From the NCBI GenBank assembly GCA_016779945.1, contig JADHMR010000007.1:1-45255 (forward strand): a stretch of 45,255 bases of DNA, written 5' to 3'. The stretch is from Bacteroidia bacterium (lineage in GTDB: Bacteria > Bacteroidota > Bacteroidia > NS11-12g > UBA9320). A program made the translations under genes and the position numbers. This document shows positions 1-45,255 of this stretch, piece after piece. A model generated the notes under the pieces. It was given only the letters and a program-made list of their open reading frames with translations. It ran no database searches and had not been told where the DNA came from. Numbering within the stretch: the stretch's first letter is position 1; every line of letters starts with the position of its first letter.

Positions 1-53
1 ACCCGTGACCTCTTCCTTACCAAGGAAACGCTCTACCCCTGAGCTACATCGGC
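1..53 (-). tRNA. tRNA-Thr(GGT), 3' part cut by window edge
   Basis: Read on the minus strand, the 5' acceptor strand, D-arm and anticodon arm are present, and the seven-base loop TTGGTAA gives anticodon GGT (threonine, ACC/ACU codons). The T-arm and 3' acceptor lie beyond the left edge. It is the last visible member of a four-tRNA cluster in the order Thr-Tyr-Gly-Thr. In many bacteria this cluster leads directly into tuf. Confidence 0.9.
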
Positions 54-63
54 TTAGATTAAG

Positions 64-137
64 AGCGGGAGACGGGATTCGAACCCGCGACCCTCAGCTT
101 GGAAGGCTGATGCTCTGGCCAGCTGAGCTACTCCCGC
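64..137 (-). tRNA. tRNA-Gly(TCC)
   Basis: A full cloverleaf can be drawn. The acceptor GCGGGAG pairs with CTCCCGC, T8-A9 follows, and the anticodon stem TCAGC/GCTGA encloses loop CTTCCAA, giving anticodon TCC (glycine, GGA). The T-arm carries GGTTCGAATCC. Length is 74 nt with discriminator T and no encoded CCA. It lies in the minus-strand Thr-Tyr-Gly-Thr cluster. Confidence 0.93.
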
Positions 138-149
138 AATTTGTTATGG

Positions 150-231
150 TGGGGAGAGCAGGATTCGAACCTACGAAGGCATAGCCAACAGATTTACAGT
201 CTGTCCTCGTTGACCGCTTGAGTATCTCCCC
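150..231 (-). tRNA. tRNA-Tyr(GTA)
   Basis: Acceptor GGGGAGA pairs perfectly with TCTCCCC and the discriminator is A. The anticodon loop CTGTAAA gives GTA (tyrosine). A long variable arm makes it a class II tRNA of about 82 nt, as expected for bacterial tRNA-Tyr. It is the second gene of the cluster in the direction of transcription. Confidence 0.93.
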
Positions 232-260
232 ATAACAATTAGCTCTTAAACTAAGAACTG

Positions 261-334
261 AGCCGCTAGAGGGACTCGAACCCACGACCTGCTGATTACA
301 AATCAGCTGCTCTAGCCAGCTGAGCTATAGCGGC
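261..334 (-). tRNA. tRNA-Thr(TGT)
   Basis: Acceptor GCCGCTA pairs with TAGCGGC. The anticodon stem CTGAT/ATCAG encloses loop TTTGTAA, giving anticodon TGT (threonine, ACA). The T-arm carries GGGTTCGAGTCCC. It is the promoter-proximal gene of the minus-strand tRNA cluster, about 40 nt downstream of the predicted transcription start. Confidence 0.93.
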
Positions 335-378
335 AATTTCAATAAATAAAAAAACAGCCCCTCTTGAAAAAGGGTTTG

Positions 379-409
379 CAAATGTATTAAAGTTTTTGTT
401 TCACACAAA
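379..409 (-). promoter_or_regulatory. Promoter of the tRNA (probably tRNA-tuf) operon
   Basis: On the minus strand a TTTG (406-409) is followed, 19 bases after its TTG, by TACATTTG (379-386). This is an exact match to the Bacteroidota housekeeping form TTG-N17-23-TAnnTTTG. Transcription should begin near 373-375. The leader then holds a C-run/G-run imperfect hairpin followed by seven Ts just before tRNA-Thr. Confidence 0.6.
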
Positions 410-459
410 TAACAAATACTGTTTTTTTTTATGTTATTGTTTTTTAGGGGAAATCAAGG

Positions 460-759
460 TTAAACTAAGCGCTTTTTTTGCTTGTTTTTCTTGACCTGTC
501 TTATCAATATTTCTTGAATAAGATCAACGGCCTCTTCAAAAGACTCGCATTTTTTGCTGGCAAACAGTTCGTTAAAGCCTGTATTTATCTTTACTTCTAC
601 TAGCTTATTTGATTTGTCTGTGGCATTCTCAATACGTAAAAAAACATCAGAGGATATAAGTTCATCATCAAACTGTGTTAACTTTTCTATTTTCTTGTTA
701 ATGAAATTAAGTAACTTTTGGTCGGCGTCAAAACGCACTGAGTGAATGGTTATTTGCAT
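460..759 (-). CDS. hpf: Ribosome hibernation-promoting factor, short form (HPF/RaiA family)
   Basis: This 99-residue protein has the size and pattern of a short HPF/RaiA: an N-terminal MQITIHSVRF strand, a lysine-rich helix (LINKKIEKLTQF), then VEVKINTG and a second helix (SFEEAVDLIQEILIRQVKK). It ends in a basic tail. The family binds the 30S decoding centre in stationary phase and promotes inactive 100S ribosomes or silences 70S. It lacks the C-terminal dimerisation domain of long HPF. The gene is 13 nt downstream of xerC on the same strand and is probably transcribed from the rpsU promoter. Pairing with rpsU and xerC is common in Bacteroidota. Confidence 0.88.
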   Translation of the reverse strand: MQITIHSVRFDADQKLLNFINKKIEKLTQFDDELISSDVFLRIENATDKSNKLVEVKINTGFNELFASKKCESFEEAVDLIQEILIRQVKKNKQKKRLV

Positions 760-772
760 AATTCTAATGTTT

Positions 773-1654
773 TTATGCTCTAGGATGAGCGTTATTAAAT
801 ATTTCTTTAAGCTGGTCTATGGAATTGTGAGTATAAACTTCGGTGGCTGAAAGACTGGCGTGCCCTAATAATTCTTTAATGACATTCAAATCTGCTCCGT
901 TATTTAGCATATGGGTAGCAAAAGTGTGTCTAAGAACGTGTGGACTTTTCTTTTCAAGGGTGGTTACGTTTTTTAAAAGGTCATTTACTTTTCTGTAAAC
1001 CATACTTGGATTGAGTTTTTTACCTGAGTCAGTAAGAAACAAATATGAACGATCGATTGCTTTTTCTTTCATCCTTAACGTCATATAACTTTCAATTGAT
1101 TTTTGCAGCTCTTTTGTTAACGGAATAAGGCGTTCTTTATTTCTTTTTCCAAGTACTTTAATTTGACTTTTTTGAGAGTCAACGTCTGTTAGTTTGATAT
1201 TTATCAGTTCTGATAGCCTAACTCCTGTTGAATAAAAAACTTCAATGATGAGTTTATCTCTAGAACCTGAAAAGTTTTCTTCAAATTTTAGCTTATCGAG
1301 AAGTTCATTCATATCAGCAAGTCCAACAAACTGAGGCAACTTTTTTGAGGTTTTAGAAGATGATATCTTTAAAGTAGGGTTTTCCTTTATTTTCTTTTCT
1401 TTAATAAGGTATTTATAAAAAGATTTTAGGGTTGTGATTTTGCGATTGACTGTTCTTGCGGCATTTCCTTTGTTCAGCTCATCTACCAACCAACTACGTA
1501 TCATAGCGTGATTGGCTTTGTCAATAGAAGTGGAATACATTTCTTTAAGATATGACTCAAATATTCTGAGATCGGTTCGGTAAGCTTTTACTGTGTGAGA
1601 AGAGTAGCGTTTCTCTAAAAGTAAATAATCAAGATAGTTTTGAGTCAAAGGCAT
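773..1654 (-). CDS. xerC: Tyrosine recombinase XerC (dif-site chromosome dimer resolution)
   Basis: The 293-residue protein has the full tyrosine-recombinase layout: an N-terminal SAM-like DNA-binding domain (about 1-90) and a catalytic domain. The active-site set is visible as R146 (STGVRLSEL), K170 (LGKRNKER), H239 and R242 (HVLRH), H265 (LLGHASL) and nucleophile Y274 (TEVYTH). XerC-type enzymes resolve chromosome dimers at dif near the divisome. The location in a stable rpsU-xerC-hpf operon, not beside attachment sites or cargo, argues for the housekeeping enzyme and not a phage or integron integrase. About 90 nt separate it from rpsU. Confidence 0.9.
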   Translation of the reverse strand: MPLTQNYLDYLLLEKRYSSHTVKAYRTDLRIFESYLKEMYSTSIDKANHAMIRSWLVDELNKGNAARTVNRKITTLKSFYKYLIKEKKIKENPTLKISSSKTSKKLPQFVGLADMNELLDKLKFEENFSGSRDKLIIEVFYSTGVRLSELINIKLTDVDSQKSQIKVLGKRNKERLIPLTKELQKSIESYMTLRMKEKAIDRSYLFLTDSGKKLNPSMVYRKVNDLLKNVTTLEKKSPHVLRHTFATHMLNNGADLNVIKELLGHASLSATEVYTHNSIDQLKEIFNNAHPRA

Positions 1655-1742
1655 AAAAAAAGAGACAACGTTTTGAACGAATATACTAAAATAGTATCAA
1701 AAATTCAAATGATGTCTCAAATAAGCAGATCTAAGAAGCGAA

Positions 1743-1934
1743 CTAGTCTTCTTCTCTCTGTAAAGTTTCTTTGTATGCGGCTTTAATCTTTTGATTACGC
1801 AACTCAACTGACTTTTTAGTGAATTCACGACGATCTCTTAACTGCTTCATCGTACCTGTCATATTGAATTTCTTCTTAAATTTCTTAAGTGCTCTATCAA
1901 TAGATTCTCCGTCTTTTACTGGAATAATTATCAT
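1743..1934 (-). CDS. rpsU: Small ribosomal subunit protein bS21
   Basis: The 63-residue product begins MIIIPVKDGESIDRAL, the standard Bacteroidota bS21 start, and is rich in Lys and Arg as expected. The frame could be extended 8 codons to a TTG at 1958, but that stretch overlaps the promoter, so ATG at 1934 is chosen. In Bacteroidota, bS21 is part of the pocket that hides the anti-Shine-Dalgarno end of 16S rRNA. The leader (about TTTGCAGCCCAATAAAAATT before the start) shows no GGAGG-like sequence. First gene of the rpsU-xerC-hpf operon. Confidence 0.93.
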   Translation of the reverse strand: MIIIPVKDGESIDRALKKFKKKFNMTGTMKQLRDRREFTKKSVELRNQKIKAAYKETLQREED

Positions 1935-1955
1935 ATTCAAATTTTTATTGGGCTG

Positions 1956-1985
1956 CAAATATACAAATATCTACTTCACTTACAA
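1956..1985 (-). promoter_or_regulatory. Promoter of the rpsU-xerC-hpf operon
   Basis: TTG at 1983-1985 and TATATTTG at 1956-1963 on the minus strand are separated by 19 bases, an exact TTG-N19-TAnnTTTG. It sits between the acyl-CoA dehydrogenase stop and rpsU. The predicted start near 1951 gives a leader of only about 15-20 nt. Confidence 0.6.
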
Positions 1986-1989
1986 CTGC

Positions 1990-3129
1990 TTACTTTAAAA
2001 TTTGCTTTGCTATGACTATTTTTTGAATTTCCGAAGTTCCTTCTCCGATAGTACATAACTTAGAATCACGATAAAAACGTTCTACAGGAAAGTCTTTGGT
2101 ATATCCATAACCTCCTAACACCTGAATGGCATCAGTGGATACTTTAACAGCCACTTCAGAAGAATAATACTTAGCCATCGCTCCATCTAAAGTTACTTTT
2201 TGATTAGCATTTTTCTTGCCTACTGCTTTATATATCAATAACTCAGAGGCTTCTATAGTAGTAGCCATATCAGCGAGTTTAAATGCTATAGCTTGGTGTT
2301 GAGCAATAGGCTTTCCGAATTGAACTCTTTCTTTAGCATATTTCAGGGCTGCTTCATAAGCTCCTTTAGCAATGCCTAAAGACAAGGCTGCTATGGAGAT
2401 TCTGCCTCCATCTAAAACCTTCATGGCTTGTACAAAACCATCACCAATATTCCCTAAAAGATTTGCTTGAGGAACTCTACAATTATCAAAGATTAACTCC
2501 GCTGTTTCCGAAGCACGCATACCAAGTTTATCTTCTTTTTTTCCTGAGGTTAAACCTGGTGTTCCTTTTTCTACAATAAAAGCTGACATGCCTTTAGAAT
2601 CCCCCTTTTCTCCAGTCCTAACAATAACAACTGCAACATCACCACTTATAGCGTGAGTGATGAAATTTTTGGCGCCATTCAACACCCAATCATCACCATC
2701 TTTTACGGCTGTAGTAGACATACCACCAGAATCGGAACCAGTGTTATGCTCTGTTAAACCCCATGCCCCTAAATATTCTGCCGAGGCTAATTTTGGTAAA
2801 TACTTTTTCTTTTGTTCTTCATTACCAAACTGCATAATATGTCCTGTACACAAAGAGTTATGGGCTGCCATTGACAATCCTACAGAAGGATCTACTTTTG
2901 CTAATTCTTCGATTGCCGTAACGTATTCTGCGTATCCAAAGCCTGATCCGCCATATTCTTGAGGAACTAAAACTCCCATCAAACCCAATTCGCCGAGTTT
3001 TTTAAACACCTGAACAGGAAAAATTTGATTATCATCCCATTCCTTGATATTCGGATGAATTTCTTTCGCTGAAAAAGAACGAATCATTTCTGAAATTAAC
3101 TTCTGGTTTTCGTTGTAATTAAAATCCAT
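1990..3129 (-). CDS. Acyl-CoA dehydrogenase (short-chain/butyryl-CoA type)
   Basis: The 379-residue flavoprotein matches the usual acyl-CoA dehydrogenase length. Visible signatures are the N-terminal helical domain, the FAD/substrate region GAWGLTEHNTGSD, the YAKERVQFGKPIAQHQA helix and the C-terminal QVLGGYGYTKDFPVERFYRD. The catalytic base is Glu363 in IGEGTSEIQ, the position used by short- and medium-chain enzymes. It oxidises an acyl-CoA to the trans-2-enoyl-CoA and passes electrons to ETF. Substrate length cannot be fixed from sequence alone; butyryl-CoA or a short branched acyl-CoA is likely. It follows apt with a 1-nt gap, at the end of the long minus-strand run. Confidence 0.9.
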   Translation of the reverse strand: MDFNYNENQKLISEMIRSFSAKEIHPNIKEWDDNQIFPVQVFKKLGELGLMGVLVPQEYGGSGFGYAEYVTAIEELAKVDPSVGLSMAAHNSLCTGHIMQFGNEEQKKKYLPKLASAEYLGAWGLTEHNTGSDSGGMSTTAVKDGDDWVLNGAKNFITHAISGDVAVVIVRTGEKGDSKGMSAFIVEKGTPGLTSGKKEDKLGMRASETAELIFDNCRVPQANLLGNIGDGFVQAMKVLDGGRISIAALSLGIAKGAYEAALKYAKERVQFGKPIAQHQAIAFKLADMATTIEASELLIYKAVGKKNANQKVTLDGAMAKYYSSEVAVKVSTDAIQVLGGYGYTKDFPVERFYRDSKLCTIGEGTSEIQKIVIAKQILK

Positions 3130-3130
3130 A

Positions 3131-3658
3131 CTAGTATTTAATTAATGATTTTATAGATGTTGAATAATCTAACAAATTTGTTCTTCCTTCCAAAAATGAC
3201 AACTCTACAAGGAATAAAAATGAAATGACATTACCTCCCAATCGCTGAACTAGCTTCGAAGCTGCTACTGCTGTTCCTCCAGTGGCTAATAAATCGTCGT
3301 GAACAACAATATTCCAACCTTCTTGAATAGCGTCAGTATGTATTTCCACTTTAGCCGTTCCGTATTCTAATGCGTATTCTTCAACAATCGTATCGGCAGG
3401 AAGTTTTCCAGCCTTTCTAATAGGAATAAAAGGCACATTTAAAGCATTTGCTAATAGCATTCCAAATAAAAAACCTCTACTTTCAACTCCAACAATTGCA
3501 TCTACTTTTTTATCATCTAAACATTCTACAAATGAATCTATAACCTTAGCAGACAGTTCAGGGTTTGATAAAATTGGTGTGATATCTTTGAAAGAAATAC
3601 CATCTTTAGGAAAGTCTTTTACTTCCCTAATATGTTCGGCTAACAGACTTGTTTTCAT
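3131..3658 (-). CDS. apt: Adenine phosphoribosyltransferase
   Basis: The 175-residue enzyme converts adenine and PRPP to AMP (purine salvage, cytoplasm). It shows the PRPP-binding loop VVHDDLLATGGTA (118-130), the VESRGFLFG segment (58-66) and the hood motif RKAGKLP (81-87). All are typical of type I PRTases of the Apt group. The start overlaps the end of the ComEA-like gene by 32 nt, implying coupled translation, and acyl-CoA dehydrogenase follows almost directly. Confidence 0.95.
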   Translation of the reverse strand: MKTSLLAEHIREVKDFPKDGISFKDITPILSNPELSAKVIDSFVECLDDKKVDAIVGVESRGFLFGMLLANALNVPFIPIRKAGKLPADTIVEEYALEYGTAKVEIHTDAIQEGWNIVVHDDLLATGGTAVAASKLVQRLGGNVISFLFLVELSFLEGRTNLLDYSTSIKSLIKY

Positions 3659-4292
3659 CGGTTGTTAAATATGGTGCAATTTTACGGAATTTAAGGGAGT
3701 CTATCAAATGTATTTTTGTTAAATCACTTAGTGTTTTGTATACACCGTGTTGGTGTTTGTAATTAACAATCACATTAGCTAATTTATAAGAAATGTAAGG
3801 GTGTGACTGCAACTCTTTCTTGGTGCAAGTATTGATATTAATCGTTTTTATTAAAGAAGTATTTATTTCTAAAAATGGACGAATTGTTTCGAATCGCATA
3901 GAGTCCATCCCATATACCTCCATTAACTGATTAATGGAATTAAATCCTCCTAAAATATTTCTGTATTTGCAAATTCGTTTAGAAAACACCTCTCCTATTT
4001 CAGGTAAAGATTTAAATGCCAATGTATCAGCAGAATTAATTTCAACAGAAATTGTTTTTTTAGTTAAAAGCGATTGATGCGGTTCAACTGTTTTTTCCGT
4101 AAATGATTTTATACTCTTCGATGTTTTTACTTGTCTTAACTGACTGATTTCCTTCTTGTATGAAGAAAAATCATAAACTTCTTGTGAGGTTTTTTGAATG
4201 GCACTTTTTACAACAAATATTACAATAATTATCAGAGACAAAAAGACAATACCATTCCTATGAGAACTAGTAAAATAAAAAAAGTTTTTCAT
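3627..4292 (-). CDS. ComEA-like membrane-anchored helix-hairpin-helix protein
   Basis: The 221-residue protein has one N-terminal membrane segment (about 13-30), a basic linker, and two tandem HhH domains. Both carry the ComEA-type I-N-x-A/T signature: VEINSADTLAFKSLPEIGEVFSKRI (83-107) and ININTCTKKELQSHPYISYKLANVI (151-175). Such domains bind DNA backbones without sequence preference. ComEA receptors capture incoming DNA in the periplasm during transformation, and a single anchored N-terminus fits that topology. No other competence genes are nearby, so a role in DNA uptake is inference. It overlaps apt by 32 nt and follows the AgcS gene by 15 nt. Confidence 0.8.
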   Translation of the reverse strand: MKNFFYFTSSHRNGIVFLSLIIIVIFVVKSAIQKTSQEVYDFSSYKKEISQLRQVKTSKSIKSFTEKTVEPHQSLLTKKTISVEINSADTLAFKSLPEIGEVFSKRICKYRNILGGFNSINQLMEVYGMDSMRFETIRPFLEINTSLIKTININTCTKKELQSHPYISYKLANVIVNYKHQHGVYKTLSDLTKIHLIDSLKFRKIAPYLTTDENKSVSRTY

Positions 4293-4307
4293 GGACTTAT
4301 GAGATGT

Positions 4308-5819
4308 TTATTTTATTTTTTTAATCACCCCATTTTTAACTTTATCAAGATATTCTTTTAAATCTATTCTGACCTCACCAGAGAGAATTAATAAACCTAG
4401 TATGTTTGGAAATGCCATAGCTAAAATCATCATGTCTGAAAAATCAAGCACAGCCCCCAATTTGACTGATGAACCTACTATGATGAAAATTAAAAATATA
4501 AGCTTATAAACGAGTTCTGATTTCTTTGAAGAACCGAATAAATAAGTCCAAGATTTTAACCCATAATAAGACCAAGATATCATAGTAGAAAATGCGAATA
4601 GGAAAATAGCAATAACTAAGACATATGGGAACCAAGATATCACACTCTCAAACGCTTGTGAAGTAAGTTGAGCACCTTCAACACCTTGAACGCCAGACAT
4701 TCCTGTAACGATAATAACTAAGGCTGTCATTGTACAAATTACTACTGTGTCAATAAATGGTTCAAGTAAAGACACGATACCTTCACTTACTGGCTCATTA
4801 GTTTTAGTAGCAGAGTGAGCAATTGAGGCAGAACCTACCCCAGCCTCGTTTGAAAAGGCTGCTCTCCTAAAACCTTGTATTATTACACCTATAAAGCCTC
4901 CAAAGGCTGCGCTTGGTGCAAAAGCACCTTTGAATATCATAGTAAAAGCGTTGCCTATTTCTGAAAAATTAACCACCAAGATAACTAATGCTGCTGCCAC
5001 ATAAAGAACAGCCATAAATGGTACTATTTTTTCTGTCACTCTAGCTATACTTTTAATACCTCCAATGATAACTGTACCTACTAGAATCGCTAATAGAAAA
5101 CCAAACATTGGACCATTACCAGAGAGCATTGGAAATTGCCCTGACAACTGAGCATATGCTTGATTGGCTTGGAACATATTACCTCCACCAAAAGAACCTC
5201 CAATACATAGTATAGCAAATATGACAGCTAATACTTTTCCAATATTTCCATACCCATATTTAGCTAAACCATTCTTAAGATAGTACATCGGTCCTCCAGA
5301 GACTTCACCGTTCTCATTAACCACTCTATATTTGACACCCAAGGTACACTCAACAAATTTTGATGACATTCCTAACAATCCAGCTACAATCATCCAAAAG
5401 GTTGCTCCGGGGCCACCTACTGTTATTGCAACAGCAACTCCAGCAATATTTCCCAAACCAACTGTGGCAGATAGAGCTGTGGCTAAGGCTTGAAAATGCG
5501 AAACCTCTCCCTCATCGTTAGGATCATCGTATTTACCACGAATCAAATCTATAGCGTGCTTAAATGCTCTGACGTTGATAAAGTTCATCTTTACAGTGAA
5601 AAATAAAGCACCAAACACTAACCAAACTACAACAATTGGAATTGAAGTGCCTACATCGAAACCCATAGCAGCAATAGGGTCCCAAAAAATAAACATAGCA
5701 ATGACATCTACTATTGGCACAAAGAAATCGTTGATTCGATCTCCTAAGTTTTTGGATTCTTCGGCAAAAGCTGAGTTAGTAATTAGTATTGATGATAACA
5801 AAAATATAATGCGTTTCAT
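4308..5819 (-). CDS. Alanine/glycine:cation symporter, AgcS family
   Basis: This 503-residue membrane protein has about ten or eleven hydrophobic segments after an apparent N-terminal signal-like stretch. It carries the AgcS landmarks [30 protein letters not shown] and [16 protein letters not shown]. The family imports alanine or glycine with Na+ (sometimes H+). It lies between the rmlD-like gene (21 nt gap) and the ComEA-like gene (15 nt gap) on the same strand, with no visible regulator or amino-acid catabolic partner. Alanine versus glycine preference is not deducible. Confidence 0.92.
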
Positions 5820-5840
5820 AATAGAGTCTAAATGATATTA

Positions 5841-6737
5841 TTAATTGAGTTGTTTTTCTAACAAGGTTAATCCTTCTTCAAAAGAATGGGGTTTATAGCC
5901 TAATTCTTTAATACTTTTATCTAAAATAAATCCTGTTTTAGGTGGACGTTTTGCTTTTTGATTTAATGTTGTTGAAGATATTCTATTTATTTGAGATTTA
6001 TCGCATTGATAAAAGTCGGCCATTCTCTCCACCATTTCATATATACTCATAATGTCTTTTCCTGAGGCATTGTATACACCAATAGCTTCTTTTTCAATAA
6101 CTAAATAACATGCTTGTGCCAAATCTTCAGCTAAGGTTGGAGAACGAAATTGATCGTCAATAATATTCAACTCTTGACCATCTTTTAATGCTTTTCTTCC
6201 CCACAGAACAATATTATTTCTTTGTAAATTTTCAGCCGTTCCGTATAAAATTATGGTTCTCAGAATAGCCCATTTACAATTGGATTGTTGTAAAACTTGC
6301 TCTGACTTCCACTTTGACAAGCCATAATAACTCAAAGGATTGGCTTGGTCATTTTCACGATAGGGTCCGTTTTCTCCGTCAAAAATGAAGTCTGTAGAAA
6401 TGTGTATTAGATGTGAATTAAACTTCTCACAAGCCCTAGACAAATAGTTTACAGCTATCACATTTATCTTGTCGCACAACTCTTTATCATCCTCACAACC
6501 GTCAACATTGGTCATTGCAGCTGTGTTTATCACAAAGTCAGGTTTATATTTTTCAAATATTTGTAAAATATTTTTTTCTTCTGTAATATCTAAACTTTGA
6601 TAGATAAAATCAGACTGGTCTGAAATTAAACAAGAACCCAATGAGGTAGCCACCACTTGATTTTTTTGTTTTAAAAGATGAACAAGTTTTTGTCCTAACA
6701 AGCCATTGCTTCCTGTAATTAAAATCGTTTTACTCAT
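5841..6737 (-). CDS. RmlD-like sugar-nucleotide reductase (extended SDR)
   Basis: The 298-residue SDR has the NAD(P)-binding motif GSNGLLG (9-15), the catalytic STD (114-116) and YxxxK (Y138-K142, YYGLSK), plus the RmlD-type HISTDFIFDG...YRENDQANPLS block. RmlD makes dTDP-L-rhamnose by reducing dTDP-4-dehydrorhamnose. No rmlA, rmlB or rmlC is visible here, so a related sugar-nucleotide reductase role is possible. Its ATG shares its A with the stop of the upstream 54-codon PspC gene (TAATG), indicating translational coupling. Confidence 0.8.
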   Translation of the reverse strand: MSKTILITGSNGLLGQKLVHLLKQKNQVVATSLGSCLISDQSDFIYQSLDITEEKNILQIFEKYKPDFVINTAAMTNVDGCEDDKELCDKINVIAVNYLSRACEKFNSHLIHISTDFIFDGENGPYRENDQANPLSYYGLSKWKSEQVLQQSNCKWAILRTIILYGTAENLQRNNIVLWGRKALKDGQELNIIDDQFRSPTLAEDLAQACYLVIEKEAIGVYNASGKDIMSIYEMVERMADFYQCDKSQINRISSTTLNQKAKRPPKTGFILDKSIKELGYKPHSFEEGLTLLEKQLN

Positions 6738-6901
6738 TATATACTTTTGGGCTTTACTAGATATAAGATTAAATAAATTAAAATGGGTGAACCTAAACCA
6801 AGAATAGCGGCAATAATAAACAACAATCGTATACCTGATACATCAAGGTCAAACTTTTCTGACACCCAATAACAAACGCCTAGTATTTTTTTTTCACTCA
6901 T
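6737..6901 (-). CDS. Short PspC-domain membrane protein (54 aa)
   Basis: This small gene encodes MSEKKILGVCYWVSEKFDLD followed by one long hydrophobic stretch (about 25-48) ending LVKPKSI. The layout (short amphipathic segment GVCYWVSEKFDLDVSGIRL, then a membrane helix with G-x-G-S/P) is that of a minimal PspC domain. PspC proteins act in envelope stress sensing in enterobacteria; their role in Bacteroidota is poorly defined. The start codon overlaps the channel gene's stop (ATGA) and its stop overlaps the rmlD-like start (TAATG), so all three are probably coupled. Confidence 0.8.
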   Translation of the reverse strand: MSEKKILGVCYWVSEKFDLDVSGIRLLFIIAAILGLGSPILIYLILYLVKPKSI

Positions 6902-7920
6902 AAATTGTTTAATAAATTGTTTAACTTTTTTATTTGCTCGTTTGTCCCCAAAACAAACAATTTAGAATTTGGCAAAAGTTTTGTGTCAGCACCAGGATTA
7001 ATAACATATTTACCCTCTAATGTTTTAAAACCAATTATGGTACAACCAGTATGAAAACGAGCATTTAAATCTTTAACTGTTTTATTACTAAAATCATCTA
7101 GTAAATTATTGATAGATATCTCCTCTAAATTTATATCTGCATTTCCCTCTAGAGTAATATTATCTAAAAACTCTACAACATCGGGCGTAGTAACTAGTGA
7201 CGCCATATGGGCACCTCCTAATTTATTAGGCATAATCACATTATCAGCACCCGCGATTTTTAATTTCTTGTACGATTCGTCATAAGATGCTCTACTAATA
7301 ATAGTTAGTTTATCATTTAGCTGTCTTGCTGAAAGTACAACATATAAATTATCAGCATCTGAGGAAAGGGTAGAAATCAGTGCTTTCGCCCTTGAAATTC
7401 CTGCCAACTCTAAGGTTTCATCTAGAGTGGCATCGCCACTAATAAATAGGTGTTGTTGTGAATCTCTGAGTTTTTGAATACACTGGGGGTTATTATCTAT
7501 CACAACAAAACTCTCATTGTGAGCAGATAGTTTATCGACAGCTTGAGAGCCGTTTCTTCCATATCCACAAACTATCGTGTGATTTTTTATTGATTTAATT
7601 TCTTTTTTCACCTTATAATCTTTGAAGTATTTATTAAAATCTCCACTCACAACATAGGTCGTTACAACTGAAACAGAATAAGCAAATGTACCAAAACTTG
7701 CTATTATCAAAAAGGTTGTAAACAATCTACCATTCTCCGATAATTCAACAACTTCTTGAAAACCTACTGTAGAAACAGTTATCACAGTCATGTAAACGGC
7801 ATCCATTAAAGAATAATCCTCGATATTCATGAATCCAATTACACCTACAACACATATCAGAAGTATGAAAAATAAAGCGTAATAAATTTTAGAAAAAATA
7901 AAAAATCTTCTTTTCATCAT
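6898..7920 (-). CDS. Two-TM potassium channel with RCK (TrkA-N/TrkA-C) domains
   Basis: The 340-residue protein has TM1 (about 12-31), a pore loop with filter T51-V52-G53-F54, and TM2 (about 65-91). A cytoplasmic RCK follows, with the Rossmann motif GYGRNG (119-124) and the acidic D142 at the end of strand 2, then a TrkA-C-like domain (about 255-335). This is the MthK-like layout of a ligand-gated K+ channel tetramer. The filter reads TVGFQE, not TVGYGD. The start overlaps the upstream PspC stop (ATGA) and the stop overlaps the downstream PspC start (ATGA), so the channel is sandwiched between two PspC genes. Confidence 0.88.
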   Translation of the reverse strand: MMKRRFFIFSKIYYALFFILLICVVGVIGFMNIEDYSLMDAVYMTVITVSTVGFQEVVELSENGRLFTTFLIIASFGTFAYSVSVVTTYVVSGDFNKYFKDYKVKKEIKSIKNHTIVCGYGRNGSQAVDKLSAHNESFVVIDNNPQCIQKLRDSQQHLFISGDATLDETLELAGISRAKALISTLSSDADNLYVVLSARQLNDKLTIISRASYDESYKKLKIAGADNVIMPNKLGGAHMASLVTTPDVVEFLDNITLEGNADINLEEISINNLLDDFSNKTVKDLNARFHTGCTIIGFKTLEGKYVINPGADTKLLPNSKLFVLGTNEQIKKLNNLLNNL

Positions 7921-8135
7921 AAATCAAACACGCTTGGTCTTTTACGGTATTTAAAATGATTTCTTACTCTTAGCACAAAAACCATACTTAGATATATCAA
8001 CGGAATACCAAAGTTCACAAAAGATAGATATATAAAAAATAAGCGAACAAAAGAAGGCTTCAAGCCTAACTTACTAGCCCACCAAGCGCTAACTCCAAAG
8101 AATTGTTTTTCAAGAAAATTAACTAGATTTTTCAT
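7917..8135 (-). CDS. PspC-domain membrane protein (72 aa)
   Basis: The 72-residue protein has the PspC pattern: FFGVSAWWASKLGLKPSFVR, then the hydrophobic helix LFFIYLSFVNFGIPLIYLSMVFVL and a basic tail NHFKYRKR. It overlaps the DUF2851 gene upstream by 17 nt and the channel gene downstream by 4 nt. It resembles the 54-residue PspC product on the other side of the channel in layout (short amphipathic start, then G-x-P/S membrane helix). Function in this context is not established. Confidence 0.82.
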   Translation of the reverse strand: MKNLVNFLEKQFFGVSAWWASKLGLKPSFVRLFFIYLSFVNFGIPLIYLSMVFVLRVRNHFKYRKRPSVFDL

Positions 8136-9402
8136 TTTTTGTAATCAAGTCGTTGCCAATGTTGCAATTTAAACATTTTTTAGCTTCACAATAGTTTCTT
8201 TTAAGCTGTAATAATGCTTGTGAGTGTGCTGCATTACTGACATCTAAACCGATAGTTCTAAAGCCTTCAACTACATTATTTTTTTCTGCTTGTATTTCTT
8301 CTAAAAATCGTATGGATTTTTCTTGAAAGGCTTCATTAGCTTTCTGTTTAGAATAAACAAACAACAAAGGACAAATAGTGTTGATGATTATAGTATCAAA
8401 TAAATGTTGTCCTAGAGTCTTTTTTCGTTTTAGAGATGCCTTTTTAAAATGATAATGAGTTAACCAATATTCACTAACATTTGCTTTTATGATTTTTCGC
8501 AAATCAGCTAATGTATCAGCTTCAATTACAAGTGAAAAAAGTCTGTCGTTGTTGACTATCAACTGAGCTAATTGCGCTATTCTTATAGTTGGAAATGATG
8601 AAGGGCGCAAACGCATAAACATCCATAGATTAACATCTAGTTCTTCAAGTTCATATTTGCTTTTCAAAAAAGAAAATTCTTTTCTAAGAGATAACCCATA
8701 ATCATCATTAACATCAGACAGGAAGCCCGCCACACCAAACAATAAAGATTCAATTTGAAATAAATTATTTCTATGCTTAGACAAAATGCTAAATGGTAGT
8801 TTTTTTGATAACGACAACATAGGCTCAGCATTTATTTTTAAGCCAATGGAATGACACAAAGACTCATAAAACAAGCTATCCCAATCGTTGTTCAATTCAT
8901 TTAATCTATCTAATAAAGTATTGGATTTATATTCTAATCGTTCAATCAACAGTCTATTAGTGAATTGACTAACAATAAATTTATCTGCTTTTTTGAAATA
9001 AGGTTGGCATAAAATCCAACTTTGAGACTGCATTAATTTCTTGTAAAAACTTAATAAGTTAATATCCACGATAGGTTCAAGTTCTAAACAAGGAATCAAC
9101 TCTCCGTTAGAGTTTCTTATTTCTTTATCATTTTTCCAAACCACATGAAGAATGACAGAATTGTACCTTTTGTCATTATGGTGTTTGTGCTTTAACCAAT
9201 CTGAAGAGTTGATATGAATCTCTATATCGCCATACCAATCTAAGCCATCTATATTAATTCGAGCATTTAAAAAATCAGGTCCCGCATCTGAATTAGGCTT
9301 ACCTACAGAATATATAGATAAAGGCAAATGATGACTTGTTGATAATGACTTTACATCAAAGTGAGTAAACTGCCAAATGTATTGAAGTAATTGTTCGTTC
9401 AT
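8119..9402 (-). CDS. DUF2851 family protein
   Basis: The 427-residue, mostly soluble protein matches the Bacteroidota DUF2851 family by its N-terminal block: GPDFLNARINIDGLDWYGDI, EIHINSSDWLKHKHHNDKRY and NSVILHVVW. The function is unknown. The His/Asp-rich HSSDWxxHxHHxDxRY-type segment (about 83-100) and the C-terminal cysteines C405, C410 and C413 (YCEAKKCLNCNIG) suggest a metal or Fe-S site, which is inference. It overlaps the first PspC gene by 17 nt and follows the DUF4249 gene by 15 nt. No signal peptide is visible. Confidence 0.8.
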   Translation of the reverse strand: MNEQLLQYIWQFTHFDVKSLSTSHHLPLSIYSVGKPNSDAGPDFLNARINIDGLDWYGDIEIHINSSDWLKHKHHNDKRYNSVILHVVWKNDKEIRNSNGELIPCLELEPIVDINLLSFYKKLMQSQSWILCQPYFKKADKFIVSQFTNRLLIERLEYKSNTLLDRLNELNNDWDSLFYESLCHSIGLKINAEPMLSLSKKLPFSILSKHRNNLFQIESLLFGVAGFLSDVNDDYGLSLRKEFSFLKSKYELEELDVNLWMFMRLRPSSFPTIRIAQLAQLIVNNDRLFSLVIEADTLADLRKIIKANVSEYWLTHYHFKKASLKRKKTLGQHLFDTIIINTICPLLFVYSKQKANEAFQEKSIRFLEEIQAEKNNVVEGFRTIGLDVSNAAHSQALLQLKRNYCEAKKCLNCNIGNDLITKNEKSS

Positions 9403-9417
9403 GGCAATTAAAAAAAG

Positions 9418-10323
9418 TTAATCCGTTTGAATAACAACACTATCCCTAGATGATACAGCAAAAATACCATAGCCTTGAATTTCGCCATCTCCATCTAGAA
9501 AGCTATTATAAACATTAACAGGCTCAGAATTAAAAATAGGATTATTTCCTGTATTGGATTGTATAATCTTTGTTGTAAAATAGTTATAAAAAGCATAATC
9601 TACACTCCATAAATTTAAAAGTATGGAGTCAGCTTTTGTGGAGACATAACTATCGAACAATATATTAAACTCTTTTGTTGTTCCATTAAATAATTTATCG
9701 TCAAAAAGCACTTTACCACTTGAAAATTGTCCTTGATTCAAAGAGGGGTCATCGCTATCAAAATATATCTTTTCCATTTCAGAATAATAATCATCCCATA
9801 TTCCTGTTGTATCAAAAGCATCTTGCGAATAATAGGCTTTGAGATTAATCATATAATAATTGGTTGATTGAGGGTCATCAATTGTAAACTTAAGACTCGT
9901 TGTTTCACTAGAAAAATCTTGGAGTTCTTCAACAGATTTCAAAAATACTTTTTGAAAAGGAAACAAAGTGGCATTAATGGTATTGTATTTTGAATGTGAT
10001 ACTTGAATTTCAAAATTCGTTCCTTCTTGTACAATTCGAGAGGATTCATATCTATTCTTGGGAGCGTTATACGTTAAGGTGTCTATTGTAGTCTCACCAT
10101 CAATTAAAAGCACTAATGCATCGCTCAAAAAAACAAAATCACTTGTTGATAAGGGGGCTTGTGAAACACTAACATAGGCTTTCCACTTTTCGCCAACTTC
10201 GTTAACTGAATTAACTACTAATTTTGGTTCATGAGGTGGTAAATCTACATCAATAACGGTTTGTAAATTATCACACGAAACAATTGATAGTACTATAATT
10301 ATGGTATAAAAATATCTTTTCAT
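9418..10323 (-). CDS. DUF4249 lipoprotein, partner of the TonB-dependent receptor
   Basis: The 301-residue protein starts with a lipoprotein signal ending VLSIVSC, with the acylated cysteine at C17. The mature start (VIDVDLPPHEPKLVVNS) is the DUF4249 hallmark. Domains of this family are usually beta-rich and encoded beside a TonB-dependent receptor in Bacteroidota. They are presumed surface or periplasmic partners in substrate capture, analogous in position (not homologous) to SusD. The receptor gene is 4 nt upstream. The substrate is unknown. Confidence 0.85.
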   Translation of the reverse strand: MKRYFYTIIIVLSIVSCDNLQTVIDVDLPPHEPKLVVNSVNEVGEKWKAYVSVSQAPLSTSDFVFLSDALVLLIDGETTIDTLTYNAPKNRYESSRIVQEGTNFEIQVSHSKYNTINATLFPFQKVFLKSVEELQDFSSETTSLKFTIDDPQSTNYYMINLKAYYSQDAFDTTGIWDDYYSEMEKIYFDSDDPSLNQGQFSSGKVLFDDKLFNGTTKEFNILFDSYVSTKADSILLNLWSVDYAFYNYFTTKIIQSNTGNNPIFNSEPVNVYNSFLDGDGEIQGYGIFAVSSRDSVVIQTD

Positions 10324-10327
10324 TATT

Positions 10328-12766
10328 CTAAAATTTAAATTTATAGGATATAGATGGTATTACAGGAAATAAAGAGGTTTGCTGAACAACTTTATTGCTA
10401 GTAGGTACACCATTTTGCACTTCTATCTTATCAATAACTGACAGAAAAAATGGATTTTTCCTATTATAGACATTGTAAGCACCTACTGAAATAGTTCTCT
10501 CTCCCCATTTCTTTTTTTTATGAAAGTTTAGACCTAGATCTAACCTATGATAAGCAGGTAGTCTGAGGTTATTTCTTGTTGGGTAATATTCTATTTCACC
10601 AACACTACCTTCATCAATACCATTAATATTGCCGTTTATATTGACCGATGGATATCTAGATTCCAGAAAAGTCATGTTATTACCTGTTCCATAAACCCAA
10701 GTTAGACCAATGTCAAAGTTGTCAGAAAATTTATGTGACATAACTATTGAAAAATCGTGTCTTCTATCAAACTTATACGGATACCATTTCCCAAAATTAA
10801 CCCCTTCAAACTTTCTCTCACTAAATGAAAGCGTATATCCTATCCAACCAGTAGTTTTACCTTTTTTCTTCTGAATAAATAACTCTGCGCCATAAGACCT
10901 TCCAATTCCATTAGTATCTACTTTATTTTTCCAATCATCAAATCCAATTATTTCAGCCCCAGGTTTAAGCGTTATTAAGTCACTCATTGTTTTGTAATAA
11001 CCTTCTATACTGACTTCTATCAAACCATTTAAGAAGTTTTTATTAGCAGCAAAGGCTACTTGTTTGGAATATTGTGGAGAAATAGAATCGGTACTCGGCA
11101 CCCAAATGTCGGTTGGTAATCCAGCTCCACTACCAGTCAACAAGTGTATATTTTGTTGCATTTCAGCATAGGAGGCTTTCAACGACCAATCTTTATTAAT
11201 TAAATAACGTGATGAAAAACGAGGCTGAAAAGAATAGTAGGTTTTATTATTGGTATTAAAATAACCTAGGTGGATTCCCAAATTGACTTTCAATTGATCA
11301 TTAACTTTTATATCATCTTCGACATAAAAAAAAGCATCATTACTTTCTAATGCTTCAGAAAAATTAAAAGTGGTGTCATAAGGTACTTGATAATTTTCTA
11401 TTCCAAGTGAATCTCTTTCGTAGGTACTGAGGTACAACACTAAAGAACCGGGATAAAAGTTATGACGTACATAGTTTAAACCAAATTTGATGTAATGATT
11501 TGGATTAGGTAAATAATCAAAATCAAATTTTGCGCCATAGTCCTTAACTCCTGAAAAATAGTTGAAATTAGTAGTGTCTGTATCAGTTGTATATGGTGTT
11601 AGTTCTGATGTATAGCTATCAAATATGGTATTAAATTGGTATTTGCTATAAGTCAAAGTTGTATTGGCGAACAGTTTGTTAGAAAACAGATGATTCCATC
11701 TTAAAGAAGAAGTGATATTTCCCCAATCTAAACCAAAATCATTTCTAGAAGTCGATTGATAATTGGTATTATTGATTAATGAACTATATTCATATCCTTC
11801 GGACAAATAAAATTTATCTTTTCCTAGATAAGCACTCAAATACAGTCTGTCTTTTTCAGAAAATTTATGATTTAACTTAGTATTCAAATCATAAAAATAA
11901 TAACCTGCAGGGTTACCATCGTTAGCACTTCTAATAAATGGTTGTGCTAAAACATCAATGTAAGTTCTTCTTCCTGAAACGATAAATGAAGTCTTATCTT
12001 TTATTATTGGACCTTGTAATGTCAATTTTGAGGATATCAAACCTATGCTTCCTTCACCTTCAATTTTCTTCATATTTCCTTCTTTCATATCTATTTCTAG
12101 AACAGAAGATAAACGTCCACCAAAACGAGCTGGATAACCTCCTTTTGTTAACCTTACATTTTTTATAGCATCGGCATTAAACACCGAAAAGAAACCAAAT
12201 AAATGTGAGGCATTGTAAACAGGCACTCCATCTAAAAGAATTAAGTTTTGGTCAGGACCGCCACCTCGAACATAAAAGCCACTTGTTCCTTCACCACCGG
12301 ATTGTACTCCTGGCAATAACTGAATGGCTTTTAAAACATCTACTTCACCTAATAATGCTGGTATATTTTTTATTTGTTGTACTGGTACTTCTACTATACT
12401 AGTTTGTGTTCGCTCAACAACAGTTTCTTCTGCTACAATAGTTACCTCACCAATATCAGTACTAGAGCTCATTAATTCAACATTAAGTGAAATGTTTTTG
12501 TTAAGGTTTACACTTTTTTTCAAAGTTTCAAAACCAATATAAGTAAACGAAATTTCATAACTCCCCTCAGGTAAAGTAAGGCTATAAAAGCCGTATGTAT
12601 TGGACGTTGTGCCGACAAGTTTTTCTTTAACTAATACATTTACACCAATCAAAGATTCTCCATTTTCATTATCATTAATAAAGCCACTAATGGTATATTT
12701 TTGTTGAGAAAACGAGTAGAGAGACATCGCTATCATAGCAGATAGGATTAAATATTTTTTCATCAT
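10328..12766 (-). CDS. TonB-dependent outer-membrane receptor with CarboxypepD_reg-like N-terminus
   Basis: The 812-residue receptor has a signal peptide (to about 20, SFSQQK), a carboxypeptidase-regulatory-like domain (about 24-107), a plug (about 118-230) with the conserved YVRGGGPDQNLILLDGVPVYN and FGGRLSSVLEIDM segments, and a long beta-barrel ending in aromatic F-K-F. TonB-ExbBD energy drives substrate uptake. Pairing with the DUF4249 lipoprotein downstream is conserved in Bacteroidota. No TonB box or anti-sigma/sigma regulator is evident nearby, so the cargo remains unknown. It lies 39 nt downstream of pyrF. Confidence 0.92.
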   Translation of the reverse strand: MMKKYLILSAMIAMSLYSFSQQKYTISGFINDNENGESLIGVNVLVKEKLVGTTSNTYGFYSLTLPEGSYEISFTYIGFETLKKSVNLNKNISLNVELMSSSTDIGEVTIVAEETVVERTQTSIVEVPVQQIKNIPALLGEVDVLKAIQLLPGVQSGGEGTSGFYVRGGGPDQNLILLDGVPVYNASHLFGFFSVFNADAIKNVRLTKGGYPARFGGRLSSVLEIDMKEGNMKKIEGEGSIGLISSKLTLQGPIIKDKTSFIVSGRRTYIDVLAQPFIRSANDGNPAGYYFYDLNTKLNHKFSEKDRLYLSAYLGKDKFYLSEGYEYSSLINNTNYQSTSRNDFGLDWGNITSSLRWNHLFSNKLFANTTLTYSKYQFNTIFDSYTSELTPYTTDTDTTNFNYFSGVKDYGAKFDFDYLPNPNHYIKFGLNYVRHNFYPGSLVLYLSTYERDSLGIENYQVPYDTTFNFSEALESNDAFFYVEDDIKVNDQLKVNLGIHLGYFNTNNKTYYSFQPRFSSRYLINKDWSLKASYAEMQQNIHLLTGSGAGLPTDIWVPSTDSISPQYSKQVAFAANKNFLNGLIEVSIEGYYKTMSDLITLKPGAEIIGFDDWKNKVDTNGIGRSYGAELFIQKKKGKTTGWIGYTLSFSERKFEGVNFGKWYPYKFDRRHDFSIVMSHKFSDNFDIGLTWVYGTGNNMTFLESRYPSVNINGNINGIDEGSVGEIEYYPTRNNLRLPAYHRLDLGLNFHKKKKWGERTISVGAYNVYNRKNPFFLSVIDKIEVQNGVPTSNKVVQQTSLFPVIPSISYKFKF

Positions 12767-12805
12767 TAATTAAGTTTAGTAAAGTATAATGCGTTATCTG
12801 CAATT

Positions 12806-13624
12806 TTATTGTACTAGAGATGCATTTTTCAGCATTTCACTCATCTCAGCTTGCAACTCCAATGCTTTTTGCCTAGCTGCTTGAGCAAAGTCTTGTGAAG
12901 AACTAGCATATATAATTCCTCTTGAAGAGTTAACTAATAAACCACAATGTGAATTCATTCCATATTCGGCAACCTCCTCAAGAATTCCTCCTTGAGCACC
13001 TACACCAGGTACCAAAAGAAAATTGTCAGGAGCTATCTTACGTACTTCTTTCAAGGCTTCTGCTCTAGTAGCTCCAACTACGAACATAATGTTCTGTCCA
13101 TAAGTTTGAACTTTTTTAAGCACCTTCTGATATAACATTTCGTCATCTTTATCTTTGAGGAGTTGAAAGTCTAAGCCTCCTTGATTTGACGTTAATGCTA
13201 GGACAATAGCCCACTTTCCATCAAAGTCTAAAAAAGGCTTTACAGAGTCTGACCCCATATATGGTGCAACAGTAACTGAATCAAAATTATAAGTTTCAAA
13301 AAAGGTTTTGGCATACATTTTTGATGTATTTCCAATATCACCTCTTTTGGCATCAGCAATAGTAAAAATCTCTTTAGGAATATATTCTAGGGTCTTTTTT
13401 AAGCTATTCCAACCGCTAGCTCCCATACTTTCATAAAAAGCTATATTAGGCTTATAGGCAACACATAAGTCATGAGTAGCGTCTATTATTTGCTTATTAA
13501 ACTCAAAGATTGGATCGTCTGAGTTAAGAAGATGCGATGGGATTTTTTGCAAATCAGTATCTAAACCTATGCATAGGAAAGATTGTTTCTTTTGTATTTG
13601 CTCAAATAAATCTTCTCTAGTCAT
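12806..13624 (-). CDS. pyrF: Orotidine 5'-phosphate decarboxylase (type 2)
   Basis: This 272-residue enzyme decarboxylates OMP to UMP, the last step of de novo pyrimidine synthesis. The catalytic DAKRGD (91-96, with K93) is intact. The family is the longer, roughly 270-residue type 2 group, which starts [14 protein letters not shown] and has the loop VPGVGAQGG. It lies 2 nt downstream of prfA on the same strand and is likely co-transcribed with prfA and the PurM-like gene. Confidence 0.95.
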
Positions 13625-13626
13625 TC

Positions 13627-14697
13627 TTAGTTATCGTTAGTTGTTCCTTCTTTGAGTCTCTCTGCGTTTTCTGCTAACTGCAGTTCTTCAATGAATTTAT
13701 CAATTTCACCATCCATAACATTAGAAAGGTTATACTGAGTAAGGCCAATACGATGGTCTGTAACTCGTCCTTGTGGATAATTATAGGTTCTTATTTTTGC
13801 CGACCTGTCTCCAGTAACAACCATAGATTTACGTTGTCCTGAAAGTTCCTCCAATCGTTTTTGTAATTCTATTTCATAAATACGTGAACGCAATACTTTG
13901 AGTGCCTTATCGTAATTTTTGTGTTGCGATTTTTGGTCTTGACATTGAGCCACTACGCCAGTAGGAATATGAGTTAACCTTACAGCCGAATAAGTCGTAT
14001 TGACGGACTGACCACCAGGGCCTGAAGAACAATACGTGTCTTTTCTGATATCACTATCTTTAATCTCAACATCAAACTCTTCAGCCTCTGGCATCACCAC
14101 AACCGATGCCGCAGAAGTATGTACTCTGCCTTGTGTTTCAGTCTGAGGGACTCTTTGTACTCGATGAACACCAGATTCAAATTTTAGCATACCATAAACG
14201 TCTTCTCCTTTTACATTGAAGATGATTTCTTTATAACCTCCAGATGTTCCCTCTGCTACATCAACAAGTTCAGTTTTCCAGCCTTTAGAACTAGCATAAT
14301 TGGAGTATAGTCTATACAAATCACCAGTAAAAATACTAGCTTCATCCCCACCAGCTCCAGCACGAATTTCTACAACCGCATTCTTGGAGTCAGCAGGATC
14401 TTTAGGTATAAGTAATACTTTTATTTCTTCTTCTAATTCTTCTTGTTTAGGCGTTAATTCATCCAACTCCATCTTTGCCATTTCCTTCATCTCATCGTCT
14501 TTCAACATTTCTTTAGCATTCTCAATGTTGGACAATATATTTTTATACTCTTGATAAGCTTCAATAATTGGCTGAAGATCTTTGTACTCTTTGTTGAGTT
14601 GAATATATTGTTTCATATCAGAAATTATGTTGGGATCAACAATAAGTTCTGACACTTCATCAAATCTATTTTTTATTGCTTCTAACTTATCTAACAT
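13627..14697 (-). CDS. prfA: Peptide chain release factor 1
   Basis: The 356-residue protein recognises UAA and UAG stop codons and triggers peptide release. It carries the peptidyl-transferase motif GGQ (228-230, [12 protein letters not shown]) and the codon-recognition PxT at P184-Q185-T186 ([14 protein letters not shown]), which marks RF1 and not RF2. The coiled N-terminal domain and domain 2-4 lengths are normal, and no programmed frameshift is needed. Its ATG directly abuts the upstream stop (TAGATG), so translation may be coupled to the PurM-like gene. Confidence 0.96.
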
Positions 14698-15864
14698 CTA
14701 ATATATAAATTCTCCAAAAGGGCTTTTAATAGTTAATTTTTTACCGTTATAGGCTTCTACTCTACCTATTACTTTTGCATCCACACCAAAAGAATTTGAG
14801 ATAGCAATAATAGAATCTGCTAATTCTTGAGGAACATACAACTCCATTCTATGTCCCATATTGAACACCTTGTACATTTCCTTCCAATCCGTATTAGATT
14901 CTTTTTGAATCAAGTCAAACAAAGGCGGAATATCAAAAAGGTTGTCTTTTATAACGTGTACATCATCAACAAAATGCAATACTTTAGTTTGTGCCCCTCC
15001 ACTACAATGTACCATACCATGTATATCACTACGATATTTTTCTAAAATCTCTTTGATAATAGGAGCATAAGTTCTAGTTGGTGACAAAACTAATTTACCC
15101 ACATCTACACTTAAATCAGCTAAAGTATCTGTTAGCTTTTTACTTCCAGAATAAACTAAGCTTTCAGGAACAGACGAATCATAACTTTCAGGATACTTTT
15201 CTGAAAGATACTTAGCAAAAACATCGTGTCGAGCAGAAGTCAAACCATTACTTCCCATACCTCCATTGTATTCACTTTCATAATTAGCCTGACCAAATGA
15301 GGATAAACCTACTATTACATCACCTGATTGAATATTACTATTTGTAATAACATCAGTTTTTTTCATTCTTGCTACTACTGTAGAGTCAACTATAATTGTA
15401 CGAACAAGGTCACCAACATCGGCTGTCTCGCCTCCAGTAGAACGGATATCTATACCAAAACCTCTTAAATCGGAAAGCAGTTCTTCTGTTCCGTTTATTA
15501 TTGCTGAAATAACTTCTCCAGGAACCAGGTTTTTATTCCTTCCTATTGTAGATGAAAGTAGAATATTATCGGTTGCTCCAACACATAATAAATCGTCAAT
15601 ATTCATTACTAGGGCATCTTGAGCTATCCCTTTCCACACGGAAATGTCAGCCGTTTCTTTCCAATACATATATGCTAAAGATGATTTAGTACCAGCACCA
15701 TCGGCATGCATAACTATACAATATTCGTCATCGTTGGATAGGTAATCTGGAACTATTTTGCAAAATGCTTTAGGAAACAATCCTTTATCTACATTTTTGA
15801 TTGCCTGATGTACATCTTCCTTGTCAGCTGAAACTCCTCTTGAGTTGTATCTATCGTTACTCAT
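14698..15864 (-). CDS. purM: PurM-like AIR synthase (phosphoribosylformylglycinamidine cyclo-ligase type)
   Basis: The 388-residue protein has PurM landmarks: MHADGAGTKSSLAY, the DALVMNIDDLLCVGATD block, STGGETADVGD and the glycine-rich GLSSFGQANYESEYNGGMGSNG. PurM converts FGAM to AIR using ATP in purine synthesis. The sequence is somewhat divergent from classical PurM, as in the Bacteroidota AIR synthase-related group, so the assignment is likely but not certain. A start 7 codons upstream (15885) would lie inside the preceding gene's terminator hairpin; ATG at 15864 (MSNDRYNSRGVSADKE) is preferred. It heads a run with prfA and pyrF. Confidence 0.8.
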   Translation of the reverse strand: MSNDRYNSRGVSADKEDVHQAIKNVDKGLFPKAFCKIVPDYLSNDDEYCIVMHADGAGTKSSLAYMYWKETADISVWKGIAQDALVMNIDDLLCVGATDNILLSSTIGRNKNLVPGEVISAIINGTEELLSDLRGFGIDIRSTGGETADVGDLVRTIIVDSTVVARMKKTDVITNSNIQSGDVIVGLSSFGQANYESEYNGGMGSNGLTSARHDVFAKYLSEKYPESYDSSVPESLVYSGSKKLTDTLADLSVDVGKLVLSPTRTYAPIIKEILEKYRSDIHGMVHCSGGAQTKVLHFVDDVHVIKDNLFDIPPLFDLIQKESNTDWKEMYKVFNMGHRMELYVPQELADSIIAISNSFGVDAKVIGRVEAYNGKKLTIKSPFGEFIY

Positions 15865-15872
15865 TTTTTTGT

Positions 15873-15905
15873 AAAAAAAAAGCATCTCGAATTTATCGAG
15901 ACGCT
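15873..15905 (-). terminator. Rho-independent terminator of the PorE-like gene
   Basis: On the minus strand, AGCGTCTCGA, loop TAAAT and TCGAGATGCT form a 10-bp stem with one G-U pair, followed by nine Ts. It lies 20 nt after the PorE-like stop codon and just before the PurM-like start. Confidence 0.85.
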
Positions 15906-15925
15906 TTTATCGTTGTTTATTTAAG

Positions 15926-17956
15926 CTACTTCTTCTTTGGAAGTACTCTATCTGATTCTGCATCATAGAAAGAATCTAAGACGACTTTAAAGTCTGTCCT
16001 TCTATTGTATTGATGCGCCTTCTCTATATCCTTCTTTCTTTTTAATTTATCAATGAATGTCTCATTTAAAATTGCTCCAGGTCTTAGTTTACCATCTTTA
16101 ACATCCATAACAAATGGCTCATTTTCACCCATACCTTTAGCAATTAATCTCATTGGTGCAATCCCTTTTGCTACCATGTAGTCAACACAAATTTGAGCTC
16201 TTCTTTGAGATAACTCCATATTGAAGTCATCACCAGCTCTATTATCTGTATGAGAACGTAATTGAATAACAACGTTAGGGTTTTCAATTAATACAGCAAT
16301 TAGGCTATTAAGTGCATCTTTAGATTCTTTTCTTAGCTCAGCACTGTTGTAATCGTATTCAATTTTTGGTAAAACAATTTCTTTAAGCGTAGCTTCTAGT
16401 ACAATATCTTGAACCATATTAACAGATTCTTTTACGCCAATTGTTGATTGAGTAAAATTAGTTGACAAATAGCCCTCACTAGTGACTGTTAGGTTATAGG
16501 ATACATTTTCTTTAATAAAATCTTCATCAAATAAATATCTACCTGAATTATCTGTAATAGCTTGAGAAGTACTACCATCACTTCCAACAATATCAATGGT
16601 TGCTCCAGGGATAATTTGCTTTGTTTTAAGGTCTGTAATTACTCCTGAAAGCGTTAAATTCAGCTTTGGTAGGTTAAATCGATAAATATCATCCCCTTTA
16701 CTGCCTATTCTGTTAGAAGATAAATAACCTCTTTCTTCTTCGTCTTCAAAAATAATTCCAAAATCATCATTAGAAGAATTGATTGGACTATTCATATTAT
16801 CTACCGAACGGAGATTGTTTTCGGCATCAAATGTAGCCTTATAGATATCAAGACCTCCCATACCAATATGACCATCAGATGAAAAATAAAGAGAACCATC
16901 AGCATGTATAAATGGAAATAATTCATTTCCACTGGTATTAATCTCATCACCTAAATTGATTGGCTCACTCCACTCATCTCTTTTAATTTTTTTAATGTAC
17001 CAAATATCTTTACCACCGTAACCACCTTTCATATCAGATGAAAAATAAAGAACTTTACCGTCAGAACTCAAAGATGGATGTGCAAAACTACTTACACTAT
17101 CGTATGGTAGGGGTAATAATACTGGTGATATCCAATTTTTACCTTTTTTCTTTGAGAAATAAATTTCACAAGTTGGGACAGGCTTAACTTTAGAATTTTC
17201 CATACATCTTGTAAAATACAATTCATTGCCTCTTTTATTTAGTGACGGGGCAGCCTCGTGGTTGGAGGTATTCATTGGTTCTTCAAATGGCGATGGCTTA
17301 GACCATCTTTTCTTTTTATTATCGTACTTTGACCAATAAATGTCAGTAAAAGAATTACCTGTAAAGCCATCAGAGGATTTTCCTAGAGAGCCATCTCTTG
17401 ACGATGTAAAAAATAACTCTTCATAGTCTGTACTAGCATAACAAGGAGCATACTCATCCTGATTGGTGTTGTGCTGAAAAGAAGTTAGCTCATATCGGCT
17501 TGGATTCTGCAAAGCATCAAGGGCAAACATACACGACTCTACACCTATTTGGGCTCTTTCGTCATCTGGTTTGAATTCTTTATACTTTTCGTATTGTACT
17601 ATGGCATCAGAGAAGTCTTGTTGTTTTTGTAGAACCTGAGCATATCTAAGATATACCTCAGCATGAGGGTATTTAGCTTTTATTGCGCGCTTGTACATCG
17701 CCGTCGCTTTCTTTAGATAAATTGGAGTTCCTATGTTTCGAGCACATTCAGCTTGTAGAAAAATTAGTTCGGCTTTTTTAGCTCTATTTTTTTCCTTCGC
17801 GTAATCGTCTTTATAAAGCTTTTCGGCTTCATAATAATTTTGCATCATAAAGGCTTTATCAGCCTTAGACATCTTATTTTTCTTAGAAGATTGTGATAAA
17901 AGAGATGTTGAAGACAACAATAAAAACAACATCGTTAGTGAAAGTAAATGTTTCAT
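15926..17956 (-). CDS. PorE-like periplasmic protein (TPR, PD40 propeller, CRD, OmpA_C)
   Basis: The 676-residue protein has a signal peptide (about 1-22), TPR-like helices (about 25-150), PD40/WD40-like repeats (about 165-420, with FTSSRDGSLG, YFSSDMKGGYGGKDIWY and YFSSDGHIGMGGLDIY), a carboxypeptidase-regulatory-like fold (about 430-520), and an OmpA_C domain (about 535-650). The peptidoglycan-binding pattern SHTDNRAGDDFNMELSQRRA is present. This architecture and length match PorE (PG1058) of Porphyromonas gingivalis, which links the type IX machinery to peptidoglycan. Unlike PorE it shows no lipobox cysteine. It stands alone with its own terminator. Related OmpA/PD40 proteins outside T9SS have the same fold, so the role is probable, not proven. 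Confidence 0.82.
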   Translation of the reverse strand: MKHLLSLTMLFLLLSSTSLLSQSSKKNKMSKADKAFMMQNYYEAEKLYKDDYAKEKNRAKKAELIFLQAECARNIGTPIYLKKATAMYKRAIKAKYPHAEVYLRYAQVLQKQQDFSDAIVQYEKYKEFKPDDERAQIGVESCMFALDALQNPSRYELTSFQHNTNQDEYAPCYASTDYEELFFTSSRDGSLGKSSDGFTGNSFTDIYWSKYDNKKKRWSKPSPFEEPMNTSNHEAAPSLNKRGNELYFTRCMENSKVKPVPTCEIYFSKKKGKNWISPVLLPLPYDSVSSFAHPSLSSDGKVLYFSSDMKGGYGGKDIWYIKKIKRDEWSEPINLGDEINTSGNELFPFIHADGSLYFSSDGHIGMGGLDIYKATFDAENNLRSVDNMNSPINSSNDDFGIIFEDEEERGYLSSNRIGSKGDDIYRFNLPKLNLTLSGVITDLKTKQIIPGATIDIVGSDGSTSQAITDNSGRYLFDEDFIKENVSYNLTVTSEGYLSTNFTQSTIGVKESVNMVQDIVLEATLKEIVLPKIEYDYNSAELRKESKDALNSLIAVLIENPNVVIQLRSHTDNRAGDDFNMELSQRRAQICVDYMVAKGIAPMRLIAKGMGENEPFVMDVKDGKLRPGAILNETFIDKLKRKKDIEKAHQYNRRTDFKVVLDSFYDAESDRVLPKKK

Positions 17957-18063
17957 TTTTTAAATCATAGAATTTTTGCTAAAATAAGGATTTATTTCAT
18001 TCGATAACATCACAATGCAATATCTATTAAAAAGTTGTTAATATTTTTGGTAATTTTACGACA

Positions 18064-18091
18064 TTGTAAGCGCAATTATATATTATATTTG
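18064..18091 (+). promoter_or_regulatory. Promoter of the glutamine synthetase gene
   Basis: TTG at 18064-18066 and TATATTTG at 18084-18091 are spaced by 17 bases, an exact TTG-N17-TAnnTTTG. The predicted start near 18096-18098 leaves a leader of about 30 nt before the ATG at 18129. Confidence 0.6.
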
Positions 18092-18128
18092 TGTATTAAG
18101 TACACTATCTATTAAAAACACCAAAAAA

Positions 18129-19136
18129 ATGACAAAAAGTAAACTTGAGTACATTTGGCTTGACGGCTACCAACCTACTCAAAACATGAGAAGTAAAACT
18201 AAGATTGTCAACAATTTTAGCGGAAAATTAGAAGACTGCCCTATGTGGTCGTTCGATGGAAGCTCAACCCTTCAAGCTTCTGGAGGTTCCTCAGATTGTT
18301 TATTAAAACCAGTCGCTATATATCCTGACCCTTCAAGAGTCAACGGATATTTAGTTATGACAGAAGTTCTAAACGCTGATGGCTCTAATCATCCTTCAAA
18401 TGCAAGAGCAACAATTGATGATGATGATAATGATTTTTGGTTTGGTTTTGAGCAAGAATATTTTATTATGGACACTCGAACTCAACTTCCTTTAGGCTTC
18501 CCATTAGGAGGTTACCCAGGACCACAAGGTTTATATTATTGCTCGGTTGGCGGTAAGAATACTCATGGAAGAGAATTTGTAGAAGAACACGCAGACTTAT
18601 GTATTGAAGCTGGTCTTAACTTTGAAGGAATCAACCAAGAAGTGGCTAGTGGCCAATGGGAATTCCAATTGTTTGCTAAGGGTGCTAAAAAAGCTGGTGA
18701 CGAAATCTGGATTGCTAGATACCTTCTAGACAGACTTACAGAGAGCTACGGTTATTATATTGAATACCATCCAAAACCTGTTAAAGGAGACTGGAATGGT
18801 TCAGGAATGCATGCTAACTTCTCAAACTCTACTTTAAGAACATGTGGGTCTCAAGAAGTCTATGAGAAAATTTGTGAGGCTTTCAGACCTGTTGCTCAAG
18901 AACACATTAACGTTTATGGCGCATTCAATGATGAGAGACTTACTGGCTTACACGAAACAGCGTCTATAAATGATTTCAGCTATGGCGTGTCAGACAGAGG
19001 TGCTTCAATTAGAATACCTATTATGACTGTTGAAAACGGCTGGAAAGGTTGGCTAGAAGATAGAAGACCTGCTTCAAACGGAGATCCTTACAAGATTGCG
19101 GCGAGAATTGTAAAAACTGTGAAAGGAGCAGAATAA
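18129..19136 (+). CDS. Glutamine synthetase, type II (eukaryote-like)
   Basis: The 335-residue protein has the compact type II GS layout: N-terminal beta-grasp (LEYIWLDGYQPTQNMRSKTK), the WSFDGSST loop (40-47), the metal-binding FGFEQEY (E108, E110), the GMHANFS segment and the C-terminal RGASIRIP. It makes glutamine from glutamate, ammonia and ATP. Type II enzymes are typical of eukaryotes but widespread in Bacteroidota, where they are not adenylylated in the manner of type I. No PII or other nitrogen regulator is nearby. It is monocistronic, with its own promoter and terminator. Confidence 0.93.
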   Translation: MTKSKLEYIWLDGYQPTQNMRSKTKIVNNFSGKLEDCPMWSFDGSSTLQASGGSSDCLLKPVAIYPDPSRVNGYLVMTEVLNADGSNHPSNARATIDDDDNDFWFGFEQEYFIMDTRTQLPLGFPLGGYPGPQGLYYCSVGGKNTHGREFVEEHADLCIEAGLNFEGINQEVASGQWEFQLFAKGAKKAGDEIWIARYLLDRLTESYGYYIEYHPKPVKGDWNGSGMHANFSNSTLRTCGSQEVYEKICEAFRPVAQEHINVYGAFNDERLTGLHETASINDFSYGVSDRGASIRIPIMTVENGWKGWLEDRRPASNGDPYKIAARIVKTVKGAE

Positions 19137-19158
19137 ATCAAATCGCCCTCGAATAAAA

Positions 19159-19189
19159 AACTAACAAGAAATCTTGTTAGTTTTTTTTT
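19159..19189. terminator. Bidirectional terminator between the glutamine synthetase gene and tatA
   Basis: The stem ACTAACAAG/CTTGTTAGT (9 bp) with loop AAAT is flanked by an A-run on the left and eight Ts on the right. It can therefore end the plus-strand glutamine synthetase transcript and the minus-strand tatA transcript. Confidence 0.85.
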
Positions 19190-19194
19190 GCTAA

Positions 19195-19419
19195 TTATTT
19201 TTCTAGGTCTTTTTCGACCTTCTGAACTTCCTCTTTAACAGAGTTTGCGCTAGAACGAATTTCTCTTTTTATATCGTTAGAAGCATCTTTCAACTCTCTC
19301 ATACCTTTGCCTAATCCTCTAGCAATTTCTGGTATCTTTTTAGAACCAAATAACATAACTACCACCAACATGATAATTACAATTTCTGGCCCACCAATAA
19401 ACAATATAATAGAAGTCAT
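19195..19419 (-). CDS. tatA: Twin-arginine translocase subunit TatA/E
   Basis: The 74-residue protein has the TatA form: a short N-terminus, one membrane helix (about 4-22, including GGPEIVIIMLVVVMLFG), the hinge FGSKKIPEIARGLGKGMREL, and a charged amphipathic tail with coiled-coil character (KREIRSSANSVKEEVQKVEK). TatA rings form the pore-like part of the Tat system for folded proteins. tatC is not in this window. It lies 110 nt downstream of secDF, but a terminator separates them, so it probably has its own promoter. Confidence 0.93.
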   Translation of the reverse strand: MTSIILFIGGPEIVIIMLVVVMLFGSKKIPEIARGLGKGMRELKDASNDIKREIRSSANSVKEEVQKVEKDLEK

Positions 19420-19474
19420 GTAATGAATTATTAGAGCTACAAATTTAAGTATAAATATTAATTGCTATAAATTA

Positions 19475-19502
19475 AAAATGCCCCAAAAATTTGGGGCATT
19501 TT
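19475..19502 (-). terminator. Terminator of secDF
   Basis: The stem AATGCCCCAA/TTGGGGCATT (10 bp) with loop AAAT is flanked by A and T runs. It lies about 25 nt after the secDF stop on the minus strand and could also act in the other direction. Confidence 0.85.
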
Positions 19503-19527
19503 ATAATTATTAAGAGTTGATATAAAT

Positions 19528-22491
19528 TTACTTTTTATCTGTCTCTAATTTTTTGATGGTATCAACCATAATTGGTGATGCTACGAATAATGAAGAATAA
19601 GTTCCTACAATAACACCAACCATTAAGGCGAACATAAATCCTCGTATAACTTCACCTCCAAACAAGAATATAACTAATAATACAAAGAATGTAGTTAGAG
19701 AAGTATTTACTGTTCTACTTAAAGTACTATTTAAGGCATTGTTAACCAAAGAAGTAAATTCTTTCTTCTTGTAAATACCCATATGCTCTCTAATTCTATC
19801 AAACACAACTACGGTATCGTTCAGAGAATAACCAATGATTGTTAAAAGAGCCGCAATAAATGCTTGATCAATTTCTAATGAGAATGGTAAAATACCATAA
19901 AACAATGAGAAAATAGACAACACAATTAATACATCGTGGAATACAGCAGCAACAGCACCTAAACTAAATTGCCATTTTCTAAATCGTAATAATATGTACA
20001 AGAAAATTACGAGTAATGAGAAAATTATTGACCATAAAGCCGAGACCTTAATATCATCAGCAATAGTAGGCCCTACTTTTTGAGAACTCATAATTTCATA
20101 GTTACCAATACTAGACAAACCATTATCTAATTTTTCAGCTACAACCACATCAGCAGTTAAATCTTTACTATCAATAAGAAATTTAGTAGTAATTTTAACT
20201 TGATTGTTATCTCCAAAAGTTTTTACCTCAGGAAACATTTTAAGACCCGAATCATCAATAAAATAATCAGCTAAGGAGCTTCTTACAGCTTCGTTATCAA
20301 CAGGCTCATCAAAACGTACAACAAAGGTTCTACCTCCTTTAAAGTCTACACCATAGTTTAGTTTTTTAGTTACTAAAGAACCTATTCCTATTAAAATAAT
20401 TAAGGATGATACTCCGTAGAAAAATTTACGCTTACCGATGAAATCAATGGCTGTATTTTTAAACGCACCTTTAGTGATAGAATTGTCAAAAGAAGCTGTG
20501 CCTTTTTTCTCAAGTCTCCAGTGGAAAATCAATCTTGTTATGAAAATAGCTGAGAATAAAGAAGTCAGAATACCTATAACAAGAGTTGTTGCAAAACCTT
20601 TAATTGGGCCTGAACCAAAAATGTAAAGAATGATACCTGTTAATAGTGTAGTTACGTTAGCATCAATGATTGAGCTGTAAGCATTTTTATATCCATCGGA
20701 AACAGCCAATTTAAGACCTTTACCATTTAACAATTCTTCTCGAATTCTTTCGTAGATAAGTACATTTGCATCTACTGACATACCAATAGTAAGAACAATA
20801 CCTGCAATACCCGGTAAAGTAAGTACAGCTCCTAAAGAAGATAACACACCAAATACAAAGAAAAGGTTGGCAAGTAAAGCAATATTAGATACTAATCCAG
20901 CAAAACTGTAGTAGAACATCATATATAGCAATACTATAGACAATGCAATAATGAAAGACCTTAGCCCTGAGTCAATAGCCTCTTGACCAAGTGATGGACC
21001 AACAATAGCTTCCTCAATAATTCTTGCAGGAGCAGGTAATTTACCAGACTTTAAAATATTGGAAAGGTCATTTGCTTCGTTTATAGTAAAGTTACCAGTA
21101 ATCTGCGATCTTCCACCAGAAATTTCTGCTTGAACAGTTGGAAAAGAATACACATAATTGTCAAGTACAATAGCAACGCTTTTACCGATATTATCAGCTG
21201 TTAGTCTCTTCCATTGTCTAGCTCCCTCTGCATTCATTGCCATAGACACTTCTGGCAAACCGTTGAATTGACCGAAGTCTGTTCGAGCATCTGTAATTAC
21301 ATCGCCTTCCATTGCGGCTTTACCGTCTCTTGTAGTCACTTTTAGAGCTACAAGCTGAACAAATTTTCCTTCTGGATCGTAAGGCTTAACAGTCCAAGCA
21401 AAACGCACATCTCTTGGTAAGATGTCTTTTACTTCATCCATTTTCAAATAAGCGTTAACTGCTGCAGTATCTTTGACCGATGAAATACCACATACAGGGC
21501 CTTCATTGGGTTGATTGGATTGATTTAAATTAGGGAATAAAACAGCATATAATGGGTTTTCTCTAGAAAATTGTTCTGCAGTCATTGCCGCAGAATCTGA
21601 AGCAGCCTCACTATCAGCACTCAAATCATCAATAGACAATGAAGAATCAAAGTTATCTTCGGAAGCTGATTCTTCTTGAACTTCTTCTACTTCTAACACT
21701 GTTTCTTCCTCTTCTACAACTTGAGATTTTAAATAAGCATTAATCTGATCAATAGCACCTAAAATTTCAGCATTTTCATAAGTTTCCCAAAACTCTAATT
21801 GAGCAGTACCTTGTAAAAGCTTACGAACCCTTTCAGGATCTTTAACACCAGGCAATTCAACTAGAATTCTACCAGAACCTTCTAAACGTTGAATATTGGG
21901 TTGTGACACACCGAAGCGGTCAATCCTAGACCTTAAAATATTAAATGACCTATCGATTGCGTCTTCAACTTCTAGACGTATTACACCCATAACTTCATCA
22001 TTAGTAGAAGTAGATGTTATTTTATCTTTTAATTCAGGGGTATAGAAAATTGAAGCTAATTTTCCTTCAGGATTTATTTCAGTAAAAGACTGAGCAAACA
22101 AAGTCACAAAATCGTCTTGACTATCTAATTGTTTGTCAATAGCCATAATAATAGCTGCATTGAAGTTTGCGTCCTTGTTATAATTAGACATTGCTTTAAT
22201 TACATCAACAACTGAAACTTCAAGAGTTACGTTCATACCACCTTTAAGGTCCAAACCTAGGTTTAACTCTCTTGATTTACATTCGTTATAAGTATAATTT
22301 TTAACACCTATATTATATACGGGCTCTGAAGATATAGAGTCCAAATACGCTTTTTCTTTTAATTCGTCACCGTTCGAATACTCTATAGCATCTTCTTCAA
22401 CACCTTGAGCAATCCACGTAAAGGATAGTTGATATAAACAAACAACAGCAAAGACTATTGCGAACAGAGAAACAAAACTTTTATTTTGCAT
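19528..22491 (-). CDS. secDF: Fused protein translocase subunit SecDF
   Basis: The 987-residue fusion joins SecD (about 1-660) and SecF (about 685-987). SecDF uses the proton gradient to help finish Sec export. SecD shows LNLGLDLKGGMNVTLE (about 76-91), P1 periplasmic parts, and the membrane motif SVDANVLIYERIREE with the conserved D574. SecF shows NYGVDFKGGRTFVVRF (712-727) and YSLNDTVVVFDRIREH. Between residues 259 and 300 is an acidic, Ser-rich linker that looks disordered and sits inside the SecD periplasmic region. The fusion is common in Bacteroidota. It is transcribed alone from a good promoter and ends in a terminator. Confidence 0.95.
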   Translation of the reverse strand: MQNKSFVSLFAIVFAVVCLYQLSFTWIAQGVEEDAIEYSNGDELKEKAYLDSISSEPVYNIGVKNYTYNECKSRELNLGLDLKGGMNVTLEVSVVDVIKAMSNYNKDANFNAAIIMAIDKQLDSQDDFVTLFAQSFTEINPEGKLASIFYTPELKDKITSTSTNDEVMGVIRLEVEDAIDRSFNILRSRIDRFGVSQPNIQRLEGSGRILVELPGVKDPERVRKLLQGTAQLEFWETYENAEILGAIDQINAYLKSQVVEEEETVLEVEEVQEESASEDNFDSSLSIDDLSADSEAASDSAAMTAEQFSRENPLYAVLFPNLNQSNQPNEGPVCGISSVKDTAAVNAYLKMDEVKDILPRDVRFAWTVKPYDPEGKFVQLVALKVTTRDGKAAMEGDVITDARTDFGQFNGLPEVSMAMNAEGARQWKRLTADNIGKSVAIVLDNYVYSFPTVQAEISGGRSQITGNFTINEANDLSNILKSGKLPAPARIIEEAIVGPSLGQEAIDSGLRSFIIALSIVLLYMMFYYSFAGLVSNIALLANLFFVFGVLSSLGAVLTLPGIAGIVLTIGMSVDANVLIYERIREELLNGKGLKLAVSDGYKNAYSSIIDANVTTLLTGIILYIFGSGPIKGFATTLVIGILTSLFSAIFITRLIFHWRLEKKGTASFDNSITKGAFKNTAIDFIGKRKFFYGVSSLIILIGIGSLVTKKLNYGVDFKGGRTFVVRFDEPVDNEAVRSSLADYFIDDSGLKMFPEVKTFGDNNQVKITTKFLIDSKDLTADVVVAEKLDNGLSSIGNYEIMSSQKVGPTIADDIKVSALWSIIFSLLVIFLYILLRFRKWQFSLGAVAAVFHDVLIVLSIFSLFYGILPFSLEIDQAFIAALLTIIGYSLNDTVVVFDRIREHMGIYKKKEFTSLVNNALNSTLSRTVNTSLTTFFVLLVIFLFGGEVIRGFMFALMVGVIVGTYSSLFVASPIMVDTIKKLETDKK

Positions 22492-22512
22492 AATATTTTA
22501 ATTTAGAACGGG

Positions 22513-22543
22513 CAAATATAGAATTTCAATTTTGAAATAGCAA
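22513..22543 (-). promoter_or_regulatory. Promoter of secDF
   Basis: On the minus strand, TTG (22541-22543) and TATATTTG (22513-22520) are separated by 20 bases. The predicted start near 22507 gives a leader of about 16 nt. Confidence 0.6.
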
Positions 22544-22625
22544 TTGAAATCAGATTTACTAATTTTTGGTCTATTTGTTCAATTTCATTATGTTTTGAGA
22601 TAGGTTTTTTCAAAATTTTAAATCG

Positions 22626-22633
22626 TAAGTTTG
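22626..22633 (+). promoter_or_regulatory. -7 element directly before the FG-GAP gene (possible leaderless start)
   Basis: TAAGTTTG is an exact TAnnTTTG. Only five bases separate it from the ATG at 22639, so a normal start site would fall on or near the ATG. No TTG lies at the usual 17-23 spacing, so support is partial. Confidence 0.35.
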
Positions 22634-22638
22634 TAGGT

Positions 22639-24822
22639 ATGAAAAAAGCATTGTTGCTATCCATTTTAATTATTCCTTTTACGACTTTTGGACAGTTTTT
22701 AAAACAATCCGAACTTTCTATTATAGAAAATGGAAATTTGATTAAAAACCCACTTACTGGCGGACTGAATTCTTGTCAATTGTCAAATATTGATTTAAAC
22801 AATGACGGAAAAAAAGACATCTTTGTGTTTGAGCGAGTGGGTGATAGAGTTTTATGTTTTGTTAATAATAATGATGGCGTAGGTACTGATTTTGATTATA
22901 GCCAAGATTATAGCAAGGATTTTCCAGACTTAAATAAATGGGCTCTATTAGTTGACTTCAACTGCGATGGCAAGGAAGATATTTTCACCTATAACGACAG
23001 TTATGTCAAGGTTTATAAGAACACTTCTCAAGGCGAAAACCTAAGTTTTCAAACCGAAACACAGGCTTTAATTAGTGACTTAGGACCTATTCTTAGTGCT
23101 ATCATTATATCAGAAGTCGATATTCCGTCTTTTGTTGATGTTGATGGCGACCAAGATATAGACGTGCTAACTTTCAAACAAAGTGGAGGCTATGTGGAGT
23201 ACCATCAAAATCAAAGTCAAGAGCTATATGGCAATTGTGACAGCTTAATTTTTGAATTGAAAACCGATTGTTGGGGAGAGTTCTTTGAAGGATTAAACAC
23301 CTATGACTTTAATAACTGTAATGAAGATGCAATAGTTGAACAAGGAGAAACTCGATCATCTGGCGCTCATAGTGGGTCATCATCTTTGGCTCTAGATATG
23401 GACGGGGACAACGATATGGATTTCATTTTAGGTGACGTATCATTTAATAACTTAAACTTATTGATTAATGGAGGTGACTCACAAGATGCAAGTATGGTTT
23501 CTGTGAATCAAGTTTTTCCAATAGGCAATGGTAGTGATATAAGTGCTGAAATCAATTCTTTTCCTGCCGCATATTATCTAGATGTAAATAACGATGATGT
23601 TAAAGATTTGGTAGTCAGTCCTAACATTGACAACAACTCGGAGAATTTTGAAAGTATAATGGTATTTATAAATACTGCTCAAGACAACAACCCTACATTT
23701 GAGTTTAGTCAGAAAAATTTTCTTCAAGATAATACATTAGATTTTGGCTCAGGAGCTTACCCCACAGTTATTGACTACAACAACGATGGCTTAAAAGATT
23801 TACTCATTGGCAATTACGGATATTTTAATAACAGCAACCCCATTTCTCAACTCGCCTTACTTAGAAATATAGGAAGCCAAAGCGAACCTAATTTTGAAGT
23901 TGTTGACAGAGATTTTGGAGGGCTTTCAACAATTCCCTTAGATAATATACTTAATGAAACAGTAAAAGGTATTTTTCCTGCACTTGCAGACTTAGATAAC
24001 GACGGTGATATAGATATGATTGTAGGGGATAATAATGGAAAAATACATTATTTTAAAAATAATGCTAATGCGGGTCAAGACGCTGTATTCGAATTGGAAA
24101 ATGTCAACTTTTTTAATATTGACATTGGACAACACGCAGCTCCTTATCTTTATGATATGAATGATGATAATTTATTTGACTTAATTATCGGTCAAGTAGA
24201 TGGAACAATTACTTACGCCCAAAATATGGGAACGATTGATAATCCAGTTTTTAATACTATTACTGAAGATTTTGGAGGTATATCAGTTAATAATGATGAG
24301 AGTTTGTATGGATTTAGTACTCCTTTTGTTTTTGAACAAGACAATGAAATAAATATTTTAATTGGTAGTGAAAGTGGTCGCATATACCATTATAAGAGTG
24401 TAAATAACGACTTATCTGTAAATTTTGAACTGATTAGCGACAACTTTCAGTCTATTGGTAAAGGAAAAAATACAGCATTACTTTTTGATGATTTTACTAA
24501 TGATGGCAAAAGAGACTTGTTTTTAGGCATGCAATCTGGCGGACTATTTTATTTTGTCAACGATAGCATCAATACAAGTTTAGACAAATACGGTAATGAT
24601 TTTTTAGTGAAAATTTATCCTAACCCCAGTAATAATCACCTAACAATTGATACTGATAACGAAAGTCAAATATCTATTTACTCAAGTATTGGACAATTGA
24701 TTTTAAAAGAGAAAATTGAGGGGATTTCAACTTTAGATATTAGTTTTTTAGCTCCTAGCTACTATTTGATACACATACAACAAAATGGTGTTTCTGAATG
24801 GAGAAAAATTATCAAAAAATAA
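22639..24822 (+). CDS. FG-GAP/VCBS-repeat protein with type A T9SS sorting domain
   Basis: The 727-residue protein has a signal peptide (about 1-18, ending TFGQ) and then many FG-GAP/VCBS repeats forming a beta-propeller. Each has a calcium-loop type D-x-N-x-D-G pattern, for example DLNNDGKKDIFVFE, DYNNDGLKDLLIGN and DLDNDGDIDMIVGD. The C-terminal 70-80 residues (IYPNPSNNHLTIDTDNESQ then SIYSSIGQLI and ending RKIIKK) are a type A T9SS sorting signal. It is likely secreted to the cell surface, with an unknown ligand. A bidirectional terminator separates it from mdh. Confidence 0.88.
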   Translation: MKKALLLSILIIPFTTFGQFLKQSELSIIENGNLIKNPLTGGLNSCQLSNIDLNNDGKKDIFVFERVGDRVLCFVNNNDGVGTDFDYSQDYSKDFPDLNKWALLVDFNCDGKEDIFTYNDSYVKVYKNTSQGENLSFQTETQALISDLGPILSAIIISEVDIPSFVDVDGDQDIDVLTFKQSGGYVEYHQNQSQELYGNCDSLIFELKTDCWGEFFEGLNTYDFNNCNEDAIVEQGETRSSGAHSGSSSLALDMDGDNDMDFILGDVSFNNLNLLINGGDSQDASMVSVNQVFPIGNGSDISAEINSFPAAYYLDVNNDDVKDLVVSPNIDNNSENFESIMVFINTAQDNNPTFEFSQKNFLQDNTLDFGSGAYPTVIDYNNDGLKDLLIGNYGYFNNSNPISQLALLRNIGSQSEPNFEVVDRDFGGLSTIPLDNILNETVKGIFPALADLDNDGDIDMIVGDNNGKIHYFKNNANAGQDAVFELENVNFFNIDIGQHAAPYLYDMNDDNLFDLIIGQVDGTITYAQNMGTIDNPVFNTITEDFGGISVNNDESLYGFSTPFVFEQDNEINILIGSESGRIYHYKSVNNDLSVNFELISDNFQSIGKGKNTALLFDDFTNDGKRDLFLGMQSGGLFYFVNDSINTSLDKYGNDFLVKIYPNPSNNHLTIDTDNESQISIYSSIGQLILKEKIEGISTLDISFLAPSYYLIHIQQNGVSEWRKIIKK

Positions 24823-24844
24823 AAGAGAGCCGAAGCTCTCTTTT
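24821..24844. terminator. Bidirectional terminator between the FG-GAP gene and mdh
   Basis: The stem AAAAGAGAGC/GCTCTCTTTT with tetraloop CGAA begins within the FG-GAP stop codon. The flanking A and T runs let it serve the convergent mdh gene too. Confidence 0.8.
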
Positions 24845-24868
24845 AAAGATAATTTATGATAATCTAAA

Positions 24869-25804
24869 TTATGCGTTGACTTCGCTAAGAAGTGAATTAG
24901 TAGCTTTAACCCCTTGAGCTGATTCAGCTAGTTTTTCTTTTTCCTCATCACTAAGGTCGATTTCAACAATCTTTTCAATTCCATTTTTACCAAGAATTAC
25001 TGGCACTCCGATACATAAATCGTTCATTCCATATTCTCCTTCTAAAAGAGCTGAACATGGGAACATTTTATGCTGGTCACAAGCGATAGCCTGAACTAAA
25101 GATGAAACAGCCGCCCCTGGTGCATACCATGCCGAAGTACCTAACATAGCTGTAAGCGTAGCACCTCCTACTTTGGTGTCTTCCATCACCTTACTAAGTC
25201 TTTCATCACTTAAAAACTCCGAAACTCTAACGCTATTTCTAGTAGCTAAACGTGTCAATGGCAACATACCTTTGTCACTGTGACCACCAATAACCATACC
25301 ATCGATATCAGAAGCTGGACACTCAAGGGCTTCACTTAATCTATATTTAAATCTAGCACTATCTAAAGCCCCACCCATTCCAATAATTCTATGCTTTGGA
25401 AGACCAGTAACTTTATGCGTTAAGTAAGTCATTGTATCCATTGGGTTGCTTACTATGATTAATATAACATTAGGCGAATGCTTTATTAGATTTTCGGAAA
25501 CCATTTTAACAATACCAGCATTAATACCTATTAACTCTTCACGAGTCATTCCTGGTTTTCTAGGAATACCACTAGTAATTACTGCTACATCACTGTTTGC
25601 CGTTTTTGAGTAATCGTTTGTGCTTCCAACAATTTTTGTATCAAAACCATTTAAGGAAGCTGTTTGCATCAAGTCCATAGCTTTACCTTCGGCAAAGTTT
25701 TCTTTGATATCCACTAAAACTACTTCGGATGCGAAATCTTTTATGGCAATGTATTCTGCACAACTTGCGCCTACAGCCCCAGCGCCTACAACTGTTACTT
25801 TCAT
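24869..25804 (-). CDS. mdh: Malate dehydrogenase (LDH-like, NAD-dependent)
   Basis: The 311-residue enzyme interconverts malate and oxaloacetate in the TCA cycle. It has the Rossmann glycines G7-x-G9-x-x-G12, Asp32 at the end of strand 2 (favouring NAD), substrate arginines in PRKPGMTR (R82, R88) and SARF (R151), and catalytic H175 (IGGHSDKGM). Length and motifs match the LDH-like (type 3) MDH group. It is monocistronic, sharing the divergent promoter region with the SprB-repeat gene at 25915. Confidence 0.95.
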   Translation of the reverse strand: MKVTVVGAGAVGASCAEYIAIKDFASEVVLVDIKENFAEGKAMDLMQTASLNGFDTKIVGSTNDYSKTANSDVAVITSGIPRKPGMTREELIGINAGIVKMVSENLIKHSPNVILIIVSNPMDTMTYLTHKVTGLPKHRIIGMGGALDSARFKYRLSEALECPASDIDGMVIGGHSDKGMLPLTRLATRNSVRVSEFLSDERLSKVMEDTKVGGATLTAMLGTSAWYAPGAAVSSLVQAIACDQHKMFPCSALLEGEYGMNDLCIGVPVILGKNGIEKIVEIDLSDEEKEKLAESAQGVKATNSLLSEVNA

Positions 25805-25821
25805 AGTATTTTATTTTTTGG

Positions 25822-25850
25822 CAAAATTAATTATTTAAAAGATAAAACAA
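25822..25850 (-). promoter_or_regulatory. Promoter of mdh
   Basis: On the minus strand, TTG (25848-25850) and TAATTTTG (25822-25829) are separated by 18 bases. The predicted start near 25816 leaves a leader of about 12 nt. Confidence 0.55.
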
Positions 25851-25876
25851 CCAAAATGTTTATTAAAATAAAATTG

Positions 25877-25884
25877 TAAATTTG
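25877..25884 (+). promoter_or_regulatory. -7 element before the first SprB-repeat gene
   Basis: TAAATTTG is an exact TAnnTTTG, 30 bases before the ATG at 25915. A clear TTG at the normal distance is lacking. The element lies in the region shared with the divergent mdh promoter. Confidence 0.4.
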
Positions 25885-25914
25885 TAGCAAAGCATGATTA
25901 GATTTACATAATAA

Positions 25915-28404
25915 ATGAGTCGAAAATTATTTTACATTTTATTATTTCAGTTTATTTTTTTGAAAATCACTTTCGCTCAAATTTATGCGGGTGAGGATAT
26001 TACTCTTTGTACACCTCAGGACACCAATTTAACGGTACAATATACCCCTAACTCTTCTTCTTCAACGTCAAACTATTCAATAGAAGATATTGAGATAGAT
26101 ATGGAAAGCTTAACTACCCCTACTACATTAGGATACTTAACAGATGATTTTTTTTCCGAAACTATCGACATTGGTTTTAACTTTTGTTTTTATGGAAATG
26201 TTTATAATCAATTGATAATATCAACCAATAATTACATCAGCTTTGAAACAGGAGATGCCAATAGCTATTCGCCCTGGTCTACTCATTCTTTTGATTCTGG
26301 AATGTTAACACCTCCAAGTGTTACAAATGCAATAATGGGGCCGTGGATGGATTTAGATCCTTCTTATGGTGGTGAAATAACATATAGTCTTGAGGGTAAT
26401 GCACCATTTAGACGATTCATAATATCATTCAAGGATTTCGGATATTTCAGCTGCACAAATATGCAGTACAATGGGCAAATAAAGATTTTTGAATCTACAA
26501 ATGTAATCGAAACACATATTCAAGACCAACCACTTTGCTCTGATTGGAATGCGGGTAACTCTGTTTTAGGAATAGTGAATCAAGATGGCTCGAACTTCTT
26601 AATTCAAGATGGTTGGAACAATACTGCTATGACAATAAGTGATGAGGCCTTTCGTTTCACTCCAGCGGATGGTGAAAATAATGTTGAATGGTATGACGAT
26701 TCTGGCAATTTCATAGGCTATGGTACTAATATGTTAGTTAGCCCTGACACAACGACTACATATACCATAAGCGTTAATGAATGTCCTGAAAGCTATTCAG
26801 ACGAAATAACAGTATTTGTATCATCTGCCTTATTACTAGAAGCCGTCATTGATGATAACGATTGTCCCGGTGAAATTTTGGGAGCAATAGAAATAAACGT
26901 TTCTGGCAATACATCTCCAATTTCATATTCATGGACTAATAGCAATGGAAGTTTCTCATCATCTGAAAAGAATATATACAATTTAGAAGCGGAAACCTAC
27001 CATCTATCAATTACTGACACGCTAAACTGCCAAACAAATAGAACTTACACCATATCAACACCTCCTGACCCTATAGTTATAGATGGAGTAATAGATTCTG
27101 TCAGTTGCTTTGGATTTAGTGACGGGGCAATACAAACTAATGTTAGTGGAGGTAATCCGCCCTACAATTACAACTGGTTTGGAAATAATCTAACAAACTG
27201 TAATTCTTCATATGCAAATAACTTAAATGTAGGAGAATATAAACTTGTAATATCAGATAACAAGGATTGTAAAGATTCTGCAAGCTTTAATGTGCTAGAA
27301 AACACCACCATATCAATCACTTCTAGCGAACCTAAATTTAATGGCTATAACATTAAATGTTATGGTGGAAATGCTTCTGTAATAAACGAGATAGAAGGCG
27401 GATTAAGTCCATACAAGTATTATTGGTTAAATTCAGAATCTGGCGATACCATTTCACGAGATTTATCGAATAATGAACTCAAAGCTGGAGAATATCAGTT
27501 CTTAGTAAAGGATATGAACGATTGTTTAAGTATCAAAGAGTTTACAATCATTCAACCTGAAGAATTAGTCATTCATGTAAATAGCATTAAACACAAAAGC
27601 TGCACCTATAACAACGATGCGTTCATTGAAATAAATATTTCAGGAGGCCCCGCTTTTTCTATTGGCTCACTAGATTTTATGTCAAAATCTTTTTCATGGA
27701 GTAATGAAGGGGGTATATTTCACTCTAACAATCAAAATATTTACAACATATCAGAAGGGATTTATACTGTTAAAACTACAGATGCTAACCAATGTACAAC
27801 TGAAAAAGGAATTGAAATTAAACAACCTCCAAAGGTCCTAGCGAAATATAGAACTATTGACGAAACTTTAGGCGTTAGTTATCCTTTTGCTAATTTATAT
27901 GATGACTCAGAAGGAAATATAGTAGAATGGTACTGGGAATTAAGTAATGGACTGATAGCTAATAATGAAAATATTTACAATATAGATTTATCAAATATTG
28001 ATTTAGACTCATTGGGTTATATGTATTTTGACATAAAGCTTGTTGTAATCGATGAGTTTGGCTGCACAGATAGTACTTATGGTAAAATAGCTGTCAAGGA
28101 CGAACACAGATTTTTCATCCCTAATGGATTTAGTCCAAACTTCGATGGTAAAAACGACTATTTTAAAATTGAGTATCACGGCATAATTGAGAGTACTTTC
28201 ATGTTTGAAATATATGATCGTTGGGGAGCTAAACTATTCAAAACAAATGACCCAAATTTTGAGTGGGATGGGACAAGTCAAAACGGCAAAAAATTACCTA
28301 CAGGAACGTATTTATACAACTTAAGTTATCAAGATTTTGAATACAGGATTTATGATAGTTCAAATTGCCCAAATTGTATAGGAAATATTACTTTGATAAG
28401 ATAA
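25915..28404 (+). CDS. SprB-repeat surface protein with gliding-motility-type (type B) C-terminal domain, copy 1
   Basis: The 829-residue protein has a signal peptide (about 1-22), a cysteine-bearing N-terminal beta domain (about 25-250, including IGFNFCFYGNVYNQLIISTN), and an Ig-like unit (about 258-305). Four SprB-like repeats follow (about 316-390, 395-470, 480-550, 562-640; for example SCFGFSDGAIQTNVSGG), then a PKD-like segment and a type B C-terminal domain (about 738-829, with FIPNGFSPNFDGKNDYFKI and YDRWGAKLF). Type B domains direct secretion through T9SS. SprB is the gliding adhesin of Flavobacterium, but this protein is far shorter. The next gene is its paralogue. Binding target unknown. 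Confidence 0.88.
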   Translation: MSRKLFYILLFQFIFLKITFAQIYAGEDITLCTPQDTNLTVQYTPNSSSSTSNYSIEDIEIDMESLTTPTTLGYLTDDFFSETIDIGFNFCFYGNVYNQLIISTNNYISFETGDANSYSPWSTHSFDSGMLTPPSVTNAIMGPWMDLDPSYGGEITYSLEGNAPFRRFIISFKDFGYFSCTNMQYNGQIKIFESTNVIETHIQDQPLCSDWNAGNSVLGIVNQDGSNFLIQDGWNNTAMTISDEAFRFTPADGENNVEWYDDSGNFIGYGTNMLVSPDTTTTYTISVNECPESYSDEITVFVSSALLLEAVIDDNDCPGEILGAIEINVSGNTSPISYSWTNSNGSFSSSEKNIYNLEAETYHLSITDTLNCQTNRTYTISTPPDPIVIDGVIDSVSCFGFSDGAIQTNVSGGNPPYNYNWFGNNLTNCNSSYANNLNVGEYKLVISDNKDCKDSASFNVLENTTISITSSEPKFNGYNIKCYGGNASVINEIEGGLSPYKYYWLNSESGDTISRDLSNNELKAGEYQFLVKDMNDCLSIKEFTIIQPEELVIHVNSIKHKSCTYNNDAFIEINISGGPAFSIGSLDFMSKSFSWSNEGGIFHSNNQNIYNISEGIYTVKTTDANQCTTEKGIEIKQPPKVLAKYRTIDETLGVSYPFANLYDDSEGNIVEWYWELSNGLIANNENIYNIDLSNIDLDSLGYMYFDIKLVVIDEFGCTDSTYGKIAVKDEHRFFIPNGFSPNFDGKNDYFKIEYHGIIESTFMFEIYDRWGAKLFKTNDPNFEWDGTSQNGKKLPTGTYLYNLSYQDFEYRIYDSSNCPNCIGNITLIR

Positions 28405-28516
28405 ACTACATCATTAATAGCTGAAGCTATAAGCTAATCTAAAATTAACTTTCAGATATTTGATTTTATTTGTATCTTTATAAGCTGAACATTTAACAAG
28501 AAAAATCTGTTCATTT

Positions 28517-31006
28517 ATGAGATACTTAACCCTTTTACTCACACCACTATTTTTTTGTATTAATCATGCAAACGCTCAGATTGATGCAGGAACAGATGTC
28601 ATTATTTGTGACATTGAAAATGTAGATTTATCTGCCGATTACACCCCTAATTCTATTGGAACAAGCGATTATACCATTGAAAATATTCCTATTGATATGG
28701 ATCCTTTTAACTCAGGAACTAATCTAAATGGTCTTGGCGATGATATTTATTCAGGGGTTATTAATATAGGTTTTGATTTTTGTTTCTACGGAAATATTTT
28801 TAATCAACTTTTAATATCCACCAATAATTATATAACCTTCGATCTGACTAGCGCAAGTGCATATTCTCCGTGGAACACTTATGCTATTCCAAGTGCTGCA
28901 CCCCCAGGACAGGTAATTAATGCTATTATGGGTCCTTGGATGGATTTGAATCCAAATAATGGTGGTGGGTTATACTACAATGTTTACGGTGTTGCTCCAT
29001 TTAGAAGGTTTGTAGCGTCTTTTGAAAACTTTGGTTATTTTAGTTGTGCAGGATTACAATTTAATGGTCAAATTAAGATTTTTGAAACAACCAATGTCAT
29101 CGAAATTCATATTCAAGATCAACCATTGTGTGCTAATTGGAACAATGGCGAATCGGTACTAGGCATAGTAAACGAAGACGAAAGCCAATTTTTAATTGAA
29201 ACGGGTTGGAATAATACTCAATTAACTGGCAACAATCAAGCATTTAGATTTGTACCTGATGGAGCAAATAACTCAAACGTAGTATGGCAAGATGATATGG
29301 GTAATGTAGTTGGTAATGGTACAGACATTACTGTATCGCCGTTAGTTACAACAACCTACACTGTAACAGCTTCCGAGTGTCCAGACACCTATACAGATGA
29401 TGTAACCGTATTTGTTTCCACTCCAGTTACAATTGATGCTGTAGTTGACGACAACATTTGTCCAGGAGAAATTTTTGGTGCAATTGATATCACAACCTCT
29501 AATGGTACTGCACCATTCAGTTTTGATTGGACTTCTGTAAATAATAATTACACATCAACTAGCGAAGACATTAGCAACCTAGTATCGGACACTTACAACT
29601 TAACGGTTACAGATGATTTAGGCTGTGAACATACAGCAGGTCCTTTTACGATATCTCCACCACCACAAGATATTGAGATTTTTGAATCCATAGACCCTGT
29701 AAGCTGCTTTGGATTTAGTGATGGAATAATTAGTACTACTATAAGCGGTGGTACAACTCCATATACTTATAATTGGACTGGAGACAATCCGATGACAGGA
29801 AATGGTACAACAATAATAAGTGATTTAGCATCTGGAAATTATCAGATTACTGTAACTGACAATAACAATTGTCAAAACTCAGCCGCTTACTTCTTACCTG
29901 AAAATTCTTCTATTTCACTGAGTAGTAATGTATCTGATTATAACGGTTTTAATGTAAGGTGTTATGGCGGAGACGATGCTTGGGTGGCTTGTATAGCAAG
30001 TGGAGGTATGTTACCATACACCTACCAATGGGTTGATGAATCAACTAATTCTATTATATCCGATCAAGCTGATGCATATAACCTTGTTGCTGGAAGCTAT
30101 ACATTTACCGTAGAAGATGCTGAAGGCTGTCCTAATAGCATAACTTTTGATATCACTCAACCAGATTCATTATCTTTAGACATAGCCAACTATAGCCACA
30201 AAAGCTGCACCTATAATAACGATGGCTTTATAGAGGTGTCATCTTGGGGAGGCCCTGACAACCCACCTTATTCTGAGCAATTTTTACCGATTTCATTTGT
30301 TTGGAAAGGAGAAAATTCGTTCTACTCTACTGATCAAAATATCTATGATTTATCAGAAGGAACTTACACTATTACGGTTGAAGATGCTAACCAATGCATT
30401 AACGATTTAACTTTCGAAATTACACAACCGCCTTTCGTAATAGCTGACTACAGAGTTCTTGACGATACGGTAACAACCAACTATCCTTTAATCAACTTAT
30501 ACGATAATTCAGAAGGTAATGTAATAGAATGGCAATGGGAATTAAGCAATGGATTTACTGCTAATTCACAAGATGTTATGAATTTAGATTTATCAACAGA
30601 TTTGGATAGTTCAGGTATTAAATATTACGATTTAAAATTAGTGGTTACTGACGAATTCTTGTGTAAAGATAGCATCTATGGTACTTTAGCTATAAAAGAA
30701 GAACACACTTTATTTGTTCCTAATGGTTTTACTCCAGATTTGGACGGCAACAACGATACGTTCAAAATATTTCATCATGCTATGAGAACAGAAACGTTTT
30801 CTATATCTATTTTTGATAGGTATGGTTCATTGGTTTTTCAATCTAATGATCCGGATATGGCGTGGGATGGCACGAATATCAGAACTGGGAGTCCACTTAT
30901 TACAGGAACTTATTCTTATGTTCTTAGCTATCAAGATTTTGAATACCGAATTTACGATCACACCAATTGTGAAAATTGTACTGGTACGATTACTTTAGTA
31001 AGATAA
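28517..31006 (+). CDS. SprB-repeat surface protein with type B C-terminal domain, copy 2
   Basis: This 829-residue protein is homologous to the preceding gene from end to end. Shared blocks include NIGFDFCFYGNIFNQLLIST, FGYFSC, HIQDQPLC, SCFGFSDGIISTTISGG, HKSCTYNNDGFIE and the C-terminal domain (FVPNGFTPDLDGNNDTFKI; CENCTGTITLVR). Domain order is the same: signal peptide, N-terminal beta domain, Ig-like unit, four SprB-like repeats, PKD-like segment, type B sorting domain. It lies 112 nt after copy 1, with no clear terminator between, so both may be on one transcript. Most differences are substitutions spread along the protein, which suggests an old duplication. Confidence 0.88.
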   Translation: MRYLTLLLTPLFFCINHANAQIDAGTDVIICDIENVDLSADYTPNSIGTSDYTIENIPIDMDPFNSGTNLNGLGDDIYSGVINIGFDFCFYGNIFNQLLISTNNYITFDLTSASAYSPWNTYAIPSAAPPGQVINAIMGPWMDLNPNNGGGLYYNVYGVAPFRRFVASFENFGYFSCAGLQFNGQIKIFETTNVIEIHIQDQPLCANWNNGESVLGIVNEDESQFLIETGWNNTQLTGNNQAFRFVPDGANNSNVVWQDDMGNVVGNGTDITVSPLVTTTYTVTASECPDTYTDDVTVFVSTPVTIDAVVDDNICPGEIFGAIDITTSNGTAPFSFDWTSVNNNYTSTSEDISNLVSDTYNLTVTDDLGCEHTAGPFTISPPPQDIEIFESIDPVSCFGFSDGIISTTISGGTTPYTYNWTGDNPMTGNGTTIISDLASGNYQITVTDNNNCQNSAAYFLPENSSISLSSNVSDYNGFNVRCYGGDDAWVACIASGGMLPYTYQWVDESTNSIISDQADAYNLVAGSYTFTVEDAEGCPNSITFDITQPDSLSLDIANYSHKSCTYNNDGFIEVSSWGGPDNPPYSEQFLPISFVWKGENSFYSTDQNIYDLSEGTYTITVEDANQCINDLTFEITQPPFVIADYRVLDDTVTTNYPLINLYDNSEGNVIEWQWELSNGFTANSQDVMNLDLSTDLDSSGIKYYDLKLVVTDEFLCKDSIYGTLAIKEEHTLFVPNGFTPDLDGNNDTFKIFHHAMRTETFSISIFDRYGSLVFQSNDPDMAWDGTNIRTGSPLITGTYSYVLSYQDFEYRIYDHTNCENCTGTITLVR

Positions 31007-31025
31007 ATCAATAAAATACAAGCAC

Positions 31026-31054
31026 AAAAAAAGCCCTCATTTGAGGGCTTTTTT
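31026..31054. terminator. Bidirectional terminator between SprB-repeat copy 2 and gyrB
   Basis: The stem AGCCCTC/GAGGGCT with loop ATTT is flanked by an A-run and a T-run, so it can end both the plus-strand transcript and the convergent gyrB transcript. Confidence 0.85.
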
Positions 31055-31070
31055 ATTTATTGAATAGTTA

Positions 31071-33020
<1,950 letters not shown>

Positions 33021-33050
33021 TTATTAACTTGGCTATTTACTAGATTAAAA

Positions 33051-33078
33051 CAAAGGTAAAAAAAGGACGATAACTCAA
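33051..33078 (-). promoter_or_regulatory. Promoter of gyrB
   Basis: On the minus strand, TTG (33076-33078) and TACCTTTG (33051-33058) are separated by 17 bases. The predicted start near 33046 leaves a leader of about 38 nt. Confidence 0.55.
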
Positions 33079-33130
33079 TAAAAAAAAGTAAGAAATATAG
33101 TACCTACTTATTAACAATTAGTGAATAAGT

Positions 33131-34828
33131 TTAAAAACGGAAAGACAAGCCAAAAAAGACTTGTGGACCTAAGACTGGATAATTCTCCCAAATCTGATAG
33201 CCGCCAATCAGATTTTGAGCCTTAAAATAGGCTGAAAAAATAGAATTGTATTTGTACTCTAAAGCAAAATTAACATCTATAATATCATTCAATAATGGCG
33301 CAGTAGAGACTGAATCAGTAGCGGTTGAACGATCAAATGCACCAACTAGCTCAATTTGAGGTAAGATTTTATCTCCTATATTATAAGAAAAGCCTAATTT
33401 GGAAACTATACTAGGCTTATAAGCATAGTCTTGTAAAGAATCTAAGTCGTACTTATGATAATCTAATTGCAGATTTAGATTAGCGTTAGAATTCATCTCC
33501 CAATCTAGCTCGGACGACCATAATAAATGATTGACATCATCATAAACGACCTTAAATTTGTTTTGATAAGTTGAATAATCATCTAAATCGAAAAAGGACA
33601 TATCCTGTACTCTAGCGTAAGATAATTCTGAAGACCAATTTATATTTGCTCCTAAATAAGAATTCATGCCAACATAAACATCGTATTTAATCTGACTATT
33701 TATGAGGTTTAAGCCACCACCATCTGTTGTCAAAGCGTTTAAAATAAAAGGATTCTTTTTACTTAATGTCCAATACGAATTTTCTTCAAGACCACCTCTC
33801 ACACCAGCATATGCGCTTTGATTCTTTTCTGAAAAAATATAATCGTAATGAATTTGTGGAAAAATAGCATATCTAATATCAGCAGAATCTCTAGAATCCA
33901 TTGATTTAAGCTCAAAGCCTAAATTCAAATAACCACCACCAATTTCCCTACTCACAGATGGGCTAAATGTTAGTATTAATTCTTTTGCTAGACTATCTGC
34001 GAAGACGTATTTATCAGAAAGATTGTTGAAGTCATAATCCATAGCCAACTCTACATTATAGTCGTTCAAACCCACAGTCTGTTGGGCAGACAATAAGCAA
34101 TAAACCGTATTTTCAGTCTGTTCATTTAAATCGTAAGCAAATAGTTTAGCATAATAGGTAGGCTTACTCTTGTCTGTATTTTTACTTTGAAGTGATACAC
34201 TCATTGTTGAATACCCCCAATATTCTTGAGTAAATTTTTCTTCCAATTTTAAATTAGGATTATAGCCATAAGCTTGAAAAACATTTCCTTGTCTAGAGAA
34301 ATAAGCATTCATTATACCAAAATCAAAATCTTTTTTGACATAGGCAGAAAAATCTGTTTCTCTAAATGCTGCCGATACTTTTTGTTCGTTATCAAAAGCA
34401 CTTTTAACATCAGAATACGACTCTACATAGCCTAAAGCTAAACCATAAGTCAAAGATTTATTTCTATCTGAACTATAATAGATCTTAGAGGTAGGCATAC
34501 TCATATTACCAACTCCTCCATAGATGTAAGTATGATAGAGTTTAGATAATGGTTCTCCTTTAATCTTAGCAGATTTAATAGGATTCAGCTTCAACTGACT
34601 TTCAAATCGACGGTTTAATGGCTTGTAACTGATATTTTTAGAGATTTTAATGGTATCTGATAGCTTTGGGCTATCAGCCAATTTGATAGCGTCTGGCACA
34701 ACAGGAATAAAAGATTCTGTAACTTGAACTTCTTGAACTCCTAAATCCCCATCTGTTTGGGCAAAGATGCTCTGACCTATAAGAACACATCCAAGAATGT
34801 AAAATAATACAAAGGTTTTATTCTTCAT
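33131..34828 (-). CDS. Putative outer-membrane beta-barrel protein, partner of the TPR protein
   Basis: The 565-residue protein has a signal peptide (about 1-23, ending IFAQT), a short periplasmic-looking N-terminus (VQEVQVTESFIPVVPDAIKL), and then alternating polar/aromatic strands, ending in the outer-membrane-typical VFFGLSFRF. No plug domain is seen, so it is not a full TonB-dependent receptor, although databases often group such barrels with them. It starts inside the last codons of the 1023-residue TPR gene (11 nt overlap), which implies coupled translation and joint function in the outer membrane. Substrate unknown. Confidence 0.75.
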   Translation of the reverse strand: MKNKTFVLFYILGCVLIGQSIFAQTDGDLGVQEVQVTESFIPVVPDAIKLADSPKLSDTIKISKNISYKPLNRRFESQLKLNPIKSAKIKGEPLSKLYHTYIYGGVGNMSMPTSKIYYSSDRNKSLTYGLALGYVESYSDVKSAFDNEQKVSAAFRETDFSAYVKKDFDFGIMNAYFSRQGNVFQAYGYNPNLKLEEKFTQEYWGYSTMSVSLQSKNTDKSKPTYYAKLFAYDLNEQTENTVYCLLSAQQTVGLNDYNVELAMDYDFNNLSDKYVFADSLAKELILTFSPSVSREIGGGYLNLGFELKSMDSRDSADIRYAIFPQIHYDYIFSEKNQSAYAGVRGGLEENSYWTLSKKNPFILNALTTDGGGLNLINSQIKYDVYVGMNSYLGANINWSSELSYARVQDMSFFDLDDYSTYQNKFKVVYDDVNHLLWSSELDWEMNSNANLNLQLDYHKYDLDSLQDYAYKPSIVSKLGFSYNIGDKILPQIELVGAFDRSTATDSVSTAPLLNDIIDVNFALEYKYNSIFSAYFKAQNLIGGYQIWENYPVLGPQVFFGLSFRF

Positions 34829-37800
34829 CTTCTAAAGTATTTTCTTCTTCAAACAATTCGTTAAGTTCAATATCGTTTAAAAGATTGATTATTAATTCGT
34901 CTTTTTGCGAGTCTTTTTGAGCCTCTTCATTGAGCAAATCTATTTCTGCTATTTTCTGTAGACATATTTCTTTTAAATCTTCTCCCTGATAGTTATCTAC
35001 AATACTTTGCAAGGTAGCTTTAGACTGAAAAAGGTTGTCTTTTTCTTTGTAGATATCAGCTAATAAAATAAACGATTTAGCAATGTAATAGTCACTGTAA
35101 TAGTTTTCAGCAAGTTCAAAAATTATCTTTTCTGATTGGTCAAAATCACTTTCAAGATAAGCTAAGTAAGCTAATTGGTATTTGGCCTCCGAGCCTATTT
35201 CAGACTGATTTTGTTCTGTAATAATTTGGTAATCTTTTTTGGCTAAATGAAATTCTGATTGGTCAAAATAATTGTTGGCTATTATTAATCTGGCTTCATT
35301 GGCCAATTCGGCATCAACCTTATCCAAATCGAGAACTGCCTTGGCAGATTCTAATAAACTAGCATTCATGTCCAAATTTTTATAGCAGTAGAACAGGTTT
35401 ATCGTAGCTTCTCTTAAAAGACTATTTTCTTGAGCAATTGCTTTTAGATTTGTATAGTGCAAGGCGGCAACACCATATTCTTCTTTTTTAAATTGTATTC
35501 GTGCCAAACGGCTTAATGCTCTTTCGGTAAATATATTTTGCGGAAATTCTAAGACGTTCAAATAATCCTCTACTGCTAAATCAGGATTTGTAGCAAAGAT
35601 AGACTCCGCTTTGTAAAAATGAGCATTTAATTTGAAGATAGGAGCATCGAATTCGTTCAGATAGTTGTCAAAAGCATCGACAGCCTTTTCGTAATCTTGC
35701 TTGAGGTATAAGTTTTCTGAGGCTTCATAACTTATGGAGTCTTTGGACGCTATATCTACACTTACATTAGACAACTCCCCTACATAATCGAAGTACGACT
35801 TCACATCTCCTGATTCTACAGAAACATTTTTATAAGCTATTAAAGCTTCTTTAGACTCTTTAGTATTAGGATAATTTTCAATAACTGATTTGAAATAATA
35901 TATGGCTGAATCTGACACGCTTTCGTTATAAAAATTCAGACCTAATTTTAAAAGAGCCGTTTTTACCAAAATACTTTTGGGGTGTTTTTTTATCAAGTCT
36001 GACAATAAAGCTACGGACTCGTCCTGTCTATTCTCATTCAAATACATGGTACTCAAATTTAGCATAGCATCGTCGTTATATAACGATTGCGGATAATCGG
36101 AAATTAACTGACTAAGTGCCGTTCTTTTTTTATCTCTCTGATTAGTTAGCCCAAAACATTGTATTTGTTGATGTATAGCATAATCAACGTCAAAGGCTCC
36201 ACTTTCTTCTGCCAATCCATAAAACTCTTGAGCTCTGTTATAGTCTTGAGTCATAAAATAAGCATCTCCCAATCGGAGATAAGTATCGGTTTGTTTTTTA
36301 ATATCGCTAGATAAGCTAATGTATTTTCTGAACCAAAGAATAGCATCTTTATATTTAGAAGATTGATAGTAAGTATATGCTAAAGAATAGTGAGCTTGTT
36401 TGTATTCTTCAAGTAAGAAAGAACCGTCTTTTATATTAAAAGCTTTGAAAGATTCAATAGCATTGCCGTAATCTTCAATGTGATAATAAGCTTCGGCTTT
36501 CCAATAGTATGCCAAAGCAAACAACTTATTGTCTATGGGGTATTTTATTGACTTATCAAACCATGTGATGGATTGTTGGTAACGTTTGTTCACAAAGTGT
36601 TCGGCAGCCAAATAATAGCTTAACTTCTGATACACTTGCTGTTGAGGTAAAGACATACTGCTTAGGGCTGACAACTTATCTACCGCAGTCTGAAAATCTT
36701 TTGTAGAAGTGTAGGCTTTAATGAGTAAATCTTGCACATAATTAATATGAACAGATTGTGGATAGTCTTCAATAAATTGCTCAATACTTTCAATGGCGTT
36801 GTCGTAGGATGATTGTTGCTCGTAAATTAACTTTACAGAATTGAAAGCGGCATCTTCTTTAAGTGTGTAATCAAAATTAATAGCTGAAGCATATTTAAAG
36901 GCATTAATAGCTAACGGCTTTTTATCTAGCAACAAATAACATTGACCTAATTGATGAGCAGCAAACTGAGATAAACTATCTTCATCCAATAAGACATCTT
37001 CAAACTGAGCAGTGGCTTTGTTATAGTCCTGCAATTCATAATAAGCCAAGCCCAATTGATATTTTTCTATTCTATCCAATGAACTGGAAGCATCATCTGA
37101 CATATAATCTTCAAGATAATCAATGGAGTTTTGGTATTGACCCAAAGCAAAGTAGGCATCACCAATCAATCGTTTCAATTCTTTATCTCGTTTGGGGTTA
37201 TAGCTATTTTCCAATAGAGGCTTTGCAAAGTCAATTAGCTCAGTGTATCGCTCTTGATAATAATAGATGTGAGTAATGTAATACTTACTTATGACACCTA
37301 ATGTCGGAGTACTGACTAACTGCTGAAAACCTTGTAGTGCTGTAGCATAGTTCCCTTCTTCATATGCCATATGTGACAGACAATAAGTCGTCAACTCTGA
37401 ATAGGTAAATGAAATGGATTTGATATCAAAGAAAGCCAATTTAGCTTCTTCGTATTTATTTAAAGAAAAGTAGGAATAGCCTAAGCGAAAATAATACATG
37501 GCTTCTTCGTGAAACTCTAAATCATACACATTGACATTACTCAATTTAGCAATAACCTTGTCATATTCTTTGTTTCTGAAATGCAGTTTGGACAATGCAA
37601 TATACGTCTCTTTATTATACTTACCATTTGGATAATTTTCAAGATATTGCTCGAGTCTAAATTGGGCTTCATCGTTAAACAATTCTAAGGCACAAATGGC
37701 CTGATGAAACTTAGCCCATTCCACATCTGATTCATTGACATCGGGACATTCTTGCAAGGCGTCAGCCATAGAATATACTAAGGCATACTGTTTGTTTTGC

Positions 37801-37889
37801 AATAGATGTTTTATCTGGTCAACGTCACAATTCTGAGCAAGAGAGATTTGACTAATAAGTAAAAAGAAAATGTAAACTCTAAGTCTCAT
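34818..37889 (-). CDS. Large TPR-repeat exported protein
   Basis: The 1023-residue protein has a signal peptide (about 1-18, ending SLAQN) and many TPR-type helical repeats from about residue 25 to 980, with typical A/Y/F-rich patterns (YYFRLGYSYFSLNKYEEAKLAF; AYYWKAEAYYHIEDYGNAIESF). It ends in an acidic tail (EENTLEDEE). TPR proteins of this size act as periplasmic scaffolds for multi-protein assembly. It overlaps the barrel gene downstream by 11 nt. SprE of T9SS is also a TPR protein but is a lipoprotein; this one has a cleavable signal without lipobox. The function is not known. Confidence 0.82.
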   Translation of the reverse strand: MRLRVYIFFLLISQISLAQNCDVDQIKHLLQNKQYALVYSMADALQECPDVNESDVEWAKFHQAICALELFNDEAQFRLEQYLENYPNGKYNKETYIALSKLHFRNKEYDKVIAKLSNVNVYDLEFHEEAMYYFRLGYSYFSLNKYEEAKLAFFDIKSISFTYSELTTYCLSHMAYEEGNYATALQGFQQLVSTPTLGVISKYYITHIYYYQERYTELIDFAKPLLENSYNPKRDKELKRLIGDAYFALGQYQNSIDYLEDYMSDDASSSLDRIEKYQLGLAYYELQDYNKATAQFEDVLLDEDSLSQFAAHQLGQCYLLLDKKPLAINAFKYASAINFDYTLKEDAAFNSVKLIYEQQSSYDNAIESIEQFIEDYPQSVHINYVQDLLIKAYTSTKDFQTAVDKLSALSSMSLPQQQVYQKLSYYLAAEHFVNKRYQQSITWFDKSIKYPIDNKLFALAYYWKAEAYYHIEDYGNAIESFKAFNIKDGSFLLEEYKQAHYSLAYTYYQSSKYKDAILWFRKYISLSSDIKKQTDTYLRLGDAYFMTQDYNRAQEFYGLAEESGAFDVDYAIHQQIQCFGLTNQRDKKRTALSQLISDYPQSLYNDDAMLNLSTMYLNENRQDESVALLSDLIKKHPKSILVKTALLKLGLNFYNESVSDSAIYYFKSVIENYPNTKESKEALIAYKNVSVESGDVKSYFDYVGELSNVSVDIASKDSISYEASENLYLKQDYEKAVDAFDNYLNEFDAPIFKLNAHFYKAESIFATNPDLAVEDYLNVLEFPQNIFTERALSRLARIQFKKEEYGVAALHYTNLKAIAQENSLLREATINLFYCYKNLDMNASLLESAKAVLDLDKVDAELANEARLIIANNYFDQSEFHLAKKDYQIITEQNQSEIGSEAKYQLAYLAYLESDFDQSEKIIFELAENYYSDYYIAKSFILLADIYKEKDNLFQSKATLQSIVDNYQGEDLKEICLQKIAEIDLLNEEAQKDSQKDELIINLLNDIELNELFEEENTLEDEE

Positions 37890-37982
37890 TTTTTAAATTT
37901 GATGCTAATTTATCAAAGAATGTCCCTATTACTATCGTAGAGTCAATAAGTTATTAACAGAATGCGTGTGCATAAACAACAC

Positions 37983-38012
37983 TTGACCAACGCCATAAAA
38001 AAAGTAAATTTG
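37983..38012 (+). promoter_or_regulatory. Promoter of ftsE-glycosyltransferase operon
   Basis: TTG at 37983-37985 and TAAATTTG at 38005-38012 are separated by 19 bases. The predicted start near 38018 leaves a leader of about 16 nt before the ATG at 38034. Confidence 0.6.
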
Positions 38013-38033
38013 TAGAAACAGAAATCTCGAGAA

Positions 38034-38699
38034 ATGTCACTAATTGAACTCAAACACGTCGATGTATTTCAATCCGACAGACTAATCCTAAGCGATGTAT
38101 CTTTCAGCATACAACCCACCGAATTTGTTTACCTCATTGGTGCTACTGGTAGTGGCAAAAGTAGTTTGCTTAAAACCTTGTATGCCGAACTTCCTATGAA
38201 AAAAGGTCTTGGTGAAGTGGTGGACCATCAACTTTTTGAAATCAAGAAATCTATGATTCCTTATTTGAGAAGGAAAATTGGCATTGTTTTTCAAGATTTT
38301 CAACTCCTTACTGACCGTTCGGTAAGAGAAAATTTAGACTTTGTGCTCAAAGCCACTGGTTGGAAAGATAAGAAAGAGATTAAAGATAGAATTGAAGAAG
38401 TCTTAACGAAGGTGGAGATGCTCGACCACATTGATAGAATGCCATTTGAACTATCTGGCGGCGAACAACAACGCATTTGCATAGCTCGTGCCTTACTCAA
38501 CGACCCTAAACTGATATTAGCTGATGAGCCAACAGGAAATTTAGACCCTGAAACCACAGATAAGATTCTCAATTTGATTCACGATTTGTGTGCCAATGGC
38601 TGTGCTGTGTTAATGGCAACTCATGAGCATAACTTATTGAATCGTTTTCCGTCAAAAGTCTTGAAGTGTGAAGACGGCAAAGTCGCTTTTACCGAATAG
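38034..38699 (+). CDS. ftsE: Cell-division ABC ATPase FtsE
   Basis: The 221-residue ABC ATPase has Walker A GATGSGKS (36-43), the Q-loop VFQDFQ (Q87), signature LSGGEQQR (140-147) and Walker [10 protein letters not shown] (160-168). With FtsX it forms an ABC complex that activates peptidoglycan hydrolases at the division site. Close relatives are LolD and other small export ATPases, so FtsE is the likely, not certain, assignment. ftsX is not next to it; in Bacteroidota the two are often apart. It is followed directly by a GT2 gene (TAGATG, no gap). Confidence 0.82.
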
Positions 38700-39581
38700 A
38701 TGTTATCCATCTTAATTCCCATATATAATTTTGCTGTTAAGGAATTAGTGAATGATTTATCTTCTCAAGCACAGGATTTAAACATACCGTTTGAAATACT
38801 TTGTGTTGACGATACTTCCAAAGCTACATACATCAAATTAAACGAGGGGCTAGAAAAAATTAAGGGTGTTAATTACCAATTGAACAAAAAAAATATTGGG
38901 CGTTCTGCTATAAGAAATCTACTCACCGATAAAGCACAGTACGACTATTTGTTATTTTTAGATTGTGACGTCCAAATAGGTGATAATTTCATTAAAAAAT
39001 ACATTGACTTTAAAGATGAAAGCGAGGTAATTGTTGGCGGTGTGAGTTATACCGAATACGAACAATTGGAAAAAAACAAACGATTGAGGTGGAAATACGG
39101 TAGGTACAGAGAGGAACGCAAAGCACATTTCAGAAATCAAAGACCTTACGCCTCATTTAGCGCATGTAACCTATTCATTAACAAGAAAGTTAGTCAGAAT
39201 ATTAGATTTACAGAAAGCTTAACAAAGTACGGCCACGAAGACACCTTATATGGCGCAGAATTGGAATTTAACTCTTATACGGTTATGCATATCAACAATC
39301 CTATTATACATTTAGGACTAGATGAGGTATCCGTATTTTTGGAAAAAACAGAATTCGCCCTTATCAACCTATTATCATTACAAAAAAGTCACCCTAGGGC
39401 ATGTAAGAATATCAAAATTTTTAACTACTACAACTTCATTAGAAAAACATTGTTTTTAACTAAAGGCATTTTTATTTTTTGGAAATATTGTTGCCGTAAA
39501 TTACTAATGAATGGAAGCACCAATCTAATGGTGTTCGATTTGTATAAACTCAGCTTTATGCTTTGTCTAAAAAAGGACTAA
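38700..39581 (+). CDS. Glycosyltransferase family 2
   Basis: The 293-residue protein has a GT-A fold start (MLSILIPIYNFAVKELVNDL), the nucleotide-sugar-binding VDD (36-38) and DCD (88-90, a DxD metal motif), and a GHEDTLYG catalytic loop (about residue 180). A basic hydrophobic C-terminal region (FIFWKYCCRKLL) may bind the membrane. It transfers a sugar to an unknown acceptor. The ATG abuts the ftsE stop codon, so the two are one operon. Its 3' end overlaps the convergent GT4 gene by 26 nt. Confidence 0.88.
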   Translation: MLSILIPIYNFAVKELVNDLSSQAQDLNIPFEILCVDDTSKATYIKLNEGLEKIKGVNYQLNKKNIGRSAIRNLLTDKAQYDYLLFLDCDVQIGDNFIKKYIDFKDESEVIVGGVSYTEYEQLEKNKRLRWKYGRYREERKAHFRNQRPYASFSACNLFINKKVSQNIRFTESLTKYGHEDTLYGAELEFNSYTVMHINNPIIHLGLDEVSVFLEKTEFALINLLSLQKSHPRACKNIKIFNYYNFIRKTLFLTKGIFIFWKYCCRKLLMNGSTNLMVFDLYKLSFMLCLKKD

Positions 39582-40638
39582 AAACACCCTCTAGTATCTG
39601 AGATTCATTTTGCCAATTTAACTCCTTTTTGGCCTTTGTAAAATCATAAAAGTTTAGGTTTTGAAACATATCCTCAATTTGTTTGGCAATACTTTGCGGT
39701 GTTCTTTCACGGATTAATTCACCAATTTGATAGTGATTCATTATGCCTTTAACCTCAACCAAAGACGATGCCAAAACAGGCGTATCGGCATGAATATAAT
39801 CGAATAATTTATTAGGTAAACTGTATTCAAAACTCAAGCCTCTAGGCTCTTCAAATAATATACCAATACTCGCTTGTTCGGTATGAGCCTTCAAATCATT
39901 AAAAGGCAAACGACCTAAAAACTCTACTTTATCTTCCACCTCCTTTTGTTGAGCTAATGTTTTTAGAGCCTTTAACTCCTCGCCATCGCCTATAATTTTA
40001 AGTTTAAAATCATCTAAATAGCACATCATTTCTATAGCGAGTTCTAAACCTCTACCTGGGTTCATGCCTCCTTGATAAATAATAGTTTTAGTACTAGTCT
40101 GAGCCGAAGATGATGGGCTTAAATAAGGAACATTACGAACTACTTTCATAGCTATTCCGTATCTATCCTTATAAAACTGTGCAATGGAATGGCAGACGGT
40201 GTAGCTATGTTTAATTTTTGGCAAAATCCAGCGTTCTAAGCTTTCCCATATTTTCTTTTTGGTAGGACGATGTATCAGTTCTGGAGCTTCTGGAAAAAGC
40301 TCGTGGCTATCATACACCAAAGGAATATCTTTACATTTAGATGCTAAAAAATTGGCCAATAAGGTATCTAAATCGTTACTCAATAGCAGATGGCTTTTGC
40401 TAAAAAGTAATATCAAAAACAAACGGAAATTATACTCCAAATAGAACATTGGCCCTGAAGAAAAAAGCAAGGTCATTCGCTTAGTCGTATAGCTACGATG
40501 TAAGACTTGACTGTAGGACAACTTCCTACCCCATAAAATCACCTCAAAGCCCATAGACTCCAAACTTTGGCAAACCTTATGCACCCGTTGGTCAGTACTA
40601 ATATCATTAGTTACAGAGACGATGATTTTTTTCCTCAT
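39556..40638 (-). CDS. Glycosyltransferase family 4 (GT-B)
   Basis: The 360-residue enzyme has an N-terminal GT-B domain (IIVSVTNDISTDQRVHKVC) and a C-terminal GT1 domain with QGGMNPGRGLELAIE (a glycine-rich phosphate loop), VEFLGRLPF, and the donor-binding EYSLPNKLFDYI. This is the E-x7-type signature of GT4 enzymes. Sugar and acceptor are unknown; cell-surface polysaccharide or glycan assembly is likely. It converges with, and overlaps, the GT2 gene by 26 nt, and is divergent from murB. Confidence 0.88.
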   Translation of the reverse strand: MRKKIIVSVTNDISTDQRVHKVCQSLESMGFEVILWGRKLSYSQVLHRSYTTKRMTLLFSSGPMFYLEYNFRLFLILLFSKSHLLLSNDLDTLLANFLASKCKDIPLVYDSHELFPEAPELIHRPTKKKIWESLERWILPKIKHSYTVCHSIAQFYKDRYGIAMKVVRNVPYLSPSSSAQTSTKTIIYQGGMNPGRGLELAIEMMCYLDDFKLKIIGDGEELKALKTLAQQKEVEDKVEFLGRLPFNDLKAHTEQASIGILFEEPRGLSFEYSLPNKLFDYIHADTPVLASSLVEVKGIMNHYQIGELIRERTPQSIAKQIEDMFQNLNFYDFTKAKKELNWQNESQILEGVFSPFLDKA

Positions 40639-40684
40639 ATTTGCGAAAATACATAAAATAGAACGAGTAAATCATAAGTATTCA

Positions 40685-40692
40685 TACCTTTG
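40685..40692 (+). promoter_or_regulatory. -7 element directly before murB (possible leaderless start)
   Basis: TACCTTTG is an exact TAnnTTTG, and six bases separate it from the murB ATG at 40699. The predicted start would be at or next to the ATG. There is no TTG at 17-23 bases upstream, so it is only partly supported. Confidence 0.35.
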
Positions 40693-40698
40693 AACTCT

Positions 40699-41703
40699 AT
40701 GGCATTAGAACACAACTATCCTTTACAAACGCTCAATACCTTTGGCTTATCGGCACAAGCTGAGCACTTTGCCCGTTTTCAATCCATAGAGGAGTTACAA
40801 AACCTATTGGCTCAAGCTGAACGACCCCTTATGATATTGGGTGGTGGTAGTAACATCTTACTGACTCAAGATGTGAAAGGTAGTGTTTTGAAAAATGAAA
40901 TTGGAGGAATTCACATAATTGAAGAAGATGACCAAAGTGCCTTAGTAAAAGTGGGCGGTGGTGTAGTCTGGCACGACTTTGTGATGTGGAGCATCAATAA
41001 GCAATTAGGAGGAATAGAAAATTTATCACTAATACCGGGAAGTGTTGGGGCAGCACCTATGCAAAATATTGGAGCCTATGGCAGCGAAATAAAATCGGTT
41101 TTTGAGGAGTTAGAAGCGGTACATATAGATAGCCGAGAGGTTAAAATTTTTAACAATGAAGATTGTCAATTTGGCTACCGTTATTCTATTTTTAAAGGAG
41201 AACTCAAAGGGCAATTTGTGATTTGTAGCGTTAGCTTTAGGCTCAGCAAAATACCCCAATTCAACACCTCTTATGGTGCTATAGAAGATGAGCTCAAAGC
41301 AATGGGAGCAACAGCTAGTTTAGAAAGTATAAGCCAAGCCGTTATAGCCATCAGACAACGCAAACTACCCAACCCTAAAGACATTGGCAATAGTGGTAGC
41401 TTTTTCAAAAACCCGACCATTTCGAATGCACAGTTTGAAAGTCTAAAAAGCCAATTCCCCAATATAGTGGGTTATCCTAATGGGCAAGACAAAACTAAAG
41501 TAGCCGCAGGTTGGCTCATAGAACAAGCGGGTTGGAAAGGCTATACACATCAAGATGCTGGTGTACACAAAAACCAAGCCTTAGTACTTGTCAATTACGG
41601 ACAAGCCAAAGGACAAGATATTTTGAAGCTATCTCAAGACATACAAGCCTCTATTCAACAAAAATTTGGCATCGCTTTAGAGGCGGAAGTGAATATTATT
41701 TGA
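40699..41703 (+). CDS. murB: UDP-N-acetylenolpyruvoylglucosamine reductase (type I)
   Basis: The 334-residue FAD enzyme reduces UDP-GlcNAc-enolpyruvate to UDP-MurNAc for peptidoglycan. It shows LGGGSNILL (FAD binding), SLIPGSVGAAPMQNIGAYG (about 111-128), GYRYSIFK, the catalytic Ser234 in GNSGSFFKNP and the C-terminal Glu in ALEAEVNII (about 328). It belongs to the longer type I group. A TTG at 40690 would add three residues, but it lies within the apparent -7 promoter element, so ATG at 40699 is chosen. Confidence 0.95.
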   Translation: MALEHNYPLQTLNTFGLSAQAEHFARFQSIEELQNLLAQAERPLMILGGGSNILLTQDVKGSVLKNEIGGIHIIEEDDQSALVKVGGGVVWHDFVMWSINKQLGGIENLSLIPGSVGAAPMQNIGAYGSEIKSVFEELEAVHIDSREVKIFNNEDCQFGYRYSIFKGELKGQFVICSVSFRLSKIPQFNTSYGAIEDELKAMGATASLESISQAVIAIRQRKLPNPKDIGNSGSFFKNPTISNAQFESLKSQFPNIVGYPNGQDKTKVAAGWLIEQAGWKGYTHQDAGVHKNQALVLVNYGQAKGQDILKLSQDIQASIQQKFGIALEAEVNII

Positions 41704-41717
41704 TAATTCCTCCAAAT

Positions 41718-42461
41718 TTATTTCAAAGTCGGCAAACTGTAAGCCAACTCTATACCAATAAAATTGAGATTCTGTTTGAGCTTACCACCACTACTACCGT
41801 TTTTCAAATGATAAAAATTAAAATTCCCTTCTGCTATGTGATGTGGAGAATAATTGACCACCAAATTAACTAACAGTTGATGCTTTTTTATCGATTTGAC
41901 TAGACCTAACTTAGTGAAGTAACTGAGAAAAGTAGAGTTAGAATGAATGGACTCCATTCGTGAAAAAAAAACTAATGTGTTATTACTTTCTGTAAGGCTT
42001 CCCTCTGAGCCATAAGGATAATTCAAAAATTTATTCCACTTCAAACCCACTTCAATATTTTGGGTGTGCTTTTCTAAAGGCAATCGCTTGAATAAGGAAA
42101 TGGGAAATACGTATTTATTGAAAAGCGAATATTCCGTATCATTAAAAGAGGAGCTGGTAAGAACATTATCGGGCAATTGAAATTCCGTTTCTTTAAAACC
42201 CATGTTCTGAGGATCATAGGCAATTCCGGCTGCTAGACGCAAACCTAAATTACTTTTAAATGGAAGTTCATAGAAGATACTAAGCTCTCCACTAACAACT
42301 GGTTTGGAATACAATAGATGATTGCCGGTAGCATTTGTAATGCTCAAATAATCCTTAAGGTAAGGGGTTAAGGAAATTCCATAATCCATTGACTTGAAAC
42401 CTTGAGCGTATGAGCTAAGGGCAAAAGCAAAATAGATGCTTAGTAATGTGACTTTTTTCAT
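41718..42461 (-). CDS. Putative outer-membrane protein of unknown function (247 aa)
   Basis: The protein has a signal peptide (about 1-19, ending SSYAQ) and then alternating hydrophobic/polar beta strands that look like a small outer-membrane barrel (VVSGELSIFYELPF, LGLRLAAGIAYD). It ends FIGIELAYSLPTLK. I do not recognise a family. It converges on murB with a 14-nt gap. The leader before its ATG (CTTAAA, three bases, ATAATGCTATG) is nearly identical to that of the next gene upstream, and both follow a similar terminator. Confidence 0.6.
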   Translation of the reverse strand: MKKVTLLSIYFAFALSSYAQGFKSMDYGISLTPYLKDYLSITNATGNHLLYSKPVVSGELSIFYELPFKSNLGLRLAAGIAYDPQNMGFKETEFQLPDNVLTSSSFNDTEYSLFNKYVFPISLFKRLPLEKHTQNIEVGLKWNKFLNYPYGSEGSLTESNNTLVFFSRMESIHSNSTFLSYFTKLGLVKSIKKHQLLVNLVVNYSPHHIAEGNFNFYHLKNGSSGGKLKQNLNFIGIELAYSLPTLK

Positions 42462-42487
42462 AGCATTATAACTTTAAGAGTTTAACT

Positions 42488-42495
42488 CAAAATTA
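42488..42495 (-). promoter_or_regulatory. -7 element before the 247-aa gene
   Basis: TAATTTTG on the minus strand matches TAnnTTTG and lies 26 nt before the ATG at 42461. No TTG is placed at the usual distance; that position falls within the terminator hairpin. Confidence 0.4.
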
Positions 42496-42502
42496 ATAAA
42501 AT

Positions 42503-42528
42503 AAAGCAACTCATTTCTGAGCTGCTTT
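42503..42528 (-). terminator. Terminator after the 169-aa gene (diverged module copy)
   Basis: On the minus strand, AAAGCAGCTCA, loop GAAA and TGAGTTGCTTT form an 11-bp stem with one mismatch, then A/T-rich sequence. It resembles the two exact palindromic terminators at 43121 and 44346. Confidence 0.65.
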
Positions 42529-42571
42529 ATTTACTACTATTTGAGATAGGTTTTATTTAGAGTATTTCTAA

Positions 42572-43081
42572 TTATCTGGCTAAATCAAATAAAGATACTC
42601 CAAATCCTAGATAAAAAAGATGCTTTTTATCATTGTCGTAACTCCTATAATTATATCCTAGCGACCAAAAAGAACCTCTATTTTTAGAAAAACGCATACT
42701 TAGGTCGCTATACCAAAAGTCGGTTTCACTAAGAGATTTTCCCGCCTTCATACGAAAGGTCGAATAAAAATTATTTCTATTGTGTTTGGTATAAGATAAG
42801 CCAACTCCCATAGCTTCTTGAAAATCAAAATGCGATTCTTTTTCGTCTAACTCAAAAAATACATCTCCCTCCCATCTAATAGTCCAAGTAGAATCGAAAG
42901 AGTAATTGAGTGAAGTAGTTGTTAAAAACTGTTCGCTTTTTTCAGAATTAAAAGGACTTAACAGTGTTGCCCCTACTTCAACATCAAACTTATCTACAAA
43001 TTTAGCCGCAAATTTACCCTGCTGGGCAACACTAACTAAAGAACTTAGTAACAATACCGTTAACAAAATTTTATTTTTCAT
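42572..43081 (-). CDS. Putative outer-membrane protein of unknown function (169 aa)
   Basis: The 169-residue protein has a signal peptide (about 1-19, ending SVAQQ) and beta-strand-rich sequence with aromatic residues at strand ends (FYSTFRMKAGKSLSE, FWSLGYNYRSY, HLFYLGFGVSLFDLAR). It is probably an eight-strand-sized outer-membrane barrel. I see no named family. Its leader and the terminator upstream of it match those of the 247-aa gene. The two proteins themselves show no obvious similarity beyond general barrel composition. Confidence 0.6.
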   Translation of the reverse strand: MKNKILLTVLLLSSLVSVAQQGKFAAKFVDKFDVEVGATLLSPFNSEKSEQFLTTTSLNYSFDSTWTIRWEGDVFFELDEKESHFDFQEAMGVGLSYTKHNRNNFYSTFRMKAGKSLSETDFWYSDLSMRFSKNRGSFWSLGYNYRSYDNDKKHLFYLGFGVSLFDLAR

Positions 43082-43110
43082 AGCATTATGGATTTAAGAT
43101 TTATTTTATT

Positions 43111-43118
43111 CAAAGTTA
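43111..43118 (-). promoter_or_regulatory. -7 element before the 169-aa gene
   Basis: TAACTTTG on the minus strand matches TAnnTTTG, 29 nt before the ATG at 43081. As in the neighbouring copy, no TTG is found at standard spacing. Confidence 0.4.
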
Positions 43119-43120
43119 TT

Positions 43121-43152
43121 AAAAAAAGCAACTCAATTGAGTTGCTTTTTTT
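43121..43152 (-). terminator. Terminator after the lipocalin-like gene (exact palindrome)
   Basis: The stem GCAACTC/GAGTTGC with loop AATT (43128-43145) is flanked by seven As and seven Ts. It lies 20 nt after the stop of the 123-aa lipoprotein gene. The core with its A/T flanks is identical to the terminator at 44346-44376. Confidence 0.85.
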
Positions 43153-43172
43153 AATAATAACGATGGACAGAT

Positions 43173-43544
43173 TTAAAACCTTTCAAGAAAATAAGTCATA
43201 TTTTTTACAAAAAACACGGCTCTTTCTTTATGTTCTAATTTGAAACTTGCATCTTCCTCTCCCACTTTCAATTGATAAAATCTATTTTCTTTTGAAATGA
43301 TATGACAAGACTCAGAAATGATTTTCTCATTATCAGCAAACATATATACACTATCAGCATCTAATCTTAAAACAGTTGGTCTTGGAAATTGTTCTGAAAG
43401 GGCTACAAAAACAAAACCTGCCAATCCTATGGTATCCATTTCATCTAACTGAACATCAATAATTTGCCATTCCCCAATAATTTCATTATCACTATCACAA
43501 CTCAAAAGAAGAAATAAAGGAACAATTATTATAAAATATTTCAT
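43173..43544 (-). CDS. Lipocalin-like lipoprotein (123 aa)
   Basis: The 123-residue protein has a lipoprotein signal ending LFLLLSC, with the acylated Cys near position 16. It is followed by DSDNEIIGEWQIIDVQ, whose GxW is the lipocalin first-strand signature. The rest is beta-strand-like. Bacteroidota encode many such small lipocalin-like lipoproteins of unknown ligand. It lies 19 nt downstream of the 131-aa gene on the same strand and ends in a terminator. Confidence 0.65.
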   Translation of the reverse strand: MKYFIIIVPLFLLLSCDSDNEIIGEWQIIDVQLDEMDTIGLAGFVFVALSEQFPRPTVLRLDADSVYMFADNEKIISESCHIISKENRFYQLKVGEEDASFKLEHKERAVFFVKNMTYFLERF

Positions 43545-43563
43545 AGTAGTAACTTTTTGATAC

Positions 43564-43959
43564 CTATCTTCTATTATTTTCTTTTAATTTCTGTTGAATC
43601 GAAGATATTATATAGTAAAAGGATTTAACCTCATCATAATTGACTTGCCTTTTTGTTTTGACATCTATCAATTTTGCTCTAATACTAATATTAGAATTTG
43701 AATTGTTATTACCATAAGAAACAACTGGACCGATAAAATGCAAATCATGACCACAATCACTAGTCATTGTAATATTATAACTATTAATCTGAATCGGTGG
43801 CCAAGTAAATCTTGTTGACACATCAATAGTCCCTTTAATCGTCCATACACAACCATCTGAATCAACAACCTTTTCATCAATTACAATCTCTTTTGCATTT
43901 GCATTAAAAGAAATTCCTACTAAGGCGAGGAATAGGGTGCCGTAAAGTAAATTTTTCAT
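43564..43959 (-). CDS. Exported protein of unknown function (131 aa)
   Basis: The 131-residue protein has a clear signal peptide (about 1-22, ending FNANA) and a beta-rich middle with two cysteines (GCVWTIKG; SDCGHDLHF) that could form a disulphide. It ends in a Lys-rich tail, KLKENNRR. I do not recognise a family. It is probably co-transcribed with the lipocalin-like gene 19 nt downstream and is divergent from the XRE gene. Confidence 0.6.
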   Translation of the reverse strand: MKNLLYGTLFLALVGISFNANAKEIVIDEKVVDSDGCVWTIKGTIDVSTRFTWPPIQINSYNITMTSDCGHDLHFIGPVVSYGNNNSNSNISIRAKLIDVKTKRQVNYDEVKSFYYIISSIQQKLKENNRR

Positions 43960-44125
43960 TTTTAAAAAGTTTTAAGTTTTGCTAAGGCTTTGTGCCTTTG
44001 CTTTGTACAATTTTAGCTAAAAATTGAAAGAAAATAACTACTAATTATGTCTAATTTAGACATCTGGGCTAAATTTAACCTTAACTTAATATGGAGGTGT
44101 CATTATTTTTTTTAACTTCGAATTA

Positions 44126-44347
44126 GTGAAAAAACTTGGTAAAAATATTCGTACCGTTAGAGAAATGAGAAACCTAACCCAAGAGGCATTAGCTGAGGCT
44201 ATTGGCTATTCTCAAAGACACGTTTCCAGAATTGAAAAAGGAGAAATACCCTTAAAAGAGGAATGTATTCAAAGCATCTCTGATGCCCTAGAGGTATCTC
44301 CTCAAAAATTAATCGACTTGGATTATGATTCTTTTTTAAAAAAATAA
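44126..44347 (+). CDS. Small XRE-family helix-turn-helix regulator (73 aa)
   Basis: The 73-residue protein is essentially one XRE HTH domain: LGKNIRTVREMRNLTQEALA, EAIGYSQRHVSRIEKGEIPL, then a helix SISDALEVSPQKLIDLD. It begins with GTG at 44126. It likely binds DNA as a dimer. It has no partner domain or toxin next to it on the same strand, so it is not an obvious antitoxin. It is divergent from the 131-aa exported protein gene (about 166 nt apart) and could regulate that cluster, which is inference. Confidence 0.82.
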   Translation: MKKLGKNIRTVREMRNLTQEALAEAIGYSQRHVSRIEKGEIPLKEECIQSISDALEVSPQKLIDLDYDSFLKK

Positions 44348-44376
44348 AAAAAGCAACTCAATTGAGTTGCTTTTTT
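44346..44376. terminator. Bidirectional terminator between the XRE gene and the right-edge T9SS gene
   Basis: The stem GCAACTC/GAGTTGC with loop AATT (44353-44370) has seven As before and six Ts after. It starts within the XRE stop codon and, being symmetric, can also end the convergent gene at 44399. Identical in core and flanks to the terminator at 43121. Confidence 0.85.
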
Positions 44377-44398
44377 ATTGTTGTGTATGTCTAATCGC

Positions 44399-45255
44399 TT
44401 ATTGTTTGACCAATTTATAATTCGCTGTTCCCTCAGATGTAATTACACTAAGTTGATATAATCCCTTGGCATAGTCAGACAAATCAATAGTTGTATTAAC
44501 ACTACTGTTGGCACTAAATGTTTGTCCATAGACTTGTTCTCCCAATAGGCTATAAAGTCTAATCTCCGTTTGAGCGTCAGTATAAAAATCCAAGTGGAAG
44601 ATATCAGACGATGGATTAGGATAAATAGTGAGGTTTGAAAGATTGGCTAATCTTGCAGCACCTAAAGTATATTCAACAGGCTGAGAGAAGATTGTTGCCC
44701 AAGAAGTTCCGTTAGCACCACATGCTCCTCGTATTTTCCAAGAGTAATCCCCAGCTGTCAAACCAAACTTAGTCTTAGAATTAGAAGAACCTGCAAGGTC
44801 ATTCCAAGCCCATACTTGACCAGTAGTTAGATTGGTTAGCTCCAAGAAGTAATGGTCTGGCTGCCCACTCTCTGGCGTATCCCAAGTCATGGTAATGGCT
44901 GTTTGCGCCCCATTGGCACTAGTCGCTAGGTTGGTAGGCATTTTATCACAAATGGCTTGTGTGCTAAATGTAGAGAAATCGCCCCAGCCCGAATGGTATT
45001 GTGGGTCAGAGTCGCCATTGGCATCAACATTACCCATACACCATGCTTTAGTGTGCCATTCGTAGTCGGTACTTGGCTCAAAGTTTCCTTTTAAAACGCT
45101 AATACTACCATCGGCAGCTCCATTAACATAGCGGAAAGAGTTTGTACCTATTACTCGCATCTTACCTTTAGACTGCCATACACCCCAAGATGCATCAGGC
45201 GCATCGGCACTTAAAGTCACCCAATTAGCCTCCGTAGAAGCCGATAAGTTCTCTA
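44399..45255 (-). CDS. T9SS type A cargo protein, C-terminal part (5' end outside the window)
   Basis: The frame stays open to the right edge (codons before 45220 read ENLSASTEANW), so this is the C-terminal part of a longer protein. A fibronectin type III-like unit is seen (MPTNLATSANGAQTAITMTW to YSWKIRGACGANG). The last 75 or so residues are a type A T9SS sorting domain (LTIYPNPSSDIFHLDF, RLYSLLGEQVYGQ, DLSDYAKGLYQLSV, YKLVKQ). The protein is therefore expected to be secreted and attached at, or released from, the cell surface. Confidence 0.85.
   Translation of the reverse strand, partial: ENLSASTEANWVTLSADAPDASWGVWQSKGKMRVIGTNSFRYVNGAADGSISVLKGNFEPSTDYEWHTKAWCMGNVDANGDSDPQYHSGWGDFSTFSTQAICDKMPTNLATSANGAQTAITMTWDTPESGQPDHYFLELTNLTTGQVWAWNDLAGSSNSKTKFGLTAGDYSWKIRGACGANGTSWATIFSQPVEYTLGAARLANLSNLTIYPNPSSDIFHLDFYTDAQTEIRLYSLLGEQVYGQTFSANSSVNTTIDLSDYAKGLYQLSVITSEGTANYKLVKQ

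Follow-up and report, generated by a model that had tools for sequence, protein, structure and literature searches.

The window analyzed here is the whole 45,255-nt stretch of one contig in a Bacteroidia assembly (G000:C136, 1-45255). The two genes under study overlap on its reverse strand and are listed below with their neighbors and with the parts of the barrel protein referred to later.

34818-37889 (-): gene for a TPR protein of 1023 aa (ORF list, Pfam, AlphaFold)
33131-34828 (-): gene for a plug-less, 22-strand outer-membrane barrel of the TonB-dependent-transporter type, 565 aa (AlphaFold, Foldseek, VIA-align)
34818-34828 (-): 11-nt overlap where the TPR gene ends and the barrel gene starts
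34535-34759 (-): N-terminal tail of the mature barrel protein, residues 24-98 (AlphaFold, alignment)
33134-34534 (-): barrel domain, residues 99-565 (AlphaFold, VIA-align)
38034-38699 (+): divergent ftsE-like ABC ATPase gene (labeled from its sequence without a family search)
31071-33008 (-): gyrB, the first gene downstream of the barrel gene

The stop codon of the TPR gene (34820-34818) lies inside the barrel gene, whose ATG occupies 34828-34826; both reading frames and their overlap sit exactly where a preliminary description of this DNA had placed them. The overlap suggests that the two genes are translationally coupled. Since the next gene upstream of the TPR gene is a divergent one of the ftsE type in 32 of the 73 named loci in which that position is visible, and gyrB is among the next two genes downstream in 35 of 64 named loci with a visible downstream gene, the arrangement in the window is a common one. 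No ExbB/TolQ or ExbD/TolR genes were seen next to the pair in the window.

The contig is most likely a contaminant, foreign to its assembly bin, judging from its sequence: it brings a second full-length GyrB gene, 72% identical to the other one in the assembly, and its TPR protein is unlike those of the genus. The assembly's other TPR gene (on contig C79) is 56 to 65% identical to genus relatives, whereas the window's is 28 to 30% identical to them and 29% identical to the C79 gene. GC content did not separate the contig from the assembly (0.342 versus 0.336). Our first search for relatives, centered on this assembly, found barrel relatives apart from the TPR gene and was misleading because the contig appears foreign. 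Elsewhere in the window, two adjacent 829-aa secreted-looking proteins (25915-28404 and 28517-31006, both on the forward strand) form an apparent tandem duplicate, and each ends in what we take to be a gliding-motility-type C-terminal domain.

Architecture of the two proteins

The TPR protein begins with a signal peptide ending in SLAQ, continues through about 26 TPR-like helix pairs and closes with an acidic, disordered C terminus (residues 994 to 1023). Its Pfam matches, 15 families among those listed, are mostly TPR models (TPR_6, 1.1e-31). The AlphaFold model, predicted from an alignment of the window's protein with 53 of 75 collected relatives, has about 53 helices, a pLDDT of 88.5 and a pTM of 0.45, a value that makes its overall curvature unreliable; Foldseek matched it to generic TPR superhelices only. 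Against NCBIfam, the protein scored 149.2 bits over eight stretches with tol_pal_ybgF (TIGR02795; cut-off, 90.1), which the repeats alone may explain, 66 of 383 bits with CpoB (NF008068), and a weak 61.5 bits with the PorW/SprE model (cut-off, 250). P. gingivalis PG0449, considered as a candidate relative, is a different TPR protein of 441 aa.

The barrel protein matched nothing in Pfam or NCBIfam at E<=1, and as a single sequence it matched no PDB sequence. A 68-sequence profile gave eight PDB matches, all of them TonB-dependent (siderophore) receptors (best E, 0.0039). AlphaFold, given the window's protein with 67 of 69 collected relatives, predicted 22 strands of at least 8 residues between residues 100 and 564 (mean pLDDT, 85.1), and the best Foldseek matches of that model were BtuB and other TonB-dependent transporters (1.1e-15). 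VIA-align placed it on FhuA with a Z of 22.1 (rmsd 3.1, 428 aligned) and on BtuB with a Z of 22.0 (rmsd 3.5, 390 aligned; model residues 97-565 on BtuB 135-594). Because the alignment begins at BtuB residue 135, only the barrel part is represented and the plug, the defining feature of the TonB-dependent transporter family, is absent. The preliminary description would have counted a structural match to a known transport family against an undescribed system; such a match exists for the fold but does not extend to the plug.

In place of the plug, residues 23 to 98 are mostly disordered in the model. This tail is nevertheless conserved, with two motifs (about residues 31 to 60 and 83 to 98) whose conservation of 0.46 and 0.53 compares with a barrel mean of 0.39, and with prolines P54 and P42 identical in 68/68 and 66/68 sequences, respectively. 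Residues 33 to 37 form a conserved E-V-x-V-V-like stretch that may resemble a TonB box. A glutamine directly follows the predicted signal peptide of both proteins (Q19 of the TPR protein, invariant in 54 aligned sequences; Q24 of the barrel, present in 66/68). On sequence grounds, this is the "Q-rule" of Bacteroidetes export, which PMC10653852 associates with pyroglutamate on exported proteins.

Distribution and pairing of the two genes

The preliminary description had proposed a unit of a large periplasmic TPR protein and a plug-less barrel, with conservation of the pair in Bacteroidota as a check; the structural comparisons above and a profile search of a 198-genome Bacteroidia draw bear out a conserved pair of this kind. 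The barrel was found in 185 of these genomes and the TPR protein in 182; by hand count, 178 had both, 9 neither, 7 the barrel only, and 4 the TPR protein only. As a lone query, the window's barrel had relatives in 307 of the 395 Bacteroidia genomes searched. The barrel is usually present as one copy per genome. The TPR gene lies directly upstream of the barrel gene in all 29 top-match loci inspected, in 77 of the 80 loci that come from named records (two of the three misses are contig ends), and in 129 of the 135 class-draw genomes for which both genes were listed. The last count, drawn from 146 listed genomes for each gene (of 185 and 182, respectively) and the 135 common to both, is the least biased, since the 34 inspected loci and the 80 named loci are best matches and favor pairs like the window's. 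Spacing in the 77 named loci ranges from -98 to +132 nt, with open reading frame starts assigned mechanically.

Fisher tests on joint absences, from hand-counted tables, gave p values of 6.7e-9 for the TPR and barrel genes, 1.9e-4 for the barrel gene and the TonB-like gene described below, and 2e-7 for the TPR and TonB-like genes; these tests are not independent, since a small number of families (f41, f45) account for many of the absences, and genes near-universal in the class leave little power in co-occurrence. The three f41 genomes (G078, G117, and G150) are otherwise complete and lack the TPR, barrel, and TonB-like genes altogether. Family f45, whose genomes are likewise otherwise complete, lacks the TPR gene throughout, and its barrel matches are weak only.

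Across the phylum, strong barrel matches are confined to the same class; those elsewhere are mainly weak, many covering the C terminus only, and we read them as probable general homology to TonB-dependent transporters and not as members of the family. A scan of viral contigs found no relative. In two genomes of family f11 (G048 and G093) the TPR-barrel pair is present twice, complete each time and on separate contigs; the second copy is possibly a paralogous second system. Interruptions of the pair are few: a 127-aa open reading frame on the same strand separates the two genes in L305 (6326-6709 of G228:C1:234000-248000). In L220, near a contig end, the barrel's expected place after the TPR gene is taken by an open reading frame (11364-11714) that we presume to be transposase-like.

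Gene runs with motor components

The TPR and barrel genes are a nearly obligate pair, and in several families they lie in one run with genes for an HU-SPOR protein, an ExbB/TolQ channel protein, an ExbD/TolR protein, and a TonB/TolA-shaped protein. The full order, TPR-barrel-HU/SPOR-ExbB-ExbD-TonB-like-folC on one strand, occurs in L290 (3790-13592), L291, L292, and L293 of family f42 and in L308 and L309 of f16. It occurs also in L296 (f51) once an exbD gene behind an antisense open reading frame, seen in L335, is counted; our greedy choice of open reading frames masked some short genes in this way (exbD in L296, probably also exbD in L297, and HU in L263). Shorter versions are present in L294 and L295 (f12), L297 (f51), L301 and L303 (f37), and L307 (f68); L294 has TPR-barrel-HU-TonB-like, and L307 lacks exbB and exbD. 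By profile, HU does not directly follow the barrel in L302, L304, L305, and L306.

In other families the barrel keeps these neighbors without the TPR gene. The order barrel-HU-ExbB-ExbD-TonB-like-folC stands without an adjoining TPR gene in L298 to L300 (f40) and in many f1 and f2 loci: in f1 and f2 the barrel gene lies apart from the TPR gene and is followed by an HU-CCDC81 protein gene in 21 of 26 loci, often with the ExbB, ExbD, TonB-like, and folC genes after it. By coordinates read by hand, the barrel and TonB-like genes share a strand and lie no more than about 3 kb apart in at least 20 genomes of 7 families. An HU gene was found in only 1 of the 80 named TPR loci, and in most genomes the pair lies away from the HU, TolQR, and TonB-like genes. 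As folC in the runs and gyrB elsewhere also adjoin these genes, adjacency may be incidental.

Domain matches within the runs comprise HU-CCDC81_bac_1/2, MotA_ExbB, and ExbD. HU proteins from families other than f1 and f2 have two HU-CCDC81 domains, with matches to both models in 5 of 5 cases, and all five also carried a C-terminal SPOR domain above the cut-off; SPOR fell just below the cut-off in the L290 and L309 proteins, was above it in L307, and was found in none of three f1/f2 proteins at E<=0.1. The L309 protein had no HU match in Pfam. A hydrophobic segment is present in the 29 of 30 loci in which the HU reading frame was shown. PF18174 (HU-CCDC81) was detected in only 151 of the 198 genomes. 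CCDC81-HU proteins may link the membrane to the nucleoid; a search of open-licence PMC papers for them found nothing.

The channel protein was matched better by the TolQ model than by ExbB in three of three cases (1.6e-26, 2.5e-25, and 5.3e-18), all below the cut-off. The TonB-like family is present in 181 of 198 genomes. Among 30 loci fetched for it, 24 have exbB as well as exbD beside the TonB-like gene, and folC usually adjoins too. The protein has an N-terminal hydrophobic segment, a Gly/Pro-rich linker, and a small C-terminal domain. Pfam TonB_C matched weakly in two of eight proteins (0.017 and 3.5e-4) and in none of the other six, tolA_full matched below its cut-off (1.4e-5), and the C terminus aligned with TonB C-terminal domains in weak PDB matches (E 0.2-2.3).

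A candidate trans-envelope system and its rivals

The linked set may resemble Tol-Pal in several respects. It includes a putative TolQ/TolR-type channel in the f42, f16, and f51 runs (TolQ is the best model for the channel protein, below its cut-off), a putative transducer of TonB/TolA shape, and a SPOR domain of the peptidoglycan-binding type, and its TPR protein scores above the YbgF cut-off, possibly through its repeats alone. It differs from Tol-Pal in that TolB (TIGR02800) was above the cut-off in none of the 198 Bacteroidia genomes, where weaker matches occurred in 197 (2 of 14 controls were above the cut-off), and in the length of its TPR protein, roughly fourfold that of the CpoB model (263 positions). 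OmpA-like domains are too widespread to identify a Pal lipoprotein on their own. Tol-Pal, for its part, has no counterpart of the integral TonB-dependent-transporter-type barrel or of the HU-domain protein. PorE, proposed in PMC12204202 as a Tol-Pal-like outer membrane-peptidoglycan tether of Bacteroidetes, shares TPR repeats and this proposed role with the pair, and the proposal counts against giving the pair that task; as described there, however, it is a single multidomain lipoprotein whose parts resemble CpoB, TolB, and Pal, whereas the pair consists of two proteins, one an integral barrel, with a glutamine and no lipid-bearing cysteine after the signal peptide.

We favor, at a little short of an even chance, a reading in which the pair makes up the outer-membrane and periplasmic half of a trans-envelope system that is motor-driven, class-wide, and Tol-Pal-like in its task. 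In its favor are the conserved pairing, the shared gene runs, the lack of a TolB match above the cut-off in the 198 genomes, and the ftsE-type neighbor of many pairs. The linkage is one of gene order, that is, of association and not of contact, and the function we infer. A more specific version is appreciably more tentative: the pair, the HU-SPOR protein, the TolQ/TolR-like proteins, and the TonB/TolA-like protein may form a six-protein machine that serves Bacteroidia in place of the Tol-Pal system they seem to lack, with the plug-less barrel instead of Pal at the outer-membrane end and a cytoplasmic HU protein providing a tie to the nucleoid or divisome. On the favored reading, proton flow through the TolQ/TolR-type channel would move the TonB/TolA-like arm across the periplasm, where it would engage the conserved barrel tail, the TPR superhelix, or both. 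The SPOR protein would target the assembly to denuded septal peptidoglycan, and the assembly would join the outer membrane to the wall and inner membrane and pull the outer membrane in at division. The barrel would then act as a membrane anchor, or as a tail-gated pore, and not as a nutrient importer.

The main rival, which we hold to be unlikely, is an energized export or assembly gate: a plug-less pore, closed by the tail or the TPR protein, through which the TolQR/TonB-like motor drives Bacteroidia-specific cargo such as surface lipoproteins or a polymer. A transporter fold without its plug fits such a gate, as do the typical adaptor role of long TPR proteins, the motor genes in the same runs, and a class-wide presence suited to a general cargo route, but envelope and division mechanics are a better fit for the SPOR and HU domains and for a channel that leans toward TolQ, and no linked cargo gene was found in the loci examined. 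The preliminary description had proposed a secretion or assembly unit made of the two proteins. The conserved pair stands, but that reading was incomplete, as the pair appears to be the outer part of a larger motor-linked set, whose genes suggest envelope or division mechanics no less than secretion or assembly.

Also unlikely, to nearly the same degree, is that the pair is real and conserved but of unassigned role, and that where some families place it near HU/TolQR/TonB-like genes, the order of core genes has brought them together by coincidence. In favor of this, the runs also take in folC and gyrB, both housekeeping genes, and the pair and motor genes are separate in most genomes. Against coincidence, families f1, f2, and f40 keep the barrel beside HU with the TPR gene elsewhere, and f42, f16, and f51 keep all six genes together, as expected of one set rearranged.

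It is improbable that the pair is accessory to one of the established Bacteroidota machines, whether type IX secretion (T9SS)/gliding or BAM. These machines, with BamG/BamH in the case of BAM, are likewise class-wide outer-membrane machinery that includes barrels; the T9SS motor protein GldL is equally widespread (187 of 198 genomes), and the weak PorW/SprE score of the TPR protein points the same way. However, the pair is not tied to T9SS, because the f34 genomes G071, G111, and G175 keep both genes without GldL and the three f41 genomes show the reverse, which upholds the separation from T9SS claimed in the preliminary description. For BAM, PMC12611786 gives the F. johnsoniae complex as BamA, D, G, H, M, and P, with a 14-strand FadL protein, BamG, as second barrel; an identification of our 22-strand, TonB-dependent-transporter-type barrel with BamG was rejected on this difference. 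Separation from SusCD is likewise supported, as the barrel has no plug and the Pfam scan of its TPR partner found no SusD family.

Least probable, by a narrow margin, is a TonB-dependent transporter for ordinary nutrient uptake whose plug was lost and which has a TPR helper: the 22-strand barrel (Z 22) is that of BtuB and FhuA and the pair's genomes hold a TonB-like partner family, but the plug is replaced by a conserved disordered tail, the barrel is coupled to a 1000-aa TPR protein, it is usually single copy and near-universal, unlike substrate-specific transporters, and no SusD-like or substrate genes recur beside it in the loci examined.

The proposal that the pair is undescribed agrees with a search of open-licence PMC papers, which found nothing on it; a word search of the TamL paper (PMC12045153) gave no match.

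Bacteria of this class are major inhabitants of the gut, the mouth, and the sea. How their outer membrane stays attached to the wall and invaginates during division, when no Tol-Pal system can be identified in them, is an open question in PMC12204202. With a motor attached, a near-universal, usually single-copy outer-membrane barrel would offer a direct handle on that question and a drug target specific to the class, and would be an example of a nutrient-transporter barrel put to a different use.
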